From Hymenobacter ruricola (GTDB lineage: Bacteria > Bacteroidota > Bacteroidia > Cytophagales > Hymenobacteraceae): DNA of 64,000 nt. The DNA is taken from positions 310,001-374,000 of the forward strand of contig NZ_JADQDM010000003.1 in the NCBI RefSeq assembly GCF_015694525.1. Direction: 5' to 3'. A model generated the notes under the pieces. That model was not told the origin of the DNA. It did no database searches and was given only the letters and a program-made list of their open reading frames with translations. The translations under genes were made by a program, and so were the position numbers. Shown here in pieces: positions 1 to 64,000 of this stretch. Each line of letters begins with the position of its first letter. Within the stretch, counting starts at the first letter, position 1.

Positions 1-632
1 GGCGTCACGGCGTTGTAGCGGGTGCCGCCGGCCGCAATCTGGCACAACTCGGCCCCCTGGCTGTGGGTTTCGAAGCTCAGGCCCAGCACCGCGGACCCGT
101 CGGCCGGTGTGGCCGGGCCCAGCACCACCGCGGCGGCCCCGTCGCCGAAAAGGGCGCTGGTTTCGGCGCTGTTCCAGTTCAGGCCCTTCGAGGCCACCTC
201 CGAGGCTACGATGGCGGCGTAGGCGTAGCGCCCCGCCGCCAGGCCGGCGCTGGCCGTTTCCAGGGCGTGCAAAAACCCGAGACAGGAACCGTTCACGTCG
301 AAGCAGGTGGCGTGCGGGCTCAGGCCCACGGCCCGGTGCACCAGCACGGCGTTGGTGGGCATGGGCTGCTCGGGCAATACGCTGGTGGCCAGCAATAAAT
401 CCAGCTCGGTGGCCGCCAGCCCGGCCGCCGCCAGGGCCTGCCGCAGCGCCTCCGCAGCCATGAAGGTGGAGGTTTCGGGGGGCGCGGCGAAGTGGCGGTG
501 CCGCACGCCCCCCAGCCGCTCGGTGGCCCCGGCGGGGCGCTGGTACTCCGCGTCGAGGCTGGCCGACGTGACCTGCCGCGCGGGCAGGTAGGCCCCCGTG
601 CCCAGCAGCCGAACCGGATAGGAAATATTCAT
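1..632 (-). CDS. 3-oxoacyl-ACP synthase III (KAS III) family protein, C-terminally cut by window edge
   Basis: This minus-strand gene starts at an ATG read from 632 and runs off the left edge, so about 210 residues are visible. The N terminus (VRLLGTGAYLPARQV) and the segment FDVNGSCLGF, whose Cys117 corresponds to the KAS III nucleophile, match the thiolase-fold FabH/OleA-like family, which condenses acyl-CoA or acyl-ACP with malonyl-ACP. A further family block, SALFGDGAAAVVLG, is present. The catalytic His and Asn would lie beyond the edge. It could be housekeeping FabH or a specialised homologue. The NGSC context differs from the more usual AAC around the FabH cysteine, so no gene symbol is given. 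Confidence 0.85.
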   Translation of the reverse strand, partial: MNISYPVRLLGTGAYLPARQVTSASLDAEYQRPAGATERLGGVRHRHFAAPPETSTFMAAEALRQALAAAGLAATELDLLLATSVLPEQPMPTNAVLVHRAVGLSPHATCFDVNGSCLGFLHALETASAGLAAGRYAYAAIVASEVASKGLNWNSAETSALFGDGAAAVVLGPATPADGSAVLGLSFETHSQGAELCQIAAGGTRYNAVT

Positions 633-788
633 AAGCAGCAAGCCAAAGTTACTTCCGGGGCAGCAATGCTTTGGCCAGCCCGGCAGGACGGTTGGCAGGC
701 GTGCTAGTGGCACCCGCTAAGGCCTGCCGCCGCGTCCGGCAAAGTAACGTTGAATGGCCCACGCGCTGGCCTGGGGTTGAGATGCCCG

Positions 789-1010
789 CTACTTGTTGCG
801 CTGGCGCAGCCACCATATTCCGCCGCCCAGCGCCGCGAGTGCGCCGGCTACCAGCGCCACCACGGTCACGGGCGGCCCAAAGGCCTTGCACGAGCAACTG
901 GCAAAGACGGGCTTGCCGCCGATGCGCAGCCGCCGGCGGCAGAATGCGCACGGCACCAGATTGGGGTCGACCTGGCCGGGAAGGGGCCACTGATTAGCAG
1001 GGGAAAGCAT
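789..1010 (-). CDS. small Cys-rich protein with one C-terminal membrane helix
   Basis: This encodes 73 residues starting MLSPANQWPLPG. A cysteine cluster (PCAFCRRRL, then FASCSC) is followed by one strongly hydrophobic helix (VTVVALVAGALAALGGGIWW) and a short basic tail, suggesting a metal-binding head anchored to the membrane. An in-frame upstream start at 1088 would give 99 residues, but the extension is Pro/Cys-rich and less convincing. I do not recognise a family. Confidence 0.5.
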   Translation of the reverse strand: MLSPANQWPLPGQVDPNLVPCAFCRRRLRIGGKPVFASCSCKAFGPPVTVVALVAGALAALGGGIWWLRQRNK

Positions 1011-1124
1011 ACGGCAATAATGTGAAAGGACGCCGCCACACGGGCGGCGCTGGTAGATACCGGCGGGCGCGCAAGGTAACCCAGGCAACTCAGCAGGCGG
1101 GTGGGGTTGGGGCTGTCGGCGTTC

Positions 1125-1424
1125 TCATTCGGCGCCGGTGATTTCCGGCTTGCGGGCGGCCCGGCCGTAGTCGGGGTGGTGCCCCATCACGCCAAAGCCG
1201 GTGGTGGGGTCGTAAAAACCGGCTTCCTGGCCCGCTACGCGGCCATCGTAGGCCACGTAGCGCACGCCGGGGCCGAGGCTGAACCGCCGCCGCACGGCCG
1301 CCTCGTCGAAGAAACAGTCGAAGTACAGCCAGTCCAGCCCCTGGCCGTAGGGGTCGCCGCGGTAGGTGGGGCCGAACCCCAGGCGCGCCAAGTGCGCGGC
1401 AAGCTGCGATAAGCCGGTTTCCAT
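1125..1424 (-). CDS. hypothetical protein, 99 aa
   Basis: A small soluble protein with no signal peptide or membrane segment. It is rich in aromatic residues (LDWLYFDCFFDEAAV) and has an acidic, aromatic middle. Its start lies 7 bp beyond the stop of the upstream gene at 1432-1923, so the two are probably co-transcribed with 1945-2445. Codon use matches the neighbours. I do not recognise the family; the C-terminal part (YDPTTGFGVMGHHPDYG) looks like a well-ordered small domain. Confidence 0.75.
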   Translation of the reverse strand: METGLSQLAAHLARLGFGPTYRGDPYGQGLDWLYFDCFFDEAAVRRRFSLGPGVRYVAYDGRVAGQEAGFYDPTTGFGVMGHHPDYGRAARKPEITGAE

Positions 1425-1431
1425 GGTTGAG

Positions 1432-1923
1432 TTAAGGCATGTGGGTGGCCCGCCGCTGCCGGGGGCGCCCGGAGCCCGGCGGATGCTGCGCGTGGCGGCG
1501 GTAGTACGCCAGCAGCTCGCGCAGCGTGGCCACGTCGTGCGTGCACTCGCTCAGGTCGACGCGCCGCACGGCATCGCCGACCCGGTAGGTGAGCAGCGCG
1601 GCGCTGGCCTGGCTGTGGGGCGCCGTCAGGCACTCGTCTTGGATGTCGCGCCAGTCGTCCAGCGGCTGGTTCCGGGGCTGCAGGCCGCGCAGGCTCAGCC
1701 GCAGGCGCGGCCGTTTGCCGGCCAGGTCGAGGAGCGAATCGACCAGGCCGAAGGGAAAAACCACCGCGGCGGCGCAGATGAACAGGTACTTCAGGTGCAG
1801 CACCGGCCGCAGGTGCAGCAGCAGGTACACGCACACCGCCTCGGCCCCGGCGAAAACCACCAGCCAGGGCAGGCGCCTGGCCCACGACAGGTAAACGATG
1901 GTTTCGGGAGGATGCTTGCCCAT
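1432..1923 (-). CDS. membrane protein with PH-like cytosolic domain, paralogue of the next gene
   Basis: This 163-residue protein begins MGKHPPETIVYLSWARR, then has two hydrophobic helices (about residues 18-37 and 44-65) and a soluble C-terminal half. It aligns along its whole length with 1945-2445: ETIVYLS versus ETVVYLS, DDWRDIQDE versus DPWRDIWDE, RRVDLSEC versus RRLDVSEC, LRELLAYYRR versus LRELLVYYRQ. Two helices followed by a strand-rich domain is the layout of small bacterial PH-like membrane proteins. No function is known. The two genes are 21 bp apart and likely arose by tandem duplication. Confidence 0.8.
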   Translation of the reverse strand: MGKHPPETIVYLSWARRLPWLVVFAGAEAVCVYLLLHLRPVLHLKYLFICAAAVVFPFGLVDSLLDLAGKRPRLRLSLRGLQPRNQPLDDWRDIQDECLTAPHSQASAALLTYRVGDAVRRVDLSECTHDVATLRELLAYYRRHAQHPPGSGRPRQRRATHMP

Positions 1924-1944
1924 GGGCCGGGGAAATGGCTGGCC

Positions 1945-2445
1945 TCAGGCGGCCGGCGAGGAGTGGTGCAGCGCGAGCTGCCGGTAATAAACCAGCAACT
2001 CGCGCAGGCGGGCCGCGCTGATGCCGCACTCGCTCACGTCGAGCCGCCGGGAAGTGGAGGCTGCCGAGTAGGACAAGTACACCTTGCGCTGCTTGCCATC
2101 GGTCACCACCACTTTTTCGTCCCAGATATCGCGCCACGGGTCGAGCCGATTGGTGCCGAGCTGAATGCCCAGCACGCCCACCCGAAACACGGGCTGGTGG
2201 CGCCACAATTGCACCGCGTAATACCCGGCGTAGCCGGCAAAGGCCGCCGCCATTACCCAACCGAATGCAAACACACCCAGCGACTTCAACCCTGCCAGCG
2301 TGAACAGAAACGGGGGCGGGGATTGGTGCCGCATCAGCGCGGCGAGGCCCACGCTGAGCAGCGAGAACCAGGCTATCCACAGCGGCACTTTCCACCGGGA
2401 CAGGTACACAACGGTTTCGGAAGCAGGGGAAGGCGGCACCGGCAC
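1945..2445 (-). CDS. membrane protein with PH-like cytosolic domain, paralogue of the preceding gene
   Basis: This 166-residue first gene of the small minus-strand operon (1125-2445) has two membrane helices (about residues 20-37 and 50-75) followed by a soluble domain containing DPWRDIWDEKVVV and RRLDVSEC. It is the tandem paralogue of 1432-1923. The start is chosen because the N termini of the two proteins then align (ETVVYLS at residue 10 here, ETIVYLS at residue 7 there). Role unknown. The conserved WRDI..DE and D.SEC segments are the best candidates for functional residues. Confidence 0.8.
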   Translation of the reverse strand: MPVPPSPASETVVYLSRWKVPLWIAWFSLLSVGLAALMRHQSPPPFLFTLAGLKSLGVFAFGWVMAAAFAGYAGYYAVQLWRHQPVFRVGVLGIQLGTNRLDPWRDIWDEKVVVTDGKQRKVYLSYSAASTSRRLDVSECGISAARLRELLVYYRQLALHHSSPAA

Positions 2446-2641
2446 AGCGAATGAAGGCAGGTCTTTCTACGGAAAAGCACGGCCTTGAGTGACGGTCGGC
2501 GCCACAGGAGCGACTGCTATTTCAAGTTGTGCAGGGCCTGCCGGGGCAGTTGTAACCGAAAGCATTACCCCGACAGTATAGCTATTTACTCGGTACCGCC
2601 CGGTTTGGGCGCCCGAAGCCCACCCTTCCGCGTTTCGACCC

Positions 2642-3244
2642 ATGACCTTTGACGAGGCTTTTGCTGAAATCCGCCGGTTCTGGCCCGGCGGCCTTCCTTT
2701 TGAATTTGGGCACGGCGCGGCGGCCGGGCGGCTGGCGGTCGAATTCGGCCGGGAACTGCCGGCCGAGCTGGTGACCTACCTCGATGCCATCGCGCCAGCG
2801 GAGGAAGTGGATTTCAGCACCATCGGCAACCCGCTTTACCTGTATGGCCTCGACCGGCTGGGCGTGCGCCAGGATGGCTACAACTGGAACTCGGTGACCA
2901 ACAAGGAGATTCTGGGTTGGCCCGCCGGCTTTTTCCTGCTGGGCGACGAAGGGGCCGACCCGGTTTTGATTGACCTGGACCATCCCGGGCAAGGCATTCA
3001 GAAACGGCGGCACGGGGCGGGCAACTGGGAAACCGGCGACACCCTGGCCGCTACCATTGGGCAGTTTCTGCTGTGCAGCGCCGCGCTGCACCACGCCCTC
3101 ACGGCTTTTGAGGAAGACCCGTTTGTTGACGACGAGCGGGGGTTTAACCTGGCCCCGCAGGCCGCTGCGTGGCTGTTTCCGCGCCTGAAAACCTGGGCCG
3201 GGCCCTACTACGCCGCGTGGTGCTCCGATTTTGACAATGCCTGA
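2642..3244 (+). CDS. SMI1/KNR4 (SUKH) family protein
   Basis: This 200-residue soluble protein resembles the SUKH superfamily: an N-terminal helix and a middle containing LPAELVTYLDAIAP and a GFFLLGDEGADPVLIDLDHPG segment, in which the aromatic/Gly-rich turn followed by a D-P-V-hydrophobic strand is typical. SUKH proteins often act as immunity proteins in polymorphic-toxin systems, but many are orphan cytosolic genes. No toxin is adjacent, so an immunity role is inference. The gene stands alone between oppositely oriented and unrelated genes. Confidence 0.7.
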   Translation: MTFDEAFAEIRRFWPGGLPFEFGHGAAAGRLAVEFGRELPAELVTYLDAIAPAEEVDFSTIGNPLYLYGLDRLGVRQDGYNWNSVTNKEILGWPAGFFLLGDEGADPVLIDLDHPGQGIQKRRHGAGNWETGDTLAATIGQFLLCSAALHHALTAFEEDPFVDDERGFNLAPQAAAWLFPRLKTWAGPYYAAWCSDFDNA

Positions 3245-3394
3245 GCCGCCGGCGCGGCAAGGGCATTCAACCTAGAATAGCCAGCCTTTGCGCGACGGCA
3301 GCTGAAATAGTTGCTGAGCTAAATCACCTGACCATTACCAAAGCAGCGCGTAGACTTAACCCGCCCGTAGCTTGCGCCTCCCCAGTAACCGCCT

Positions 3395-4972
3395 ATGTTT
3401 CGTCATCAATTGATTTGCTGGCGGTTGTGCCTGGCCGTGTTGGCTGGCTGCCAGTCGCCGGAACCGGCCGGTCGCATCACGGCGGCCAATTACCTCACGG
3501 CCATCCCCGACCCCAAGACGCTGGGCGAGAGCTACGTCAGCGACCCCGACGGGGTGCTGAGCCCCGGCACCGCGCCCGCCCTCAACGCCCGCCTCGACAG
3601 CCTCGACCGCAGCGGCCGGGCGCACATCGACGTGGTGCTGGTGCGCAGCATCGGGGAGGAAGTGCCCAAAACGGCCGCCACGGCGCTGTTTAATAAATGG
3701 AAAATCGGCCGCAAGGACACCAACAACGGCCTGCTGATGCTGCTGGTGCTGGACCAGCGCCGCGTGGAGTTTGAAACCGGCTACGGCCTGGAAGCCGACC
3801 TGCCCGACATCATTTGCTACCGCATTCAGCAGCGCTACATGCTGGAGCCCGCCCGCGCCGGCGACTACGACCGGGCCGTGGAGCAGGGCGTGGCGGCCCT
3901 TATCGGGCGGCTGCGCCCGGCGGCAGCGGCGGCGCCCCGGCCCGTGCTGGCCACCGCCGAGGATTCCCTCCGCTACCGCCTCGACAGCCTGCAGCAAGTG
4001 GCACAGGAGCAAAGCGGAATAGTGGTTGCCGCCAGCGACCCCTTGGACGAAGCCCTGCCCGGCGAAGACCTGGCCAATAGCTACGCCACCCCCGAGCCGG
4101 GGCCCCCCATCGGCACCCTGATAGTGGCCGGACTGGCGCTGGTGCTCTACCTGGTGCTGTGGTTTTGCACCACGCGGGGCCTGCGGGGGCGCGGCTGGCT
4201 GGTGCTGCTGCCCCTCGGGCTGCTGGCGGGGCTGGTGGTGCCGGCGCTGCAAAACGAATTGGCCACGGAATCGTTTTTGGCGCTGATTTACGGGCTGCCG
4301 CTGCTGTTCCTGCACGGCTATTTCGGGTGGCAGTACCGGCGGGCGCAGCGCCCCGTGGCCCCCGCCGCCCGGCCCGAAGCGTATGCGCAGCTGCAGGCCG
4401 CGCACCGGGGCCTGGCGTTCACGGCCTACCTGTTTCCGGTGGCGCTGGTGCTGTATTGGCGCTGGTACCGCCGCCACCTGACGGAATTGCGCGACGCGCC
4501 CTTCGCCTGCCCCGAGTGCGGGCTGCCCATGCACAAGCTCGACAGCACCGCCGAACTACGCCACCTCGAACCCGGCCAGCGGGCCGAAGAAGAATACCGC
4601 GCGGTGGACTACGACGTGTGGGAATGCGCCAGCGGCCACCACCTACGGCTTTCCTACCTCAACCCCGACACCGACAAACGCATTTGCCCCGCCTGCCACT
4701 ACCGCACGCTGGGCCCGGGCCGGCTGCAGGTGGAGCAGCGCGCCACCACCAGAGCCAATGGCTGGGGCTGGCGGGTCGAAAAATGCCGCTTTTGCCAGCA
4801 CGAGGAGAAAACCAAAGAAATTATCCCGCAATTGCCCACTCCCGGCAGCAGTTCTTCTTCCGGCAGCTCGTCGTCGGGCAGCAGCTCGGGCAGCAGCTCG
4901 GGCAGTAGCTCCAGTAGCTCTAGCAGCAGCGGCGGCTCGTCGGGCGGGGGCGGGGCGGGCAGCAGCTGGTAA
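3395..4972 (+). CDS. TPM-domain (YgcG-like) lipoprotein with zinc ribbons and Ser/Gly-rich tail
   Basis: This 525-residue protein starts with a lipoprotein-type signal (LCLAVLAGCQS). A TPM domain follows at about residues 45-185: VSDPDGVLSPGTAPALNARL, the VVLVRSIGEE strand and ETGYGLEADLPD. A helix near residue 245 and a group of helices around 270-365 are membrane segments. Next come two Cys-pair modules (FACPECGLPMHKLD, then RICPACHYRT and KCRFCQHEEK) that look like zinc ribbons. The last 40 residues are almost only Ser and Gly, encoded by repeated AGC/TCG/GGC codons. TPM proteins are implicated in membrane protein quality control and, in plants, photosystem repair; the substrate here is unknown. 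It is monocistronic. Confidence 0.85.
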   Translation: MFRHQLICWRLCLAVLAGCQSPEPAGRITAANYLTAIPDPKTLGESYVSDPDGVLSPGTAPALNARLDSLDRSGRAHIDVVLVRSIGEEVPKTAATALFNKWKIGRKDTNNGLLMLLVLDQRRVEFETGYGLEADLPDIICYRIQQRYMLEPARAGDYDRAVEQGVAALIGRLRPAAAAAPRPVLATAEDSLRYRLDSLQQVAQEQSGIVVAASDPLDEALPGEDLANSYATPEPGPPIGTLIVAGLALVLYLVLWFCTTRGLRGRGWLVLLPLGLLAGLVVPALQNELATESFLALIYGLPLLFLHGYFGWQYRRAQRPVAPAARPEAYAQLQAAHRGLAFTAYLFPVALVLYWRWYRRHLTELRDAPFACPECGLPMHKLDSTAELRHLEPGQRAEEEYRAVDYDVWECASGHHLRLSYLNPDTDKRICPACHYRTLGPGRLQVEQRATTRANGWGWRVEKCRFCQHEEKTKEIIPQLPTPGSSSSSGSSSSGSSSGSSSGSSSSSSSSSGGSSGGGGAGSSW

Positions 4973-5196
4973 GCACGGCTTGGAGAAAGGCCGCCCTGCT
5001 CACCTGGCTTCTGCGCAGCAGGACTCGCCTTCCTGCGCAAATAGCCCGGCGTTTGTGTATCCCCAAACAGCGGCCGGCCGCTGTCAGAGCGGTGGGGCCC
5101 TCGTCGGCGCTGAGCAAAATTGGTGCAGTGAGGTGGATAATGGACTGAGGTTCGCCGCAAAACCAGAAAACCGTGTAAACAGGAAAGCGCGAAGTC

Positions 5197-5913
5197 CTAC
5201 CGCGAGCCCAGGCCCTGGCTGGTGAGCGTGGCCTGGCTGAGTGGCAGGCCGTACTGCGTTTTAAATAGCTGCTCCACGCCCTGCTGGTAGGCGGTTAGGG
5301 TGTGGCTTTTGGCCGCGGCCTGCCAGCCGCCGTACAACACCACGGTGCGCAGCTTCAGCTCTTCCCCAAGCTGGGCCAGGGCCGCGGGCGAGGCCCCCGC
5401 CAGGCTGCGCCCGAGGCCCGGAGCAAACTGGTTGCGCACGCCCTGCGCTATGGGCACCGTGATGGCCGCGCCGTCTTGCACGTTGTGCACTATCATCCAG
5501 CCCATGAGCAGGTGCGCGGCGAGGGCGCTGGCCACGTCGTTGGCGGGCAAGCCACTGCCGCGGCTGAGGGTCGCAAACACCTGGTCGTAATCGGATTTAC
5601 CCGGGCCAAAAGTGGCCGTGATGGCTTGCGCGCCCGCCGCGTTGCGGGGGCGCAGCTGGGCCGCGTAGCTGGCCACGGCCTGTTGCCGCAGGGCCGCCGT
5701 GGGCGTGTAGCGCAGGCTGGCCGGGCCGCGGGCGGCAGTAGGCCCGGCCGGCACGCCGCCGGCGCGCAGCCGGTCGTAGCGCAGCAAGTCGCGGGCGCTG
5801 GCATCCAGGCTCATGCCCAAGCTGAAATTATCAAAAATCAGGTCCGTCGATTGGGCCCGGATGACGGGGGCGGCCAGCAGGAGCGGCAACGCCAGCAGCA
5901 GTCGTTTCAGCAT
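5197..5913 (-). CDS. secreted DUF6683-like protein, copy A
   Basis: This 238-residue protein has a cleavable signal peptide (LLLALPLLLAAPVIRAQ) and a mature domain with the blocks ALRQQAV, FGPGKSDYDQVF, GLPANDVASALAAHLL, LGEELKLRTVVLYGGW and LFKTQYGLPL. All recur in 7633-8337 and 45978-46694, so three paralogues lie in the window. I recall the family as DUF6683; its role is unknown. It lies 60 bp downstream of the DUF6882-like gene on the same strand and is probably co-transcribed with it. The other two copies differ mainly at the N terminus before the first shared block. Confidence 0.8.
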   Translation of the reverse strand: MLKRLLLALPLLLAAPVIRAQSTDLIFDNFSLGMSLDASARDLLRYDRLRAGGVPAGPTAARGPASLRYTPTAALRQQAVASYAAQLRPRNAAGAQAITATFGPGKSDYDQVFATLSRGSGLPANDVASALAAHLLMGWMIVHNVQDGAAITVPIAQGVRNQFAPGLGRSLAGASPAALAQLGEELKLRTVVLYGGWQAAAKSHTLTAYQQGVEQLFKTQYGLPLSQATLTSQGLGSR

Positions 5914-5973
5914 CGGAGTTGGATGGTGCAGGAAGTGCAGCGTAAAAAATCGGTCTGGACAATCAGAAAAAGC

Positions 5974-6663
5974 CTAGCTGCCGCTGCTGCCCTTCAGGCT
6001 AGCCAGCCGGCCCAACTCGTCAAACGTGGCGGTGAGCGTGCCGGCACCCACGGCCACGCTCACCGTGTCGGCGGTTTCGGTCACCGGATAGCCTTTCTGG
6101 GCAACGTACTGAATGAAAGCCGGCCGGTGATTCATCTCAAACACGCCAATGATTTGCGGGAAGACCTGCGAAATCCGGGCGAAATCGTTTTTGGAAACCC
6201 GGTCAATCAGCTCACTCTTAACGGTGACAACCATGGTGCCCTGGCCGTAGTTGGCCAGGTAGTAGCCGCTGGCCCCAAACATGCCCGAAGCAATGCAGCC
6301 GATGATGTGCAGGTCGCGGTTCGTGGCATCAAACTCACTGGTGCTGAGCAGCTCAATGCCGTGTTGCGCGCCGTAGGCCCGCAGCTGCCCCGCCTGCGCG
6401 AGCAGCCCGTCCGGCAGGTTGGATTGCGCGTTGGCCCAGGCCCACAGCCACGTTTGGGAAGCGTGCGAGAACGTGCCCAGAACTTGCAGCGGAAAGGCCA
6501 GCCCCGGGCCGAAGGTGATGGTGCCGGCCGCCATCTCCACGTTCCAGGAATTGTCGCCGATGACTTCGTACAAGTCGGTTTGCTTGTCGTAGGCAATGGC
6601 GGCGTAGCGTTCCAGTAACGCTTGCTCGGTTTGGGCGGGCGGAAAATCGGGGGCTGGTGGCAT
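5974..6663 (-). CDS. DUF6882-like cytosolic protein, copy A
   Basis: This 229-residue protein without a signal peptide is closely related to 47278-47958. Shared blocks are QTDLYEVIGDNSWNV, the TWLWAWANAQSNLP region, YYLANYGQGTMVVTV, FPQIIGVFEMNHRPAFI and the C-terminal LTATFDELGRLASL. I assign it to the DUF6882 family from the WLWAW signature; function is unknown. The gene precedes DUF6683 copy A on the minus strand, and the same pair of families recurs at 46-48 kb. The upstream side faces a divergent secreted-protein gene, with a strong palindrome (6737-6760) between them. Confidence 0.8.
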   Translation of the reverse strand: MPPAPDFPPAQTEQALLERYAAIAYDKQTDLYEVIGDNSWNVEMAAGTITFGPGLAFPLQVLGTFSHASQTWLWAWANAQSNLPDGLLAQAGQLRAYGAQHGIELLSTSEFDATNRDLHIIGCIASGMFGASGYYLANYGQGTMVVTVKSELIDRVSKNDFARISQVFPQIIGVFEMNHRPAFIQYVAQKGYPVTETADTVSVAVGAGTLTATFDELGRLASLKGSSGS

Positions 6664-6736
6664 GGGGAAAGAAGGGGCTTCAAGGGCCCAAAATAGTGCG
6701 GTAAAAAGCGGATACTTACTTGGGCTGTACTAAGCC

Positions 6737-6760
6737 CCGGCCGGCAAGGTTGCCGGCCGG
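6737..6760. repeat. near-perfect palindrome in a divergent intergenic region
   Basis: Two 11-bp arms (CCGGCCGGCAA and TTGCCGGCCGG) are separated by GG. It sits about 75 bp upstream of the DUF6882-like gene and about 100 bp upstream of the secreted-protein gene at 6860. It could be a cruciform-forming element, a regulator site or a chance product of GC-rich sequence; nothing further distinguishes these. Confidence 0.4.
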
Positions 6761-6859
6761 CCAACGCGGGTGCGGGCGGGCGCGTACCAGCCGGAGCGAC
6801 CGGGCCCGGCGTCGGCAATTGGCGGGTGGTCCGGTCAGCTGTTCGCTTTCCTGCTTCTT

Positions 6860-7438
6860 ATGCTGCTTTATTCATTGTTGAGCCTGCTGCCGCTAGCCGG
6901 CCCGTCCCAGGCTCCGCACGACCCCGTGCCAACCGTGCCCGCCGCCATTCGCCGCGCCCTGCCGGCCGGCTACGCCGTGCTCGACGCCGCGCGGGGCGAC
7001 CTGAACCGCGACGCCCTGCCCGACTGGGTGGTGGTGCTAAACAAGCCCGACGAAGCCAACACCTCGGACGTGGTGAGCCACCCCACCAAGCGGCCGCTGC
7101 TGCTGTTTGTGGGCGGCGCGGGCGGCACCTACACGCTGGCCGCCCGCTCCGACAACGCCGTGTACTGCGTGGATTGCGGCGGCATGATGGGCGACCCTTT
7201 CGCGGGCCTTGCCATCAAGAAGGGCTATTTCACCGTGGAGCACTACGGCGGCAGCGCCCAGCGCTGGACGCGCTACGTGACCTTTCGCTACGACCCGGCC
7301 AGCCGGACCTGGCTGCTGCACCGCGACGGCCACGAGCGGTTCCAAGCCCTCGACCCCGAGCATGGCACCACCACGGCCACCACCGCCAAGGATTTTGGCC
7401 GGGTGCCGTTGGCAAAATTCGACATTTACAAAGAGTGA
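6860..7438 (+). CDS. secreted protein of unknown function
   Basis: This encodes 192 residues from the ATG at 6860, which begins a signal peptide (MLLYSLLSLLPLAGPSQA); an upstream in-frame start at 6770 would add 30 poorly conserved-looking residues. The mature protein opens with an FG-GAP-like segment (ARGDLNRDALPDWVVVL), then has a YCVDCGGMMGDPF motif and TVEHYGGSAQRWTRYVTFRY. The layout recalls bacterial secreted proteins carrying one integrin-like blade; no enzymatic motif is visible. It precedes DUF6683 copy B on the same strand with a 194-bp gap. Confidence 0.7.
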   Translation: MLLYSLLSLLPLAGPSQAPHDPVPTVPAAIRRALPAGYAVLDAARGDLNRDALPDWVVVLNKPDEANTSDVVSHPTKRPLLLFVGGAGGTYTLAARSDNAVYCVDCGGMMGDPFAGLAIKKGYFTVEHYGGSAQRWTRYVTFRYDPASRTWLLHRDGHERFQALDPEHGTTTATTAKDFGRVPLAKFDIYKE

Positions 7439-7632
7439 GGGCCGGGCGGCCGGCCCGCGCAAAGCCCCCGCGCGGCGCCCGCCAAGTACACAAGATGTCC
7501 AAAAGCTGCCCCGGCAAAAGGGCACGGTTTCGTCCGGTTGCACCCCAAACTGCAAGCGGCGCGTATGAAAAGCCCAATGGCGGTTGCCAGGCCGGCCATC
7601 GCTGGAAGCTGTTCCACCTTCTTCTCTCGCTT

Positions 7633-8337
7633 ATGCAAAAGCGGTTTGTTTTCCTGGGCAGCGGCCTGCTGGCCGTGCTGCTTGCCTCGCCCGCCGCCCG
7701 CGCCCAGGACGGCGCCGTCGACCTGACCGGCATGGGCATTTATGCCAGCGAGGAAGCGGTGAACGAAGCCGCGCGGGAGTCGGCACCCGCGCGGGGCAAG
7801 GCCAGGCCGGTGGCCGCGGGGGCGTTTAGCTACGTTCCGTCGGCCGCCCTGCGCCAGCAAACCGTGCGCAATGCCGCCCAGCGCCTGCAAGCCCACCAAC
7901 CAACTGAAGCCCAGGCCCTCGAAAGCGCTTTTGGCCCCGGCAAAACCGACTATAACCAAGTGTACGAGGGCATTATCAAGGGCAGCGGCCTGCGCAACAA
8001 CGACGCCGCCGATGCCCTGGCCGCCTACATCCTCGTAAGCTGGATGGTGGTCAACAACGTGCAGGACGGCAATGCCATAACGGTGCCCATGGCCCGGGGC
8101 GTGCGCGCCCAGGTAGCCCCGCTGCTGGCCCCGAAACTGGCCACTTCCGGTGCCGCGGCCCAAACCGGGGAGGGGTTCAAATTGCAGACTGCTTTGCTGT
8201 TTTCCGGCTGGCAGGCGGCCATCAAGGGCGGGCAGCTACCGGGCTTCCGGCAGGGCGTCGCCAGTAGCTTCAAGAGCCAATACGGCTTCGACCTGGCGCC
8301 GCTAAAACTCACCGGCCAGGGCCTGGTGAAGCGCTGA
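7633..8337 (+). CDS. secreted DUF6683-like protein, copy B
   Basis: The ATG at 7633 gives 234 residues with a clear signal peptide (FLGSGLLAVLLASPAARAQ); the frame is open further upstream, but that part has no plausible start context. Shared family blocks are ALRQQTV, FGPGKTDYNQVY, GLRNNDAADALAAYIL, NVQDGNAITVPMARGVRAQV and SFKSQYGFDL. It is closest to copy A (NVQDG..ITVP is absent from the copy at 45978). There is no adjacent DUF6882 partner on its own strand. Function unknown; the signal peptide indicates export. Confidence 0.8.
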   Translation: MQKRFVFLGSGLLAVLLASPAARAQDGAVDLTGMGIYASEEAVNEAARESAPARGKARPVAAGAFSYVPSAALRQQTVRNAAQRLQAHQPTEAQALESAFGPGKTDYNQVYEGIIKGSGLRNNDAADALAAYILVSWMVVNNVQDGNAITVPMARGVRAQVAPLLAPKLATSGAAAQTGEGFKLQTALLFSGWQAAIKGGQLPGFRQGVASSFKSQYGFDLAPLKLTGQGLVKR

Positions 8338-8474
8338 CACCGACCCGTGAACCCACAGCAGCCGGCCCGGCAGAAAAGCGCCGCCGCAGCCAGCGGCCCG
8401 GTCGCTTTCGGCGCCCGAAACAACGTTGCGGACCCAATTGCCAGGCCGCTCCAGGGCGGGCCGCACGAAACCCC

Positions 8475-9299
8475 TCAGGCCGCGAGCTGGCCCTTGTACT
8501 GCGAGAAATTGACGCCCACGCACCGCTTAAACAAGCGGCTGAAGTGCGCCACGTCGTCATAGCCCAGTTGGTAGGCAATTTCTTTGAGTGTGAGGCCGCT
8601 GCAATCTGCCAGGCGTTGCGCTTCGGCCACGATGCGGTAGCGAATGTGACCGCCGGCCGTGCGGCCGGTTTCCTTCTTGATGGTTTCGCTGAGGTGGTTG
8701 GCGCTTACGTGCAGCAGGTTGGCGTACTCGGCCACGGTTTTGAGCACTGTGTAGCGCTCTTCCAGCATGCTTCGGAAGCGTAGGAAAAGCGACCCCGCGG
8801 CGCCGGGGGGCGGCATGGGGGCCTGTTCCTCGCGCAGCCGCAGGCAGTGGAGTAAAAACGCTTTGAGGTAGGTTCGGACCAGGGCTTCCTTGCGCAGGCC
8901 CGGGGCATTGAGCTCCTGCTTCAGGGCATTCACCAAAAAGACGAGGGAATTGGCATCGGGGCCCGAGATGGGCAGGGGAGCGTCTTCGGCGGCGCGGTAG
9001 AACAGGCTGGCCGTCAGGGCCACGTCCCGAATGTCGGCTTCCTGGCAAACGAAGCCGTCGGTGAACTGCAGCACGGTGCCGGCCAGGTGGGAGGACGGGG
9101 GCGCCCCGGCCAGCTGGCCCGGGCTGATGAAGTAGAGGCGCAGCGGGGCGTCTTCGGCCAGCACAATGGTGTAGGGCTGGGGCTGGCCCGGGGGCGGCTG
9201 GCCCGCCCGCTGCCGGGCTTGCCGCTGAAAATGCGCCAGGGGCTGTAATTCAACCAATGGCCGGGCCGGGAGTCGGAATTCGTTGCTGAGCGGATTCAT
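8475..9299 (-). CDS. AraC family transcriptional regulator
   Basis: This encodes 274 residues starting MNPLSNEFRLPARPL; a further 12 residues are possible from 9335. The N-terminal 150 residues form a cupin-like sensing region (LAEDAPLRLYFISPGQ, LQFTDGFVCQ). The last 100 carry the two helix-turn-helix motifs of AraC/XylS proteins: VAEYANLLHVSANHLSETIK and LTLKEIAYQLGYDDVAHFSR, followed by LFKRCVGVNFSQYK. This domain order is common in Bacteroidota AraC regulators. It is divergent across a 364-bp gap from the gene at 9664. Its target and ligand are unknown. Confidence 0.9.
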   Translation of the reverse strand: MNPLSNEFRLPARPLVELQPLAHFQRQARQRAGQPPPGQPQPYTIVLAEDAPLRLYFISPGQLAGAPPSSHLAGTVLQFTDGFVCQEADIRDVALTASLFYRAAEDAPLPISGPDANSLVFLVNALKQELNAPGLRKEALVRTYLKAFLLHCLRLREEQAPMPPPGAAGSLFLRFRSMLEERYTVLKTVAEYANLLHVSANHLSETIKKETGRTAGGHIRYRIVAEAQRLADCSGLTLKEIAYQLGYDDVAHFSRLFKRCVGVNFSQYKGQLAA

Positions 9300-9663
9300 T
9301 ATGTGGGTGCGCTTTGCCGGGAAACCATGAGCCACTTAGAGGGCTGCCGGAAGCAGCATTTTCAAAGCTGATGCCAACCAGTACGGGTGAATTATTTTGC
9401 TTGTAATGAGTGTGATATAAAATAAATGAATGAAAAATAGAGTAAGGGAACGGCCGTAATTATCCAGAAAAACTGGGGCCAGCCCTGCCCGTTGGAGGCC
9501 GAAGGCAGGCGTTGCAGCCCAGCCTTGAAAAAGACAACAGCGCCCGTGGTCCGGTCATGGCCGGGGCTGGGCGAGAAGCGGAAATTTGAGTTGTGGCGCC
9601 GGCCCGGAAATTCAAACTACGGGCGCCCGAAATCTCAGACATTGAACGCTAAACCCCACTCTT
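9300..9663. other. intergenic region between divergent genes
   Basis: This 364-bp stretch separates the AraC regulator (minus) from the hypothetical gene at 9664 (plus). Its middle (about 9380-9450) is markedly AT-rich compared with the surroundings and is the likely location of promoters for both genes. I see no convincing coding frame, RNA gene or clear operator. Confidence 0.5.
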
Positions 9664-10068
9664 ATGCTAACGGCCAACGACGCTTCCTTCGTCACCATTG
9701 CCTACCGCCCCGACGTCGACATGCTGGTTACGCGCTGGCTGCGCCAAGTGGGAATGGAGCAAATTTGTGCGGGCTACCGCGCTGCCCTTGAAACTGCGGC
9801 CCTGCACGGCTGCGCCCGCTGGCTGGTGGACACCCGCCGCCGCGCCGGCACCGACTTGGACGGGGCCGAGTGGATGTTTTCTACTTTTTTTCCGGCCGTG
9901 CAGCTCCGGTTCGGGTGTCCCGTGTACATGGCTTTCCTGGTGGCCCCGCCGCTGATGCGCAACCACCTGCCCAACGCCCTGCTTCCCATTGCCGAAGATT
10001 TTGGGAACGTCCACGGCCAGCGGTTCACCGACGAGCAACAGGCCGTGAAGTGGCTGCTGCAATTCTAA
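9664..10068 (+). CDS. hypothetical cytosolic protein, possibly STAS/SpoIIAA-like
   Basis: This encodes 134 residues with no signal peptide or membrane helix. The pattern of a short strand (FVTIAYRPDVDMLVTRWL), a helix (ICAGYRAALETAALHGC), WLVDTRRR and a late strand (VYMAFLVAPPLM) resembles the alternating alpha/beta order of SpoIIAA-like STAS domains. That is a fold-level guess; no phosphorylatable Ser motif is obvious. It is monocistronic and followed by a strong terminator hairpin at 10087. Confidence 0.7.
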   Translation: MLTANDASFVTIAYRPDVDMLVTRWLRQVGMEQICAGYRAALETAALHGCARWLVDTRRRAGTDLDGAEWMFSTFFPAVQLRFGCPVYMAFLVAPPLMRNHLPNALLPIAEDFGNVHGQRFTDEQQAVKWLLQF

Positions 10069-10086
10069 ACTGACACTCCACGCGCG

Positions 10087-10136
10087 AAACGCGACAAGGC
10101 CGGACTCTCCGCAAAGAGTCCGGCCTTGTCGCGTTT
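10087..10136. terminator. bidirectional hairpin terminator
   Basis: Two perfectly complementary 22-bp arms (10087-10108 and 10115-10136) enclose the 6-nt loop CCGCAA. The arms begin with AAA and end with TTT, so each strand carries an A-stem-T arrangement. It lies between the convergent genes ending at 10068 (plus) and 10177 (minus), as expected for a shared transcription terminator. Confidence 0.9.
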
Positions 10137-10176
10137 AAGCTTTACGCAGCCTCCCCCGGCTCGTGGCCGGGCGGGC

Positions 10177-10656
10177 TTACGCCGGTACTTTGCGCTGGGC
10201 AATGCCCAGGCGGTTCCAGGCGTTCATGGCCACCACGGCCAGCAGCACCTGGGCCAGGTAGGCTTCGCCGAGCAGGGCCACGGCTTCCGCGTACACGGCG
10301 TCGGCCACGTGGTGCCGGGCAATGAGCGTCACTTCTTCTGTGAAAGCTAGGATGGCCCGCTCCTCGGCGGTGAAGTAGGGGGCCTCGCGCCAGGCGGGCA
10401 GGGCGTGCAGGCGCTGCTCGGTTTCACCGTGTTCGATGGCTTCCTGGGAGTGCTGCAGCAGGCAAAACGCACAGCCGTTGAGCTGGGAAGTGCGCACGTT
10501 TATCAGGTCCCAGTGCGTGAGCGACAGCCCCGACTGGCTGAGCTGTTTGTGCATCAGCAGCAAGCCGGCGTAAGCTCTTGGCTCCACAGCTGTTAGGTCG
10601 AAGCGGGAGTGGGGGACCACGCGGTCAGGAGCCGCGGAAGAAATGGTGTTTTCCAT
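10177..10656 (-). CDS. carboxymuconolactone decarboxylase / AhpD-like protein
   Basis: This 159-residue all-helical protein matches the AhpD-like family: LINVRTSQLNGCAFCLLQHS contains the redox CxxC and downstream His (C-A-F-C....H), and FTEEVTLIARHHV lies in the second half. Such proteins act as thiol peroxidase reductants or as small antioxidant proteins. The gene starts 49 bp from the stop of hemA and shares its strand with hemA, a heme peroxidase and an FMN reductase, which fits a role in oxidative stress. Whether the pair is redox-active or a variant without peroxidase partnership cannot be told from sequence. Confidence 0.9.
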   Translation of the reverse strand: MENTISSAAPDRVVPHSRFDLTAVEPRAYAGLLLMHKQLSQSGLSLTHWDLINVRTSQLNGCAFCLLQHSQEAIEHGETEQRLHALPAWREAPYFTAEERAILAFTEEVTLIARHHVADAVYAEAVALLGEAYLAQVLLAVVAMNAWNRLGIAQRKVPA

Positions 10657-10704
10657 GAGAAAAAAGGTGAAATGGGTGAATGGAGTCAGGCAGTAGGTTG
10701 GCCA

Positions 10705-11973
10705 TTATGGATAAAAAAGCTCGCCCACCTGCGCCGCTGGTGGTGCCGGGTTGTCGCGCTGATAAGACAGCTTGAGGTGAAGCACCTGCTGCTTCAGCAC
10801 TTTTTGCATCAGCGAGCGGGTTGTGGCATCCAGCAAAGAGATTTCGGCCGGGCCCAGGCGCTTGCTAAAGCGGTCTAATTCCTGCCGGCGCAGGAGCTCC
10901 AGATGATTTTTCAGGCGATGAATCAGCGGCGACACCGGCATCACTTTGCTCCAGGATTGCAGCTCAGCCAAGTGTTCGGCAATGATGGCGCGCACCCGGG
11001 GCACGGCCGCCTGGCGTTGTTCGAGGGCGGCCGAGGCCTTGCACTGAATCGCGTCAATGTTGTACAGCGCCACGCCGGGCACCTGCGCCGCGGCGGGGGC
11101 CACGCTACGGGGCATGCCCAAATCCACGAACAGCTTGCAATGGTCCTGTCTCATGGTTTCGGCCACCAGCTGGGCTGTGAAAAAGGTCTCTGGGCAGGTA
11201 ATGGCCGAAATCACGACGTCGGCCTCCAGCAGGGCCGTGGTCAGCGCTTCAAATTCCACCAGGCGCAAGCGGCCGCCGCTGGCCAGCGCAGCGGCTTTGG
11301 CGCGGGTGCGGTTGCAGAGGGAAACGTGGCCGAGCGAGCTGCGCGCGGCCAGGTGCCGGCACACATCGGCCCCGATGTGGCCCGCGCCCACCACCAACAC
11401 GCGCGGGGCGGGCAGGTGCGCCGTTAGCCCGGCCACCAGCTCCACGGCCGCGGCACTGGCGGAGGCCGTGGAGCTGCGAAAGCAAGTGGAGGTCTGCACG
11501 CGCTTGTGCGCGGCAAACACGAGCTGCAGCAGGCGGTGCAGGAACGGCCCGGCGGCCCGGGCTTGCACCGACCAGCGGTAGGCTTGCTTTACCTGGCTGA
11601 TGATTTGCGCATCGCCCAGCACCCGCGCTTCCAGGCCCAGCGCCACGGCGAACAGGTGGTGGGCCGCGGCGGCCGCGTCGGGCAGCACCTCGAAATAGCG
11701 CAGCCACTTGTGGCCGATGGCGCAATCCTTCAATTCACCCAACGCCTGCATGATTTCCGCGTTGCGGTCCTGGCCGGCCGCGTAGTACACCTCCGTGCGC
11801 TGGCAGGTGCTGAGCACCAGCAAATCGCGCAGGTTCAGCTCTTCGCGCAGCGTAAGCAGCAGCTGGTGGCAATCCGCCTCGCTGAGCGCCAGCCGCTCCC
11901 GTACCTCCAAAGGAGCGTATTTAAACGATAAGCTTAGCGCCCGAAACGGATGCGCGAAAACCACTTGTGCCAT
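10705..11973 (-). CDS. hemA: glutamyl-tRNA reductase
   Basis: This encodes 422 residues, a normal length for HemA, which reduces glutamyl-tRNA(Glu) to glutamate-1-semialdehyde as the first step of C5 heme synthesis. The N-terminal catalytic domain has LVLSTCQRTEVYY with Cys57 as the thioester nucleophile and LGLEARVLGDAQIISQVK. The NADPH-binding domain has VLVVGAGHIGADVC near residue 190. The C-terminal helical dimerisation domain ends LKQQVLHLKLSY. It is not next to other hem genes but lies 59 bp downstream of a heme peroxidase gene on the same strand. Some Hymenobacteraceae may carry more than one hemA; this cannot be judged here. Confidence 0.95.
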   Translation of the reverse strand: MAQVVFAHPFRALSLSFKYAPLEVRERLALSEADCHQLLLTLREELNLRDLLVLSTCQRTEVYYAAGQDRNAEIMQALGELKDCAIGHKWLRYFEVLPDAAAAAHHLFAVALGLEARVLGDAQIISQVKQAYRWSVQARAAGPFLHRLLQLVFAAHKRVQTSTCFRSSTASASAAAVELVAGLTAHLPAPRVLVVGAGHIGADVCRHLAARSSLGHVSLCNRTRAKAAALASGGRLRLVEFEALTTALLEADVVISAITCPETFFTAQLVAETMRQDHCKLFVDLGMPRSVAPAAAQVPGVALYNIDAIQCKASAALEQRQAAVPRVRAIIAEHLAELQSWSKVMPVSPLIHRLKNHLELLRRQELDRFSKRLGPAEISLLDATTRSLMQKVLKQQVLHLKLSYQRDNPAPPAAQVGELFYP

Positions 11974-12032
11974 GTCACCACCCAGTTAAAAATTCTCCAG
12001 AGCCGGCCCGCCAATGCGCCCGCCTTGCTTTC

Positions 12033-13070
12033 CTATTGCCGCTCGCCCACCGAAATGGGGTAGGTGCGGGCCCGGTCCACCAGCATGGGGTCGGCCACGT
12101 TGATGCCGGCTGGCACGTTGTTGGGGTTGAAAAACAAGGCCTTGTCTTCGGCCACGGTATTCGGCGCCAGCCGGCTAATGCTCAAAGTGCCAAGCAGGAC
12201 GCGCTTGCGGGAGTCGGGCCAGGCCACAGATGGATTTTCGATAACATCTCCCTTTTCGGCCAACTGGGCGTAGAGCTTGAAGGTGATGGGCTGAGCGGCC
12301 ACGCGCTGCTTTAGCTCGGCCTGTAGGTAATTGGGGTCGGCCGTGGCGGCCTGCGCCTTGGTCAGGAACTGCTCGCCGGCGTCGGGAATCAGCTGATAGC
12401 GCACGAAGCGCACCTGCCCGGCCTGGTTGGTGAACTTGAAGGCATTGACGCCGAAGTAGCTGAGCGTGGCCCAGCTGGTCGTGAGCGGCTTCTGGGTCGT
12501 CAGGAAGGTCTTGGCCACGGGGTGCGTGGCCAGAAACTGCTGCAGGGGCGCCGCATTGCCGCTACCGGCTGCCCCAATGGCCAGCAGCAGGCTCCGGAAT
12601 TCGTCGGTGGTGGCCGTGGGGAAGCCGTTGAAGCTGTGCGCGATGATGTCGGTCGAGCCCGTGCCTGGCAGCTGGAACTTGATGGCCATGCCCCGGGGCC
12701 GCGACGCACCCACGGTATCCGGAATGTCCGGAATGCCCGTGAAATCGGAAAACCGCACCACGATGGGCAGCGTCCCGCCCTGCAGATGCGGCGCCCGCGT
12801 CAGGCGGCGGGCCTCCGGCGCGGGCGTGAAGCTGCCCTCCAGAATGATGCCCTTGGCGTGCACGGCGCGGGCCGGGTGCGCCCCAAACGCCGAGTGGAAC
12901 ATGTCGACCATTTGAATGGGCGTGGCGGCGGTTTTCGATTCCACGCCCGCGTTGCCGTCCTGGGCGCGGGCCCGTGGGGCCAGGCAAAGCAGGAGCGCAC
13001 CGGCCAGGAGCAGGCGCAGGAAGTCGAAGGCCGGGCGCCGGTTGGGAAGCTGTAGAGACAAGGTGTCCAT
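12033..13070 (-). CDS. secreted catalase-related heme peroxidase
   Basis: This 345-residue protein has an N-terminal signal peptide (LLLAGALLLCLAPRARAQ), so it is predicted to be periplasmic. It matches the small catalase-related (SrpA-like) peroxidases: ARAVHAKGIILEGSF supplies the distal His71, VVRFSDFTGIPDIPD and RGMAIKFQLPG are core catalase-fold strands, HSFNGFPTATTDEF corresponds to the distal Asn region, and DRARTYPIS near the C terminus carries the probable proximal heme Tyr. It lacks the large insertions of true catalases. It is placed between an FMN reductase and hemA on one strand. Confidence 0.88.
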   Translation of the reverse strand: MDTLSLQLPNRRPAFDFLRLLLAGALLLCLAPRARAQDGNAGVESKTAATPIQMVDMFHSAFGAHPARAVHAKGIILEGSFTPAPEARRLTRAPHLQGGTLPIVVRFSDFTGIPDIPDTVGASRPRGMAIKFQLPGTGSTDIIAHSFNGFPTATTDEFRSLLLAIGAAGSGNAAPLQQFLATHPVAKTFLTTQKPLTTSWATLSYFGVNAFKFTNQAGQVRFVRYQLIPDAGEQFLTKAQAATADPNYLQAELKQRVAAQPITFKLYAQLAEKGDVIENPSVAWPDSRKRVLLGTLSISRLAPNTVAEDKALFFNPNNVPAGINVADPMLVDRARTYPISVGERQ

Positions 13071-13126
13071 GGTGTTAAGAGATAAGCGGTTAAGAAAGGT
13101 GGAGTGGTGCCCGGCGCCGGGCCGGG

Positions 13127-13708
13127 CTAGTAGGGCGGGAGCAGCTCGGGGTGCCGCAGGGGCTGCAGGGCCGTGGTCCAGCGGGCCAGCTCCTGCAGCA
13201 GGGCGGTGGTGGCCGCGGTGGTTATCTCATTGGGCACAAACAGTCCTTCCTCAATGAAATGCGTGAAAAAAGGAATGTTGACGGCTTCCACCAGCGGCAC
13301 TACCCGGTAGGAAGGCAGGTCGCTTTTGAGCGCGTTCCAGGCCCGTGAGCCGGCCGATACGCCGCCGTAGCTCACGATGCCGGCCGCTTTGTAGCCCCAT
13401 TCGTGCACCAGGTACTCCAGGGCGTTCTGCAAAGGGGCCGGGTAGCTGAAATTGTATTCGGCCGTCACGAAAATGAAGGCGTCGGCCTCGGCAATTTTGG
13501 CGCTCCACGCCCGGGTGTGCTCGTGCGTGTACTGGCGCAGCGCCGGGTGGTTGGGCTCGTTCATGAGGGGCAGGTCCAGCACCTGCAGGTCCAGCACTTC
13601 CACTTCAAACTTGCCGCAGGCCCGGGCCTGCGCCGCTACCCATTTGGTGATGAAAGGCCCCTGGCGGCCGGGGCGCACGGTGGCACCGATTATTTTGAGC
13701 TGATACAT
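13127..13708 (-). CDS. NADPH-dependent FMN reductase family protein
   Basis: This 193-residue flavodoxin-fold protein has an N-terminal phosphate-binding loop (IIGATVRPGRQGPFITKW) and the family block FVTAEYNFSYPAPLQNALEY, where the EYN.S.P segment contacts the flavin. GIVSYGGVSAGSRAW is a third conserved block. Members reduce FMN or quinones with NAD(P)H in the cytosol. It is the first gene of the minus-strand redox group, 56 bp upstream of the heme peroxidase, so co-expression is plausible. Confidence 0.92.
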   Translation of the reverse strand: MYQLKIIGATVRPGRQGPFITKWVAAQARACGKFEVEVLDLQVLDLPLMNEPNHPALRQYTHEHTRAWSAKIAEADAFIFVTAEYNFSYPAPLQNALEYLVHEWGYKAAGIVSYGGVSAGSRAWNALKSDLPSYRVVPLVEAVNIPFFTHFIEEGLFVPNEITTAATTALLQELARWTTALQPLRHPELLPPY

Positions 13709-13750
13709 TTTCCTGATTAATAAGCCCGATGAATGAGTGGCCGCGGCCCC

Positions 13751-14563
13751 TTAGCGGGCCAGCGCCAGCAGCACTTCGCTCAGCTGGTCGGGCACCGCCA
13801 GAAAGGGGCAGTGGCTGCTGCGGAGCGTGTAGGTTTTGGCGATGCCCGCCGCCGCGGCCATACGCTGCTGCAGGCGCAGGCCCACGGCGTTGTCGAGGGC
13901 GGTGTGCACGTAGTACTTGTCGACCCGCCCGAAATTGGCCGCCGTCACCGTCACCGGATTGGTGAAGGGAATGGCCGGCTCGGCCCGGTAGTTACCCGCC
14001 ACCAGCTGTTGGGCCGCGGGGCTGCCATCCTGAATGAAGACGGGCACCAGCCGGTCGGGCCGGATGTCCAGCGTCAGCTGGTCGGCCGAGGGCACCAGCG
14101 CCGCGCCCAGCTGCGAGGTGCTGTCGGTGGCGGCCAGGGCCAGCAGCGACTGCCCGTTGGCCGGCAAAAAGGCCCCGACGTACACCAGCTTCGTGATGCG
14201 GGCCGGAATGCTTTCGGCCACGGCCGTCACCACCATGCCGCCCAGGCTGTGCCCCACCAGAACCACGTTATTGGGCTGGGCCCGGATGGCGGCCACCACT
14301 TTGTCGCGGTACGCGTTGAGGGTCAGGGCCTGGGGCGGCGTGAGGTCGCTGCCGTGGCCGGGCAGCTCCACCACAATCACCTTGTGGTGCTGCTGTTCCA
14401 GGCGCTGCTGCACCGGCTGCCAAACGTAGGGCGCCTGCCAGGCCCCGTGCACCAGCACAAAGGTGGTGGGCGGGATTTCGGGGGCGGGTTTCTGGTCGGA
14501 GCAGGCCGCCAGGGCACACAGGAGCACGGCCACCAGCAAGGTGGCAAGGCGGAAAGTTTTCAT
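13751..14563 (-). CDS. alpha/beta hydrolase lipoprotein
   Basis: This encodes 270 residues from the ATG at 14563, chosen because it begins a lipoprotein signal (LLVAVLLCALAACSDQ). The body is a typical alpha/beta hydrolase: oxyanion region FVLVHGAWQAPYVW, nucleophile elbow GHSLGGM, an acid in the FIQDG region and the catalytic His in LRSSHCPFL. It resembles esterases of the salicylate-binding-protein type. It lies 32 bp downstream of a second hydrolase gene, so the pair may form an operon, but the two proteins are not close paralogues. Confidence 0.9.
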   Translation of the reverse strand: MKTFRLATLLVAVLLCALAACSDQKPAPEIPPTTFVLVHGAWQAPYVWQPVQQRLEQQHHKVIVVELPGHGSDLTPPQALTLNAYRDKVVAAIRAQPNNVVLVGHSLGGMVVTAVAESIPARITKLVYVGAFLPANGQSLLALAATDSTSQLGAALVPSADQLTLDIRPDRLVPVFIQDGSPAAQQLVAGNYRAEPAIPFTNPVTVTAANFGRVDKYYVHTALDNAVGLRLQQRMAAAAGIAKTYTLRSSHCPFLAVPDQLSEVLLALAR

Positions 14564-14595
14564 AAACGTATTGGGGTGGAATGGAGGATTTCTCG

Positions 14596-15435
14596 CTAGT
14601 TGCTCTGGCTCACCAGTTCTATGGTCCGGCTCTTGGTTGTGGGTTCGACCTCGACCAGCTGGGCCAGCCAGGCCAGCACGCACAAGGCGTCTTCACGCCA
14701 GCCGGGCTGGCCCAGCACGAAGTGGTTGCGGCCGGGCAGCTCGCGGTAGGCCGTCACGGAGCCCGCGTGCTTGTAGCGCTTGTAGTTCGAGTAGTTCAGC
14801 GAGGCCGGGATGATGTGGTCGGTGCTGCCGGCCAGAAACAGCAGCGGCGCGTGGGGCTTGGCGAAGTCGACTTTGGCCGCCGCAGTCAGGCCGTCGCGCG
14901 AGACGTGCTTCGATTCGGGCACGGCAAAGTCGCGGTAGGCGGCCCGCTGCTCGGCCGGGGTCATGCCGTTGACGAAAGCGTACCGCCACTGCTTAAACGA
15001 CATCAGGAAGCTCTCCTCCACGGGCGTGAAGTAGCCCAGCGGCCCCCACACCGAGCGGTAAAACGACCATTTGAAGGTGATGACGCCTTGCGGCGCCACC
15101 GAGTGGATGGCCACGCCCGCCGCGGCCAACTCGCGCTGCAGCAGCAGCTGCGTGAGCAGCCCGCCCATGGAATGCCCAATCAGAATGGGCTTCTCGGGCA
15201 GCCGGGCCACGAGGTCGGCGAAGTACTCGGTGAGCTGCGCCAGACGGACGGACGCCACACGCGAGTCGGGCTGGCGGTTGCGCAGGGTGAGCACGGGGGC
15301 ATCCTTGAAGGGCCAGGCCGGCACCAGGCAGGTGTAGCCGTGCTCTTCAAAAAAGGCTTTCCACTGATTCCAGCACGTGCTGCTGACGAAGGCGCCGGTA
15401 ATGAACACAATGGTTCGGGAAGGAGAAGTTTGCAT
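14596..15435 (-). CDS. alpha/beta hydrolase
   Basis: This 279-residue cytosolic protein has VFITGAFVSSTCWNQW near the start (oxyanion-hole loop), nucleophile elbow GHSMGGLL, acid LFLAGSTDHIIP and His in LPGRNHFVLG, giving a complete Ser-Asp-His triad. The substrate is unknown. It is the upstream member of a two-hydrolase group with 13751-14563. The 291-bp region before it (15436-15726) is AT-rich near 15540-15580 and probably holds its promoter; no other feature is seen there. Confidence 0.9.
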   Translation of the reverse strand: MQTSPSRTIVFITGAFVSSTCWNQWKAFFEEHGYTCLVPAWPFKDAPVLTLRNRQPDSRVASVRLAQLTEYFADLVARLPEKPILIGHSMGGLLTQLLLQRELAAAGVAIHSVAPQGVITFKWSFYRSVWGPLGYFTPVEESFLMSFKQWRYAFVNGMTPAEQRAAYRDFAVPESKHVSRDGLTAAAKVDFAKPHAPLLFLAGSTDHIIPASLNYSNYKRYKHAGSVTAYRELPGRNHFVLGQPGWREDALCVLAWLAQLVEVEPTTKSRTIELVSQSN

Positions 15436-15726
15436 GGGGCAAAAACGAAGGTGAGCGACTCACTGCGTGTGAGTTCGTCCCCCAGCCGTTTGCAAAATCA
15501 TGCCACCTCCCCAGAGTGCTTTCTATGTGCTGGTAATTAGAATTAAGCAATTGATTTATAATAAATTATGCATAAATTGAATTGCCTGATGCGCTCCCGT
15601 ATAAGTCTGGTTTTTTCGGAGTAATCCAAACGTCTCCAGAATATTCCGTAGGGGCGCGGCATTCACCGGCGCGAGCGAGCGTGAAGCCCCGCGCTTTATT
15701 CCCTGCCCTTACTGAACGGTCGGCCG

Positions 15727-18003
15727 CTAGCCCCGCGGCGCCAGCACCAACTGGTCAAATTCCAGCCTAATCTGCACGCCGTGGGCACTCGTCACTTCCA
15801 GGCGCGCCCCAATCTGCTTGCTCAGGCCCCGGATGAGCTCCAGGCCCAGGGTGCGGGACTGCTGGGGCTCAAAATCGGCCGGCAGGCCCACCCCGTCGTC
15901 GCCGATGCTGAGCCGGTAATGGCCCGGGGCCGGCGCTTCCAGTCCGATGCTGAGCCGCCCGCTCCGCCCCGCGGGAAAGGCATACTTGAGGGTGTTGGTG
16001 ATGGCTTCGTTCAAAATCAGGCCCAGGGGCACGGCCAGGGCCACGTCCAGCTCCACGGCCGCCACGGCCAGCGCGGTTTGCACCCGCCCTTCGCAGTCGA
16101 AGGAGGCCAGCAGGTGCTCCACGATTTCCTGCACGTAGGCGTGCATGGGCACCCCCGTCAGCTGGTTGCTTTGGTACAGCTTCTGGTGGATGAGGGCCAT
16201 GGAATGCACCCGGTTGCGGCCCTCGCGCACGGCGGCCAGCGCCGGGCCGTCTTTCAGGTACACGGCCTGGGAGCGCAGCAGGCTGCCGATGATTTGGAGG
16301 TTGTTTTTCACCCGGTGGTGAATTTCTTTCAGCATCCATTCCTTCTCTTCCAGCAGGCCGCTTTTTTCCGTCAGCACTTTTTCCAGGGCTTGGTTCTGCA
16401 CAAAAATTTCCTGGCGCTGGGATTCCAGCAGCCGGTTGCTGTGCTGCCTGAGGCGGTAGCGGTTGTAGCCCAGGCCCAGCACCAGCGCCAGCAGCACGGC
16501 CCCCACCAGCGAGGCGTTGCGCTGCGTTTCGCGCTGCCGGAGGTTGGCGCGCTGCACGAGGTTCTGCTTGGTGAGCAGGGCCATGTCCTGCTCTTTTTTC
16601 TGGGTGTCGTACTGAATTTGCAGGCTGGCAATCTGCCGGCTTTTGCGCTCGTTGAAGATGGAGTCGCGCAGCAGCTGGTAGTGTTGCTGCTGCGCAATGG
16701 CGGCCAGGAAGTTGCCCTGCGCCGAGTCGACCTTGAACAGCAGCAGGCGCATGTCGGCCTTCTTCTTCAGCGAGACCTCCGCCCGCATGGCCCAGGCTTT
16801 GGTGGCGTAGCGGCGGGCGCGGTCGTAGCGCCTCACGGCCAGGTAGAGCTGGCCGGCCCGCAGGTAGGCCGTCAGCAGCAGCACGCGGCGGTCGGCCAGA
16901 GTGGTGTTGGCCTCCAGCACGCTGATTAGTTGCAAGGCATGCTTTTCCGCGGGCCCGAACTGCTTGTTGGCCAGGTAGCAAATCGACAGCAGGTTCAGCG
17001 AATCGAGCGCGGGGCGGTCGTGGAGCGGGTACTGCCGGAGGGCCTCCCGGGCCAGATTGAGGGCATCCTGCGTGCGGTGCTGCGCAATCAGCACCTCGGT
17101 AATCAGCGTGATGGCGTTGATGACCTCGCCGGCGTCGCGGGCCCGCTCGGCGCGGCGGCGGGCGCTGTTGTAGTAAGTTAGGGCGTCATCAAACTGATGC
17201 AGAATAAAATAGGTGTTGCCCACCCGGTAATAAAACAGGTTCAGGTTGGCGGTGTCGGCGGTGGCCCGCGCGCTTTCAATCGAGGCCAGCCCGTAGCGCA
17301 GGGCCTCGTTGTAGTCGCCGAGCCGGGCATTGGCCACGCCCAGCAGGTCGTGGGTGTAGTGCAGGCGGCGGTAGCCAACGGCCCGGTAGCGGGCCAGCAC
17401 TTGCAGCAGCTCGGCCCGCGCCAGGCCTTCCTGGCCCTGCTGCATGTGCAGGTCGGCAATGGTTTTGAGCGCGTAGGCCGCCCGCGCGCCGTCGTGCACG
17501 GCTTCGTACAGGCCCATGGCCCGTTGCAGGCCGCCGATGCGGCGCGGAATGTCGGCCGCCGAAGACGAGTAGGTTTCGCTCAGGTAATAGCTGCCGTCGG
17601 CGGCCAGGCGCCGGTAGTGGTGCCGGGTGCTGGCGGCCAGCCCCTGAGCCAGCAGCCGGGCGCCCCGGGCCGCCTGGCCGCAGGCCAGCCAATAATTGCC
17701 CAGCGCGTACCAACTGCCGATTTGGGCGCGCGCATCCCGCCGCCGCTGGCTCAGGGCCAGCGCCTGCTGGCCGTACAGCAACGCACTGTCCAGCGGCGCG
17801 CCAAAGCCCCGGTTTTTAGCGGTCAGGTCCTGGCTCAGCGCCAGCAGGAGCGCCAGGCGGGTTGCGTTGGGGGGCGTCCGCCACAGCTGCCGCCGCAGGC
17901 TGTCGGCCTGGGCCGGCCGGAGCAAGGGATACAGCGGCTCGGCGCGCACCGGCCCGGCCAGCAGCAACGCCAAGAGGGCCAGAAAAGCAGCAGCACGGTT
18001 CAT
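15727..18003 (-). CDS. TPR sensor histidine kinase (HisKA_2 type)
   Basis: This 758-residue protein starts at the ATG at 18003, which opens a signal peptide (LALLALLLAGPVRA). A periplasmic tetratricopeptide region follows (repeated ALxYGLASIE and ALxxAREALR helices), then one membrane helix (LVGAVLLALVLGLGYNRY), a short coiled coil and the kinase core. The H-box KEIHHRVKNNLQIIGSLLR lies about 200 residues from the end. The ATPase domain has NEAITNTLKYAF, GDDGVGLP and LGLELIRGLSKQ. The RVKNNLQ H-box identifies the HisKA_2/HWE-like class. It lies 44 bp downstream of its likely partner regulator in one operon. Confidence 0.93.
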   Translation of the reverse strand: MNRAAAFLALLALLLAGPVRAEPLYPLLRPAQADSLRRQLWRTPPNATRLALLLALSQDLTAKNRGFGAPLDSALLYGQQALALSQRRRDARAQIGSWYALGNYWLACGQAARGARLLAQGLAASTRHHYRRLAADGSYYLSETYSSSAADIPRRIGGLQRAMGLYEAVHDGARAAYALKTIADLHMQQGQEGLARAELLQVLARYRAVGYRRLHYTHDLLGVANARLGDYNEALRYGLASIESARATADTANLNLFYYRVGNTYFILHQFDDALTYYNSARRRAERARDAGEVINAITLITEVLIAQHRTQDALNLAREALRQYPLHDRPALDSLNLLSICYLANKQFGPAEKHALQLISVLEANTTLADRRVLLLTAYLRAGQLYLAVRRYDRARRYATKAWAMRAEVSLKKKADMRLLLFKVDSAQGNFLAAIAQQQHYQLLRDSIFNERKSRQIASLQIQYDTQKKEQDMALLTKQNLVQRANLRQRETQRNASLVGAVLLALVLGLGYNRYRLRQHSNRLLESQRQEIFVQNQALEKVLTEKSGLLEEKEWMLKEIHHRVKNNLQIIGSLLRSQAVYLKDGPALAAVREGRNRVHSMALIHQKLYQSNQLTGVPMHAYVQEIVEHLLASFDCEGRVQTALAVAAVELDVALAVPLGLILNEAITNTLKYAFPAGRSGRLSIGLEAPAPGHYRLSIGDDGVGLPADFEPQQSRTLGLELIRGLSKQIGARLEVTSAHGVQIRLEFDQLVLAPRG

Positions 18004-18047
18004 AGGCGGGCAGTGGTGGCACCGGGTGGTTTCGGGCAGCGCATTGC

Positions 18048-20093
18048 TCACGCCTCCGGCCCAGCCGCGGTGATGCTTTTGCGGATGCCCAGCTTTTCCA
18101 TGCGGTATTCCAGGGTGGTGGGCTTGAGGTTCAGCAGCTCGGCGGCGCCGCCGCTGCCCCGCACCCGGCCGTTGGTTTTCACCAGCACGCCCAAGATGTA
18201 CTCGCGCTCGGTTTCCAGCTGCAGCTGCTTCACGTCGAGCAGGTCCTTCGGGGGCTGGGCCGGCCGGGGGCCGCTGCCGGCCGCCTGGGCCGGCGGTGGC
18301 GCTGGCTGAAACAAGGCGCTGGCGAGCGAGCGGCCCAGCACCAGCGGCCGCTGCCCGTCGCCCACGATAACCGATTGTTCGATAATGTTTTCCAGCTCCC
18401 GGATGTTGCCGGGCCACGCGTAAGCCTGCAGCTCGGCCAGCGCCTCGGGCGCCAGGCCCCGGAAAGGCCGGCCGATGTTGCGGGCCGCCTTTTGGGCAAA
18501 GTAGGTGGCCAGGGCCGGGATGTCGGCCAGGCGCTCGCGCAGGGGCGGCAGCGTGAGCGGAAACACGGCCAGCCGGAAGTACAAATCCATGCGGAAGCGG
18601 CCGGCGCTCACCTCCTTTTCCAGCTCGCGGTTGGTGGCCACCAGCACCCGCACGTCGGTTTTGATGGGCGTGTTGCTGCCCAGCCGCTCAATCTCTTTTT
18701 CCTGCAGCACCCGCAGCAGCTTGGCTTGCAGCTCCAGCGGCAGCTCGCCGATTTCGTCGAGGAAGATGGTGCCGCCCCGGGCCAGCTCAAACTTGCCGAT
18801 GCGCCGGTCGTGCGCGCCTGTGAAGGCGCCCTTCTCGTGCCCAAACAGCTCCGACTCTATCAGCGTGGCCGGCAGCGCCGCGCAGTTCAGCTTCACCAGA
18901 AGCTGGGCGCGCCGGCCCGAGCGGTTGTGGATGGCCCGCGCCACCAGCTCCTTGCCCGTGCCGCTCTCGCCCAGAATCAGCACCGTCGAATCGGTGGGGG
19001 CCACCTGCGAAACCTGGTTGAACACCCGCAGCAGGGCCGGGCTGCTGCCGATGATTTCCTCGAAGTTGGCCGTGGTTTTCACCTCGTCCTGCAGGTAGGA
19101 ATTTTCCTGCCGCAGCCGTTCGCTCAGCCGGGCCACTTCCTCGAAGGCCAGGACGCGCTCCAGGGTCAGGGCCACGGGCTGCTCCAGGCGGTCGAGCAGG
19201 GCCAGGTGCCGGGCCCGGTAGGCGTCGGGCTGCCGGCTGAAAAACGTCAGCATAAAGCGGTGCTGCGGCCCCACCACCACGGGCATGACCAGGGCCGCGG
19301 CCATGCGCAGGCTTTTGGCAATGCCTTGCAGCAGCGGGTGTTGCCGGCACAGCGCCGCGTAGGCCTCGTGGCCGTAGCACCTTGGGAAATCGTAGAATTT
19401 CTGGTCCAGCTCCCGCAGCTGAGGCAGGTGCGCCGCCGGCAGGTTGATGAGCCGCAGAAAGGCCTCCTGGTCCAGGGCCTGGTACTCGTCGAACCCGGTG
19501 CGGTAGTAGCGGTACGTGAAGCTTTCGCTGCCGTGCTCGTAGCGCACGGCCATCAAATCGAAACTGATGGCCTCCTGCAACAGGCCAGCCGCCTGCAGCA
19601 GCTTATCGGGCCAGGGGCGGGCCTGGGCCAGGGTTTCGGTGAGGGCAATTTGCAGGCTTTTTTCCTTGCGCAGCTGCACTTCCACGCCGTGCGCGTGGCG
19701 GTAGCGCCCGATTTCGAGGGCCGTGAGCACGTCCTTTTCCCGAAAAGGCTTCACGATGTAGCCGCTGGGCTGGGTGGCCTTCACGGCGTCGAGCACGCTG
19801 GGGCTGTCGTTGGCCGAAATGTAAATGAACGGGACGCCCGCTTCTTCGAGCAGCGCGGCCAGGTCGAGGCCCGTTTCCGAGCCCTTGAGGAAGATGTCGA
19901 GCAGCACGATGTCGGGCCGCTGCCGGGCCAGCAGCAGCCGGGCCTCCGCCACCGAATCGGCGATGCCCAGCACCTCATAGCCCGCTTCCAGCAGCAGCAG
20001 GCGCAAGTCGTTGGCAATGACGTACTCGTCCTCCACAATTAGCACCGCGCAGGGGCTGGCGTCGGCGGGGGCAGCGGGGGAGGGCTGAGGCAT
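18048..20093 (-). CDS. sigma-54-dependent response regulator with GAF-like domain
   Basis: This 681-residue protein starts MPQPSPAAPADAS. The receiver domain (about 15-135) has acidic VEDEY, phospho-acceptor PDIVLLDIF and conserved PSGYIVKPFR. A GAF-like sensing region covers roughly 150-330. The AAA+ domain has Walker A GESGTGKE, the sigma-54 contact GAFTGA, Walker B GTIFLDEIGELP and arginine finger RMDLYFRLAVFPL. A Fis-type helix-turn-helix at the end includes GSGGAAELLNLKPTTLEYRM. It should activate RpoN promoters when phosphorylated, probably by the kinase encoded 44 bp downstream. Confidence 0.95.
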   Translation of the reverse strand: MPQPSPAAPADASPCAVLIVEDEYVIANDLRLLLLEAGYEVLGIADSVAEARLLLARQRPDIVLLDIFLKGSETGLDLAALLEEAGVPFIYISANDSPSVLDAVKATQPSGYIVKPFREKDVLTALEIGRYRHAHGVEVQLRKEKSLQIALTETLAQARPWPDKLLQAAGLLQEAISFDLMAVRYEHGSESFTYRYYRTGFDEYQALDQEAFLRLINLPAAHLPQLRELDQKFYDFPRCYGHEAYAALCRQHPLLQGIAKSLRMAAALVMPVVVGPQHRFMLTFFSRQPDAYRARHLALLDRLEQPVALTLERVLAFEEVARLSERLRQENSYLQDEVKTTANFEEIIGSSPALLRVFNQVSQVAPTDSTVLILGESGTGKELVARAIHNRSGRRAQLLVKLNCAALPATLIESELFGHEKGAFTGAHDRRIGKFELARGGTIFLDEIGELPLELQAKLLRVLQEKEIERLGSNTPIKTDVRVLVATNRELEKEVSAGRFRMDLYFRLAVFPLTLPPLRERLADIPALATYFAQKAARNIGRPFRGLAPEALAELQAYAWPGNIRELENIIEQSVIVGDGQRPLVLGRSLASALFQPAPPPAQAAGSGPRPAQPPKDLLDVKQLQLETEREYILGVLVKTNGRVRGSGGAAELLNLKPTTLEYRMEKLGIRKSITAAGPEA

Positions 20094-20540
20094 GAGGCGG
20101 CGAGCGGTTAGGAAATTTTCATGGTGCCGGGGCCGCAAGCGACCAGCAGTAGGAAATATACAAATTATTGCTGCTCTGCTCAAACTGCGCGCGGCGCTGG
20201 CCCGGCTTTCACCTCGAACTTGCTAATTCACCGCTCTCGCAATCATAGAACCGTGCCAATCCGACGGCGGGCGTTCCGCACCCGCCTTGCCGCCCTCCTG
20301 CGCACTCACGCGGGCACTTTCGCAGCCAGAAAGGGCCGAGCTGCCACGATTAGCAAGAAACACAGCCTCCAACTATTCTGGATATCTCCAAATAGCTCCA
20401 GGTTTTTGTTCAGACCCGCTGCCTTCCCTCAACCTTGCGCTCGCTCGAAATGGAGCGCCGGGCTGGTCAAAATGCAACGAGAGTTCATTGCGGGAAAGGG
20501 TTTGCCTGATTGCCTGATTGCCTCACGGGGCAAGAGTACG
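20094..20540. other. 447-bp intergenic region
   Basis: This region precedes the response-regulator gene and follows the stop of the reductase at 20541 (both minus strand). The middle (20340-20420) is relatively AT-rich. A short tandem octamer (GATTGCCT repeated twice) occurs at about 20507-20522. The promoter of the response-regulator operon should lie near 20100-20180, where AT-rich sequence occurs, but I cannot pin it down. No gene or RNA is seen. Confidence 0.4.
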
Positions 20541-21506
20541 TCACTGACCATCGGAGGAGGCCAGCGCCTGAATTTCCCGGTATATCCTCCGGGTCTCCGG
20601 TACCGGCAGGGCCAGGGCTTCGCCATAAGTGAGAATGGCCCCGGCAAACAGCTCAAGCTCGGTGCGGGGCCGGCCCGCGTGCACGTCCAGCTGCAGCGAC
20701 GTGGGGGTGGGGTAGGGAAAGGTCGCGGCTTTTTGAAACGTGCGCGCGATGATGTCGGCCGGCAGGTCAATGCCTTTGGCGCGGGCAATGGCCTCAATTT
20801 CCTGCATCAGGTGCCGGGCCCGGGCGTGCAGGGCCGGGTCTTCGTTGACCTGGCCGATGGAGCGGTTGTAGCGAGCCGACACCAGGCCGAAGCTGGCGAT
20901 GAAGAAAAACTTGGTCCAGATGGCGGGAAAAACATCGGCCTGGTACTCCAGGGCAATGCCCGCGGCGGTGAGGGAGCGCAGCAGCGGGGTGGGGTCGAAC
21001 GACGGGAACTGCGGGTCCTGCCCAACGATGATGCGGCCGGGGTTGCCGCGGTGCTCCACCACGCCGCTCTCCTTCAGGTGGGAGGCCACGTACACGCAGG
21101 CCGGCAAAACAATGGCCTGCGGTAGCCACCGGCGGATGCGCTCGTAGATGTCCACCCCGTTCATCAGCGGCAGCACCACGCTGCCCGCGGGCAGCACAGG
21201 TTGCAGCTGGCGGCAGAGGTCCTCCAGGTCGTACTCCTTGGTGCACAGCAGCAATAGGTCCACCTTGCCGAGTTCGGCCACCGTTGCCACCAGCCGCGCC
21301 GGGTGCACGACGGGCTCCGCGTGCTCGGGCGAAAGCAGCGTCAGCCCGTGCGTGCGCACGGCCGCGTGGGTGGCGCCCCGGGCAACGAACGTGACCCACA
21401 CCGCCGCCGCGCCGGCGTGGTACTGCGCCAGCTTGAAGCCAAAATAACCCCCGACGCCTCCCAGGCCAACGACGGCGAGTTCGGTGGTTTCTGTTGTAAA
21501 ATTCAT
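20541..21506 (-). CDS. ketopantoate reductase (PanE/ApbA) family protein
   Basis: This 321-residue protein has an N-terminal Rossmann motif (VVGLGGVGGYFGF), the middle block LLLCTKEYDLEDL, VLPLMNGVDIYERI and the C-domain WTKFFFIASFGLV, whose Lys fits the PanE catalytic lysine position. True PanE reduces 2-dehydropantoate with NADPH in pantothenate synthesis, but the family contains many other 2-oxoacid reductases. No pantothenate gene is nearby, so substrate and symbol are left open. It is the last gene of the long minus-strand series, 77 bp after the DinB gene. Confidence 0.88.
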   Translation of the reverse strand: MNFTTETTELAVVGLGGVGGYFGFKLAQYHAGAAAVWVTFVARGATHAAVRTHGLTLLSPEHAEPVVHPARLVATVAELGKVDLLLLCTKEYDLEDLCRQLQPVLPAGSVVLPLMNGVDIYERIRRWLPQAIVLPACVYVASHLKESGVVEHRGNPGRIIVGQDPQFPSFDPTPLLRSLTAAGIALEYQADVFPAIWTKFFFIASFGLVSARYNRSIGQVNEDPALHARARHLMQEIEAIARAKGIDLPADIIARTFQKAATFPYPTPTSLQLDVHAGRPRTELELFAGAILTYGEALALPVPETRRIYREIQALASSDGQ

Positions 21507-21583
21507 GATGAGTGGTCTGAAAGAGAAAGCCTGAGTTGGCTTGAATTGTCTTGTTGTAGAAACGCAGCCGCCCCGGCGGTGCC

Positions 21584-22090
21584 TCAGCCACCGGGGCGGC
21601 TCAGGCCAATTACTTCCTCAGACGTAAGGCCAAAGAGGGGAGGCGTGGGCACGCCCACCAGGCCCAGGTAGACGTACAACTGCCCGCGGTGGTGAATTTC
21701 GTGCTCTAAAAGGGCCCGGAGCCATTTCCACAGCGTAATCTGCCCGTTGCCGGGCGTGCGGCGCTTCTGCTGCAGGTCGTCGTCGGTCAGGCTGCTGAAA
21801 ATGGCGGCTGATTCTGCCCGCAGCCGCTGGTAGTAGTCCAGCGCTTCCGCTGGCCCGTCGGCCAGGTCCGGGCCGCAGCCGGCGTAAGCACTCGGCCGCC
21901 CGGCCGCTACTTCGGCGTACAGGTAGCGCTCGATGGCCGCGATGTGGCGCACGGTTTCGCCCAGGGAAAAGCTGCCCGGCCGGCCGCGCCAGTCCAGCTG
22001 GTCCGGGGGCACCAACGCCACCACCCGGTCGGTGCGCTGGCGGATGTTGGCGCGATAGTCCAGAAACGAGGCAACGGTGCGTATTTCCAT
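21584..22090 (-). CDS. DinB family protein
   Basis: This 168-residue four-helix-bundle protein carries metal-ligand histidines of the DinB/YfiT type: VRHIAAIERYLY in the second helix and LLEHEIHHRGQLYVYLG in the last. Such proteins bind a divalent metal and act as thiol-dependent transferases or remain uncharacterised. The start lies 12 bp past the stop of the GNAT gene on the same strand, so the two are translationally close. It is one of several DinB-superfamily proteins in this window. Confidence 0.9.
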   Translation of the reverse strand: MEIRTVASFLDYRANIRQRTDRVVALVPPDQLDWRGRPGSFSLGETVRHIAAIERYLYAEVAAGRPSAYAGCGPDLADGPAEALDYYQRLRAESAAIFSSLTDDDLQQKRRTPGNGQITLWKWLRALLEHEIHHRGQLYVYLGLVGVPTPPLFGLTSEEVIGLSRPGG

Positions 22091-22102
22091 TGATGGTTGA
22101 GT

Positions 22103-22681
22103 TTAAAGGGCCTGTGCTTCTGCTTCCGCCAGCAGCAGCTCCATGTGAATGTTGACCCGCTCGTAGGGCGAGGGCCGGTCGGGCTCGATGCGTTGGAAAC
22201 CCAGCTTGTAGTAAAGCTGGATGGCCGCGGTGAGCCGGGTGTTGCTTTCCAGGTACACGCGCCGCGCGCCCATACTACGGGCGGTGTCGAGGGCGGCCTG
22301 GGCCAGGCGGCGGCCGATGCCCAGCCCCTGCGCGGCCGCCGATACGGCCATTTTGGCCAGTTCCAGGGTGTCCGCGTCCATGCGCAGCAGCGCGCAGGCG
22401 CCCACAATTTGGCCTTGGTACTCAGCCAGCAGGATTTGGCCGCCCCGCTGCAGCACGTATTCTTCGGGGTGGTCGAGCATCTCCAGGTCGTGGGCTTCGA
22501 GCACAAAATCCTTCTCAATCCACTCCACATTCAGGCGCTTGAAATCCGCCGCGTACGGCGGCTGGTACGTCAGGATGCGGACCTGCGCCGCGGCGGGGGC
22601 GTCGGGTTGGGTTTCGGGGCGGTTGGCTGGCTCCGGGCGGGTCACGGGCCCGCGTTCGTCGGTTGCATCGGTGGTGGGCAT
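22103..22681 (-). CDS. GNAT family N-acetyltransferase
   Basis: This 192-residue protein has a Pro-rich, probably disordered N terminus of about 35 residues, then a GNAT domain. Motif A, with the acetyl-CoA pyrophosphate loop, is AQGLGIGRRLAQAAL, preceded by LELAKMAVSAA. The C-terminal strand-helix is LESNTRLTAAIQLYYKLGF. The IEPDRPSPYERVNIHMEL end is typical of GNATs acting on small molecules. It sits in an operon-like row with DUF1572 (upstream) and DinB (downstream). A truncated second copy of its N-terminal half lies at 63244. Confidence 0.92.
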   Translation of the reverse strand: MPTTDATDERGPVTRPEPANRPETQPDAPAAAQVRILTYQPPYAADFKRLNVEWIEKDFVLEAHDLEMLDHPEEYVLQRGGQILLAEYQGQIVGACALLRMDADTLELAKMAVSAAAQGLGIGRRLAQAALDTARSMGARRVYLESNTRLTAAIQLYYKLGFQRIEPDRPSPYERVNIHMELLLAEAEAQAL

Positions 22682-22764
22682 GGACGTAGAGAAATGCGCT
22701 TTAAACAGATGGGAAATACTCTTGACCGTCCGGCACGAGGCGGCCGGCGGCGCGGCCTTCCGGC

Positions 22765-23346
22765 TCAGGCCGCAGAAGGTTTATTGCCCTGCAAATACTC
22801 GTCAGTGAAGTGCGCCTTGTGCTGGGGCTGGGCAAACTTCCCGGCGTTGTAGGCCTGCGAATGGCCCCGCGGAATGGAGAGCGACTGCCATTGTCCGTCC
22901 AGCGCCATCTTGCCGATGAACACGATTTGGCCCACGTGGTAGGGGTAGTGCGCCAGCTGCCGGTTGACGGCTTCGGTGATGGTGTGGCCCTGGTTGCGGA
23001 TGTACACCGTCGTGTCCTGGTGGGCCTCCGTGACGGAATCGAGGGCGGCGAAGAGGCAGGCCCAGCCGGCTTCCCACTGGGCCAGCAGGTCGGCCCGGGT
23101 CTGAATGCCGGTTTCAAATTCCGCGTCGCGGTTGCGCCACGGCTTCTCGCCGTCGGAGGTGAGGAAATCGGTCCAGCGCGAGAGCATGTTGCCCCACAGG
23201 TGCTGCACGATGACGGCAATGCTGTTGCTCTCGGCGTTGTACTGCCAGAACAGGGCTTCGTCGGGCAGCTGAGCAAAGGTCTTTTCGCCGAGCAGCTTGT
23301 AGTACTCGAATTGTTTTCTGACGCTGGTAAGGTAGTCCGGAGCCAT
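22765..23346 (-). CDS. DUF1572 (DinB-superfamily) protein
   Basis: This 193-residue protein matches DUF1572, a DinB-like bundle: YLTSVRKQFEYYKLLGEKT, SNSIAVIVQHLWGNMLSRWT with the first metal His, VYIRNQGHTITEAVNRQLAH, YPYHVGQIVFIGKM and the signature SLSIPRGHSQAYN. Function is unknown; the bacillithiol/mycothiol transferase superfamily is the nearest characterised relative. It lies 83 bp upstream of the GNAT gene. The C-terminal third is duplicated in a truncated form at 63544-63792. Confidence 0.9.
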   Translation of the reverse strand: MAPDYLTSVRKQFEYYKLLGEKTFAQLPDEALFWQYNAESNSIAVIVQHLWGNMLSRWTDFLTSDGEKPWRNRDAEFETGIQTRADLLAQWEAGWACLFAALDSVTEAHQDTTVYIRNQGHTITEAVNRQLAHYPYHVGQIVFIGKMALDGQWQSLSIPRGHSQAYNAGKFAQPQHKAHFTDEYLQGNKPSAA

Positions 23347-23402
23347 AAGAAAAGCGGTTTAGAGGTGAGAGAAAAACAGGAGGTTTCCGGGGCCAAAACG
23401 AG

Positions 23403-24383
23403 TTAGGGCGAAAGCGTTTCCGGCTGCCGCGTGGGGCGGTTGATGAGCCATACGCCGCCGAGTATCGCCACCAGGGCCAGCCCTTGCTGGACGCTGATAA
23501 CCTCGTGGGCCAGTCCGGCCCCGAGCAGCACGGCCACCACGGGGTTGACGTAGGCGTAGGTGCCCACCACGGCGGGCGGCCGCACCTGCAACAGCCACAG
23601 GTAGGCCAAATAGGCCACGCCCGAACCAAACACGACCAGGTAGCCCAGCGCCCACAGGCTCCGGCCGCTCATCTGGGCCGGCGCCACGCGCGCCCATTCG
23701 CCCGCCGCGGTGCCCACCAGTCCACAAAACAGCCCCGCCGCCAGGAGCTGCTGCGCCGCGTTCGGCAGCGCCGGCCCTGGCGCGGCCCGGTAGCGCGTCA
23801 GCAGCGACCCGGCCGCCGTGCCCAGGCTGCCCGCCCCGATGGCGCCCACCGCCAGCCAGTACCCCGGGCCGGGCGCCCGCGTGGCCGGGGCCGTCAGTTG
23901 CTCGCCGAACAGGCCCACCACGCCCAGGCTGCCCAGCAGCAGGCCCAGCAGCCGCCGCTTTTCGCGGCGGTACTGCGCCCAGCGCGGCCAGTCGAGGACG
24001 GCCAGCCACAGCGGCACCGTGGTGGCCAGGATGGCGGCGAGGCTGCTGGGCAGCACCTGCTCGGCCCACACCGTGGAGCTGCTGCCCAGCCCCAGAATCA
24101 GGATGCCGCAGGCGGCGTTGCGGGGCCACCCGGTCCGCCGCACGGCGGGGTGGCCCCGCAGCCGGCTCAGGCCCGCCAGCAAGGTGCCGGCCACCAGCAG
24201 GCGCGTGGCCATCATCAGGTAGGGCGGCAGCGTTTCCAGCGCCACCAGCGCCGCGAAATACGTCGAGCCCCAAATCAGGTAGATGGCCGCAAAGGCCAGT
24301 GCCACGGCGCCGGCCGAAACCGGTACCGGGCCGGGCGCGAGCGGGCCGCTGCGGCGAACCGGGGAATCAGCAGTAGCAGGCAT
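23403..24383 (-). CDS. EamA/DMT family transporter
   Basis: This 326-residue protein has about ten membrane helices arranged as two EamA repeats. The first begins FAAIYLIWGSTYFAALVAL, the second LWALGYLVVFGSGVAYLAYL, and FGSGVAY plus YVNPVVAVLLGAGLAHE are conserved DMT-superfamily blocks. Members export amino acids and other metabolites through the inner membrane; the substrate is unknown. It starts 50 bp from the end of the hydrolase gene upstream and ends 56 bp before the DUF1572 gene. Confidence 0.93.
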   Translation of the reverse strand: MPATADSPVRRSGPLAPGPVPVSAGAVALAFAAIYLIWGSTYFAALVALETLPPYLMMATRLLVAGTLLAGLSRLRGHPAVRRTGWPRNAACGILILGLGSSSTVWAEQVLPSSLAAILATTVPLWLAVLDWPRWAQYRREKRRLLGLLLGSLGVVGLFGEQLTAPATRAPGPGYWLAVGAIGAGSLGTAAGSLLTRYRAAPGPALPNAAQQLLAAGLFCGLVGTAAGEWARVAPAQMSGRSLWALGYLVVFGSGVAYLAYLWLLQVRPPAVVGTYAYVNPVVAVLLGAGLAHEVISVQQGLALVAILGGVWLINRPTRQPETLSP

Positions 24384-24433
24384 GGCGGGGCAGGAGAGAA
24401 GGTATTTTGTGCTGTTTGACTGGCCAGGAGCCT

Positions 24434-25309
24434 TCAGGCGCCGGCTTCAACCTCAGCAGCGAGGAAGCCGATGAGGCGCTGCACCACGGGCGGGTGCCGC
24501 AGGATGCGGGTGTGGCCCACGCCCCGGACTTCGTACTGCGCAATGGCAGGGTTGGCGGCGAGATAGCGCTGCACCGCGTCGAAGGTGACTTGCTCGTCGG
24601 TGGCGTCGTACACCCCCAGCAGGTGCCCGGCGTGGAGCTGGTTGGCCGGGGGAAGAGCAATGCTTTCCACGGGCTGCCGCAGGTGCCGGGCCAGGCGCTG
24701 GTAGAAGCGGCGGCGTATGGCCGGGGGCACTCGCAGCGGAGTAAAAGCGACGTCGAAGCTGGCCTGGGCCGAGAGCGGGCTGGCCACAAAGGCGAATTTC
24801 TCCACGCTCGTGCTGGAATCAGTTAACAGCAAAGCCGCTGCAATGCCGCCCATGGAATGGGCTATGATGGCAAAGGGCAGTCCGGCGGAGCGGGTGTAGT
24901 CAAGCAGGGCCTGCCGCATTTCCACGAGGTTGGTTTCCAGGCCTTCGGAGCGGCCGTGGGCCGGCATGTCGAAGGCCACCACGGTGTAGCCCCGGTGCAG
25001 CAGCGCGGGCACCAGGTCGCGGAAGTCGGTGGGGCTGCCTTCCCAGCCGTGCACCAGCAGCACCGTGCGCGGGCCGTTGCCCCAGCGGTAGCCCTGCAGC
25101 CGGAGAGAAACGCCGGTGAGCGCGCCCGTGCTGGCGAAGAAAAACAGCTCGGCCCCAGCCAGAAACTGCACCGGCCCGGCCCGCAGCTGCCGGCGGCGCG
25201 GCCGGAACACGCGCCACAGCAGGCGCACGCCCAGCCCCGGCAGCACGGGGCTCAGAAACCGGTAGAAAAAGCGCAGGCCGCGCAGGGCCAGAGGCAAGGG
25301 CTTGGGCAT
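24434..25309 (-). CDS. alpha/beta hydrolase
   Basis: This 291-residue protein begins with a basic, hydrophobic segment (ALRGLRFFYRFLSPVLPGLG) that could associate with the membrane. The hydrolase core has VLLVHGWEGSPTDFRDLV, the nucleophile elbow AHSMGGIAAALLL and a late GVGHTRILRHP with the catalytic His; the acid may be in LGVYDATDEQV. It resembles lysophospholipase/acylglycerol-lipase-like hydrolases. It sits between the permease and the EamA transporter on the same strand. Confidence 0.9.
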   Translation of the reverse strand: MPKPLPLALRGLRFFYRFLSPVLPGLGVRLLWRVFRPRRRQLRAGPVQFLAGAELFFFASTGALTGVSLRLQGYRWGNGPRTVLLVHGWEGSPTDFRDLVPALLHRGYTVVAFDMPAHGRSEGLETNLVEMRQALLDYTRSAGLPFAIIAHSMGGIAAALLLTDSSTSVEKFAFVASPLSAQASFDVAFTPLRVPPAIRRRFYQRLARHLRQPVESIALPPANQLHAGHLLGVYDATDEQVTFDAVQRYLAANPAIAQYEVRGVGHTRILRHPPVVQRLIGFLAAEVEAGA

Positions 25310-25371
25310 GAGGAAACGAGCAGCAAAAGCCGCGGGCTAGAATGAAAAGCTTGTTTCGAAGCGGTGGCAGG

Positions 25372-26934
25372 CTAGCCGTTGGCCGGCTCGGCCAGCTCCT
25401 CCGGCATCACCACGATGCCCTGCTGCAGCTTGGAGTTTTTGCGCCCGTACAGGAAGTACACGGCAAAGCCCAGCAGCATCCAGACCACGGCCACTTGCAG
25501 GGTGAAGGCGTCGAGGGCCACAATCAGCAGGGTGCAGAGCACGGCGCCCAGGGCCGGCACCAGCGGAAAGCGCGGCGAGGACAGCGGCGCCCGAAACGGC
25601 CGCGGCTGCCCGGGGTGGGAGCGGCGCATGAGCCACACGCCGATGCTCACCAGCACAAAGGCCAGCAGCGTGCCGAAAGACGTTAAATCGCCCGCCAGTG
25701 AGCCCGGCACGAAGGCAGCAAACACCCCCACAAAACCCATGAGCACGAGGTTGGACTTGTAGGGCGTGCGGTAGCGCGGGTGCAGCTCGGCAAAGGCCTG
25801 GGGCATGAGCCCGTCTTTGGCCATGGAGAAAAACACCCGGCTTTGGCCCATGAGCATCACCAGCACCACCGACGAAAAGCCCAGCAGAATGGCCAGCGTC
25901 ACGGCCGTGGCCAGCCAGCCGTAGCCGGGCATGTGCGCCCGGATGGCGTAGGCCACCGAGGCCTCGGCCCCCAGCGAAGGGTCGGCAAACTCGCGCCAGT
26001 TGGCCACGCCGGTCAGCACGTGGCCGAACAGCACATACAGCACCGTGCAGATGGCCAGGGAACCCAGAATGCTGATGGGCATGTCGCGCTTGGGGTTCTT
26101 GGCTTCCTGCGCGGCCGTGCTCACGGCGTCGAAGCCGATGAAGGCGAAGAACACAATGGCCGCGCCGCCCAGGATGCCGCCGATGCCGTGCTTGTTCCAG
26201 GCCGAATACTCGCGCACCACCGCGCCCGCCGCGTTGCGCACCGGCGCGGCGTTTTCGGGAATGAGGTAGGGCGTGTGGTTGGCGGGGTTGATGAACTGCC
26301 AGCCCACCCCGATGAAAAGCAGCACCACGGCCACCTTCACCACCACCATCACCGAGTTGAACACCGCCGATTCCTGCGTGCCCTTCACCAGCAGCAAGCT
26401 CAGGGCGATGACCACCAGCACCGCCGGCAGGTTGATGAACCCGTGCTGCGTCACGCCGCCCAGCACGGCGCTTTCCAGCGGGGAGTGGCACCAGGCGTAG
26501 GGCATATGCACCCCGAAAGCTTCCAGCAGCTTGTTGAGGTATTCGCTCCAGCCGATGCTGACGGTGGCCGCGCCCAGTGCGTATTCCATAATCAGGGCCC
26601 AGCCGATGACCCAGGCCACAAACTCGCCCATGGTGGTGTAGGCGTAGGTGTAGGCCGAGCCGGCAATGGGAATCATGGCCGCGAACTCGGCGTAGCACAG
26701 GCCCGCAAACACGCAGCCCAGCGCCGCCAGCACAAAGGCCAGCGTCACGCCCGGCCCCGAGGCCTGCGACACGGCATTGGCCGTGCGAATGAACAGGCCG
26801 GAGCCAATAATGGCGCCCACGCCCAGTGCCGTCAGGTTGGCGGCGCCGAGGGTGCGCTTGAGCGCGCCGTGGCCGGAAGCGTTGGCCTCGCCCAGGAGCA
26901 CGGCCAGCGGTTTGGTAGCGAAGAGGCGGCTCAT
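25372..26934 (-). CDS. amino acid permease (APC superfamily)
   Basis: This 520-residue protein has 12 or more predicted helices. The first contains the APC substrate-binding motif GVGAIIGSGLFIRTA. FAAMIPIAGSAYTYAYTTMG and AWVIGWALIMEYALG match the cationic amino acid transporter (CAT/YfnA) branch. It should import amino acids, possibly arginine or lysine type, by cation symport or exchange. Its ATG overlaps the stop of the upstream DinB gene by 4 bp (ATGA at 26931-26934), so translation of the two is probably coupled. Confidence 0.94.
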   Translation of the reverse strand: MSRLFATKPLAVLLGEANASGHGALKRTLGAANLTALGVGAIIGSGLFIRTANAVSQASGPGVTLAFVLAALGCVFAGLCYAEFAAMIPIAGSAYTYAYTTMGEFVAWVIGWALIMEYALGAATVSIGWSEYLNKLLEAFGVHMPYAWCHSPLESAVLGGVTQHGFINLPAVLVVIALSLLLVKGTQESAVFNSVMVVVKVAVVLLFIGVGWQFINPANHTPYLIPENAAPVRNAAGAVVREYSAWNKHGIGGILGGAAIVFFAFIGFDAVSTAAQEAKNPKRDMPISILGSLAICTVLYVLFGHVLTGVANWREFADPSLGAEASVAYAIRAHMPGYGWLATAVTLAILLGFSSVVLVMLMGQSRVFFSMAKDGLMPQAFAELHPRYRTPYKSNLVLMGFVGVFAAFVPGSLAGDLTSFGTLLAFVLVSIGVWLMRRSHPGQPRPFRAPLSSPRFPLVPALGAVLCTLLIVALDAFTLQVAVVWMLLGFAVYFLYGRKNSKLQQGIVVMPEELAEPANG

Positions 26935-27500
26935 AAATTCGAAGTGGCGGCTGCGGTGGAAGAAACGGCACGTTCAGACTGCTGGCCCGCCAGTTGCCGG
27001 GCCAGCGCGCTGATGCGAGCCAGGTGGTGGTCATCGTGCTCGGCCACGAACAAAAACAGGTCCATCGGCCGCATGGGGGTGCACATGCGCGGGTGCAAGG
27101 CCGAGCGGTGTAGCACCGCGTCGTCCACCTCCTGCAGGCGCTGCACCGCGCGCAGCCGCTGCTGGCGGAAGCTTTGCAGCAGCACTTGCGGCGGCGTGGC
27201 GTTGTGGTTCGCCAGGGTCGTGGCCTCATTGCTTAAGTCGGTGGGGCGCAGCTCTGCCTCACCGTTCACGATGTCCTCCAGCCGGCCCAGCCACAAGGGT
27301 TCCAGGTCGGCCAGGTGGCCCACGTTTTCCTGGATGGTCCACGTGCCGTCCACCCACGTTGTCAGCCATTCCGGGCTGATACCGGTCAGCTTTTCTTCCA
27401 GCCGGGCCGGGGTGCCCAGCAGGCGCTCCAGCAGCGAAGGCAGCAGGCGCGGGTCGGCCGATTGTGAAAATTCGCGCTCAAACCATTTGAGTTGTTTCAT
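26931..27500 (-). CDS. DinB family protein
   Basis: This encodes 189 residues from the ATG at 27500 (MKQLKWFEREF); an extra 13 residues from 27539 look non-coding. Metal-ligand candidates are His in TIQENVGHLADLEPLW and LFVAEHDDHHLARI. The protein is a four-helix bundle of the DinB type. Its stop overlaps the start of the amino acid permease in an ATGA arrangement, tying the two genes into one translational unit, although a DinB-permease link has no known biochemical meaning. Confidence 0.88.
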   Translation of the reverse strand: MKQLKWFEREFSQSADPRLLPSLLERLLGTPARLEEKLTGISPEWLTTWVDGTWTIQENVGHLADLEPLWLGRLEDIVNGEAELRPTDLSNEATTLANHNATPPQVLLQSFRQQRLRAVQRLQEVDDAVLHRSALHPRMCTPMRPMDLFLFVAEHDDHHLARISALARQLAGQQSERAVSSTAAATSNL

Positions 27501-27572
27501 GCGGAGATGGTGGGGTTGGTGAGGCGGCCACAAGGCCACGTTTTCGAATGCTGAAGAATGGTGCCGCCCGCG

Positions 27573-29045
27573 CTACGCTGGCATTTGGGCCAAGTCAATA
27601 GCCTCGCGCACGAGCCCGCCCAGCCGCACAAGGCCCGCCTCCACTTCCTCGCCGAAAGGCAGCCCGTAGCTGAGCCGGAAGCAATTGTGGTACTGCTCAT
27701 GCAGCGTAAACATGCGCCCCGGCGCCAGACTGATGCCCGCCTGCGCCGCCCGCCGAAACAGCGCCGTGGCGTCGACCCCGGCCGGCAGCTCCACCCACAG
27801 CAGAAAACCGCCCTGCGGCCGGCTGACCTTGGTGGCCGGAAAGTGCTGCTCGATGGCCCGGGCGTAGCGCCGGTAGTTGTCGAGCAAAAAGCGCCGCAGT
27901 CGCTGCAAGTGCAGCTCGTAGCGCCCGGTGGCCAGCAGGTAGCCAATGGCTTGGTGCGTGAGCCCCGGCGAAGCCACCTGCTGGTAGAGCTTCAGCCGCT
28001 TGATTTGCTCCAGGTAGCGCCCCGGGGCCACCCAGCCCACCCGGTAGCCGGGCGCCAGCGTCTTGCTCACCGAGCCGCACCAGAGCACCAGCCCGCTGGT
28101 GTCGAACGCCTTGCAGGGCTTCGGCCGTTGCGCCCCAAAATGCAGGTCGCCGTAGAGGTCGTCCTCAATGAGTGGCACCTGGTAGCGCTCCAGCAGCTGC
28201 ACCAGCCGGCGCTTGTGAGCCTCGGGCATGCAGCAGCCCATGGGGTTGGTGAAGTTGGGCGTGAACAGGCACACCTGCACACGGCCCTCCGCCAGGTGCC
28301 CGGCCAGCGCGTCGAGCTCCACGCCGGTTTCGGGGTGGGTGGGCAGCTCCAGCACCTGCCGGCCCAGAGCGCGGGCCAGCTGCAGCACGCCCAGGTAGGT
28401 AGGGCTTTCCACGGCCAGCGTATCGCCGGGCTTGGTGAGGGCCAGCAGGCACAAGGAGATGGCCGCCATGCAGCCCTCGGTGGTCACCAGCTCGTGTTCG
28501 GTGAGCTGTCCGCCCCACAGCATGCTGTAGCGGGCAATCTGCTGGCGCAGCAGCAGGTTGCCCTGCACGGGCTCGTAGCGGGTGCCGGCCTGCGGCAGCT
28601 GCTGCTGGGCGCGCCGCACGGCCTCGGCCAGCCGCGCCACGGGCAGCACCGACGGGTCGGGCACCGAGAGCGAGAGCGGCAGCAGGTCCGGCCGGTGCAT
28701 GTGGGCGGCGTATTCGGCAATCAGGTTCTCGGCCTCGCTGAAGGCGGCGGCCACCGGCGGGTGCGCGGCGGGCTGCGTGGGCGTGGGCAGGGCGGGGGTG
28801 GGACGGCCCGCCGGGCGCACGTAGTAGCCCGACTGCGCCCGCACCTCCACCAGCCCGCTGGCTTCCAGCGCGTAGTAGGCCTGCAAAATGGTGCTCACGC
28901 TCAGCCCCTGCTCCCGGCTCAGCACCCGCACCGAGGGCAGCTTGTCGCCCGCGCGCAGCACCCCGCCCCGAATCTGGGCCGCCAGGTGGTGGGCCACCAC
29001 CTGGTACTTATGCAGCGGAGCAGCGACGGGCAGCGCAGGGTTCAT
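27573..29045 (-). CDS. MocR-type regulator (GntR HTH fused to class I aminotransferase)
   Basis: This 490-residue protein has an N-terminal winged helix of the GntR type (about 10-80: LRAGDKLPSVRVLSREQGLS, VSTILQAYYALEASGLVEVR) and a C-terminal fold-type I aminotransferase domain (120-470). The PLP lysine is in CGSVSKTLAPGYRVGWVA, and FTPNFTNPMG and EDDLYGDL are PLP-site blocks. MocR proteins use PLP as a signal, for example PdxR or GabR, rather than for catalysis. Nothing nearby encodes PLP synthesis. The permease/DinB pair downstream is the most obvious candidate target. Confidence 0.93.
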   Translation of the reverse strand: MNPALPVAAPLHKYQVVAHHLAAQIRGGVLRAGDKLPSVRVLSREQGLSVSTILQAYYALEASGLVEVRAQSGYYVRPAGRPTPALPTPTQPAAHPPVAAAFSEAENLIAEYAAHMHRPDLLPLSLSVPDPSVLPVARLAEAVRRAQQQLPQAGTRYEPVQGNLLLRQQIARYSMLWGGQLTEHELVTTEGCMAAISLCLLALTKPGDTLAVESPTYLGVLQLARALGRQVLELPTHPETGVELDALAGHLAEGRVQVCLFTPNFTNPMGCCMPEAHKRRLVQLLERYQVPLIEDDLYGDLHFGAQRPKPCKAFDTSGLVLWCGSVSKTLAPGYRVGWVAPGRYLEQIKRLKLYQQVASPGLTHQAIGYLLATGRYELHLQRLRRFLLDNYRRYARAIEQHFPATKVSRPQGGFLLWVELPAGVDATALFRRAAQAGISLAPGRMFTLHEQYHNCFRLSYGLPFGEEVEAGLVRLGGLVREAIDLAQMPA

Positions 29046-29102
29046 GGCAGGTAAAGATTAGCAGGAATAAGGAGGATAACCTCGCGTGGGCCGGGGCATC
29101 AA

Positions 29103-29474
29103 TCAGGCACCAGTCACCGGCGCCGCGTAGTGCGCCCGCACCCGCTGCACCCGGCCCTGGGCATTCAGCTCCATGTATTCGGCGGCGGGCCAGCCGTTGA
29201 TGCTGCGGTAGTAGAGCACCACCGACTGCACGCCGGGCAGCACCTGCTGCAAGGCAAAGTGCAGGTCCGGGTAGCGGGCCAGACCGGTGGCAAAATAGGC
29301 GCGCAGGGTTTCTTTGGTGTGCAGGGCGCCGCTGGCACCCGCGCCGAGCTGCTGAATCAGCGGCGAGCGGAAGTCCAGCTCGTCGGCGTAGTGGGCCATG
29401 ATGCGGTCCAGGTCGTGGGCATTCCAGCTTTCTACCCAGTCGTGGGCAAAGTCGGTGGCTTGTTCTTGGGTCAT
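29103..29474 (-). CDS. SnoaL/NTF2-like family protein
   Basis: This encodes 123 residues from MTQEQATDFAHDWVESWN; a longer reading from 29543 adds a poorly matching N terminus. The pattern WNAHDLDRIMAHYADELDFRSP followed by a strand-rich C terminus (VLYYRSINGWPAAEYMELN) is the standard SnoaL-like cone fold. Members are cyclases, isomerases or unassigned; no catalytic assignment is possible. It lies between the thiolase and the MocR gene on the same strand. Confidence 0.88.
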   Translation of the reverse strand: MTQEQATDFAHDWVESWNAHDLDRIMAHYADELDFRSPLIQQLGAGASGALHTKETLRAYFATGLARYPDLHFALQQVLPGVQSVVLYYRSINGWPAAEYMELNAQGRVQRVRAHYAAPVTGA

Positions 29475-29625
29475 GGAAGTAAGAAAAAGGTGGTGGCCAA
29501 GTGGGCAGAAGTCCGACAAAAGTCCGGGATGCTGTGCCCCCAAAACAGTAGCAGTTTTCGACTTATCCGACCAGTACAGTTGGCCCTTGCGAGTGGCCCG
29601 GCGCAGGCCGTGGGCCAGTCCACCT

Positions 29626-30762
29626 TTAGCAACGCTCTAGCACGGTGGCAATGCCCTGCCCGCCCCCAATGCACTGCGTGGCCAGCGCGTAGCGCCCGCC
29701 CGTGCGCCGAAGCAAGCCGGCGGCCTTGCCCGTGATGCGCGCCCCCGTGGCACCGAGCGGATGCCCCAATGCCAGGGCGCCGCCGTCCAGGTTCAGCTTC
29801 TCGGGCGCGATGCCCAGTTCCTGCTGGCAGGCCAGCGCCTGGGTCGCAAACGCCTCGTTGAGCTCCACCACATCCATGTCGGCCAAGCGCAGCCCCGCCC
29901 GGGCCAGGGCCTTGTGCGTGGCCGGAATCGGCCCGAGCCCCATCACCTCCGGGCCCACGCCGGCCACTGCCACGCTTCTTAGCTGCGCCAGGGGCGTGAG
30001 CTGGTGCCGCCGCAGAAAGGCCTCGCTCACCACCAGCACGGCCGCCGCCCCGTCCGTCAGCGGCGAGGAGGTGCCCGCCGTCACGGTGCCATCGGCCGCA
30101 AACGCCGGCTTGAGGCCGGCCAGGCCCGCCGGTGTTGTGGCCGGACGCAGGCAGCCGTCCTGGGTCACCACCGAGCCATCGGATAGCTGCACCGGCACCA
30201 GCTCGTCGGCAAAGGCCCCGGCGGCCACGGCAGCGGCGGCTTTGGCCTGGCTCGCGGTGGCAAACTGTTCCTGAGTTTCCCGGCTGATGCCGTACTGCCG
30301 GGCCACGTTCTCGGCCGTAATGCCCATGGGGGTGTACGTTTCCGGGCGCAATTGCAGCAAGGCCGGGCTGGGGGAAGGGTGCAACCCGCTCTGCGGCACC
30401 TTGGTCATCGATTCCACCCCCAAACACAAAAACGCCTCGCCCGCGCCGGTGGCAATGCTGCCCGCCGCGGCGTGAATGCTCGTCATCGAGGAGCCGCAGA
30501 AGCGGTTGATAGTGGCGCCGGCAATGTGCTGGGGCAGCCCGGCCAGCAAGGCCACGATGCGGGCGAGGTTGTCGCCCTGCTCGCCTTCGGGGTAGGCGCA
30601 GCCCAGCAGCACGTCTTCCAGCTCGGCGGGGTCAAAGGCCTGGCGGGCCAGCAGGCCGCGCACCAGCTGCGCAGCCAACTCGGCCGGTGGCAGGGTCGCA
30701 AACGTGCCTTTGCGGGCAAACTGGAAGGGGGTGCGGGCGAAATCCAGCAAGTAAGCATCCAT
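29626..30762 (-). CDS. acetyl-CoA acetyltransferase / 3-ketoacyl-CoA thiolase
   Basis: This 378-residue thiolase has the acyl-accepting Cys89 in NRFCGSSM, the middle NEAFATQALACQ block, the His in GGALALGHPLGATGAR and the second catalytic Cys in ATQCIGGGQG. It either cleaves 3-ketoacyl-CoA in beta-oxidation or condenses acetyl-CoA. No hydratase/dehydrogenase gene is adjacent, so direction is undecided. A 14-bp palindrome identical to one before the tetR gene sits on its promoter, so the TetR protein encoded just upstream probably represses it. Confidence 0.94.
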   Translation of the reverse strand: MDAYLLDFARTPFQFARKGTFATLPPAELAAQLVRGLLARQAFDPAELEDVLLGCAYPEGEQGDNLARIVALLAGLPQHIAGATINRFCGSSMTSIHAAAGSIATGAGEAFLCLGVESMTKVPQSGLHPSPSPALLQLRPETYTPMGITAENVARQYGISRETQEQFATASQAKAAAAVAAGAFADELVPVQLSDGSVVTQDGCLRPATTPAGLAGLKPAFAADGTVTAGTSSPLTDGAAAVLVVSEAFLRRHQLTPLAQLRSVAVAGVGPEVMGLGPIPATHKALARAGLRLADMDVVELNEAFATQALACQQELGIAPEKLNLDGGALALGHPLGATGARITGKAAGLLRRTGGRYALATQCIGGGQGIATVLERC

Positions 30763-30820
30763 GGGAAAAGGGAGAGAGGTGGGAAATGGAAAGGCTCTGT
30801 CAGGAGCAAACGCGGTGCTT

Positions 30821-30828
30821 CAATATTA
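30821..30828 (-). promoter_or_regulatory. -7 promoter element of the thiolase gene
   Basis: On the minus strand this reads TAATATTG, one mismatch from the Bacteroidota -7 consensus TAnnTTTG. It lies 59 bp upstream of the thiolase ATG and abuts the operator at 30828-30841. Confidence 0.5.
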
Positions 30829-30841
30829 TACCGATTGGTAT
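30828..30841. promoter_or_regulatory. TetR-type operator upstream of the thiolase gene
   Basis: ATACCGATTGGTAT is an interrupted palindrome (ATACC-4-GGTAT). Its reverse complement is exactly the 14-mer at 31483-31496 before the tetR gene. It overlaps the edge of the predicted thiolase -7 element, so binding should block transcription. ATACC-4-GGTAT resembles known TetR-family boxes such as that of NemR. Confidence 0.75.
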
Positions 30842-30860
30842 GTTATTGGGTAAAAAAAAG

Positions 30861-31457
30861 TCAGGCCACCAGTTCGGTTTCAATCAATTGTTCCAGGTGG
30901 TCGAGCACCGTGTACAGCGCCTGGGGGTTCTCGGTGGCTTTGGCCAGGAGCACTCCGCCCTCAATCAGCGCCATTAAAACCGTCGCGTAACGAGTGGCGT
31001 CGGCTTCGGGCTTGAGGTCGCCGGCCTGCTGGCCCGCTTCGATGACGTGGACGAGGTTGCCGTGCCAGCCGCGCAACGTTTCCTGTACCCGCCGCCGCAG
31101 GGGGGAGGCAGGGGCGTCGTCCACTTCCACGGCCGTGTTGAGGATGGGGCAGCCGCCCCGGGCTTGCAGTTCGGCGTAAACCTGGCGGTAGAAGCGCGGT
31201 ACGGCCAGCAGCTTTTCGCGCGCGGGCGCAGTCTTGGGCGCACTGGCGCGCAGGCCGTTGAACACAAACGCGAGGTTGTGCTCAAAGGCGGCCAGCGCCA
31301 CCTCTTCCTTGTTTTCGAAGTTGCCGTAGATGGCCCCTTTGGTCAGGCCAGTGGCGGCCGTCAGGTCGTTTAGCGACGTGCCCGCATAGCCCTGCTTATT
31401 GAAAACAGGGGCCGTTTGCTCGATAATGAACTGGCGGGTGCGCTCGGCTTTAGACAT
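30861..31457 (-). CDS. TetR family transcriptional regulator
   Basis: This encodes 198 residues from MSKAERTRQFIIEQ (an in-frame start at 31469 would add four). The N-terminal helix-turn-helix is GYAGTSLNDLTAATGLTKGAIYGNFENKEEV, which falls in the AcrR/NemR-like branch. The C-terminal ligand domain (residues 60-198) has CPILNTAVEVDD, seen in TetR_C regulators with a conserved Cys. It is followed by the thiolase gene on the same strand, 98 bp on. Identical operators at both promoters predict autorepression and thiolase repression; the inducer is unknown. Confidence 0.94.
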   Translation of the reverse strand: MSKAERTRQFIIEQTAPVFNKQGYAGTSLNDLTAATGLTKGAIYGNFENKEEVALAAFEHNLAFVFNGLRASAPKTAPAREKLLAVPRFYRQVYAELQARGGCPILNTAVEVDDAPASPLRRRVQETLRGWHGNLVHVIEAGQQAGDLKPEADATRYATVLMALIEGGVLLAKATENPQALYTVLDHLEQLIETELVA

Positions 31458-31477
31458 AGGTGCTGACAAAACTACGG

Positions 31478-31485
31478 CAAATATA
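31478..31485 (-). promoter_or_regulatory. -7 promoter element of the tetR gene
   Basis: The minus strand reads TATATTTG, an exact match to the Bacteroidota -7 consensus TAnnTTTG, 20 bp upstream of the tetR ATG. Its upstream edge overlaps the operator at 31483-31496 by three bases. Confidence 0.7.
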
Positions 31486-31496
31486 CCAATCGGTAT
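31483..31496. promoter_or_regulatory. TetR-type autoregulatory operator
   Basis: ATACCAATCGGTAT is the exact reverse complement of the 14-mer at 30828-30841. It overlaps the tetR -7 element and lies 25 bp before the tetR start codon, the usual place for autorepression. Confidence 0.75.
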
Positions 31497-31667
31497 TAAA
31501 AGTGCAGCAGGGGCGTAGAATTTTTGTGAATGCGTGCTATACTAGTCAGGCTTTGGCACCTTTTACCCGGGGCAGTGGTACGTCCATTCCGGCGGCACGC
31601 AGTACTATAATGATACGCTCCACGCCCCCGCTAACTTCGACTGTCTTTTTTTCTTCAGAAACAGGGC

Positions 31668-34600
31668 CTATTCTACCACCAAGCGTAAGGCCTGGCTACC
31701 CACGCGCACCACGTACACGCCGGTAGCCAACCCCTGCGGCAGCGTCAGAGCGGCCTTGCCGGCGGCATCGGCGGTAGCGGCCAGCACCTGCCGGCCCAGG
31801 GCATCAAACACCGTGACGGCGTCGTCGGGCTGCGCGCCCGTGAGGGTAGTAGCCTGGGTGACTGGGTTGGGAAACAGGGCCAGTTTGGCTTGGGGGCCCA
31901 CCGCCACGGTGCGCACGGGCGAGTAGCTGGCCGTGCCATCCAGGTCCACTTGGCGCAGGCGGTAGTACACCAGCGGGGCGGCGTAGCGGGCCACGTGCTC
32001 ATCGACGAAAGCATACGTGTGCGCTTGGGTGCTGCTGCCGGCTCCGGCCACCGTGCCCAGGCGGGCGAAGCGGGCCCCGTCGGCGCTGCTTTCCACCTCG
32101 AAGCCAGCGTTGTTGAGTTCGCTGGCTGTCGTCCATTGCAGCAGGGCGCCCGTGCCCTGGGCCTGGGCCGTGAAGGTGGCCAGCTCCACGGGCAACGGGT
32201 TGGCGGCGTTGCCCAGGGTCCAGAGTGAGAAGTTGCTGATGCCGCTCAGGCTGGCGGTGTGGGTGGTGGGCTGGCTGCCGCTGGCGGCGGTAGTGGCCAA
32301 GGTGGCGGCCTTCTGTGGTTGCCAAGTGGTGCCCGCGTTATCGCTCTTGAACAGGCGCAGGTTGGCGGCAGCAATGCCATTGCGCTCGTCGTCGCGCACG
32401 GTCAGGGCCAGGGCCACGTTCAGGCCGGTCCTGACGGCGGGCTGGATGTCGAACACGCGCTTGACGCTCTGGCTGGTGCCCGCGCCGGTGCGGGCCGTGC
32501 CGGTGGTGCGCACCACCAGGGTGCTGCCAGGCAGGCGGCTGCTGCTGGGCGTGAGCGTGAGGCCCAGCCCGCCGAAGGTCTGGGTGGTGCCGGCCGTGCT
32601 CAGGTTGCGCGTCGTTTGCACCGTGCCCGTGGCGTAGCCGTCAGCATCTTCGCTGAGCGTGGCGGTGGGGCCCAGCGTCAGGGCATTGCTGCCGGTGCGC
32701 AGCACGCCGCCGGTGAGCGCGACGGCGCTGGTGGCCGTGACGTCGTCCGTGAGCGTGAGCCCCGCGCCGTTGCTGAGGGTGAGCGCGCGCACGGTGGCCG
32801 GCAGGCCCGTGCCCGTGACTTGCGCCGCCGACCCGTTGTAGGTGTAGCGCGCGTCGGCGTCGAAGGTGCGGGTGCCCGTGACCTGCACCGCCCCGGTGCT
32901 GCCGCTGCTGCTGATGCCCTGCGCCGAGCAGATGCCCAGCGTGCCGCCCGCTGCCAGCGTGAAGCTGCCCGGGCCGCTGAGCACGAAGCAGCCGTCGTTG
33001 AGCACGCCGCCGCTTTGCACCGTGGTGCTGCCGGCCACGCTGATGGGGCTGGCCAGCGTGCCCACGCCGGTGCTGGTGACGGTGAAGGAGGTGTAGAGGG
33101 CGTCGGCGTAAATGCCTGTGGTCGTGCTCACCACCAAATCCAGCCCGCCCAGCAGCACCCCGGCCGTGCCGCTGTTGCTGTTGGCCGTGAGCAGGTCCGG
33201 CTTGCCGTCGCCGTTCACGTCGGCCACCGCGATGTCGAAGGGCAGGCTGTTGGTGCCGGTGCTATAGGTGGCGGCGGCCCCGAAGCTGCCCGTGCCCGTG
33301 CCCAGCAGCACGCTGGCCGTGCCGCTGCTGCTGTTGGCCGTGAGCAAATCCAACTGGCCGTCACCGTTCACATCGGCCACCGCGAGGGCGTAGGTAGAAC
33401 TACCGCCCGTGCTGTAGGTGCTCACGGCCCCGAAGCTGCCCGTGCCCGTGCCCAGCAGTACCCCGGCCGTACCGTTGCCCGCGTTGACCGTGAGCGCATC
33501 CAGCTGGCCGTCGCCGTTCACGTCGGCCACGGCAATATCGTAGGGCGTGCTGCCGCTGCCCGTGCTAAAGGCGGTAACGGCTCCGAAGCTGCCCGTGCCC
33601 GTGCCCAGCAGCACCCCCACCGTGTTGTTGAAGAGGTTGGCCGTGAGCACGTCCAGCTTGCCGTCGCCGTTCACGTCGGCCACCGCCAGGTCGCGCGGCT
33701 GGCTGTTACTGCCCGTGCTGTAGGTGCTCACGGCCCCGAAGCTGCCCGTGCCCGTGCCCAGCAGCACCCCCACCGCGTCGGTGCCGTAGTTGGCCGTGAG
33801 CACATCCGGCTTGCCGTCGCCGTTCACGTCGGCCACCGCGAGGCCGCGGGGAGCGCTGTTGCCGCCCGCGCTAAAAGTGGTAGCGGCCCCGAAGCTGCCC
33901 GTGCCCGTGCCCAGCAGCACCCCCACCGAGTTGCTGCTAATGCTATTGTTAGCCGTGAGCAAATCTGGCTTGCCGTCGCCGTTCACGTCGGCCACCGCGA
34001 TGGCGCGGGGCAGGCCGCCGCCCGAGGAAAAGGTGGTGACGGCCCCGAAGCTGCCCGTGCCCGTGCCCAGCAGCACCCCGGCCGTGCTGTTGCCGTAGTT
34101 GGCCGTGAGCAGGTCTAGCTTGCCGTCGCCGTTCACGTCGGCCACAGCCACGCCGCGGGGACTGTTGCCGCTGCTCGTATTCGTCACCGGCAGGAAGGTG
34201 CGCGTGGCCAGCACGGGCGTGGTGTTGAGCAGCACCCCGGTCGTGTAGGCGCTGTTGTTGGCCGTGAGCAGGTCCAGCCGGCCGTCACCGTCTACGTCGG
34301 CCGCCACAACGCCCCAGGGCTCACTGCCGCTGCCCGTGCTGAGGGCAGTGACGGGACCGAAGGTGCCCGTGCCCGTGCCCAGCAGCATCCCCACCGTGTC
34401 GCTGCCCGCGTTGGCCGTGAGCAGGTCCAGCTTGCCGTCGTTGTTCACGTCGCCCACGGCAATGTCGAAGGGTATGCTATTGGGGCCCGCGCTGTAGGTC
34501 CTCACGGACCCGAAGCTGCCGGTGCCCGTGCCCAGCAGCACGCCGGCCTTGTTAGTGTCGGAGTTGGCCGTGAGCAGGTCGGGGTTGCCGTCGCCGTTCA

Positions 34601-35372
34601 CGTCGGCCACGGCCACGCCGTAGGGTGTGCTGCCGCTGCCCGTGCCGAAGGCAGTGAAGGGGCCAAAAGTGCCGGTGCCCGTGCCCAGCAGCACCGCCAC
34701 CGTGTCGTCGCCATTGTTGGCGGTGATAATGTCCGGCTGGCCGTCGCCATTCACGTCGGCCACGGCGATGCCGCAGGGCTGGCTGCCCGTGCCGAAGGTA
34801 GTGACGGCCCCGAAGCTGCCGGTGCCCGTGCCCAGCAGCACCCCCACCGTGTTGCTGCCGATGTTGGCCGTCAGTAGGTCGGGCTTGCCATCGCCGTTCA
34901 CGTCGGCCACGGCGATGCCGCGGGGCTCGCTGAAGGTGCCCGTGCTGAAGGTGCTGGCGGTGCCAAAGGTGCCGGTGCCGGTGCCCAGCAGCACGCTGGC
35001 CGTGCTTTTGCCGTTGTTGGCGGTGAGCAGGTCGGGGTTGCCGTCGCCGTTCACGTCGGCCACCGCAATGGCGCGGGGCAGGCTGCCGACGCCCGTGCTG
35101 AAGGTGCTGGCGGTGCCGAAGGTGCCCGTGCCAGTACCGAGCTGCACCCCGGCCGTGCTGGTGCCGTAGTTGGCCGTGAGCAGGTCGGGGTTGCCGTCGC
35201 CGTTCACGTCGGCCACGGCGATGCCGCGAGGCCGGCTGCTGCCGCCCGTGCTAAAGGCAGTGACGGCCCCGAAGGTGGCGGGCCGCTGGGCCTGGGCGGT
35301 GCCGGCCAGCGCCAGCAGCAGGGGCAGCACCCGCAGCGGGCGGCGTAGCAGGGAAACAAAAGTCTGGTTCAT
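31668..35372 (-). CDS. FG-GAP (VCBS) repeat protein with T9SS C-terminal sorting domain
   Basis: This 1234-residue protein has a signal peptide (LLLALAGTAQA) and 14 tandem FG-GAP blades, each containing AVADVNGDG.PDLLTAN and VLLGTGTGSFG at a period near 53 residues (about 160 bp). The D.NGDG.D loops are calcium-binding. A beta-helix-like region follows, then a segment beginning FTAQAQGTGALLQW, and the last 70 residues form a type IX secretion sorting domain (FPNPVTQATTL, GVYVVRVG). It is predicted to be exported and cell-surface anchored or released. Start chosen at the ATG at 35372, where the signal peptide begins; earlier in-frame starts exist. Confidence 0.93.
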   Translation of the reverse strand: MNQTFVSLLRRPLRVLPLLLALAGTAQAQRPATFGAVTAFSTGGSSRPRGIAVADVNGDGNPDLLTANYGTSTAGVQLGTGTGTFGTASTFSTGVGSLPRAIAVADVNGDGNPDLLTANNGKSTASVLLGTGTGTFGTASTFSTGTFSEPRGIAVADVNGDGKPDLLTANIGSNTVGVLLGTGTGSFGAVTTFGTGSQPCGIAVADVNGDGQPDIITANNGDDTVAVLLGTGTGTFGPFTAFGTGSGSTPYGVAVADVNGDGNPDLLTANSDTNKAGVLLGTGTGSFGSVRTYSAGPNSIPFDIAVGDVNNDGKLDLLTANAGSDTVGMLLGTGTGTFGPVTALSTGSGSEPWGVVAADVDGDGRLDLLTANNSAYTTGVLLNTTPVLATRTFLPVTNTSSGNSPRGVAVADVNGDGKLDLLTANYGNSTAGVLLGTGTGSFGAVTTFSSGGGLPRAIAVADVNGDGKPDLLTANNSISSNSVGVLLGTGTGSFGAATTFSAGGNSAPRGLAVADVNGDGKPDVLTANYGTDAVGVLLGTGTGSFGAVSTYSTGSNSQPRDLAVADVNGDGKLDVLTANLFNNTVGVLLGTGTGSFGAVTAFSTGSGSTPYDIAVADVNGDGQLDALTVNAGNGTAGVLLGTGTGSFGAVSTYSTGGSSTYALAVADVNGDGQLDLLTANSSSGTASVLLGTGTGSFGAAATYSTGTNSLPFDIAVADVNGDGKPDLLTANSNSGTAGVLLGGLDLVVSTTTGIYADALYTSFTVTSTGVGTLASPISVAGSTTVQSGGVLNDGCFVLSGPGSFTLAAGGTLGICSAQGISSSGSTGAVQVTGTRTFDADARYTYNGSAAQVTGTGLPATVRALTLSNGAGLTLTDDVTATSAVALTGGVLRTGSNALTLGPTATLSEDADGYATGTVQTTRNLSTAGTTQTFGGLGLTLTPSSSRLPGSTLVVRTTGTARTGAGTSQSVKRVFDIQPAVRTGLNVALALTVRDDERNGIAAANLRLFKSDNAGTTWQPQKAATLATTAASGSQPTTHTASLSGISNFSLWTLGNAANPLPVELATFTAQAQGTGALLQWTTASELNNAGFEVESSADGARFARLGTVAGAGSSTQAHTYAFVDEHVARYAAPLVYYRLRQVDLDGTASYSPVRTVAVGPQAKLALFPNPVTQATTLTGAQPDDAVTVFDALGRQVLAATADAAGKAALTLPQGLATGVYVVRVGSQALRLVVE

Positions 35373-35585
35373 ACGGGTGTTGCGAATTGCCAAGGCGGCC
35401 CGCAACGTGCGGTACAGGTTTAGCATGATTTTTTGAAATACAATAAGATATTTCTGGATGGAGCTCAGACAGAAGCGCCGCACAAAAGTGCCGCAGTCCG
35501 GTTCGGCCTCCAACAAAACTCCATCCCCCAAATGGGGGAGGGGCGCGGCTGGCGTGGTGGCGCCGCCGCGGCGGTACTTTGCGCC

Positions 35586-36218
35586 ATGAACTCGCTCAAC
35601 CTGGCCATCGTCGAAGACGACCCCGAAGTGCGCTGGCTGCTCAGCGACTACCTGCGCCGGCAGCCGGGCCTGAACGTGGTGCTGGTGAGCGAGTCGGCGG
35701 AGGATTTCCTGGCCGAGCTACCCGACGGCCTGTCTCCCCACGTGGTGCTGCTCGACATCGGCCTGCCCGGCCTGAGCGGCCTCGACGCGCTGCCCCTCAT
35801 CAAGCAGCGCCTGCCGCAGGCCGACGTCATCGTGCAAACCATGTTCGAGGACGCCGACCGCATCTACCTAGCTCTGAGCCGGGGTGCGAGCGGCTACCTG
35901 CTCAAGAGCACGCCCCTGGGTCAGCTACCCCAGGCCATCCGGGAGGTAGCCGGCGGCGGTTCCAGCCTGAGCCCGGTGGTGGCCCGGCGGGTGCTGGCCC
36001 ACTTCAAGCCCAGCCCGCAGCCCCACGCCGCCGCCCTCTCGCCGCGCGAGCAGCAGGTCTTCGAGGCCCTGATTGATGGCCTGGCCGACAAGGAAGTGGC
36101 CCAGCGCCTGGGCCTGGGCCTGGAAACCGTGCGCACCCACGTCAAAAACGTCTACCACAAGCTGCACGTCAGCGGCCGCATCGAGTTGCTAAGCCGGGCG
36201 GCGCGGGGCCAACTGTAG
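35586..36218 (+). CDS. LuxR/NarL-type response regulator
   Basis: This encodes 210 residues starting MNSLNLAIVEDDPEVRW. The receiver has acidic EDD, phospho-acceptor in VVLLDIGLPGLSG, Thr/Ser-equivalent IVQTMFED and the conserved Lys in GYLLKSTPL. The C-terminal helix-turn-helix is LSPREQQVFEALIDG, LADKEVAQRLGLGLETVRTH, VKNVYHKLHVSGR. It converges with a Reg_prop histidine kinase ending at 36373, the likely partner. The upstream region is shared with the divergent FG-GAP protein gene. Confidence 0.95.
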   Translation: MNSLNLAIVEDDPEVRWLLSDYLRRQPGLNVVLVSESAEDFLAELPDGLSPHVVLLDIGLPGLSGLDALPLIKQRLPQADVIVQTMFEDADRIYLALSRGASGYLLKSTPLGQLPQAIREVAGGGSSLSPVVARRVLAHFKPSPQPHAAALSPREQQVFEALIDGLADKEVAQRLGLGLETVRTHVKNVYHKLHVSGRIELLSRAARGQL

Positions 36219-36251
36219 GACGCCCCCGGCAGCAGTATTATTCGCACAAAA

Positions 36252-36351
36252 AAGAACGTCATGCTGAGCGCAGCCGAAGCATCTCTACCGCGCAAGCAAT
36301 TATTTACTATTGCACGCGAGATGCTTCGACTGCCCTCAGCATGACGTTCTT
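36252..36351. repeat. long inverted repeat between convergent genes
   Basis: Two 34-bp arms (36252-36285 and 36318-36351) are complementary except at two positions; they contain AACGTCATGCTGAG and its complement. A 32-nt AT-rich loop separates them. It lies between the response-regulator and kinase stops, so it could end transcription from both. The arm sequence has the look of a dispersed intergenic repeat rather than a unique terminator. Confidence 0.75.
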
Positions 36352-36372
36352 GGGGCTCCTTCTGCAACCTGT

Positions 36373-39300
36373 TTAAACCCTATCCAGCGTCAGGCGCACG
36401 CAGTAGCCGGGGCGCCCATCCGCGTGGGGGCCGGTATGCAAGGTGGCGCCCATAGCCTGGGCGCGGCGGGCCATATTGCGCAGGCCCATGCCGCTGGAGC
36501 GGGACTTTGGGCCACCAGTGCCCTGGCCGTCATCGTCCACTTCCAAGACTAACCGGCCGTGGCGGCGGCCCAGGTGCACGCGGATTTCAGTGGCGGCGTG
36601 GGCGTGCCGGGCGGTGTTGGTAACGGCTTCCTTGAACACCAGGTACAGGTGCTGCCGCACGCTGGCCGGCACGCCGGCTTTCTCATTAAGGTCGGCGTGG
36701 GTGAAGGTGGCCTGCAGGCCGGCGGCCGCGGCGGTTTGGCCCAGGTGCTCGCGCATCCGGTCCAGGAGCGCGCCCACCGAATCGGCCCGCGAGTCGATGC
36801 CCCACACCACGTCGCGCATGGTTTGCACGGCCGCGCGGCTGTTGTAGAGCAGCCGGTCGAGGGCGTGGCGGGTATCCAAGCGGCTGGCGCGGGGGTCGGG
36901 TTCGGTGGCCGGGTGGTTTTCGTGGAGCACCTCGGCCAGCATGCTCACGCGCGTGAGCAGGGCGCCCACTTCGTCGTGCAGGTTGGCCGCCAGCTCGGCC
37001 CGGCGGGCGGCTTCGCGCCGCTCCCGTCGCAGGCGCAGCCAATAGGCTCCGTAGCCCAGAGCCACCAACAGGCTCGCGGCCAGTGCCCACACCAGGGGCC
37101 ATTGCCACCACCGGGCCTCGACGTGCAGCGGCAGGCGCAAGCGGTTGGCCGCCGCCTGCCCGGCCGCGGTTTCAGCCCGAATTTCTACTTCGTAATTGCC
37201 CGGGGCCAGGCCCCGCAGCACCAAGCGGCGCGGCGAGTACAGCCAGGCCGTGGGGCGTGCTTCGGCTTCGTGGTGCAGGCGGTAGGCGTAGCGCACAAGG
37301 CCGGGCGCGAAAAACTCCGTCAGCGCCAACTGCAGCTCCACGAATGCCTGGGGGCCGGCGGCCAGCGTGAGGCGCGGGGCGGGGACTGTGCTGGGCAGGT
37401 AGCGCACGGCTTCGGTTTCGCCGGCCGGGGTGCCCACGGCCGTGAGCAGCAGGCGCGGCGGGTACGACGCGGCCGTGGTCGGCACGCGGTTGGGCCGCAC
37501 CCGGTACACCCCACCCACCCCGCCAAACCACCGCGTGCCATCAGCGTCGGCAAAGGCCGACCAGCGGTTTAGTTCGGGGTTTTGCAGGCCTTCGGCTTCG
37601 CCAAAAACCGAGAGCTGGCCCCGGCCGGGGGCGTAGCGCACCAGCCCGGCGTAGGTGCCGGCCCACACGTTGCCGGCCCGGTCGGGTAGCACGGTGGTAA
37701 CGGTGTGGCTCGGCAGGCCCGCGCCGGTGCTCAACTGGCGCAGCAGACCTCGGCGCGCGTCCACCAGCAGCAAGCCTTGGTCGCGGGTGCCCACCCACAC
37801 CCGGCCGGGCCCGGCCACCGCCACGCAGGTGAGGGCGTCGGTGGGCAATCGGCGCCCGGTCGGCGCGTCCACCCCGTAGGCTTGCAGCCGGGCCGGCTGG
37901 CTGGGGGGCAACCAGAACAGGCCGCCGTTGGTGCTCACCCACAGGGCGCCCGTGGCGGGGTCTTCGGCCAGGCCCGAAACGTCGAGCTTATGCAAGGGCC
38001 AGTCGGGTTGGTCATCGGCCACCCGCGCCACGGAGGCGTAGTCGGACCCGACCCGGAACAGGCCCGGGGCCCCACCCACCCAGACCCGCCCGGCGTGGTC
38101 GCAGAGCAGGGCCAGGGCGTGGGGCGGGCCGATGGTTTCGCGCCGCCAGGGCTGCATGGGGCCCCCAGCCAAATTGTTGACGCGGCCCGTCGTCAGGTCC
38201 AGGCGGGCCACGCCCCACAGCTCATCGGCCAGCACGGCAAAGCCGCCCGCGGGCGCCGCGACAGCGCCGTCAAACACGCCGTTATACGGTTCGTTTCCGC
38301 GCGACTTGCCGAGGCGAAAGGGCCGCAGGAGCGCCTGGGGCGAGTCGGCCGCTTGGGTGAAGCAGCCGCCGTAGGTAGACACGAACAGCCGCCCGTCCGG
38401 CAGCCGGGTAATAAGCCGGGCGCTGCCGACCGGGGCACCGCCGGCCCGCCGCACGGGCTCCACCACCTGCCGCACCTGACGCTGTTTGTAGCAGCCGCGC
38501 CAATCGCGGGCGTAGCGCCACCAGATGCCGGCGGCGTCGCGCTCCAGCAGGTAGCCGGGGGCCGGGCCGGGCACCGGGCGCACGAACAGGCGCGGGCGCG
38601 CCCCGCGCACATCGGCCACGTGCCACCACTGGCCCTGGCCCACGGCGTCGAGGGTGCTGTCGGTGGCGAAGGGTGCGTAGGCCAGCTGCGGCAGTTGCCG
38701 CGGCCACTGGCAAATAGCTTGCAGGTGGTTGGCGGCGTCCAGCACCCACAGGCCCCGGCGGCCCAAAAACCGTTGCGGCTGCGTGCCCGGTACCGGCAGC
38801 AGCAGCGATGGCACCCGGAACTGCCGCCGCACCGCGCCGGTGGGGGCCATTTGGTAGAGGGCCGGGCGGTCACTGGCCAGCCACACGCCGTCGCCCCCGG
38901 TTTCGGCCGTGAAGTAGAACGCGGTTTCGGGCACCCGGCGCACGGGGAAGTGCGGGGCCTGCGGGTCCAGCGCATCGACGACGGCGACGGTTCCGGCGCC
39001 GTAGCCCACCCAAAGGCGGTGGGTGCGGGGGTGGTAGAGCAGGGCCGCCACGTTGGGGCGTTCGTCGGGGCGCAACGGCAGCGGCACCGCCCGCAGTAGG
39101 CCGGTGGCGGGGTCGAAGCGGGCCAGGCCCGAGGCAGTTCCCAGCCAGAGCCGCCCCGCGCGGTCGAAGGCCAGCGCTGTCACCATCTCCACGGCCAGGC
39201 GCGGCCCCTGGCGCACCAGCTTTTGCAGGGGCACGAGTTCGTTGCCGTCGTAGCGGTACACGCCTTCGTCGGTGGCCACCCACCGCAGCCCGGCGGCATC

Positions 39301-39471
39301 GGTCACCATCTGCTGAATCAGGAGCGGGCTCAGCACCGGGTCGGCCTGCCAGTCGGGGGCGGGCTGTCCCTGCGCGGGACTGCACATCAGGCCGGCCAGC
39401 AGCAACCCGCAGACCAGCCCGAAGGCCAGCCGGCGCCAGAAGTGGCGGCAACGTCTGTTCACTACCTTCAT
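36373..39471 (-). CDS. two-component sensor histidine kinase with Reg_prop beta-propeller
   Basis: This 1032-residue hybrid-type sensor has a signal peptide (LVCGLLLAGLMCSPAQG), periplasmic Reg_prop blades (VATDEGVYRYDGNELVPL, RLWLGTASGLARFDP, NVWAGTYAGLVRYAPG), a Y_Y_Y domain near residue 680-750 (YRLHHEAEARPTAWLYSPRR), one membrane helix (WPLVWALAASLLVALGYGAY) and a HisKA_3 kinase. The H-box is ANLHDEVGALLTRVSML; the ATPase domain has FKEAVTNTARHA, DDDGQGTG and MGLRNMARRAQAMG. This is the Bacteroidota layout for sensing extracellular ligands. HisKA_3 pairs with LuxR regulators such as the convergent 35586-36218. Confidence 0.95.
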   Translation of the reverse strand: MKVVNRRCRHFWRRLAFGLVCGLLLAGLMCSPAQGQPAPDWQADPVLSPLLIQQMVTDAAGLRWVATDEGVYRYDGNELVPLQKLVRQGPRLAVEMVTALAFDRAGRLWLGTASGLARFDPATGLLRAVPLPLRPDERPNVAALLYHPRTHRLWVGYGAGTVAVVDALDPQAPHFPVRRVPETAFYFTAETGGDGVWLASDRPALYQMAPTGAVRRQFRVPSLLLPVPGTQPQRFLGRRGLWVLDAANHLQAICQWPRQLPQLAYAPFATDSTLDAVGQGQWWHVADVRGARPRLFVRPVPGPAPGYLLERDAAGIWWRYARDWRGCYKQRQVRQVVEPVRRAGGAPVGSARLITRLPDGRLFVSTYGGCFTQAADSPQALLRPFRLGKSRGNEPYNGVFDGAVAAPAGGFAVLADELWGVARLDLTTGRVNNLAGGPMQPWRRETIGPPHALALLCDHAGRVWVGGAPGLFRVGSDYASVARVADDQPDWPLHKLDVSGLAEDPATGALWVSTNGGLFWLPPSQPARLQAYGVDAPTGRRLPTDALTCVAVAGPGRVWVGTRDQGLLLVDARRGLLRQLSTGAGLPSHTVTTVLPDRAGNVWAGTYAGLVRYAPGRGQLSVFGEAEGLQNPELNRWSAFADADGTRWFGGVGGVYRVRPNRVPTTAASYPPRLLLTAVGTPAGETEAVRYLPSTVPAPRLTLAAGPQAFVELQLALTEFFAPGLVRYAYRLHHEAEARPTAWLYSPRRLVLRGLAPGNYEVEIRAETAAGQAAANRLRLPLHVEARWWQWPLVWALAASLLVALGYGAYWLRLRRERREAARRAELAANLHDEVGALLTRVSMLAEVLHENHPATEPDPRASRLDTRHALDRLLYNSRAAVQTMRDVVWGIDSRADSVGALLDRMREHLGQTAAAAGLQATFTHADLNEKAGVPASVRQHLYLVFKEAVTNTARHAHAATEIRVHLGRRHGRLVLEVDDDGQGTGGPKSRSSGMGLRNMARRAQAMGATLHTGPHADGRPGYCVRLTLDRV

Positions 39472-39565
39472 GCTAGGCCCGGGTTTGGGGAATGGCGTAA
39501 AAATAGCGACCGACCGCGTTTGCTTTACCTGGCACGGCCCGTCTTTCAGTTAAATCACCCTTAAC

Positions 39566-40189
39566 TCAAATCTGGGCATGAGCAGAGTTAAGGAAAACGG
39601 GCCCTCTGCCCACGCCCTGTCGTTCTCCTCTTTCGGCGACGGAATGGGAGCAACTCTTGACGCTGCCCGAAATCCGGGAGGAGTTCAGAGCCTTTTTGCA
39701 AGTAACGGCGGTCCAGCCGCCCAGCAGCACCGCCAGCACCGTGCCCAGCGGCAGCACCCAAGCCAGCGGCTTGAGCAGGTAGTCCTCGAACGAATCCTGC
39801 ACATGCGCCCGAAAATCGGCCCCGGTGGTGCCCGGAAAGGGAGCGTAGCGAATGGCCTCCTGGGCCACATTCCAGCTACAGGCCACCACCAGGGTGGTGC
39901 ACAGCGCCAGTTCGCCGTAGGCGGCACCGGTCAGCCAGGGCGCGCGGTGGCGGCAGTGAATGGCCGTGCCGGCCCAGCCACCGTAGAGCCAGGCGCTGCC
40001 GTAGAGGGCCAGCGTAGCCAGCCCCAAGCTGGGCCAGAGCTCGGCCTGGCCCAAGCTTCCCAACGACCCAATGTACAGCAGGCCGGCCCCAGTCAGGCCC
40101 AGCGTGGCGGTTTGCAAAGAGGGCCGGCGGCCGGCGCGGCGCGCAGCTTGTCGCAGGGCGGGGGTGGAGCAGGCGGCAGGAGGTTGCAT
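39566..40189 (-). CDS. membrane protein of unknown function
   Basis: This 207-residue protein has an N-terminal basic stretch and about four to five hydrophobic helices (LGLTGAGLLYIGSLGSL, LGLATLALYGSAWLYGG, YGELALCTTLVVACSW, VLPLGTVLAVLLGGWTA). The last 40 residues are polar. I do not recognise the family. The reading frame of the degraded gene at 40205-40654 continues about 100 bp into its start, so the two may once have been coupled. Confidence 0.65.
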   Translation of the reverse strand: MQPPAACSTPALRQAARRAGRRPSLQTATLGLTGAGLLYIGSLGSLGQAELWPSLGLATLALYGSAWLYGGWAGTAIHCRHRAPWLTGAAYGELALCTTLVVACSWNVAQEAIRYAPFPGTTGADFRAHVQDSFEDYLLKPLAWVLPLGTVLAVLLGGWTAVTCKKALNSSRISGSVKSCSHSVAERGERQGVGRGPVFLNSAHAQI

Positions 40190-40204
40190 GGCTTCAGCGT
40201 TGTC

Positions 40205-40654
40205 AGGACGTCAAGTATACACTGGCGGCACGCTAAAAGCACTGCAACACCTGCCACACCTGCCCAATAGGCCTTGCGCTGCGCCTCGGTCAGCTCGTTT
40301 TCGGCAATGCCTACCTCCTGCTCGCGGAGGTCGGGCAAAGTCGGCTCGGCGGCAAAAGCCAAGGGCACCACGGGGTGTAATGCAGATAAAAGTAGTAGCC
40401 CGCCAGCTCCCGGGCTGTTACGGGCTGGTGCGCCAGCCACACTGGCTGGTCGAAACCTTCGGCGCTAATGGGCGTGTGGCCGATTTGAACCGGCAGTTGG
40501 GGGATGTCGGCCACGGCGGGCAGGGCCGGCTGTGGGCGTAAGCTCGCACGTGGTAAGCGCCCAGGTTGGAGTCAGCGGCCAACACCTTGAACAACTGATA
40601 TTCCTGGTTGGAAAGCGTGTAAAACACGTCGCCCGCTACAAATTCTAAGGTCAT
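40205..40654 (-). pseudogene. frameshifted gene with N-terminal strand-rich domain and membrane helix
   Basis: Three minus-strand frames join into one coherent protein: MTLEFVAGDVFYTLSNQ...VRAYAHSR up to about 40526, LPAVADIPQLPVQIGHTPIS...GYYFYLH to about 40380, then PVVPLAFAAEPTLPDL...EAQRKAYWAG with a final helix. The first part matches a domain I recall from Bacteroidota proteins that start IVxCGDxYYL and contain IGHxPI..EGF. Both junctions fit loss of a single base, near CGGCCCTGCCC (40520) and ACACCCCGTGG (40378). These short C-runs make assembly error as likely as true decay. The last frame continues to a stop at 40093, inside the next gene. Confidence 0.6.
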
Positions 40655-40678
40655 GGCACGAACATGCGTAAGTAGGGT

Positions 40679-43600
40679 TTATTCAGCCAATAAAGCCACG
40701 GCGGCCTTCTTCAAACTACCGGTTGCTTGCCAGATTTGCAGCTTGTCGGCCACCACAGCGGGCACGGACGACCCATCCCGGGGGCGCAGGTCGGCGTAGG
40801 CCGCCAGGAGCTTGGCGGTGTTGCGCAGCGGCTCGGCGGGCAGTTCGGGCAGCAACGCATCTAGTAGCTGGCGCAGGGCGTCGTCGGTGGCGGGCGAGAT
40901 GCCGCGGGCGGCGGGCAGGGCCTCGGCCAGGCGCAGCACGGGCGCGTAGGCACTGGCCAGCAGGCGGCCCAGCGCCGCGCCCAACGCGGCGGGCACCAGC
41001 CGGCCGTTGGCGGCCGCGGCCAGCACAACCTCCCAGGCCAGGGCGCGCCCCGTCGGGAGATTGTAGAGCAGGCCCACGGCCAGCAGCGTCGAGGCCGAGT
41101 CGTCGTAGGCCGGGCCGTCGGCCAGCAGGGCGTGCAGTTGCTTGCTGAGCAGGCTGTGCTCCTCGCTGTAGCCGTCGCTGGTGCGGAAGGCCGAGCGCAG
41201 CAGGTGCCAGCGCAGCGGGGCGGGATTGTTTGGCAGCAGCGAAAGCAAAAAGCGGTAATCTTCCGCCAGCGCCCAGAAATAGGTGTGGTCTTTCTGCGGC
41301 AGCCGGGCGTGCAGCGAGTACAGCAGCAGCGGCGAGGGCGGTGGGGCCGGGGTGGCCGTGTCCACGGCCAACTCGTGGTAGTGGTACGTGCGTTCGGGCT
41401 CCTTCTGGTTCCAGGACTGCTTGTAGATTTCGGTGCGCGTGCGTACGTCCCACGTCGGCACCCAGGGCGCGGCCAGGCCAGGGTAGTCGGCCAGCGCCGC
41501 CAGGGCCGGCAGCGCCGCGTGCGGGCAGCGGGTGCGGGCCGCCACGGCCCACAGCCAGGGCAGCGCGTCGTCCAGCGTCGGCGGGGCCGGGGCCTCACCC
41601 GATACCCACTGGCTGAACCGGCTGGTGGCTTTTTGCAGCAGCGACTTATCCGGCGACTTCAGCACGGGCAGGGGCGGCGTGGCGCGGGCGGGGGCCAGCA
41701 GCCAGCCCAGCAGCTCACGCAGGCCCGCGTGCCGCAGCTCGCGGAGCTGTGGCCGGGCCGTTTCGGCCTCGGCGGGGGCATTCCAAGCTAGGCGGCCCAG
41801 CGCCAGCGCCAGGTCGGCCGCGTCGGGGGCGGCACCGGCGGCTTCGTAGGCCAGCAGGCGGGCCAGCAGGGCGCTGGGGGCCACCCAGTGCGGGGCGTGG
41901 CTGGGCGTGCTGAGCAGCGGCAGCGCCGCGCCTCCGGCCCGCAGGCGGGCTTCGGCGGCCAGCAGGCGCTGCCGGGCCAGGGCCAGCAGCGGGTCGGGGT
42001 GCAGCTGGTGCTGGGCCGCGAGGCGCACCCGCGCCACCTGCGGCTGCGCGAAGCCCCCGTACCAGCCCAACAGCAGCGCCAGCAGCAGCTCGTGCTGGCC
42101 GTTTCGGCCCTGACCGTGGTTGAAATTGCGCAGCAGCTCCAGCGTTTCGGGTTCGGTCTTGCCTTTTAGCAAATAAGGCAAGGCTTGCAGCAGGTAGGGG
42201 CGCAGCTGTTGGGCGTAGTCGGGCGGGTACTGGGTGCGCAGCCGCAGCAGGCCGTCGAGCCAACGCTCCTGGGCCTCGGGCTGGTCGGGTTGCAGGGCCT
42301 GGCCGGTGAGGAACAGCAGCTCGTGCCAGTCGGCCACCGGGGCAATGGCCGTGGCATCGGAGATGTCGGGCGTGAACTCCGCGCGGGGAGCGTAGACGGC
42401 CGTTTCGGCGGCGAGCGCCGGGGCGGCAGTCAGCCAAGCAGCCAGGAGCGCACGGGCCGGGGCGCCCAGCAGTTCTCCCAAGCCGTCCAGTTCTACAATG
42501 GTATCGGCCGCGGCGCTGGCGTCAAGCAGCGGTTTTTTGGCCCCCAGCAGGACGGCTAAGCCCTTGGCGGCCCGTTCCTGCACGCCGGCATCGGGGTGGG
42601 CCAGGGCGGCGGTGTGCAGGCGGGCCACTTCTGGGGTCAGCGCCGGATTGGTTTTCAACAACTTATCCAGGCCACCAAACAGATTTTTGAGGCCGGTTTT
42701 CAGGTCGGGCCGGGTCATCAGGCCATCGGCGTACAGCAGCAGGGTAGCCGGCTCAAAGTCGGGGTGGGTCCATAATTCCTTGAACTGGTCGAGCGCAAAA
42801 TTGATGACCTGGGGCAGCGGGTGCGCCAGCAGTTCCACCAACTCGTTTTGCCGGGCTAGCCGCTCGGCCAACGTGGGTTGCAGGGTCAGAAACAACTCCT
42901 TGAACCAGGTCAGCAGCGGGCGGCGAAAGTCGCGGCGCAGGGCCAGCAGGCAGTCGGTCAGCAACCGGGCCCGGTCAAGGTGGCCCGATTCCACCAGCAC
43001 CGGCAGTACATCGAGCCAGCGCAGGTCTTCCACCGGCTTGATGCTGTGGCAGTAGGCCACGGTCGAGTCGGCCGGGGTGTCGAATTCAAACAGCAGCGGC
43101 AGGCCCGTGCCCAGCAGCGCCGCGTTGCTCCGCAGCGCGTCCAGCAGCAGCGCCCGAAACGACGGCTGCCCGGGGCTATCCGCCGCCAAAGCCGGCCAGC
43201 GCGCCACGAGGTCGGCCCACATGGCTACCTGCAGCGCATTCAGTTTCTTTTTGCCTTCGGCCTGTTGTTGCCGTAGCGCGAAGGCCGTGTCCAGCTCGCC
43301 GCCCACAATGTCGAGCTGCCGGGCGGCCGCGTACGCCAGCAGGGTAGGGGTAGGGTTCAGCAGTCCTTCCGCGGCCAGGGCCTGCAGCGTGTCGAAGTCG
43401 GGCGTGGTCCACGGGTTGCTGCGGTGGTTGCGCACCAGCCATTCCGTCAGCCAGGCGGGGCGGGTGTGGCGCAGCACCGCCCACACCCAGGGCAGCGGGT
43501 CGCGCTCAATGCGAAAGCGCGCGTCGGTGCGGAGGTAGTGGCGGCTGCCCAGGCTGCGGCCGAAAGCCTCCTTCTGCGAGTAGGTCGCGATGCCGGCCAG

Positions 43601-43810
43601 AAACAGCATCAGGTCCTGCTCCGGCTGCATCAGCCGCGACCAGTGCCCATCGGCTCGCTTCACATACTCGTCCAGCTCTTTGTGCAGGCTTTTGGCCCGG
43701 GTGCGCACCGGCACGATGTCGGACTTGTCCAGGGCCAGCAGAAACGGCGTCAGTTCGGCAGCGGTGCCGCGGCGGATGAATTGTTCAAAGGTGTCGGCAG
43801 CAGCTGACAT
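40679..43810 (-). CDS. large DUF6493-like helical-repeat protein
   Basis: This 1043-residue protein is almost entirely predicted helical with an Ala/Leu-rich repeat-like pattern (for example LLADGPAYDDSASTLLAV). The N terminus (FEQFIRRGTAAELTPFLLAL, KSLHKELDEYVK) resembles the DUF6493 family, which I recall as a neighbour of SWIM zinc-finger genes. No catalytic motif is visible; a scaffold role is possible. It follows the SWIM protein gene on the same strand (67-bp gap), which supports a functional pair. The family assignment is from memory and unverified. Confidence 0.75.
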   Translation of the reverse strand: MSAAADTFEQFIRRGTAAELTPFLLALDKSDIVPVRTRAKSLHKELDEYVKRADGHWSRLMQPEQDLMLFLAGIATYSQKEAFGRSLGSRHYLRTDARFRIERDPLPWVWAVLRHTRPAWLTEWLVRNHRSNPWTTPDFDTLQALAAEGLLNPTPTLLAYAAARQLDIVGGELDTAFALRQQQAEGKKKLNALQVAMWADLVARWPALAADSPGQPSFRALLLDALRSNAALLGTGLPLLFEFDTPADSTVAYCHSIKPVEDLRWLDVLPVLVESGHLDRARLLTDCLLALRRDFRRPLLTWFKELFLTLQPTLAERLARQNELVELLAHPLPQVINFALDQFKELWTHPDFEPATLLLYADGLMTRPDLKTGLKNLFGGLDKLLKTNPALTPEVARLHTAALAHPDAGVQERAAKGLAVLLGAKKPLLDASAAADTIVELDGLGELLGAPARALLAAWLTAAPALAAETAVYAPRAEFTPDISDATAIAPVADWHELLFLTGQALQPDQPEAQERWLDGLLRLRTQYPPDYAQQLRPYLLQALPYLLKGKTEPETLELLRNFNHGQGRNGQHELLLALLLGWYGGFAQPQVARVRLAAQHQLHPDPLLALARQRLLAAEARLRAGGAALPLLSTPSHAPHWVAPSALLARLLAYEAAGAAPDAADLALALGRLAWNAPAEAETARPQLRELRHAGLRELLGWLLAPARATPPLPVLKSPDKSLLQKATSRFSQWVSGEAPAPPTLDDALPWLWAVAARTRCPHAALPALAALADYPGLAAPWVPTWDVRTRTEIYKQSWNQKEPERTYHYHELAVDTATPAPPPSPLLLYSLHARLPQKDHTYFWALAEDYRFLLSLLPNNPAPLRWHLLRSAFRTSDGYSEEHSLLSKQLHALLADGPAYDDSASTLLAVGLLYNLPTGRALAWEVVLAAAANGRLVPAALGAALGRLLASAYAPVLRLAEALPAARGISPATDDALRQLLDALLPELPAEPLRNTAKLLAAYADLRPRDGSSVPAVVADKLQIWQATGSLKKAAVALLAE

Positions 43811-43877
43811 AAGTGGGGTTAGCTTATTGATTGACTTGTCTTAACCAGTGTGGGCGCCAGGCCCGCACAACGGCTTC

Positions 43878-45230
43878 CTATTCCGCCTCCGCGCCAAACC
43901 GCAACTGCGCCGCCAGGATGTGCTTGCACGGCCCGCGCTGCCCCTGGTGGCCCGTAAACCACTGGCAGGTGCAGCGCGCCAACTCCCCGCCGCCCACCAG
44001 CACGGTGTGCCAGGCATCGGTGCCGCGCACGCGCACCTCGCTACGCCCGCCGGCACCCACGCCCACCAATTGCACATCATCGGCGGCAGCGAGCAGGGCG
44101 CGGGCGTTTTTGAGGCGCGGGTTCAGCTTCAGGATGCGCTCCAGCTTGAAGGGCAGGCGGCGGTAGAAGTAGTGGTTGCTGCGCAGGTCGAAGCCCAGCA
44201 GGCCCATGGCCGACAGGCTGGCGCACAGCCGGTCCACGGTACCGGGGTCAAGGTCGTGTTCCAATGCAAACAGCGCGGGGTTGAACGTCTCGTTGCCCCG
44301 AAACAGCTGGTTGGCCCCCGCAATCCACTCCGTGGGCAGTTCTTCCAGCAAGGTATCGAGCTGGTTGCCCTCGCCCGAAAAGCCACGGTTCACCTCGGCG
44401 CTCAACGCCAGCACAAACTCGTGCCCGCCGCCCAGCGCCAGCACGAAGGCCGACGCCTGCCCGTCGGGCGTGGCGTACACGCGCAGGCTTTCGCACAGCG
44501 GCAGCAGGCCGTCGAGCAGGCGCAGGCGGTGCGCCCCGCCCACCCGCACGGCCCCCGCGCTGCCCACCGGCACGAAGCTCGGCCGCGGCCCGCGCAGCAC
44601 CAGAAACAGGTCGGTGCGGGTGGCGCCGGCGGGCAAGCCCTGCAACAGCTGCGCGGCCTGCACCCGGCTCAGGGTCAGCTTCTCTTCCATCTGGGCCAGG
44701 TAGCCCTGCACGGCGGTGAGGCCCTTAATCCAGCGCTCGGGCAGCGTCACCTTGCGTTCGGTGACGGTGCCGGCGGCGCGCTCCAGCACTACTTCCTGCT
44801 GGCCCACGCGCAGCACCACCGGCTCGGTGCGGGCCACGCGGGCCAGGGCGTTCACCATGGGCTCGTTGAAGTCCACGTTGGTGGTGCCGCTGGCCAGAAA
44901 CTCGCCGTCCAGCGCCTCGGGGCCCAGGTCGAGGCGGGCGTACACGCCGTTGCACGACGAAAACGCCTCAAAGCGCAGCAGCCCGGCCCCGGCCGTCACG
45001 ATGGGGTCGCGCAGGGCGGCGCTCTGCGGCACAAAACGCGAGGCCACTACCTTGGCTAATGTCGTTAGCCCCCGCGCGGCTAGCCAAGCGTTGGCCAGCC
45101 CACCCCGGAAAAAGCAGGCTGCCCCACCCGCGGGCGCGTCCTCAGCGTAAGCCGCCAGCTCCAAAACGTTGCCCGTGGCGCTGTGCGTCAGCGTCGAAGG
45201 GTGGGCGTAGGCATAAGCAAAATCAGCCAT
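43878..45230 (-). CDS. SWIM zinc-finger protein
   Basis: This encodes 450 residues from MADFAYAYAHPSTLTH; a longer start at 45284 would add 18 hydrophobic residues of uncertain reality. The C terminus carries the SWIM zinc motif ARCTCQWFTGHQGQRGPCKH (C-x-C-x12-C-x-H), a zinc-binding nucleic-acid or protein interaction module. The rest is a mixed alpha/beta domain with no known motif. SWIM proteins in bacteria often accompany large helical proteins, as here with 40679-43810. The molecular role is unknown. Confidence 0.9.
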   Translation of the reverse strand: MADFAYAYAHPSTLTHSATGNVLELAAYAEDAPAGGAACFFRGGLANAWLAARGLTTLAKVVASRFVPQSAALRDPIVTAGAGLLRFEAFSSCNGVYARLDLGPEALDGEFLASGTTNVDFNEPMVNALARVARTEPVVLRVGQQEVVLERAAGTVTERKVTLPERWIKGLTAVQGYLAQMEEKLTLSRVQAAQLLQGLPAGATRTDLFLVLRGPRPSFVPVGSAGAVRVGGAHRLRLLDGLLPLCESLRVYATPDGQASAFVLALGGGHEFVLALSAEVNRGFSGEGNQLDTLLEELPTEWIAGANQLFRGNETFNPALFALEHDLDPGTVDRLCASLSAMGLLGFDLRSNHYFYRRLPFKLERILKLNPRLKNARALLAAADDVQLVGVGAGGRSEVRVRGTDAWHTVLVGGGELARCTCQWFTGHQGQRGPCKHILAAQLRFGAEAE

Positions 45231-45977
45231 GATAAAAAGCATTAGTGAGCAACCAGCCGCGCCAGCCAAGGCAGCAAGCTTCATTGATAGCGCAAAGAAA
45301 GACTGAAAAGTTTTGCCTCATTGCTAAATTATTTGGCTTTTATTGTAGGTGGCTGTTTATCAATAGTAAATATTGACAATATAATTAGTCATTCCTGCAA
45401 AGACATAGCGTATGGCTACCGTAAAAAATGGTTATTACTCATATTATTAGTAAATCACTGGCCTGCCGATAGCGGCCGATTCACTTTAATTCTCAATGAT
45501 TCATTGTTCATACCTGACTCCGTGAAGCAACTCGGCAGCGTAAGACAGGTCCAGCCAACGCTTCTTGCAGGAATGGGAAAGTAGCGCCACCAGCTACGGC
45601 TACGACCTGTTCAGGGCGTAACAGCTGAACCGCTGATACATAGCCTCCGCCTTCGAGAAGCTTAATGGCCTGCCTGTTGGGCGGGGCGCAGCCATTCAAA
45701 ACGCAGCAGCTGTTCTTCTGGTACCAACTCCGAAAGCGCGTGGCCGTGGTCAGCGAGCAGCTCAGAAAGGTTTTTTCAGGCCAATGGGGGCGAGGGCAAT
45801 CCCGCCAAACCCAGTAACAGAATGGTTTTTATCGGCGCCAACGCTTACATCGACGACTAGCAAGGCCGCGTTGGCGCTGGCAATGACATTGCTGGTACGA
45901 CTACTCAACCTCAGCCGTTTAATCATCGTTGGGAAAGTCAACGGCTACGGTAGCCGGTTCCCCACCTTCCATTCAGC
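45231..45977. other. 747-bp region without a confident gene; possible decayed coding remnants
   Basis: The first 250 bases (45290-45530) are strikingly AT-rich for this genome and may hold the SWIM-gene promoter. On the minus strand between about 45670 and 45935 two short frames, one reading NVIASANAALLVVDVSVGAD and another HALSELVPEEQLLRFEWLRP and ending in a natural-looking stop, have local coding character but are split by stops and a frame change. I read them as remnants of an unidentified gene, not as a functional one. Confidence 0.35.
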
Positions 45978-46694
45978 ATGAAAACTTCGCTTTCCCCCCT
46001 CGTCCTCGCCGCTGGCCTGCTGCTGGCCGCCACCACTACCCACGCCCAGGATGCGCCCATCATGGCCCTCGACCCAACGCTGATGGCAGGCTGGACGGGC
46101 AATGTCGGCAACGCGATGGTGCACCCCAGCACCGCTGGCGCCAGTCGCCCGGCCGCAAAGGCCGCCACGGCCAGTTTTGCCTACACGGCCACGCCTGCCT
46201 TGCAACAGCAAACCGTGGCCACCGCGGCCAAGCGCCTGCAAGCCACCGACGCGGCCGCCGCCAAAGAGCTAACGGCCGCCTTTGCGCCCGGTAAATCCGA
46301 CTACGCAGCCCTGTACCGGGGGATGCTGAAGGACACGGGCCTGCGGGAGAACGACGCCGCCGATGCCCTTGCGTGCTATTTAGTTACGGGTTATCAGATT
46401 GTGAGCGGCCTGACCGGTGACCACGACATCAGCCCGGCCCAGAACCGCGGGGCCCGGGCGCAGGTGGCGGCGGTGTTGGCCGGCAACCCGCAGCTGGGCA
46501 CCGCCGCCGCGCGGGCGCAGTTGGGCGAAGAATTTAAGTTGCAAACCGTCTTGCTCGGCAGCGCGTGGGTGGGCGCCGTGAAGGCCGGCACGCAGGCCGC
46601 CTACCGCGAAAGCGTGGTGGCGCTGTTCAAAAACCAGTACCAGATGGACATGACCCAGATGCAGCTCACGGCCCAGGGATTTACCAAGAAGTAA
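45978..46694 (+). CDS. secreted DUF6683-like protein, copy C
   Basis: This 238-residue protein has a signal peptide (LVLAAGLLLAATTTHAQ) and the family blocks ALQQQTVATAAKRLQA, FAPGKSDYAALYRGML, GLRENDAADALACYLV, LGEEFKLQTVLLGSAW and LFKNQYQMDMTQMQLTAQG. It is the most divergent of the three: the NVQDG.AITVP segment is replaced by TGDHDISPAQ. The next functional gene downstream on the same strand is a DUF6882-like protein (47278), repeating the pairing at 5.2-6.7 kb. Function unknown; export is predicted. Confidence 0.8.
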   Translation: MKTSLSPLVLAAGLLLAATTTHAQDAPIMALDPTLMAGWTGNVGNAMVHPSTAGASRPAAKAATASFAYTATPALQQQTVATAAKRLQATDAAAAKELTAAFAPGKSDYAALYRGMLKDTGLRENDAADALACYLVTGYQIVSGLTGDHDISPAQNRGARAQVAAVLAGNPQLGTAAARAQLGEEFKLQTVLLGSAWVGAVKAGTQAAYRESVVALFKNQYQMDMTQMQLTAQGFTKK

Positions 46695-46965
46695 GCGCCT
46701 GAGCACGGCTGACCAGCGTTTTGCCTGTCTTAATTCCCGCGCCTGACATAAAATCCGTCTTGCTTGCGGCCCCCGCTACCGCCGCGTTGGGGCCTGAGTA
46801 CCGGCTGGACGCAACATATGCTTGTACTTCCGTGCCCGTCGGGAACAGGGCCGGGCAGGCGCCGACAGCGGCGGCTGGTACCAAGGCTACGATTTAACTT
46901 CTGGTTGGCGGGCGCGTATGTCCGGGCACTCCCGCCCGGCGCGCCACTCCGCCGGCCGACGCAGC

Positions 46966-47046
46966 ATGGCGAAGCAAATCAAAGCAATTGAGCGCCCCAA
47001 ATGCGGCAGCACGAAGAAAACCGAAATTCGGCCCGATACCTACCGC
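46966..47046 (+). pseudogene. truncated zinc-ribbon gene (N-terminal fragment)
   Basis: From an ATG at 46966 the frame reads MAKQIKAIERPKCGSTKKTE, then IRPDTYR before becoming nonsense. This resembles the start of Bacteroidota zinc-ribbon proteins (I.CP.CGS....EI.PD.YRC), with the first Cys replaced by Arg. The expected second Cys pair is missing because the sequence switches to unrelated DNA near 47046. Confidence 0.4.
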
Positions 47047-47150
47047 TTGGGCGCGTCGGCTACTTTGCCCTGGGCGTAAGCCGTTGAGGCGGCAAACAGT
47101 AAACCGGCGGCCAGCGCGAGGGTGGGGCCTGGGCGAAAAGAATGTGCCAC
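47047..47150 (-). pseudogene. truncated secreted-protein gene (signal-peptide fragment)
   Basis: On the minus strand the frame reads RPGPTLALAAGLLFAASTAY, then AQGKVADAPKR, a convincing signal peptide with an AYAQ cleavage site and the first mature residues. It then runs directly into the opposite-strand zinc-ribbon fragment, where an accidental stop occurs. The signal peptide resembles those of the DUF6683 copies, so it may be the start of another member. Confidence 0.4.
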
Positions 47151-47237
47151 CAAGTGGAAAGGGAATACCCGCAACCTTCGCGGTGCTAAACAATACGCAC
47201 CGCCGGCGGATGGTGTTAACCACAACCTTGCGTAAGC

Positions 47238-47267
47238 ACCAGGGGTAAAGCAATGGCAACCCCTGGT
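47238..47267 (+). repeat. inverted repeat just upstream of DUF6882-like copy B
   Basis: Arms ACCAGGGGT (47238-47246) and ACCCCTGGT (47259-47267) are perfectly complementary with a 12-nt loop. The right arm ends 10 bases before the start codon, so it could be an operator or an mRNA hairpin affecting initiation. No equivalent is seen before copy A. Confidence 0.45.
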
Positions 47268-47277
47268 ATTTTAGCCC

Positions 47278-47958
47278 ATGACCCCCGCCGCCCCCGCCCG
47301 CCCCGGGCAAGAATTGCTGGAACGCTACGCCGCACTGGCTTTTGACAAGCAGACCGATTTGTACGAAGTCATCGGCGACAATTCCTGGAACGTCGATATG
47401 GCCGCCGGCACCATCTCTTTCGGGCCGCAATTGGTGTTTCCCATTCAGGTACTCGGCTCGTTTTCGCACCAGTCCGAAACCTGGCTTTGGGCCTGGGACA
47501 ATGCGCAGTCGGACCTGCCGGAACCGCTGCTCGCCCAGGCCCGGCAGCTGCGGGCCTACGGCGAGCAGCACGGCATCGACCTGCTGACGGTCAATCAATT
47601 CGACGCTACGCCCAACGACCTGCACGCCATCGGCTCCATTGCCTCGGGCATGTTTGAAGCCAGCGGCTATTACCTCGCCGACTACGGCCAGGGCATCCTG
47701 GTCGTAACCGTCGAGAGTGAGCAAATTGACCAAGGGGCCAAGCATGATTTCGCCCGCGTCTCCACGGTTTTTCCGCAGGTCATCGGCGTATTCGAGATGC
47801 GGCATCGTCCGGCCTTCATCCATTACATCACCCAAAAGGGCGGCACCCTGAGCGAAACCGCCGATACCGTCACGGCCACCCTCGGCACCAGCACGCTCAC
47901 CGCCCACTTCGACGAGCTGGGCCGCTTGGCCAAGCTGCAAGGCACCGCCAGACCCTAA
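47278..47958 (+). CDS. DUF6882-like cytosolic protein, copy B
   Basis: This 226-residue protein has no signal peptide and aligns nearly end to end with 5974-6663: KQTDLYEVIGDNSWNVDMAA, FSHQSETWLWAWDNAQSDLP, LRAYGEQHGIDLL, YYLADYGQGILVVTVE, FPQVIGVFEMRHRPAFIHY and LTAHFDELGRLAKL. The family is DUF6882 by recollection; function unknown. Twenty bases downstream lies a small zinc-ribbon gene on the same strand, so the two are likely co-transcribed. Confidence 0.82.
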   Translation: MTPAAPARPGQELLERYAALAFDKQTDLYEVIGDNSWNVDMAAGTISFGPQLVFPIQVLGSFSHQSETWLWAWDNAQSDLPEPLLAQARQLRAYGEQHGIDLLTVNQFDATPNDLHAIGSIASGMFEASGYYLADYGQGILVVTVESEQIDQGAKHDFARVSTVFPQVIGVFEMRHRPAFIHYITQKGGTLSETADTVTATLGTSTLTAHFDELGRLAKLQGTARP

Positions 47959-47978
47959 TCCGCCCGCCCGAATCCCTC

Positions 47979-48236
47979 ATGACGGTTGCCATCTGCTTCG
48001 CCTGCGGCGAGTTTAAAGTCGGAGCCTTCACGCCTTGCCCGCACTGCGGGGCCGAGCCGGTGAGCCTCGACGAGCAAGCCCATTCGCTGGCCCTCACCGA
48101 CCACTACCTCACGCCCGAAGGCCTGGCGCAGGTGCAACAGCGCGCCAGCAACGGGCTGCCCGTCGACATCGACCCGGAATTTTACGAGCAACTGCTCCAG
48201 ACCTTGCGCGAGGAACAGCAGCGCAAGCCGTGGTGA
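47979..48236 (+). CDS. small zinc-ribbon protein
   Basis: This 85-residue protein has the pairs CFACGEF and CPHCGAEP, together a four-Cys zinc ribbon at residues 6-24, followed by a helical tail (SLALTDHYLTPEGLAQVQQR, EQLLQTLREEQQRKPW). It is only 20 bp from the DUF6882 gene. No DNA-binding or enzymatic motif is seen; such proteins often bind RNA, DNA or partner proteins. Unrelated to the fragment at 46966. Confidence 0.75.
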   Translation: MTVAICFACGEFKVGAFTPCPHCGAEPVSLDEQAHSLALTDHYLTPEGLAQVQQRASNGLPVDIDPEFYEQLLQTLREEQQRKPW

Positions 48237-48303
48237 AAATTCTGGTGAACCGTGCGGCCAACCGGGCGCTCCTGTCTTTTCCATCCGCCTTTCCCTTCTG
48301 CTC

Positions 48304-48801
48304 ATGTTGCCGCGCACTGGTTATTACTGGCTTACCAGCTTTGGCTGCGCCGCGGCCGGCTATGGTTTGCTGTGGCTGCTGCTGCCGGGGCACCACGTAT
48401 TCGGGGCCCCGTACCGAATGATTCTCTACCATGAGGCGCACCCGCTGGCTTACATCGCGTTGTGCTGCGGGTGCTTCGGCCCGCTGGCGGCGGTTGCCAC
48501 CGACGCTTTTCGTCGGCGCGGCCGGTGGGGGCGGCTGGGCGTGGTGGGACTGCTGGCCCTGGCCACCGTGGCACTGAGTTCGCCGCTGGGAGGGCTGCTG
48601 TGGCATTGGCACGACATGCAGGCCGGTTATTTCCCGGCCGACTGGCCGCGGCAGCTGGTGGCCGGCGCCGCGGAAGGCCTGACCACGGGCTGGCTCATCG
48701 TGCTGTTGTCGGTGCCTTACAATGTACTGGGCTTGCTCGTCTGCTACGGGCTGCTGGCCACAGGGGCCGGGCGCTTCTCCGCCGGGGACGCTGGCAGCTA
48801 G
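48304..48801 (+). CDS. four-helix membrane protein of unknown function
   Basis: This 165-residue protein has four hydrophobic helices (YWLTSFGCAAAGYGLLWLLL, LAYIALCCGCFGPLAAVA, LGVVGLLALATVALSSPLGG, LIVLLSVPYNVLGLLVCYGL). A conserved-looking loop (WHWHDMQAGYFPADWPRQ) joins the last two. I do not recognise the family. It may be the last gene of the plus-strand group starting at 47278. A hairpin at 48863 lies before the convergent lipoprotein gene. Confidence 0.7.
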   Translation: MLPRTGYYWLTSFGCAAAGYGLLWLLLPGHHVFGAPYRMILYHEAHPLAYIALCCGCFGPLAAVATDAFRRRGRWGRLGVVGLLALATVALSSPLGGLLWHWHDMQAGYFPADWPRQLVAGAAEGLTTGWLIVLLSVPYNVLGLLVCYGLLATGAGRFSAGDAGS

Positions 48802-48862
48802 GGCAATGCAATGGAAGCACTATCACCCTTTAAGTTAGCAATAAGCTTTTGATAACAAGGCC

Positions 48863-48886
48863 GATGCGCACGTTATTGTGTGCATC
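48863..48886. terminator. weak hairpin between convergent genes
   Basis: GATGCGCAC (48863-48871) pairs with GTGTGCATC (48878-48886) with one G-T wobble around a 6-nt loop. Placement between the convergent stops at 48801 and 48893 suits a shared terminator, but there is no T-run. Confidence 0.4.
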
Positions 48887-48892
48887 CAACGT

Positions 48893-49525
48893 TCAGCGGC
48901 TGCGCAGCACGGTTTGAAATTCGGTCTTCAGACGGTTTTGCTCCTGTTGCAGGACTTGAGCGGTCGGGGTGCCAGGGGCCGGCCGGGGCAGCTGGCGTAT
49001 CAGCCGGCCCTGGGCGAAGTAGCTGCGTTGTTCTTCCACTTCTGAGGAGTCGAAGGCAAAGGCCGCCGTATCGTGGGCCGCTCGCATGGCCGCCGAGTCG
49101 TAATACAGGGGCCGGTTGTAGCGGTACAACTTTTCCAGCACAAACGAAGGCTGGCCGCCCAGCAAGTAGTAGCACACCTGCCGCTGGCCCATCTCGCCGT
49201 AATGCCGGGCCACCACCTTTTCCAGCCGGCCGTGGGCGTAATAAAAAGTGGCTTCGCCGCCCTCGCCCGGCTCGTCGAGGTCGCGCTTGACTGTCGCCGA
49301 CCACTGCCGGATGGCATTGATGCGCCGGAAATTGGCGCGTATGGGCCCCAGTGGGTCGGCCCGCCCGCTATCGGCGGGCACGGCGGCCGGCGGCAACGGT
49401 TTCAGCGGCCGAGCGCCAGCCGGGGCGGGGCGCGCACTGGCCGGTGGGTGGGATGGGTCAGCACCGCAGCTTCCAAGCGCAGCTCCCAGCACCAAAAACA
49501 ACCAGGAAACTACTTTGAATGGCAT
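48893..49525 (-). CDS. lipoprotein of unknown function
   Basis: This 210-residue protein has a lipoprotein signal with lipobox GAALGSC (Cys20). A Pro/Ala-rich linker (about 25-55) leads to a strand-rich domain with ATFYYAHGRLEKVVARHYGE and QVCYYLLGGQPSFVLEKLYR. These alternating strands suggest a beta-sheet ligand domain related to MORN-like toxin/immunity beta proteins, which is speculation. No enzyme motif. It is divergent from the SIMPL gene across a 222-bp gap. Confidence 0.75.
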   Translation of the reverse strand: MPFKVVSWLFLVLGAALGSCGADPSHPPASARPAPAGARPLKPLPPAAVPADSGRADPLGPIRANFRRINAIRQWSATVKRDLDEPGEGGEATFYYAHGRLEKVVARHYGEMGQRQVCYYLLGGQPSFVLEKLYRYNRPLYYDSAAMRAAHDTAAFAFDSSEVEEQRSYFAQGRLIRQLPRPAPGTPTAQVLQQEQNRLKTEFQTVLRSR

Positions 49526-49747
49526 CGGGCAAATGGGTTATTTTGAGCAGACACCTGCGGCGGCCTGGCAAATTAACCATTGAGCAACACGGGCGGCAAT
49601 CAGGCGGTGCAGACCTTATTAACTGCGCCATCTTTCCCGGCCCGCAGCTACCGAACATGCCGGGTGGTTTACCGCCCGGCTGCGTATTTAATCCGCTACT
49701 TTAGCGGGTAAGTGCGCCTTTTTACCATTGTTGCTGCTCGCCGTCTT

Positions 49748-50467
49748 ATGCTTCGTTTCGCTGCTTTCACCCTTGCTGCTGCGCTCATCGGCCTGAGCGC
49801 CTGCCATCCGGCCGCCACCAGCCCCACCCCGCGCCAGGTGCGCAGCGTGGGTTACGGCCACGTCACGGTGTATCCCGACTACGCCGAACTGACGGTGGAT
49901 GCCGCCTTTACCCGCCCCCGGCTCCGCGACGCCGTCACGGAAGTGCAGCGCGTCGTCGACCAGGTGCTGCGCCTGTCGAAACGCTACGCGCCGGGGCGCG
50001 ACGACGTGCGCGTGAGCAGCACGTCGTCGAACAAAGAATTTGATTACGTGAAGGGCAAACAGGTTTTCACTGGCTTTAACTCCACGCAGTCGGTCACGGT
50101 GCGCATCAACAACCTGCGCCAATTGTCGCCCTACCTGGAAGAGCTGCTGGCCACGCCCATCAGCCGCATCAAGGACCTGAACTACGGCCACAGCCGCGCC
50201 GACAGCCTGCGCCGCGAAGCCGACGTGCTGGCCCTGGCCGACGCCGTGAAAACCGCCGACAAGATGTGCGCGGCGCTGCACGTCAAGCGCGGCGAAGTGC
50301 TCGAAGTCAGCGACTCCTCCAGCCCCGAAAGCAGCAACACCAACGGCTACCGCCCCTCGGCCGACATCGAACTTTACAGCAAAAGCTTCGGCGGCCGGGG
50401 CTTCACCGTGAGCCCCGAGTTGCTGCGCTTCGACAGCCAGTGCAGCCTCACCTCGGCGCTGGAATAG
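49748..50467 (+). CDS. SIMPL-domain lipoprotein
   Basis: This encodes 239 residues from the ATG at 49748, which begins a lipoprotein signal ending IGLSAC. The SIMPL domain follows: RSVGYGHVTVYPDYAELTVD, the strand SVTVRINNLRQLSPYLEELL, and ALADAVKTADKMCAALHVKR with RGEVLEVSDSS. The family is a periplasmic or outer-membrane BP26-like fold of uncertain role, sometimes linked to stress. A GTG start upstream (49712) would give a less typical signal. Confidence 0.88.
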   Translation: MLRFAAFTLAAALIGLSACHPAATSPTPRQVRSVGYGHVTVYPDYAELTVDAAFTRPRLRDAVTEVQRVVDQVLRLSKRYAPGRDDVRVSSTSSNKEFDYVKGKQVFTGFNSTQSVTVRINNLRQLSPYLEELLATPISRIKDLNYGHSRADSLRREADVLALADAVKTADKMCAALHVKRGEVLEVSDSSSPESSNTNGYRPSADIELYSKSFGGRGFTVSPELLRFDSQCSLTSALE

Positions 50468-50542
50468 GTTGTACTGTTTTGCCGTCAGCACTACTTGGCC
50501 GTCCGTCTGCAACGGGCTTTCGGGTTAAAGCAGTTGTCATTT

Positions 50543-50902
50543 ATGAAGCGCTTCTTTCTAAACATCTTGGTCATCAGCCAGCTACTTGCCTTTGCCTCGC
50601 ACGGGCAAAACATCGGTTCCAACGGCAAGGCTGGTACCGCAACGCCTGCTAGCAAGCCGCCCTATCACCGCCCCCTGCTCACCACGGAAGCCCTGGCCAT
50701 TGCCGTGGCCGAGCCGGTTCTGTTTTCCATCTACGGACGCGAAAACATCCTCCGCCAACGCCCTTACCGCGCACGGCTGACAAGTGGATTCTGGCACCTC
50801 AGCGGCACGCTGCCGGCGCCGGCTGCCACCGTAGGCGGCACCTTTTACCTTGTCATCGAGGCTAGTAACTGTCGGGTACAAACGTTGTTTCACTCCAAAT
50901 AA
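50543..50902 (+). CDS. NTF2-fold immunity-like secreted protein
   Basis: This encodes 119 residues from MKRFFLNILVISQLLAFASHG, a signal peptide, followed by a short disordered part and an NTF2-fold domain: EALAIAVAEPVLFSIYGREN, LRQRPYRARLTSGFWHLSGT and GGTFYLVIEASNCRV. The I.G...I..Q.PY....GFW.V.GTLP....GG.F.I order is typical of the NTF2-fold immunity family (YbbC-like). Immunity to a toxin is the usual inference, but no toxin gene is in the window. Confidence 0.72.
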   Translation: MKRFFLNILVISQLLAFASHGQNIGSNGKAGTATPASKPPYHRPLLTTEALAIAVAEPVLFSIYGRENILRQRPYRARLTSGFWHLSGTLPAPAATVGGTFYLVIEASNCRVQTLFHSK

Positions 50903-51009
50903 CGTTAGCCAAGTAAATCGATTAGCTGTCCAATGCCCCCAGTTGAAGTAGCATCTTTTTCAATAATGCGCTGACTACTGCATTCGCTCCAACCCTATTG
51001 GACTGGCCG

Positions 51010-51729
51010 TTACGCCGTCAGCTCTGCCGAGCCCCGGCCCAGGTAGTAGCTCGCCCAGTAGCCAGCGGCTGGAAACAGCAGCAGGCTCCCCGCCGGGTGG
51101 CCCAGCCCGAGCAGCAGCAGCGCCGTGGCAATGGCCGTCCAGCTGAGCCACAACAGTACCCGGGCCGTGCGGGTCAAATAAAACAACTGGCGTCGCTGCG
51201 TGCCGGGCTTCGCCCAGCGAGCGAGTTTGCGCGCCACCGCATCCAGCCGCACGGCCCCGGTGGAGGCGTCGGGGTGCAAGCCCGGCCGGTCGGCAAGGTG
51301 CACCACCCGGCCATCGGCCAGCTCCAGGCGCAAATGGTATTGCAGAAAATGGGTGTATTTCAACAACCTGGACCAGTATTTATACGCCTTGATGCTGGCC
51401 AGTGGAATTGTTTCGGAGGGCAGGCTTTGCGTAAGGCTCCGGCCAGTTGGTTCCAGAAGAAAACCTTCGCGGCGGCTGGTGAGCAGCATGGGGCGGTTGC
51501 TGCGGAAGGCCCCGCGCACCGCCAGCACCAGCAAGCCCAAGCCCAGCAGCCCGCCCGGCACGGTGGCCCGGTGCCAGTAGCCCACTATCGCCTGCAGAGC
51601 CGCCTCTATCACCAGCAGCAGGCCCAGTAGCAACGGGACCACCACGGATAGACCAATAGGATTGATAACCACCATACTGCGCAACGCATGTCGGGTAGCT
51701 GGCGAATGACTGGCTGGTTCGGTCGACAT
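51010..51729 (-). CDS. membrane protein with PH-like domain
   Basis: This 239-residue protein has two helices near the N terminus (VVVPLLLGLLLVIEAALQAI, LLGLGLLVLAVRGA), a soluble middle (FLLEPTGRSLTQSLPSETIP, YHLRLELADGRVVHLADRPG) and two C-terminal helices (LLWLSWTAIATALLLLGLG, LLLFPAAGYWASYY). The helix-helix plus strand-rich domain arrangement recalls the paralogues at 1432-2445, although sequence identity is low. No function known. Confidence 0.7.
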   Translation of the reverse strand: MSTEPASHSPATRHALRSMVVINPIGLSVVVPLLLGLLLVIEAALQAIVGYWHRATVPGGLLGLGLLVLAVRGAFRSNRPMLLTSRREGFLLEPTGRSLTQSLPSETIPLASIKAYKYWSRLLKYTHFLQYHLRLELADGRVVHLADRPGLHPDASTGAVRLDAVARKLARWAKPGTQRRQLFYLTRTARVLLWLSWTAIATALLLLGLGHPAGSLLLFPAAGYWASYYLGRGSAELTA

Positions 51730-51880
51730 AGTGCGGCGCTAGAGTAGGCGGCTACGCGGAAGTGGCGTTTGAAAGAAGGGTGCACCTCTTTTACGCTCGC
51801 CCGGCGAGCTTCCCGGCGTGCATCGGCGGGAAGGTAGGAGCCGACGCGTGCTAAACGCTGCGACACCGTCAGGGTTAGAG

Positions 51881-52726
51881 CTATAGCGACGGCTTCGGGG
51901 AATGAGCCCACCACTCTTCGTTGTCCCATTTCTCGCCCCAGCCGTGCTGTGCCAGCTTGGGGCTCAGTTCGGCACCTCGTTCGCCCAGGCCCAGCTTGCG
52001 CAGGGCGTCGGGCACCACCACTTCGTACCAACCAGCCCAGGCCACGGGTTTCGTTCGGCCCGTTTGGTTGCTCTGCCACATGCCCCGAAAGAGCAACCCA
52101 CTTCCCTTGGTCGGGTTGCCCGTGCCCGTGTCGATGCCCACGAACTCGCACGGCAGCGGGCGGCCGGCGGGGTCGAGGCAAAAGTCCAGGTAGGCCCGCC
52201 CGACGTAGCGGCCGGCTCCCGGCGCGTGGGGATTTTCCCGCAGCGCAAACGCCGCAACCGCCGAGTAGGCTCGGACTTGCTGGCTATTCAGCAGGGCCAC
52301 GGTATCGGGCAGCGGTGCCAGCCGGGTGATGGTGCAGGTGCCCGCGAAGGAAGTGGTGACGTGCTTGAATCGTTCGCGGCCCCAAATGTGGTAGCGCGTT
52401 GGCAGGCGCGGGTCGCGCCGCACGCTGTCAAAGTAGAAGGCAATGTGGTAGTCGTCATCGCCGTAAAACCCATCCATGGCCGACGTCGCCGGCTGGCCGG
52501 CAACGGTCCTGGCCCACAACGGGGCCAAGTCGATGGTTTGCAGTAAGCGCAGTGAATCGGTAGGGGAAATACCACGAGCCGAAACCCCAGCCGCTGATGA
52601 AATGGGAATTTTTACTGCGCCGCCTTCGGCCGAAAAGGACTTTGCCTTGTCGGTCGCTTGCGGTTGACAGGCAACCGTGCCCAGCCCGAACAAGATATGA
52701 ACAATGATTGGCAGCGTACTTTTCAT
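51881..52726 (-). CDS. lipoprotein of unknown function
   Basis: This encodes 281 residues from MKSTLPIIVHILFGLGTVAC, a lipoprotein signal. The mature protein is a mixed domain with DSVRRDPRLPTRYHIWGRER, YVGRAYLDFCLDPAGRPLPC and a C-terminal WGEKWDNEEWWAHSP. Two cysteines (FCLD, LPCEF) could form a disulfide. I recognise no family; the acidic and aromatic surface looks like a ligand- or protein-binding lipoprotein. It is divergent from 52803. Confidence 0.72.
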   Translation of the reverse strand: MKSTLPIIVHILFGLGTVACQPQATDKAKSFSAEGGAVKIPISSAAGVSARGISPTDSLRLLQTIDLAPLWARTVAGQPATSAMDGFYGDDDYHIAFYFDSVRRDPRLPTRYHIWGRERFKHVTTSFAGTCTITRLAPLPDTVALLNSQQVRAYSAVAAFALRENPHAPGAGRYVGRAYLDFCLDPAGRPLPCEFVGIDTGTGNPTKGSGLLFRGMWQSNQTGRTKPVAWAGWYEVVVPDALRKLGLGERGAELSPKLAQHGWGEKWDNEEWWAHSPKPSL

Positions 52727-52802
52727 GCCCCTTCTACGACCCGGCGGCTTCATTTGGTCCCGGCTGGTTATGAAAATTTCACCTTAACTGCTTCTGTTTC
52801 TC

Positions 52803-53114
52803 ATGCAGCCCTCTCCCCTCGTTGCCCCGGCTGCCCGCCTGAATGCCCTCCTGGGCGCGGGGCTGGTGCTGGCTAATACCCTGCTGCTGTACTGGTACCT
52901 GTTTTACTACGAAGTCAGCGAAAACGACCAACTCTTTTACGGGCCGGTGCTGGCCACGGCTTGGGCAGCGCAATGGGCACTGCTGGCGGCGGGCAGCCCC
53001 CGTCCCTGGCGGGGGTGGTATTGGGTGGTGGCCGGGCTGAGCGGGTCAGCGGCCGGGCTGCTGTGGCTGGGCTACTTCTGGCTGCGGGCTTTCGCCCGCG
53101 GCTTCAACCACTAG
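52803..53114 (+). CDS. small three-helix membrane protein
   Basis: This 103-residue protein has three hydrophobic helices (LLGAGLVLANTLLLYWYLFY, ATAWAAQWALLAAG, WVVAGLSGSAAGLLWLGYFW). The loop SENDQLFYG lies between the first two. Unknown family. The next gene starts 15 bp after its stop, so they form a two-gene operon and may act together. Confidence 0.7.
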   Translation: MQPSPLVAPAARLNALLGAGLVLANTLLLYWYLFYYEVSENDQLFYGPVLATAWAAQWALLAAGSPRPWRGWYWVVAGLSGSAAGLLWLGYFWLRAFARGFNH

Positions 53115-53129
53115 CCCTGGCCCCGACCG

Positions 53130-54266
53130 ATGAAAGCATTTTTTCGGCGTTTGAACTGGACTAGCCGGGTGCTGCTGGTGCTATTTGCGGGGCTGGCCGG
53201 GCTGGCGCTGCACAATTATTTTCGCTACGCGCCCGGGTCGCGGCACCGGCTGCGCACGTTCTACGACGACGCCTACGGTTTTCCGGTGTACGTCAACCAG
53301 CTGGATTTTTACCCCAACGAGAAGCCCGCTACGGGTTCGGCTAATACCAAGGTGGTAGAAATAGGGCCGGTGGGCATCGACTCGTCGGCAGTACGCGCCA
53401 ACACGCCCACCGGCGAATGGGGGCGCGGGCCGGCTGGCATCGACTCCGAACTGTTGCCCTTGCCCACCGTGCTGGCCGTTAACTACACTTCGGTGGCCGA
53501 GCAGCGCAGCTACGGCGGGCGCGTGCCACTGTCCCGCGCCCGCTTCGACAGCGTGCTGGCGCACCTCAACGCCCAGCCGGCGCTATACCAGTCGATGTAC
53601 GCCTACCCCAACAATGAGCCCGGCTTCGAATTGCAGGCCGGGCTGGGGCCGGGCGGGCTGGTGGTGGTGTGGCTGCTGGGCGAGCAATACCAGGTAGAAC
53701 TGGCCCGCGCCCACCTGCCGGCCGTGCCCACCACCTGGCCCAAAGCCGCGGGCGTCAACCCCGATGCTATGTATACCGAACCCGGCCCGCCAGCCCGCAG
53801 CTTTGCCGAACTGCGCCGCCAGGTGGGCCGGGCCGAACTGGCTCACCTGGACTCGTTTCCACACACTTCGCCCGCGCTGCTCGACTCACTGGGCCGGCGC
53901 TACCGCTACCGCCTGCGGGTGCTGGGCCAGCCGCTCACCCCGGCCACCCTCAAGGCCTCGTTTCTCAACAACGAGCAGGAGCCGCTGCCCGCGCCCGGTG
54001 GCGACGCCGGCGTGCTTTCCCGCGCCGTGCCCGATGCTGTGCAGTATACCGTGGCCGGCGCGGGCCTGCCCACCCACGAGCGCAGCACCGTGTTCGAGCC
54101 CCGCGAAACCCGCCGCGCCTTTGCCCGCGTGCAGGCCGCCTGCACCCCCGGCGAGGTGCCCGAGCTGCGCCTGACCGCCAGCGGCGAAGACGTGCGTGTC
54201 GAGTTGCGCTGCCGCCGCCTGACGGTGCCGCTGCGGCGGGTTATCACCTACGTCGGGCCCGACTAG
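53130..54266 (+). CDS. membrane-anchored extracytoplasmic protein of unknown function
   Basis: This 378-residue protein has an N-terminal anchor helix (VLLVLFAGLAGLALHNY) and a large extracytoplasmic domain. Visible stretches are GFELQAGLGPGGLVVVWLLG, ALLDSLGRRYRYRLRVLGQP and VRVELRCRRLTVPLRRV. The periplasmic part looks strand-rich. I recognise no family. It follows the small membrane protein gene with a 15-bp gap. Confidence 0.7.
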   Translation: MKAFFRRLNWTSRVLLVLFAGLAGLALHNYFRYAPGSRHRLRTFYDDAYGFPVYVNQLDFYPNEKPATGSANTKVVEIGPVGIDSSAVRANTPTGEWGRGPAGIDSELLPLPTVLAVNYTSVAEQRSYGGRVPLSRARFDSVLAHLNAQPALYQSMYAYPNNEPGFELQAGLGPGGLVVVWLLGEQYQVELARAHLPAVPTTWPKAAGVNPDAMYTEPGPPARSFAELRRQVGRAELAHLDSFPHTSPALLDSLGRRYRYRLRVLGQPLTPATLKASFLNNEQEPLPAPGGDAGVLSRAVPDAVQYTVAGAGLPTHERSTVFEPRETRRAFARVQAACTPGEVPELRLTASGEDVRVELRCRRLTVPLRRVITYVGPD

Positions 54267-54308
54267 CGCAGCCGTTGCGCCGCCAGGGCTTTGTGAAAAT
54301 CAGTTGCC

Positions 54309-55490
54309 TCAAGTATCGGTGCTCACATCGTCCCATTCCTCATCGAAGCGGGAAGTCAACCAGTTGAGGGCGTAAAGACGCTCGTGAACGACGCCGCTTT
54401 CGAGGCCGGCGGGGGCGGTCTGCCCTTTGAGGCGGGCATCCACGCAGGCCCAGGCGTAGCGGTAGGTCAGGTCGGCGGCGTCCAGGATTTCCGGGGCCGG
54501 GCGCAGGCGGGCGCGCTGCCGAAACTCGGCTTCGCTGAGGGGCGCCAGCAGGCCCGTGTCGTGGCCGGGGTCGCAGGGATGGTCGGGGAAATTCAGTTCC
54601 GGCAGGTAGCCCAGCGCCCACAGCAGCGCGTGCAAAGCCTCGTAGCGCCAGGTAGCGTTCACGCGGGCCTGTTGGTCAGGGGCAGGGTCGTCGGCAAAGG
54701 CCTGCTCGGCGGGGCTGAGGTGGCGGCGCGCCCCATAGGCCCGCTCGAAGCCGGCCAGCGAGTCGGCCGGCACCCCTTCGCCCTTGAGGGCCACGTAGGT
54801 CAGGGCCAGCGCCCGGTCCACCACGGCATCCTGGGAGCGCAGCTGGGCGGTGGTTTCGCTGGCCACCGGGGGCAGGCTGGCGGCGAAGGGAATGCCGCGG
54901 GCCTGCAGCGCCTGCTCCGAGCGAGCTTTGCGGGCCAGCTGGTCCGGCAGCGGGTCGGGTTCGTCGTAGTATTTGCTCTCGATGCTGACGGGCAGGTCGG
55001 CCGCCGCGTCGCCCGTGCCGCTGGTGTCGGTGAGCAGCCGCCCGGCGGGGTCGTAGAAGCCCTGCCCGGCGCTGGCGGCGTACAACGAGTTAGGCTCGGC
55101 AAACACCAGCGCCTCGTAGTGCGCGAGCACCGGGGCCAGCCACGCGCGGAAGCCCGCTGGGAAGCCCACGTCGGCGGTGATGGTGATTTCGGTGTTGAGG
55201 GTGGTGATTTTGGTGAGCAGCCGCTTTTGGCGGTCGGCGTCGGGCATGGGCAACTGCTGCACGAAGCCGTACATGCCGGCCAGGTTTTGGGTGAACTCGT
55301 CGGTCACTTCGCGCAACTGGTAGTCGGGCTGGGTGCGCTGGCGGCCGCTCAGGCGCAGGGTAGGGGAGGCGGGCGGGCCGGCCAGCCACGCCAGCGGTTC
55401 GGGCTGGCTCACGGGGCCGTAGTGGGTGGCCAGATGCTCGGCCAGGTAGCCAAGGTCGGTGGCGTGGGTGTAGAGCGTCAGGCGTTCCAT
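54309..55490 (-). CDS. DUF4272 domain-containing protein
   Basis: This 393-residue cytosolic protein ends with a region I assign to DUF4272: RSQDAVVDRALALTYVALKG, NATWRYEALHALLWALGYLP, ILDAADLTYRYAWACVDARL and the C-terminal VVHERLYALNWL. The N-terminal half (ATHYGPVSQPEPLAWL and following) is less characterised. DUF4272 has been noted near polymorphic-toxin immunity genes, but its action is unknown. It stands as a single gene converging with 53130-54266. Confidence 0.82.
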   Translation of the reverse strand: MERLTLYTHATDLGYLAEHLATHYGPVSQPEPLAWLAGPPASPTLRLSGRQRTQPDYQLREVTDEFTQNLAGMYGFVQQLPMPDADRQKRLLTKITTLNTEITITADVGFPAGFRAWLAPVLAHYEALVFAEPNSLYAASAGQGFYDPAGRLLTDTSGTGDAAADLPVSIESKYYDEPDPLPDQLARKARSEQALQARGIPFAASLPPVASETTAQLRSQDAVVDRALALTYVALKGEGVPADSLAGFERAYGARRHLSPAEQAFADDPAPDQQARVNATWRYEALHALLWALGYLPELNFPDHPCDPGHDTGLLAPLSEAEFRQRARLRPAPEILDAADLTYRYAWACVDARLKGQTAPAGLESGVVHERLYALNWLTSRFDEEWDDVSTDT

Positions 55491-55605
55491 TGGAAAAATT
55501 GAAAAAGACCGGAAAAGACAGGTAGCTCAACGGCTGGCGGCCACCGGGGTTTGCCGCGCGGCTGCACCCGAGTCAGGGCTGGGCGCGCCCTGGCCGGGGC
55601 GATTC

Positions 55606-56079
55606 TCAATCGGCGGCAGTTCCGCCGGGTTGCAGCGTATTGATGGTATGCTGGATAACGGCATTCATCGCCGCCTTGCGGGCGGCCGGGTACTCCCACG
55701 CGAAGGTGGTGAGCGTCCCGGCTTGGAGTACCGTTTTTTCGTAGAAAATGCGGCTGTCCAGCCGGCCCGACAGCACGTAGCCGGTGCGCGTGCGCTGGTC
55801 GAGGGTGAGGGTGGCGTGCTTTTCCTGCCAGCCTTCGCGGGCAATTTGCCGGTAAGCGGGTAGCCCGCCGTCGAGCGCGTCGTAGCTGGCGTAAGCCGTG
55901 AGGGTGGTTTGCCCGTCGGCCGACACGAATCGGCGGCCGTCGCCGTTTTCCGGCTCGGGCTGGGGGCGCAGGTCGGCCGGGTAGTCGATGCGGTAGCCGA
56001 AGCGGGCGTTGTGGTAGGTGCGGTAAGCAGGCGGGCCGGACCAGGCCAACACCAGCGCGAGCAGGCAGCGGGCGAGCAT
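55606..56079 (-). CDS. small secreted protein of unknown function
   Basis: This encodes 157 residues from MLARCLLALVLAWSGPPAYR, a signal peptide. The mature domain begins YHNARFGYRIDYPADLRPQP, a pattern seen in PsbP/DUF1795-like lipid-binding or secretion-related folds (the F.Y.I.YP motif). The rest is LTAYASYDALDG, RTRTGYVLSGR and a helix ending MNAVIQHTINTLQP. Assignment to that fold is a moderate inference. A longer start at 56109 would give a less typical signal. Confidence 0.75.
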   Translation of the reverse strand: MLARCLLALVLAWSGPPAYRTYHNARFGYRIDYPADLRPQPEPENGDGRRFVSADGQTTLTAYASYDALDGGLPAYRQIAREGWQEKHATLTLDQRTRTGYVLSGRLDSRIFYEKTVLQAGTLTTFAWEYPAARKAAMNAVIQHTINTLQPGGTAAD

Positions 56080-56228
56080 AAGATTATAGCGAATTAGAAA
56101 ACAATCCAAACGCTTCTACGGCAACGCTGACTCGGGCGCTGCCGCAAGAGGCCGTAACCGGCGCCGGCCGGTTAACGTTGGCAGCCGACTGGCCCGCTTT
56201 GGTCAGCCGGTTGGTTACCTCCCCTACG

Positions 56229-57005
56229 TTGCGACGCTCTTTCCTCCCCGCCTTGGCTTTGCTAGCCGCCTGCCGCCCCGACGCGCCCGCTGCCGAAACC
56301 GCCGGCCCGCCGGCCGCTCGCCCCACTGCCCAACCACTAGTCGCGGCTGCCGAAGGCAACCCGGCCGACACGCTGCACCTGCCCGGCGGCCAGGTGGCGC
56401 GCCTGCAACCCGGCACCGCGGCCGCCTTTAATCATTTGCCCGCCGACACGGTGGCCGACGCCTACAGCACCGACCCCGAGCCCATTGACCTTGCCCAACT
56501 TCGGGTGCGCCGCCGGGGCCTCGACCTGCGGCTGCAACCCACCGCCGGCCCGCTGGTGAAGCTTAGCTCGGTGCCCGACGCGCAATTCACGCTGCAAAAC
56601 GGGGCGGCCGTGCGCTACCAGTACCTGGGCAGTTTGCCGAGCGTGCACCAGTGGGTGGTGCGGGCCAACTACTGGGAATCCGACGCCACGGTGCTGGTCG
56701 ACCAGCGCACCGGCCGCCGGCTAGAGCAGCCCGGCCGCCCGTTTGCCTCGCCCGACGGCCGCCACCTGCTGCTATGCAGCCCGGCCTTGCGGGACGGCGG
56801 CGACCAGGTCAATATGCTCAGCCTGGTGCGGGTAGACGAGGACGGTCCGCGCCTGGTGTGGCAGCGCGAGCCCGCTGCCTGGGAGGCCGAGGAAGCCCGC
56901 TGGGCGGCTCCCAACCGGGTACTGTTGCGCCTGCGCCGGGCCGAAGGGCTGCGAGACGACGCCCCGCCCGTGTACGCCGGGCTAACTCTACCCACTCTCC
57001 CATAA
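56229..57005 (+). CDS. lipoprotein of unknown function, TTG start proposed
   Basis: From the TTG at 56229 the product begins as a 258-residue lipoprotein (RRSFLPALALLAACRPDAP). A longer frame reaches 56178, also with a TTG. The lipobox and CRPDAP are shared with the next gene. The mature domain (YSTDPEPIDLAQLRVRRRGL, QYLGSLPSVHQWVVRANYWE, PFASPDGRHLLLCSPALRDG) looks like a small beta-rich periplasmic domain. Unknown family. It is 12 bp upstream of the following lipoprotein gene. Confidence 0.7.
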   Translation: MRRSFLPALALLAACRPDAPAAETAGPPAARPTAQPLVAAAEGNPADTLHLPGGQVARLQPGTAAAFNHLPADTVADAYSTDPEPIDLAQLRVRRRGLDLRLQPTAGPLVKLSSVPDAQFTLQNGAAVRYQYLGSLPSVHQWVVRANYWESDATVLVDQRTGRRLEQPGRPFASPDGRHLLLCSPALRDGGDQVNMLSLVRVDEDGPRLVWQREPAAWEAEEARWAAPNRVLLRLRRAEGLRDDAPPVYAGLTLPTLP

Positions 57006-57017
57006 GCCGACGGTCCG

Positions 57018-57743
57018 ATGCGCACCTTCCTTTCCGTGTGCGGCGCGCTGGCGATGAGCCTGGCCGCCTGCCGCCCCGACGCCCCCACCGAGCGCCTGCC
57101 CACCGCGCCCTTGCTGGAAGCCGTGCCGGCCGGCTACCGCCCCGTCGAGCGAACGGATACGCTGTCCAGCTACTGGGCCCCGCCCAAAGCGTATGTCAAC
57201 AACGCCGTCGACTTTACCCCGGCCCACCGGAGCGAAGTGCAGCTGCAAGTGCAACTGGTGCCCGCGTCGGCGGCGCGGGTCCCCGGAATTGATACGCGCA
57301 CCTTTCACGGAGCCAAAAGCGGCTACGGCCTGGGCCGGGAAGGACTCAACTGGGTGTTCGGCCTGCCCCCGCGCCGGCTGACGTCGGCCTTGCTCGACGA
57401 CCGGGGCGCGCCGGCTAAGGTCTTTACGGCCCGGCTTTACGCGTTGGTCATCATGGAAGAATCGGTCAACTAGGCCGGCTACCGCTACACCCGCAACCGC
57501 TATACCGTGGAGTACCCCTTCTGCCCGGTGGCCGTGGCCCGCGTCAACGATTCGGTGGCCTACGTGCGGGCCTGCCTGCTGCGCGGCAACGTGCCCCGGC
57601 CCGATACACTATACGCCGCTAGCAGCACCGACCCGCCGCAACGCCTGCCCTACGCGGCCGACCGTCCTGACACCACCCGGCAGGTGCTGCTGCGCTTGCG
57701 GCTGCGGCAACTCCATCACTCCGCCACTCCCGCTGGCTATTAG
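57018..57743 (+). pseudogene. lipoprotein gene interrupted by an in-frame amber codon
   Basis: The frame from 57018 encodes a lipoprotein (ALAMSLAACRPDAPTE), unbroken to residue 151, where TAG occurs at 57471-57473. The same frame then continues for 90 residues (AGYRYTRNRYTVEYPF, VNDSVAYVRACLLRGNV) with normal codon use and no stop until 57741-57743. Apart from the TAG the two halves read as one 241-residue protein. CAG (Gln) to TAG is a one-base change. It could be a real nonsense mutation, a sequencing error or, less likely, readthrough. The leader resembles the upstream lipoprotein. Confidence 0.7.
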
Positions 57744-57900
57744 CGGGCACATCCACATCCTTTATTTCCTGTTTTCTCAGCCAGAGAGCAACCTCCACCG
57801 CGCAATCAGCCAAGCGTTTAATAACAAACTAACCTACCCGGTGCCAGCGCGTATGCCCGAAGGAAATCACCTACTTCCTTTTCCTAACCAATTCAGCTAA

Positions 57901-58437
57901 ATGGATAGCATCAACCAACAACAGCCCGAGCATAACCACGAGGACCTGCAGCAGGCCGACGCCGTGAAGAAAATCCAGGAGCTGGCGGGCAAGACCAACA
58001 CTTGCTTTTTCAGCACCAAGCTGCGGGCCGCAACCGTGCCGGCCACCCGGCCGATGGCCGTGCAGGAGGTTGACGACGCGGGTAACTTCTGGTTTTTGAG
58101 CGCCAACGACAGCAACAAGAATCAGGAGCTGCAGGAGGACAACCAGGTGCAACTGCTCTTCCAGGGCTCGGCGCATTCCGATTTTCTGAGCGTGGTAGGC
58201 ACGGCCACCATCTCGACCGACAAAGCCCGCATTCACGAGCTGTGGAATCCGATTCTGAAAGCCTGGTTTACGGAAGGCGAGGACGACCCGCGCATCACCG
58301 TCATCAAGGTGGCCGTGCAGAACGGCTACTACTGGGACAACAAGCACGGCAACGCCGTGGCGCTGGTCAAAACGGCTATTGGCGCAGCCATTGGGCAGAC
58401 GCTGGACGACTCTATCGAGGGCAAGCTAGCCGTATAA
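57901..58437 (+). CDS. pyridoxamine 5'-phosphate oxidase-family (general stress) protein
   Basis: This 178-residue protein has the split-barrel flavin-binding order of the general stress protein 26 type: KIQELAGKTNTCFFSTKL, ATRPMAVQEVDDAGNFWFLS, VQLLFQGSAHSDFLSVVGTA and IHELWNPILKAWF followed by VQNGYYWDN. It probably binds FMN, FAD or F420-like cofactors; true PNPOx activity is unlikely. It is monocistronic and followed by a strong terminator at 58461. Confidence 0.92.
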   Translation: MDSINQQQPEHNHEDLQQADAVKKIQELAGKTNTCFFSTKLRAATVPATRPMAVQEVDDAGNFWFLSANDSNKNQELQEDNQVQLLFQGSAHSDFLSVVGTATISTDKARIHELWNPILKAWFTEGEDDPRITVIKVAVQNGYYWDNKHGNAVALVKTAIGAAIGQTLDDSIEGKLAV

Positions 58438-58460
58438 ATCAACGCGGAAGGCTGCTTATT

Positions 58461-58498
58461 CGTCCGGCCCGGCTTTGCTGGGCCGGACGTTCTTTTTG
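58461..58498 (+). terminator. rho-independent terminator
   Basis: Arms CGTCCGGCCCGGC (58461-58473) and GCTGGGCCGGACG (58477-58489) form a 13-bp stem with one G-T pair, a 3-nt loop and a following T-rich run (58490-58496). It ends the PPOX-family gene. Confidence 0.9.
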
Positions 58499-58638
58499 GT
58501 GCCCTGCGCTAGGGGTGAGTGAACCCGACGGGCGGGTAATAGCAGGACTAAACGAGAGGTCTAGCTCACTCGCCGGGTGGGCCTCGGCGGGGAAGGCTTC
58601 GGGGGCGTGGTGGAAGACAGCGCGCAACGACCGAGGCC

Positions 58639-59784
58639 TTATTTCTTTCCTTGTCGGAGCGTCACCCGGTTGGCGAACACGAATCCCCGCGTACCGGTAC
58701 GCGTTTCGAGGTGCCACCACTTACCGGTGTTGTCTAGCACAGTTATTTTGTCGCCATTGGCGGCGCGCCCCACTACGGCCGCCGCCGTGCCCGGCGCCTG
58801 CCGCACGTTCACGTAGCCATCGGGGTCGGTCACGGTGGCCATGCCATAGCGCGCCGTCAGCTGACGCACGATGGCTCGTATCGTGGATTTGTCGTCTTCG
58901 TAAAACGTCGGGTTGCCTTGTTCGTCCAGGCCCTGGTGGTGCCGGTTGCGCTCCCGGGCCGCGTCGCTGGCGGCTTGGGTGGCCGCCGCTACGCGTAGCT
59001 GGCGGGCCGATACAAGGTAGCCCCGGGCCAGCAACACCGCCACTGCCCCGGCATCTTCCTGCGCGATGGCCTGTTCGAACACCGCGGTTTGGTCGCGCAC
59101 CGGGAGGTCGTATTTCTGAATAAAGTAGGCGAGCCAACTGCTGGGAATATGGCCTTCAGCGTTGGCAAATACGTCGTGATTGACGAGCTGAAGCAGATTT
59201 TGCGGGTCGAAAGAGTCTTTGGTGGAATGTTGAATTTCGTAGGCGGCGAGCTTGCGGCGAAAGGCTTGCCGCCCGGAGTCGGCGCCGGGAAGAAGGAGCT
59301 GGGCCGGCGTGAACGGAATGACGGCGCCTTCCGGAAACAAGTCGGCGAACGCGACGGCCGCCGTGCGGCTTGCCTGCGCACAGGCAACCACCCGGTCCCA
59401 ATCAGCGCGCCGAAACGTGAGGGGCACTGGGTTTTCCGGGTCGTTGGTGAAGTCCAGCAACTGCCGGTTGGCGAGCTCCAGCCGAACCCAGCCGACGATG
59501 GTCGCCGGGCCGGCTTCCCCGTCAGCCGCTACGCGCAAGCGGACCCTCAACTGGGTCTCATTTTGCGCCTCCAGTTCGGCCCCCAAGTGCGGTTTGAAGG
59601 GCGAGGCGAAGGACGAATGCGCCAACAGAACCGTGAGGGCGTCCGCGCACGCATCGGCCGCGACGGGCGCCGCGGGTTGCGAGGTAACGCGAGCCGGTTG
59701 CTGCTCCGGCCGGCCGGCGGGCTTGTCTTCGCAGCCTGTCAGCAAGGCGCCCATTACTCCAAGCAGTAATAACTGATTGTTCAT
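58639..59784 (-). CDS. SH3b-domain lipoprotein
   Basis: This encodes 381 residues from MNNQLLLLGVMGALLTGCED, a lipoprotein signal with Cys at position 18. A long mixed domain (about 40-300) follows, with FADLFPEGAVIPFTPAQLLL and WLAYFIQKYDLPVRDQTAVF. The C-terminal 60 residues are a bacterial SH3 domain: DPDGYVNVRQAPGTAAAVVG, WWHLETRTGTRGFVFANRV. SH3b domains bind peptidoglycan or proteins, so the protein may sit at the envelope. The rest is unrecognised. Confidence 0.85.
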   Translation of the reverse strand: MNNQLLLLGVMGALLTGCEDKPAGRPEQQPARVTSQPAAPVAADACADALTVLLAHSSFASPFKPHLGAELEAQNETQLRVRLRVAADGEAGPATIVGWVRLELANRQLLDFTNDPENPVPLTFRRADWDRVVACAQASRTAAVAFADLFPEGAVIPFTPAQLLLPGADSGRQAFRRKLAAYEIQHSTKDSFDPQNLLQLVNHDVFANAEGHIPSSWLAYFIQKYDLPVRDQTAVFEQAIAQEDAGAVAVLLARGYLVSARQLRVAAATQAASDAARERNRHHQGLDEQGNPTFYEDDKSTIRAIVRQLTARYGMATVTDPDGYVNVRQAPGTAAAVVGRAANGDKITVLDNTGKWWHLETRTGTRGFVFANRVTLRQGKK

Positions 59785-59855
59785 GCAAAGCCTGTAGAGC
59801 AAGAACTTACTAAAGCAAGACGAAAAATAGGTGACTGGAACGGGGCGCCGGAGCG

Positions 59856-60392
59856 CTAGCGGTGAAGCAGCTGGTCTGTGTGCACCGTATCGGTGACGCT
59901 CCGCTGGACCGCCTGCGCGTGGTAGAGCACCCGGCTCCGCCGCCAGCGCTGGCCGGGGCCGGGTAGCTCGACCAGCCGGACCTGCGCGGCCAGGGCATCG
60001 TGGTGTTCCGTCAGAAAACCCACCTCGGTATCCCGGGCCGCTTCGTAGGCCTCGGCGCGGTAATCGACCAAAAAGGTTGGGTGATAGAATAACACGGTGA
60101 ACTCCCGCAGGCGCGTCAGGTCGGCGCGGCGGTACTGGCGACGGATGAACCGGTCTAGCGCTGTCTGCGCGGCTTCCGGAGCCAGGGCATCCAGGTGGGC
60201 GACCTCATAATATTGCACGGTCTGGCTGGTACTGAAAAGGCGGGTATCCAGTCCTTCACCGGTCAACAGCCGATGATTGAGTTCCGAGTCAATGGGGGTT
60301 ATCTGCGGGGTTGATGGAGACGAACAGCCGACCAGAATAACGGCCATAACCACGCACCACAACGAATAACATTGACCAGAGAAAGGGAGCAT
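59856..60392 (-). CDS. lipoprotein of unknown function
   Basis: This 178-residue protein has a lipoprotein signal ending AVILVGCSSPS. The mature part contains VQYYEVAHLDALAPEAAQTA, RQYRRADLTRLREFTVLFYH and ALAAQVRLVELPGPGQRWRR. It is a small alpha/beta domain of unknown family. It lies 71 bp upstream of the SH3b lipoprotein on the same strand; the gap after its start is followed by the IS3-type element at 60617. Confidence 0.72.
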   Translation of the reverse strand: MLPFSGQCYSLWCVVMAVILVGCSSPSTPQITPIDSELNHRLLTGEGLDTRLFSTSQTVQYYEVAHLDALAPEAAQTALDRFIRRQYRRADLTRLREFTVLFYHPTFLVDYRAEAYEAARDTEVGFLTEHHDALAAQVRLVELPGPGQRWRRSRVLYHAQAVQRSVTDTVHTDQLLHR

Positions 60393-60616
60393 TGGGGAGC
60401 ACAGAACAGAATCGAAACCGGCTTGGGAAGTGGCCGGCGGGTAGGGCGCCGATGCGAAGAAACGGATAACTTCCTAGCTCCACTTGCACGAGCCTACCCG
60501 CAACTGGTCCGACGCCAAGGCGACACACGCTACGACAACGCCACACCAGGCTATGACGGCCCGGGGCAGCGTGGGGGTTTGGCCGTGTTGTCGTTGCAAT
60601 AGTTCGCCTTTGGACC

Positions 60617-60643
60617 TGAGGTGGTCTAGCCAAGGCGGACAGA
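60617..60643 (+). repeat. left terminal inverted repeat of the IS3-family element
   Basis: 27-bp end that begins TGAGGTGGTCTAGC and matches the reverse complement of 61834-61860 at 23 positions. Confidence 0.85.
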
Positions 60644-60667
60644 AGAAGGACGTATATTTCTTCTGTT

Positions 60668-60970
60668 ATGGCAGCAAAAACCAGCGGGACGTCGCCCGGC
60701 AAACGACGCAAATACGACGAGGTATTTAAGGCCGAGGCGCTGCGCCTGGCCAGCGAGAGCCGCAGCACGCAGGCCGCCGCCCGGCAGCTGGGCATCAGCC
60801 CCAAGCTACTCTACCGCTGGCAGCAGGCGCAGCTCGTGGCTGAAGTGGGCAGCGAAGAAGTAGCCCGTGACCCGGAGGTCCGGGCCCTGCGCGCCCGGCT
60901 GAAGCGGGCCGAGCAGGAGCTCGATATTTAAAAAAAAGCCTTGGTCACCTTCGGCCAGCCGACCCGATGA
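60668..60970 (+). pseudogene. IS3 transposase orfA with premature stop
   Basis: orfA encodes the helix-turn-helix (YDEVFKAEALRLASESRSTQ, AAARQLGISPKLLYRWQQ) and a leucine-zipper-like helix ending RAEQELDI. It ends at TAA (60929-60931), just before an eight-A run. Past that codon the frame continues KKALVTFGQPTR and stops at a TGA that overlaps the orfB ATG (ATGA, 60967-60970). The usual family reading ELDILKKAL suggests TAA replaced TTA (Leu). A -1 slip on the A-run would otherwise fuse orfA to orfB. Confidence 0.75.
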
Positions 60971-61847
60971 GCACCTATCAGCACATCGCCCAACGGGCCG
61001 GCCAAGTGCCCGTACGTCAGCTCTGCCAGGTGCTGCGTGTGGCCCCGGCTGCGTATTATGCGTGGCGGCACCGCCAGTCGGTACCAGCAGTCGAACCGAC
61101 GTGGCAAGTAGCCGTGCGTGAAGCGTTTGCCTACCACAGCCAGCGCTACGGCACCCGCCGGCTGCGGGCGGAGGTGCAGGCCGATGGCCACGCTGTGGGC
61201 CGTTGGCGCATCCGCCGCGTGCTTAAAGCCCATGGCCTGCGGACGCAGCAGCCCCGCTCGTTTGCGCCGCGCACCACCATTCGGACCCGGCCGTGCGCGC
61301 CGCCCCCAACCGCCTACTCGGCCAGCCAGCCCCCACGGCTCCCAACCGGGTGTGGGTGGGTGACATCACCTACCTGCCCCGCCAGGGCGGCGGCTGGCTC
61401 TACCTGGCCGTGTGGCTCGGCCGCTGCTCGCGCAAAATCGTCGGCTGGGACGTGCGCGATACCATGCCCGAAGACCTGGTCAGCGAAGCGCTGCGGCGCG
61501 CCCTGGTGGTGCGCCGCCCACCGGCGGGGCTCGTCGTGCACTCCGACCAGGGCAGCCAGTACACGGCCACCCGATTCAAAGCACTGGTCGCCAAACACGG
61601 CGCGCAGCAAAGCATGAGCCGGCGGGGCAACTGCTACGACAACGCCCACGCCGAATCGTTTTGGAGCCGCTTCAAAGCCGAGCTGCTCGGCGGCGGCAGC
61701 TTCCCCGGCCTGGCCGAAGCCAAGCTTGAAATCAGTCACCACATCACCTATTACAATGCCGAACGACGCCACTCCGCCCTCGGCTACTGCTCACCCAACC
61801 ACTTCGAAGCCCATCTTCAAACAACCTCCCAATTGTGTCTGGCTTAG
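60967..61847 (+). pseudogene. IS3 transposase orfB, frameshifted
   Basis: The first part (MSTYQHIAQRAGQVPVRQLC, QRYGTRRLRAEVQADG) reads in one frame to about 61279; the catalytic part reads in another: VWVGDITYLPRQGGG (first Asp), LVVHSDQGSQYTATRF (second Asp), NAHAESFWSRFKAELL (Glu). A one-base loss near 61275-61300 explains the switch. The DDE triad is intact in the second frame, but no single frame encodes a full transposase. Confidence 0.8.
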
Positions 61848-61860
61848 CTAGACCACCTCA
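61834..61860 (-). repeat. right terminal inverted repeat of the IS3-family element
   Basis: 27-bp end whose reverse complement begins TGAGGTGGTCTAGC and matches 60617-60643 at 23 positions. Confidence 0.85.
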
Positions 61861-61946
61861 ACTTTACCTAAAATCCTATTTACTTGCCTCTAAGAATCGC
61901 AGTTGGTTCGGCGCAGGAGAACCTATCCTACTATCTTACCGGAGGG

Positions 61947-62960
61947 CTATTTGCCAACAGTTGTCACCCACTCAATGGCAAACTGATGCACTTCGTCGAT
62001 GCGGTCCGATTTTTTTATCACCCCATCAACCGTTTTTTCTTCCTGAAAATAGTGATTACAGTCCGGATAAACCCGGTAGGTGAGATTGGATTTGCCTTGG
62101 CGCAAAAATTCTAGTTTGGCGTAGTCCATGCTCATAATCGTTTGATTATCATCGCGGCCGCCAGCAATATACAAAATTGGAATAGAGAGCCGGAGCATGT
62201 TTTCCAAGGGAGTTGTACGACTGAAGCTGCTCCATTTTAGGTACGTGGCCCCGTACCAGGTGTGGTCCACGGCCTTAGGGGAGCGGTAAATCTTGGCGTA
62301 CTCCGTATATAACGAATCAACAATCCGCTGACTTTCAATCCGGCTTAGCTGTTGCTGCTCCGCTTGCAAGCGGGCAGCTAGTAGAAAGTCATATAGCTGA
62401 TTTAAGGCGTTGCCTGCCATGCAGATGACATGCGTAACCTTTTTGTTGAGCACCGCCACCCGAGGCGCGACCTGTGACCCTTCGGAGTAACCCATAACGA
62501 TAACCTTGCGAGTATCAATGGGGAGCTTTTTAACTAGGTAGTCGATGGTTGCCGAGGCTGCTTCCGCCCGCCAATCTAAGCTGTAGAGTTGCTTGAAGGT
62601 ATTGTTTTCGGGATAGTACCGACGGCCCGAATTGTCGTAGCGCAAGCTGTCTTTGAATGGGATGCCCGGTTTGCTGATAACTACGATGTAGTAGTCTTTC
62701 GCGTACTTGCTGATGTTTAGGGGTACGGAGCTGTTATAGCGCCCCGATTTGGTTTTGTAGTAGAGCGGAAAGTTGCCCGAGCCGTCGAGGTACACTAGCA
62801 ACGGCCTTTTGGCTTTAGAGTCTGACTTTGTGACGTGAATATCAAAGCTTTTCAGTTGGGGCCGATGGAGCGTGTAGTGCTGAAATAATTCGTTTGCCGC
62901 ATTTTGTCCGTGAACAAGCAGGGGAGCGAGTAGCAGAAGCAAGCCGAGAAGCCGATGCAT
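61947..62960 (-). CDS. secreted alpha/beta hydrolase-like protein
   Basis: This 337-residue protein has a signal peptide (LLGLLLLLAPLLVHG) and an alpha/beta hydrolase pattern: YLDGSGNFPLYYKT (oxyanion region), VIVMGYSEGSQVAPRVAVL (nucleophile elbow GYSEGS), ILYIAGGRDDNQ (acid) and VYPDCNHYFQEE (His). Its GC content is well below that of neighbouring genes, and it lies next to a degenerate IS and truncated gene copies, which fits acquisition from elsewhere. Substrate unknown; the BAAT/esterase-like fold is the likely class. Confidence 0.85.
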   Translation of the reverse strand: MHRLLGLLLLLAPLLVHGQNAANELFQHYTLHRPQLKSFDIHVTKSDSKAKRPLLVYLDGSGNFPLYYKTKSGRYNSSVPLNISKYAKDYYIVVISKPGIPFKDSLRYDNSGRRYYPENNTFKQLYSLDWRAEAASATIDYLVKKLPIDTRKVIVMGYSEGSQVAPRVAVLNKKVTHVICMAGNALNQLYDFLLAARLQAEQQQLSRIESQRIVDSLYTEYAKIYRSPKAVDHTWYGATYLKWSSFSRTTPLENMLRLSIPILYIAGGRDDNQTIMSMDYAKLEFLRQGKSNLTYRVYPDCNHYFQEEKTVDGVIKKSDRIDEVHQFAIEWVTTVGK

Positions 62961-63243
62961 TAGGCGTAGGAAGAGTTAGGAATTGGACTGACTGAAACTC
63001 GCAGCAGGTGCCGGTTGAAAGTGAATGCTGGTCGCTAAGGCGTTACGAGCAAGACAAAGAAATTTGTTGTTGATTGTGGTCTGCGCTAGGCTCCGAAAGT
63101 TAGGCCTTTCTGAACCAACCACCTAGCTTGGCGCAATCCTGTCGCGCTGGTCATCCTACTGGCTCAGGAAGTGGGTTCCGTAACATGACTTTCTGAGCTA
63201 TACTTTCTGAGTCACTTATCAATTCACTGGAACTATCCCGCCT

Positions 63244-63465
63244 TCAGCCGTCGGCAACCAAGAGTCCCTCGGGGTGGTCAAGCATCTTCAGGTCGGCGGC
63301 TTCGAGCACGAAGTCTTTCTCAATCCATTCCACGTTCAGGCGCTTGAAATCCGCTGCGTACTGCGGCTGGTAAGTCAGGATGCGGACGTAGTCAGTAAAG
63401 AGCCTGGCTTGGCGGGCCTCCATCTCACGTTTTTCGGGGGTATCAGGTATATTAAGAGTGGGCAT
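63244..63465 (-). pseudogene. truncated GNAT acetyltransferase copy (N-terminal fragment)
   Basis: From MPTLNIPDTPEKREMEARQA the frame reads YVRILTYQPQYAADFKRLN, EWIEKDFVLEAADLKMLDHP and then ends, missing the acetyl-CoA binding half. It matches the complete GNAT gene at 22103-22681 (ILTYQPPYAADFKRLNVEWI there). DNA identity over 120 bp is about 88% by eye, so the duplicate is not recent. Confidence 0.8.
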
Positions 63466-63543
63466 GACTCTGAGTAAATAAGCCTGTGAAAAGTGGCGGA
63501 ATCGGCTGGTCATGCCTGCCGAAAGCAGGCGGCTTGGACCTTT

Positions 63544-63792
63544 CTAGGATGCCGAGGGCGGCTGGTTTTGCAAATACTCGTCGGTGAAATGCGCTGTACG
63601 CTTGGGATGGGCAAACTTCTCGGCGTTGTAGCCCTGCGAATTACCCTGTGGAATGGAGAGCGACTGCCACTGGCCGTCGAGCACCAGCTTGCCGATGGAC
63701 ACGAGTTGGCCCACGTGGTAGGGGTAGTGCGCCAGCTGCCGGTTGATGGCCTCGGTGATGCTGTGGCCCTGGTTGCGGATGTAGACCGTGCG
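63544..63792 (-). pseudogene. truncated DUF1572 copy (C-terminal fragment)
   Basis: The minus strand encodes YIRNQGHSITEAINRQLAHY, PYHVGQLVSIGKLVLDGQWQ and SLSIPQGNSQGYNAEKFAHP to a normal stop at 63544, but lacks the N-terminal two thirds. It corresponds to the last 80 residues of the protein at 22765-23346. Order and orientation relative to the GNAT fragment are as in the complete locus. Confidence 0.8.
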
Positions 63793-63855
63793 GGAACGCC
63801 GCCCATAAATTACTTTTATGAGCCGTCGCAGGAATAACGAACGTCAGAAACAGAC

Positions 63856-64000
63856 ATGAAAAATACGGCTGAATTAGCAACTCGTTTTCGGGAAGTTATT
63901 CTCAACGGCACTTGGATTGCCAACACTAATTACCAACACCAATTGACCGGTTTGGGCTGGGAAATAGCGGTGGGTGAGTCAGGCTCTTTAAATTCAATTG
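63856..64000 (+). CDS. DinB-superfamily protein, N-terminal part only
   Basis: Starting at the ATG at 63856 the visible 48 residues (MKNTAELATRFREVILNGTW, IANTNYQHQLTGLGWEIAVG) match the first helix and loop of a DinB/DUF1572-like protein. The gene continues beyond the window. Sequence is AT-rich compared with most of the window, like the hydrolase at 61947. Only family level can be stated. Confidence 0.65.
   Translation, partial: MKNTAELATRFREVILNGTWIANTNYQHQLTGLGWEIAVGESGSLNSI

Follow-up and report, generated by a model that had tools for sequence, protein, structure and literature searches.

We propose, with a probability of about 87%, that two identical 14-mers flanking a tetR gene in Hymenobacter ruricola are operators of the adjacent TetR_C_13 repressor, which would block the promoters of both tetR and a neighbouring thiolase gene until an inducer acts. 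This TetR switch is very probably real, conserved and autoregulated, ordinary in kind and built on a new regulator-operator pair. What makes it more interesting is the apparent exchange of its targets. To our knowledge, few TetR operators have been defined in Bacteroidota, and this one forms with its regulator a testable pair that is maintained in many genera of the phylum. Coordinates refer to the window, the whole 64,000-nucleotide stretch of DNA that was analysed.

Two identical sites on the tetR and thiolase promoters

The 14-mer ATACCAATCGGTAT was found exactly where a sequence-only reading had placed it, once on the forward and once on the reverse strand (Table 1). The two sites flank the tetR gene, and the second lies upstream of the thiolase gene. 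The 14-mer is an imperfect palindrome, with 12 of 14 bases symmetric, and a search of the window at up to two mismatches returned four rows, which correspond to both places on either strand; shuffled sequences averaged 0.04. In the complete genome (5,964,541 bases, 5.96 Mb) the pattern ATACCN4GGTAT was present at two places, both at this locus, and the reversed control pattern at one. When one mismatch was allowed, ATACCRNNYGGTAT occurred at 9 places in this genome compared with 8 for the control, indicating that its 7 extra places are background. A larger trans regulon in this genome was rejected on this count.

Table 1. Features of the tetR-thiolase locus, in window coordinates.
Feature	Position	Strand	Remarks
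SnoaL_2-like protein, ATG at 29474, downstream of thiolase	29103..29474	-	
Thiolase, acetyl-CoA C-acyltransferase subfamily TIGR01930, 378 aa, predicted target	29626..30762	-	
Predicted -7 region, thiolase promoter	30821..30830	-	TATAATATTG; inferred from sequence
Predicted operator O2, thiolase promoter	30828..30841	-	ATACCAATCGGTAT on the thiolase strand; exact match
Predicted -33 position, thiolase promoter	30851..30854	-	TTTA ending a T-run
tetR, TetR_N and TetR_C_13 repressor, 198 aa	30861..31457	-	Pfam
Predicted -7 element of tetR	31478..31485	-	TATATTTG; first three bases are the last three of O1
Predicted operator O1, tetR promoter	31483..31496	-	ATACCGATTGGTAT on the tetR strand; exact match

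A chance repeat had been called very unlikely at the outset. The rival explanation is that the repeated 14-mer arose by chance, or is a generic promoter motif without relation to TetR, and the looser ATACCN4GGTAT pattern, which is found 0 to 7 times per genome and in 100 of 120 genomes of the genus, indicates that single sites are indeed common and arise by chance. However, chance would not be expected to place two sites at one locus, on two promoters, and the site is tied to this TetR in promoter register and is absent from the promoters of paralogous tetR genes and of presumed housekeeping FabF genes. We regard this explanation as extremely improbable and rejected it on the basis of genome exclusivity, co-occurrence in the genus and the phylum, and the paralog promoters that lack the site; the exclusivity and co-occurrence results support the initial assessment.

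Both sites had also been reported to overlap a -7 element. This held for tetR, where GGTAT of the operator runs into ATTTG to form TATATTTG, a perfect match to the Bacteroides -7 consensus TAnnTTTG as quoted in PMC7366714; TAnnTTTG at operator position 12 was found on the tetR side of 54 of 72 Bacteroidota loci. On the thiolase side the overlapping TAATATTG (30821-30828) differs from TAnnTTTG at one base, and none of 66 target-side promoters had TAnnTTTG at position 12, indicating that the -7 element of the target side is less canonical. At 31 of the 66 target-side sites a TTTG begins 13 bases ahead of the operator, often ending a T-run, and this offset leaves 20 bases up to the operator TAT; the TTTG or T-run is thereby positioned where a -33 element would be expected. 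In 9/66 target promoters a perfect TAnnTTTG starts later, at operator positions 14-28 and mostly 23-28, and a downstream TAnnTTTG was seen in 8 of 16 FabF promoters. The operator register therefore differs among targets, above all at several FabF promoters.

The operator centre was assessed in 71 tetR-side and 66 target-side sites, its letters having been left free by the search. A purine occupied position 6 in 135/137 sites and a pyrimidine position 9 in 134/137. Most of the outer operator letters were fixed by the search, so their conservation proves nothing. Of 49 loci with an exact GGTATATTTG, 7 lacked an in-frame ATG, and distances to the start codon were counted at the other 42. Among these tetR promoters (L031-L110) the ATG followed the -7 element within 10 nt in 39/42 loci, and at exactly 4 nt in 28, suggesting a probably leaderless mRNA for the repressor in many Bacteroidota. 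The corresponding distance for tetR in the window is 20 nt.

This promoter register suggests how repression works. Each operator in the window appears to sit in the -33/-7 spacer, with its last bases beginning the -7 element, which argues that a bound repressor would block RNA polymerase. We infer that the TetR_C_13 repressor binds ATACC-RWWY-GGTAT as a dimer, and that the bound dimer would exclude RNA polymerase at both tetR and thiolase. A small molecule acting on or near Cys103, for which a thiol-reactive compound is the leading candidate, would then inactivate the repressor, and tetR and thiolase would be induced together.

Co-occurrence of the operator with the repressor

The repressor belongs to the TetR family (PF00440, 43.6 bits with a cut-off of 24; PF16925, 85.3 with a cut-off of 27) and matched 15 NCBIfam models, all of them below their cut-offs, including the AcrR model (40.9 bits vs 271, far below) and the ScbR autoregulator receptor model NF041196 (85 bits vs 150); it is therefore a regulator without an assigned name. 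An AlphaFold2 model (mean pLDDT 92.0, pTM 0.85) matched TetR structures across residues 1-198, most closely 3eup (Z 24.8) and 3qbm (Z 24.6), followed by a broad TetR group that includes CifR (Z 19.4) and NemR (19.2). These matches of a predicted structure establish the fold only. By alignment, the recognition-helix region lies at about residues 38-50, and it is invariant in all 93 ortholog rows, which include several genomes twice. The word YGNFENKE from this helix was used in the Bacteroidota protein search, and 79 of the 80 resulting loci contain it, so the invariance is partly selected and biased. The 12 genus orthologs were found without this word and all read LTKGAIYGNFENK; the 16 paralogs differ.

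The sequence-only reading had proposed that the site should co-vary with the regulator, and this was observed both in the genus and among Bacteroidota loci. Of 120 Hymenobacter genomes, 12 (that of H. ruricola included) encode an ortholog, with 67-100% identity, and each of the 12 carries one site before tetR and another before the downstream gene, 23 of these 24 sites being exact. At 16 loci of distant paralogs (28-42% identity) no site was present within 120 bp upstream at up to one mismatch. The nearest paralogs (L015 and L016, from G098 and G113; 41-42% identity) have an operator-like upstream stretch with 2 mismatches, which perhaps reflects a related but shifted specificity.

A 19-mer comprising the operator and the -7 element was found at up to one mismatch in 11/12 ortholog genomes vs 1/108 others, and at up to two mismatches in 12/12 vs 29/108. 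A different repeated site, ACACCAATTGGTGTATTTG, explains 7 of these 29 genomes. In three stretches (L163, L164 and L165, from G054, G092 and G018) ACACCAATTGGTGTATTTG lies on small contigs near ORFs that we labelled by eye as replication- or mobilisation-like, and none of the three contains a match to this TetR; ACACCAATTGGTGTATTTG is perhaps a plasmid control element.

Across Bacteroidota, we examined the best 80 of 390 loci from a short-peptide protein search, with relatives 42-89% identical. The operator sequence was no part of either ortholog search. A site was present within 120 bp upstream of tetR in 61 of these best 80 loci as an exact match and in 72/80 at up to one mismatch; 29 control permutations of the arms gave no exact match and at most 2/80 loci at up to one mismatch. 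Of the eight loci without a tetR-side site, three (L050, L071 and L110) have tetR downstream of a fabF fronted by the site, which in L071 precedes DUF2798-fabF, and three others (L078, L089 and L097) have the site at a convergent fabF promoter. At L049 and L069 there was no exact site in the stretch examined and none at up to one mismatch upstream of tetR. The exact 19-mer had 5 matches in 3 of 296 phylum genomes, that of H. ruricola included, and each was directly upstream of a TetR relative (the repressor itself, or proteins 40-46% identical); two of the 5 come from a single palindromic site that matches on either strand.

At the level of sequence conservation, a predicted palindromic operator is thus found at both the regulator's own promoter and the target promoter, and these comparisons support the proposal that this TetR regulates itself and the thiolase through identical operators. 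Our search of open-access PMC for this operator or regulator found no paper.

Exchangeable predicted targets

The switch had been described as a thiolase switch, which holds in this genome and is not supported as the regulator's conserved function, a thiolase being the nearest recognised downstream gene in only 10 of 85 orthologs. For the remainder this gene was an exporter (23), FabF (15), an SDR (9), a thioesterase (4, with a DUF2798 match in between in L052) or an aldo-keto reductase (3), and 21 had none. On a quick tree with many open forks, with each target labelled by nearness within 2.2 kb irrespective of the operator, the target label requires 28 changes, and thiolase versus other requires 4. 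Judged by these comparisons, the repressor persists together with its operator, and the adjacent predicted target is swapped between a DHA2 exporter, an SDR, a second FabF-type synthase, a thioesterase and thiolases. In this lineage the exchangeable target takes the form of the thiolase.

The linked thiolases fall into three to four subfamilies by NCBIfam best match. The orthologous enzymes of H. ruricola, H. montanus and G016 are FadA-like; this is a label only, since the H. ruricola thiolase is below the cut-off of the FadA equivalog TIGR02445 (364.5 vs 591), and it passes TIGR01930 (428.3 vs 240.55). PhaA/AtoB-like enzymes are found in L056, L073 and as the second thiolase of L094, with L061 assigned by similarity, and the first thiolase of L094 is 3-oxoadipyl-CoA-thiolase-like. 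PRK09268 thiolases are found in L085 and L087, the sole ones above a specific cut-off, with L098 assigned by similarity. The three thiolase genomes of the H. ruricola clade (support 99) are placed among relatives with exporter and FabF, and in two genomes (G042 and G016) a FabF gene comes after the thiolase.

We rejected the possibility that the thiolase had recently been duplicated from another copy, because the other three thiolases found in the genome are only 39-55% identical to it, one of them over partial length. No close copy was found in G105, G019 or G015, where the best matches were 45-52% identical. The 45 bases before the thiolase operator, a stretch that takes in the end of tetR, are identical without gaps at 40/45 positions to those of the L004 thiolase, at 38-39/45 to those upstream of the exporter in L008, L009 and L010, and at 14-33/45 to seven further loci, not all of which aligned in register. 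A gap of 151 bp separates the thiolase from the SnoaL_2 gene, and the other window neighbours scanned encode MocR-like and DinB proteins. Upstream of tetR, a 1287-aa ORF (31668-35531, reverse strand) contains many ADVNGDGKPDLLTAN-type repeats that resemble FG-GAP/VCBS repeats by eye.

Eight Dyadobacter loci (L042-L048 and L057) keep the tetR site, have differing neighbours and have no recognised target, indicating that autoregulation is better supported than any single target. In Mucilaginibacter-type loci (such as L063, L067 and L091) two operators about 64-99 bp apart precede the exporter, and most have one operator at tetR. In L012 (G118) the exporter match of the module is short and FabF is in two pieces, suggesting a decaying module.

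The two linked (module) FabFs that we scanned scored above the FabF cut-off. The catalytic His is followed by Ala in each of the 34 aligned module copies (NAHATST/NTHATST type) and in 3 unlinked extra copies, and by Gly in all 20 presumed housekeeping copies, which form one clade at 100. The module copies do not form one clade and require 4 changes on the tree. The Ala-type paralog group in Bacteroidota (L031-L110, L168-L190) is mostly found within this module. In the stretches examined upstream of the 20 presumed housekeeping and 3 unlinked Ala-type genes, there was no operator at up to one mismatch. We found one FabF copy in H. ruricola, of the housekeeping type, and two each in G042 and G016.

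Candidate signals and comparison with known systems

Cys103 of the repressor is invariant in 93/93 ortholog rows and is also present in 16/16 paralogs, so it is not specific to this repressor group. Lys173 is conserved as K in 71 of the 93 rows and replaced by R in 16. Cys103 and Lys173 align with Cys106 and Lys175 of E. coli NemR. Of the two signals suggested at the outset, an acyl-CoA or a reactive electrophile, the equivalence of the two cysteines leans towards the electrophile. Because the invariant Cys aligns with NemR Cys106 and an inverted repeat upstream of nemR shares the ACC-N4-GGT geometry, a thiol-reactive signal is our first guess from the sequence; this is a judgement that we would put at slightly less than even odds, with acyl-CoA or drug ligands close behind.

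An acyl-CoA sensor would bind a CoA thioester, as in TetRs of the FadR or AibR type, and induce enzymes that consume acyl chains. This would accord with adjacent targets that comprise thiolases of several subfamilies, thioesterase, SDR and FabF, and with structural matches to B. subtilis FadR with stearoyl-CoA (Z 17.2) and AibR with isovaleryl-CoA (16.4). However, such a fold match is general to TetR, the commonest nearest target is a DHA2/EmrB exporter (23 of the 85 tree rows), and the repressor scores well below the FadR model (38.7 bits vs 200) and the AcuR equivalog NF051457 (56.8 bits vs 247). We consider this signal unlikely.

About equally unlikely in our estimation is a drug or natural-product sensor with an aromatic or antibiotic ligand, comparable to the flavonoid systems QdoR (YxaF)/LmrA, in which the ligand would be exported by DHA2 or inactivated by SDR or aldo-keto reductase. 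The model for the LmrA/YxaF-like C-terminal domain, PF21993, matches the repressor above its cut-off (48.4 vs 27), a match that is not specific because PF16925 scores higher and the BetI-type PF13977 also passes (34.7 vs 27). QdoR has one operator of its own and two at its target, according to PMC8481877, and the Mucilaginibacter-type loci are alike in having one at tetR and two at the exporter. Against such a sensor, YxaF has no Cys at the position of Cys103 in the profile alignment, and thiolase, FabF and thioesterase do not appear to be obvious flavonoid detoxifiers.

More doubtful still is a wider reading in which this system is a Bacteroidota-wide defence regulon of exchangeable cassettes against thiol-reactive inhibitors of condensing enzymes, inducing a pump and spare Cys-nucleophile enzymes. 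The invariant-Cys repressor would sense the compound, and the spare thiolase-superfamily enzymes would be the Ala-type FabF paralog or thiolases that several subfamilies had each supplied in independent recruitments; the locus in the window would be a reduced version in which the thiolase alone is kept.

More generally, the locus is a natural example of a repressor and operator that persist as their neighbouring gene is replaced, and it helps in asking which signal pumps, FabF and thiolases have in common. Once its inducer is known, this small, specific and autoregulated operator could serve as an inducible-expression part.

Among solved structures, the closest to the repressor are 3eup, a TetR of Cytophaga hutchinsonii, and 3qbm, Caur_2221 of Chloroflexus (173.7 and 125.5 bits), both of which have a GGCP motif in common with it and PDB titles that give no function. 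The thiol-reactive signal that we favour draws on E. coli NemR, which shares the TetR-family fold (4yze, Z 19.2) at about 24% identity. The region upstream of nemR contains, in the E. coli sequence itself, the inverted repeat TAGACC-GACT-GGTCTA, which we take to be the site bound by NemR. This repeat has the same ACC-N4-GGT geometry and purine-N-N-pyrimidine centre as the operator here. However, its arms differ (AGACC vs ATACC), so the operators are not identical, and no NEM reductase or glyoxalase, as encoded by the nemA/gloA genes of NemR, was found among the neighbours examined here. NemR is autoregulated (PMC13178969). A Cys106-Lys175 sulfenamide has been proposed for its oxidation, and a NemR-based sensor did not require the Lys (PMC8748444).

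The C-terminal domain model PF21993 relates the repressor to B. subtilis QdoR (YxaF) and LmrA, and it differs from YxaF in having Cys103. The regulon of QdoR and LmrA includes an MFS pump. Their operators stand at regulator and target promoters, as here (PMC8481877). AltR of Pantoea ananatis differs from this repressor in its operator, CAATCTAC-N6-GTAGATTG, and in its target genes. As described in PMC13178969, AltR is a recent precedent, a NemR-like autoregulated TetR with one box in its own promoter and another within the gene cluster under its control, the paper leaving open whether AltR binds this second box directly; it has one critical Cys, Cys100, and a box that overlaps the predicted -10 element.
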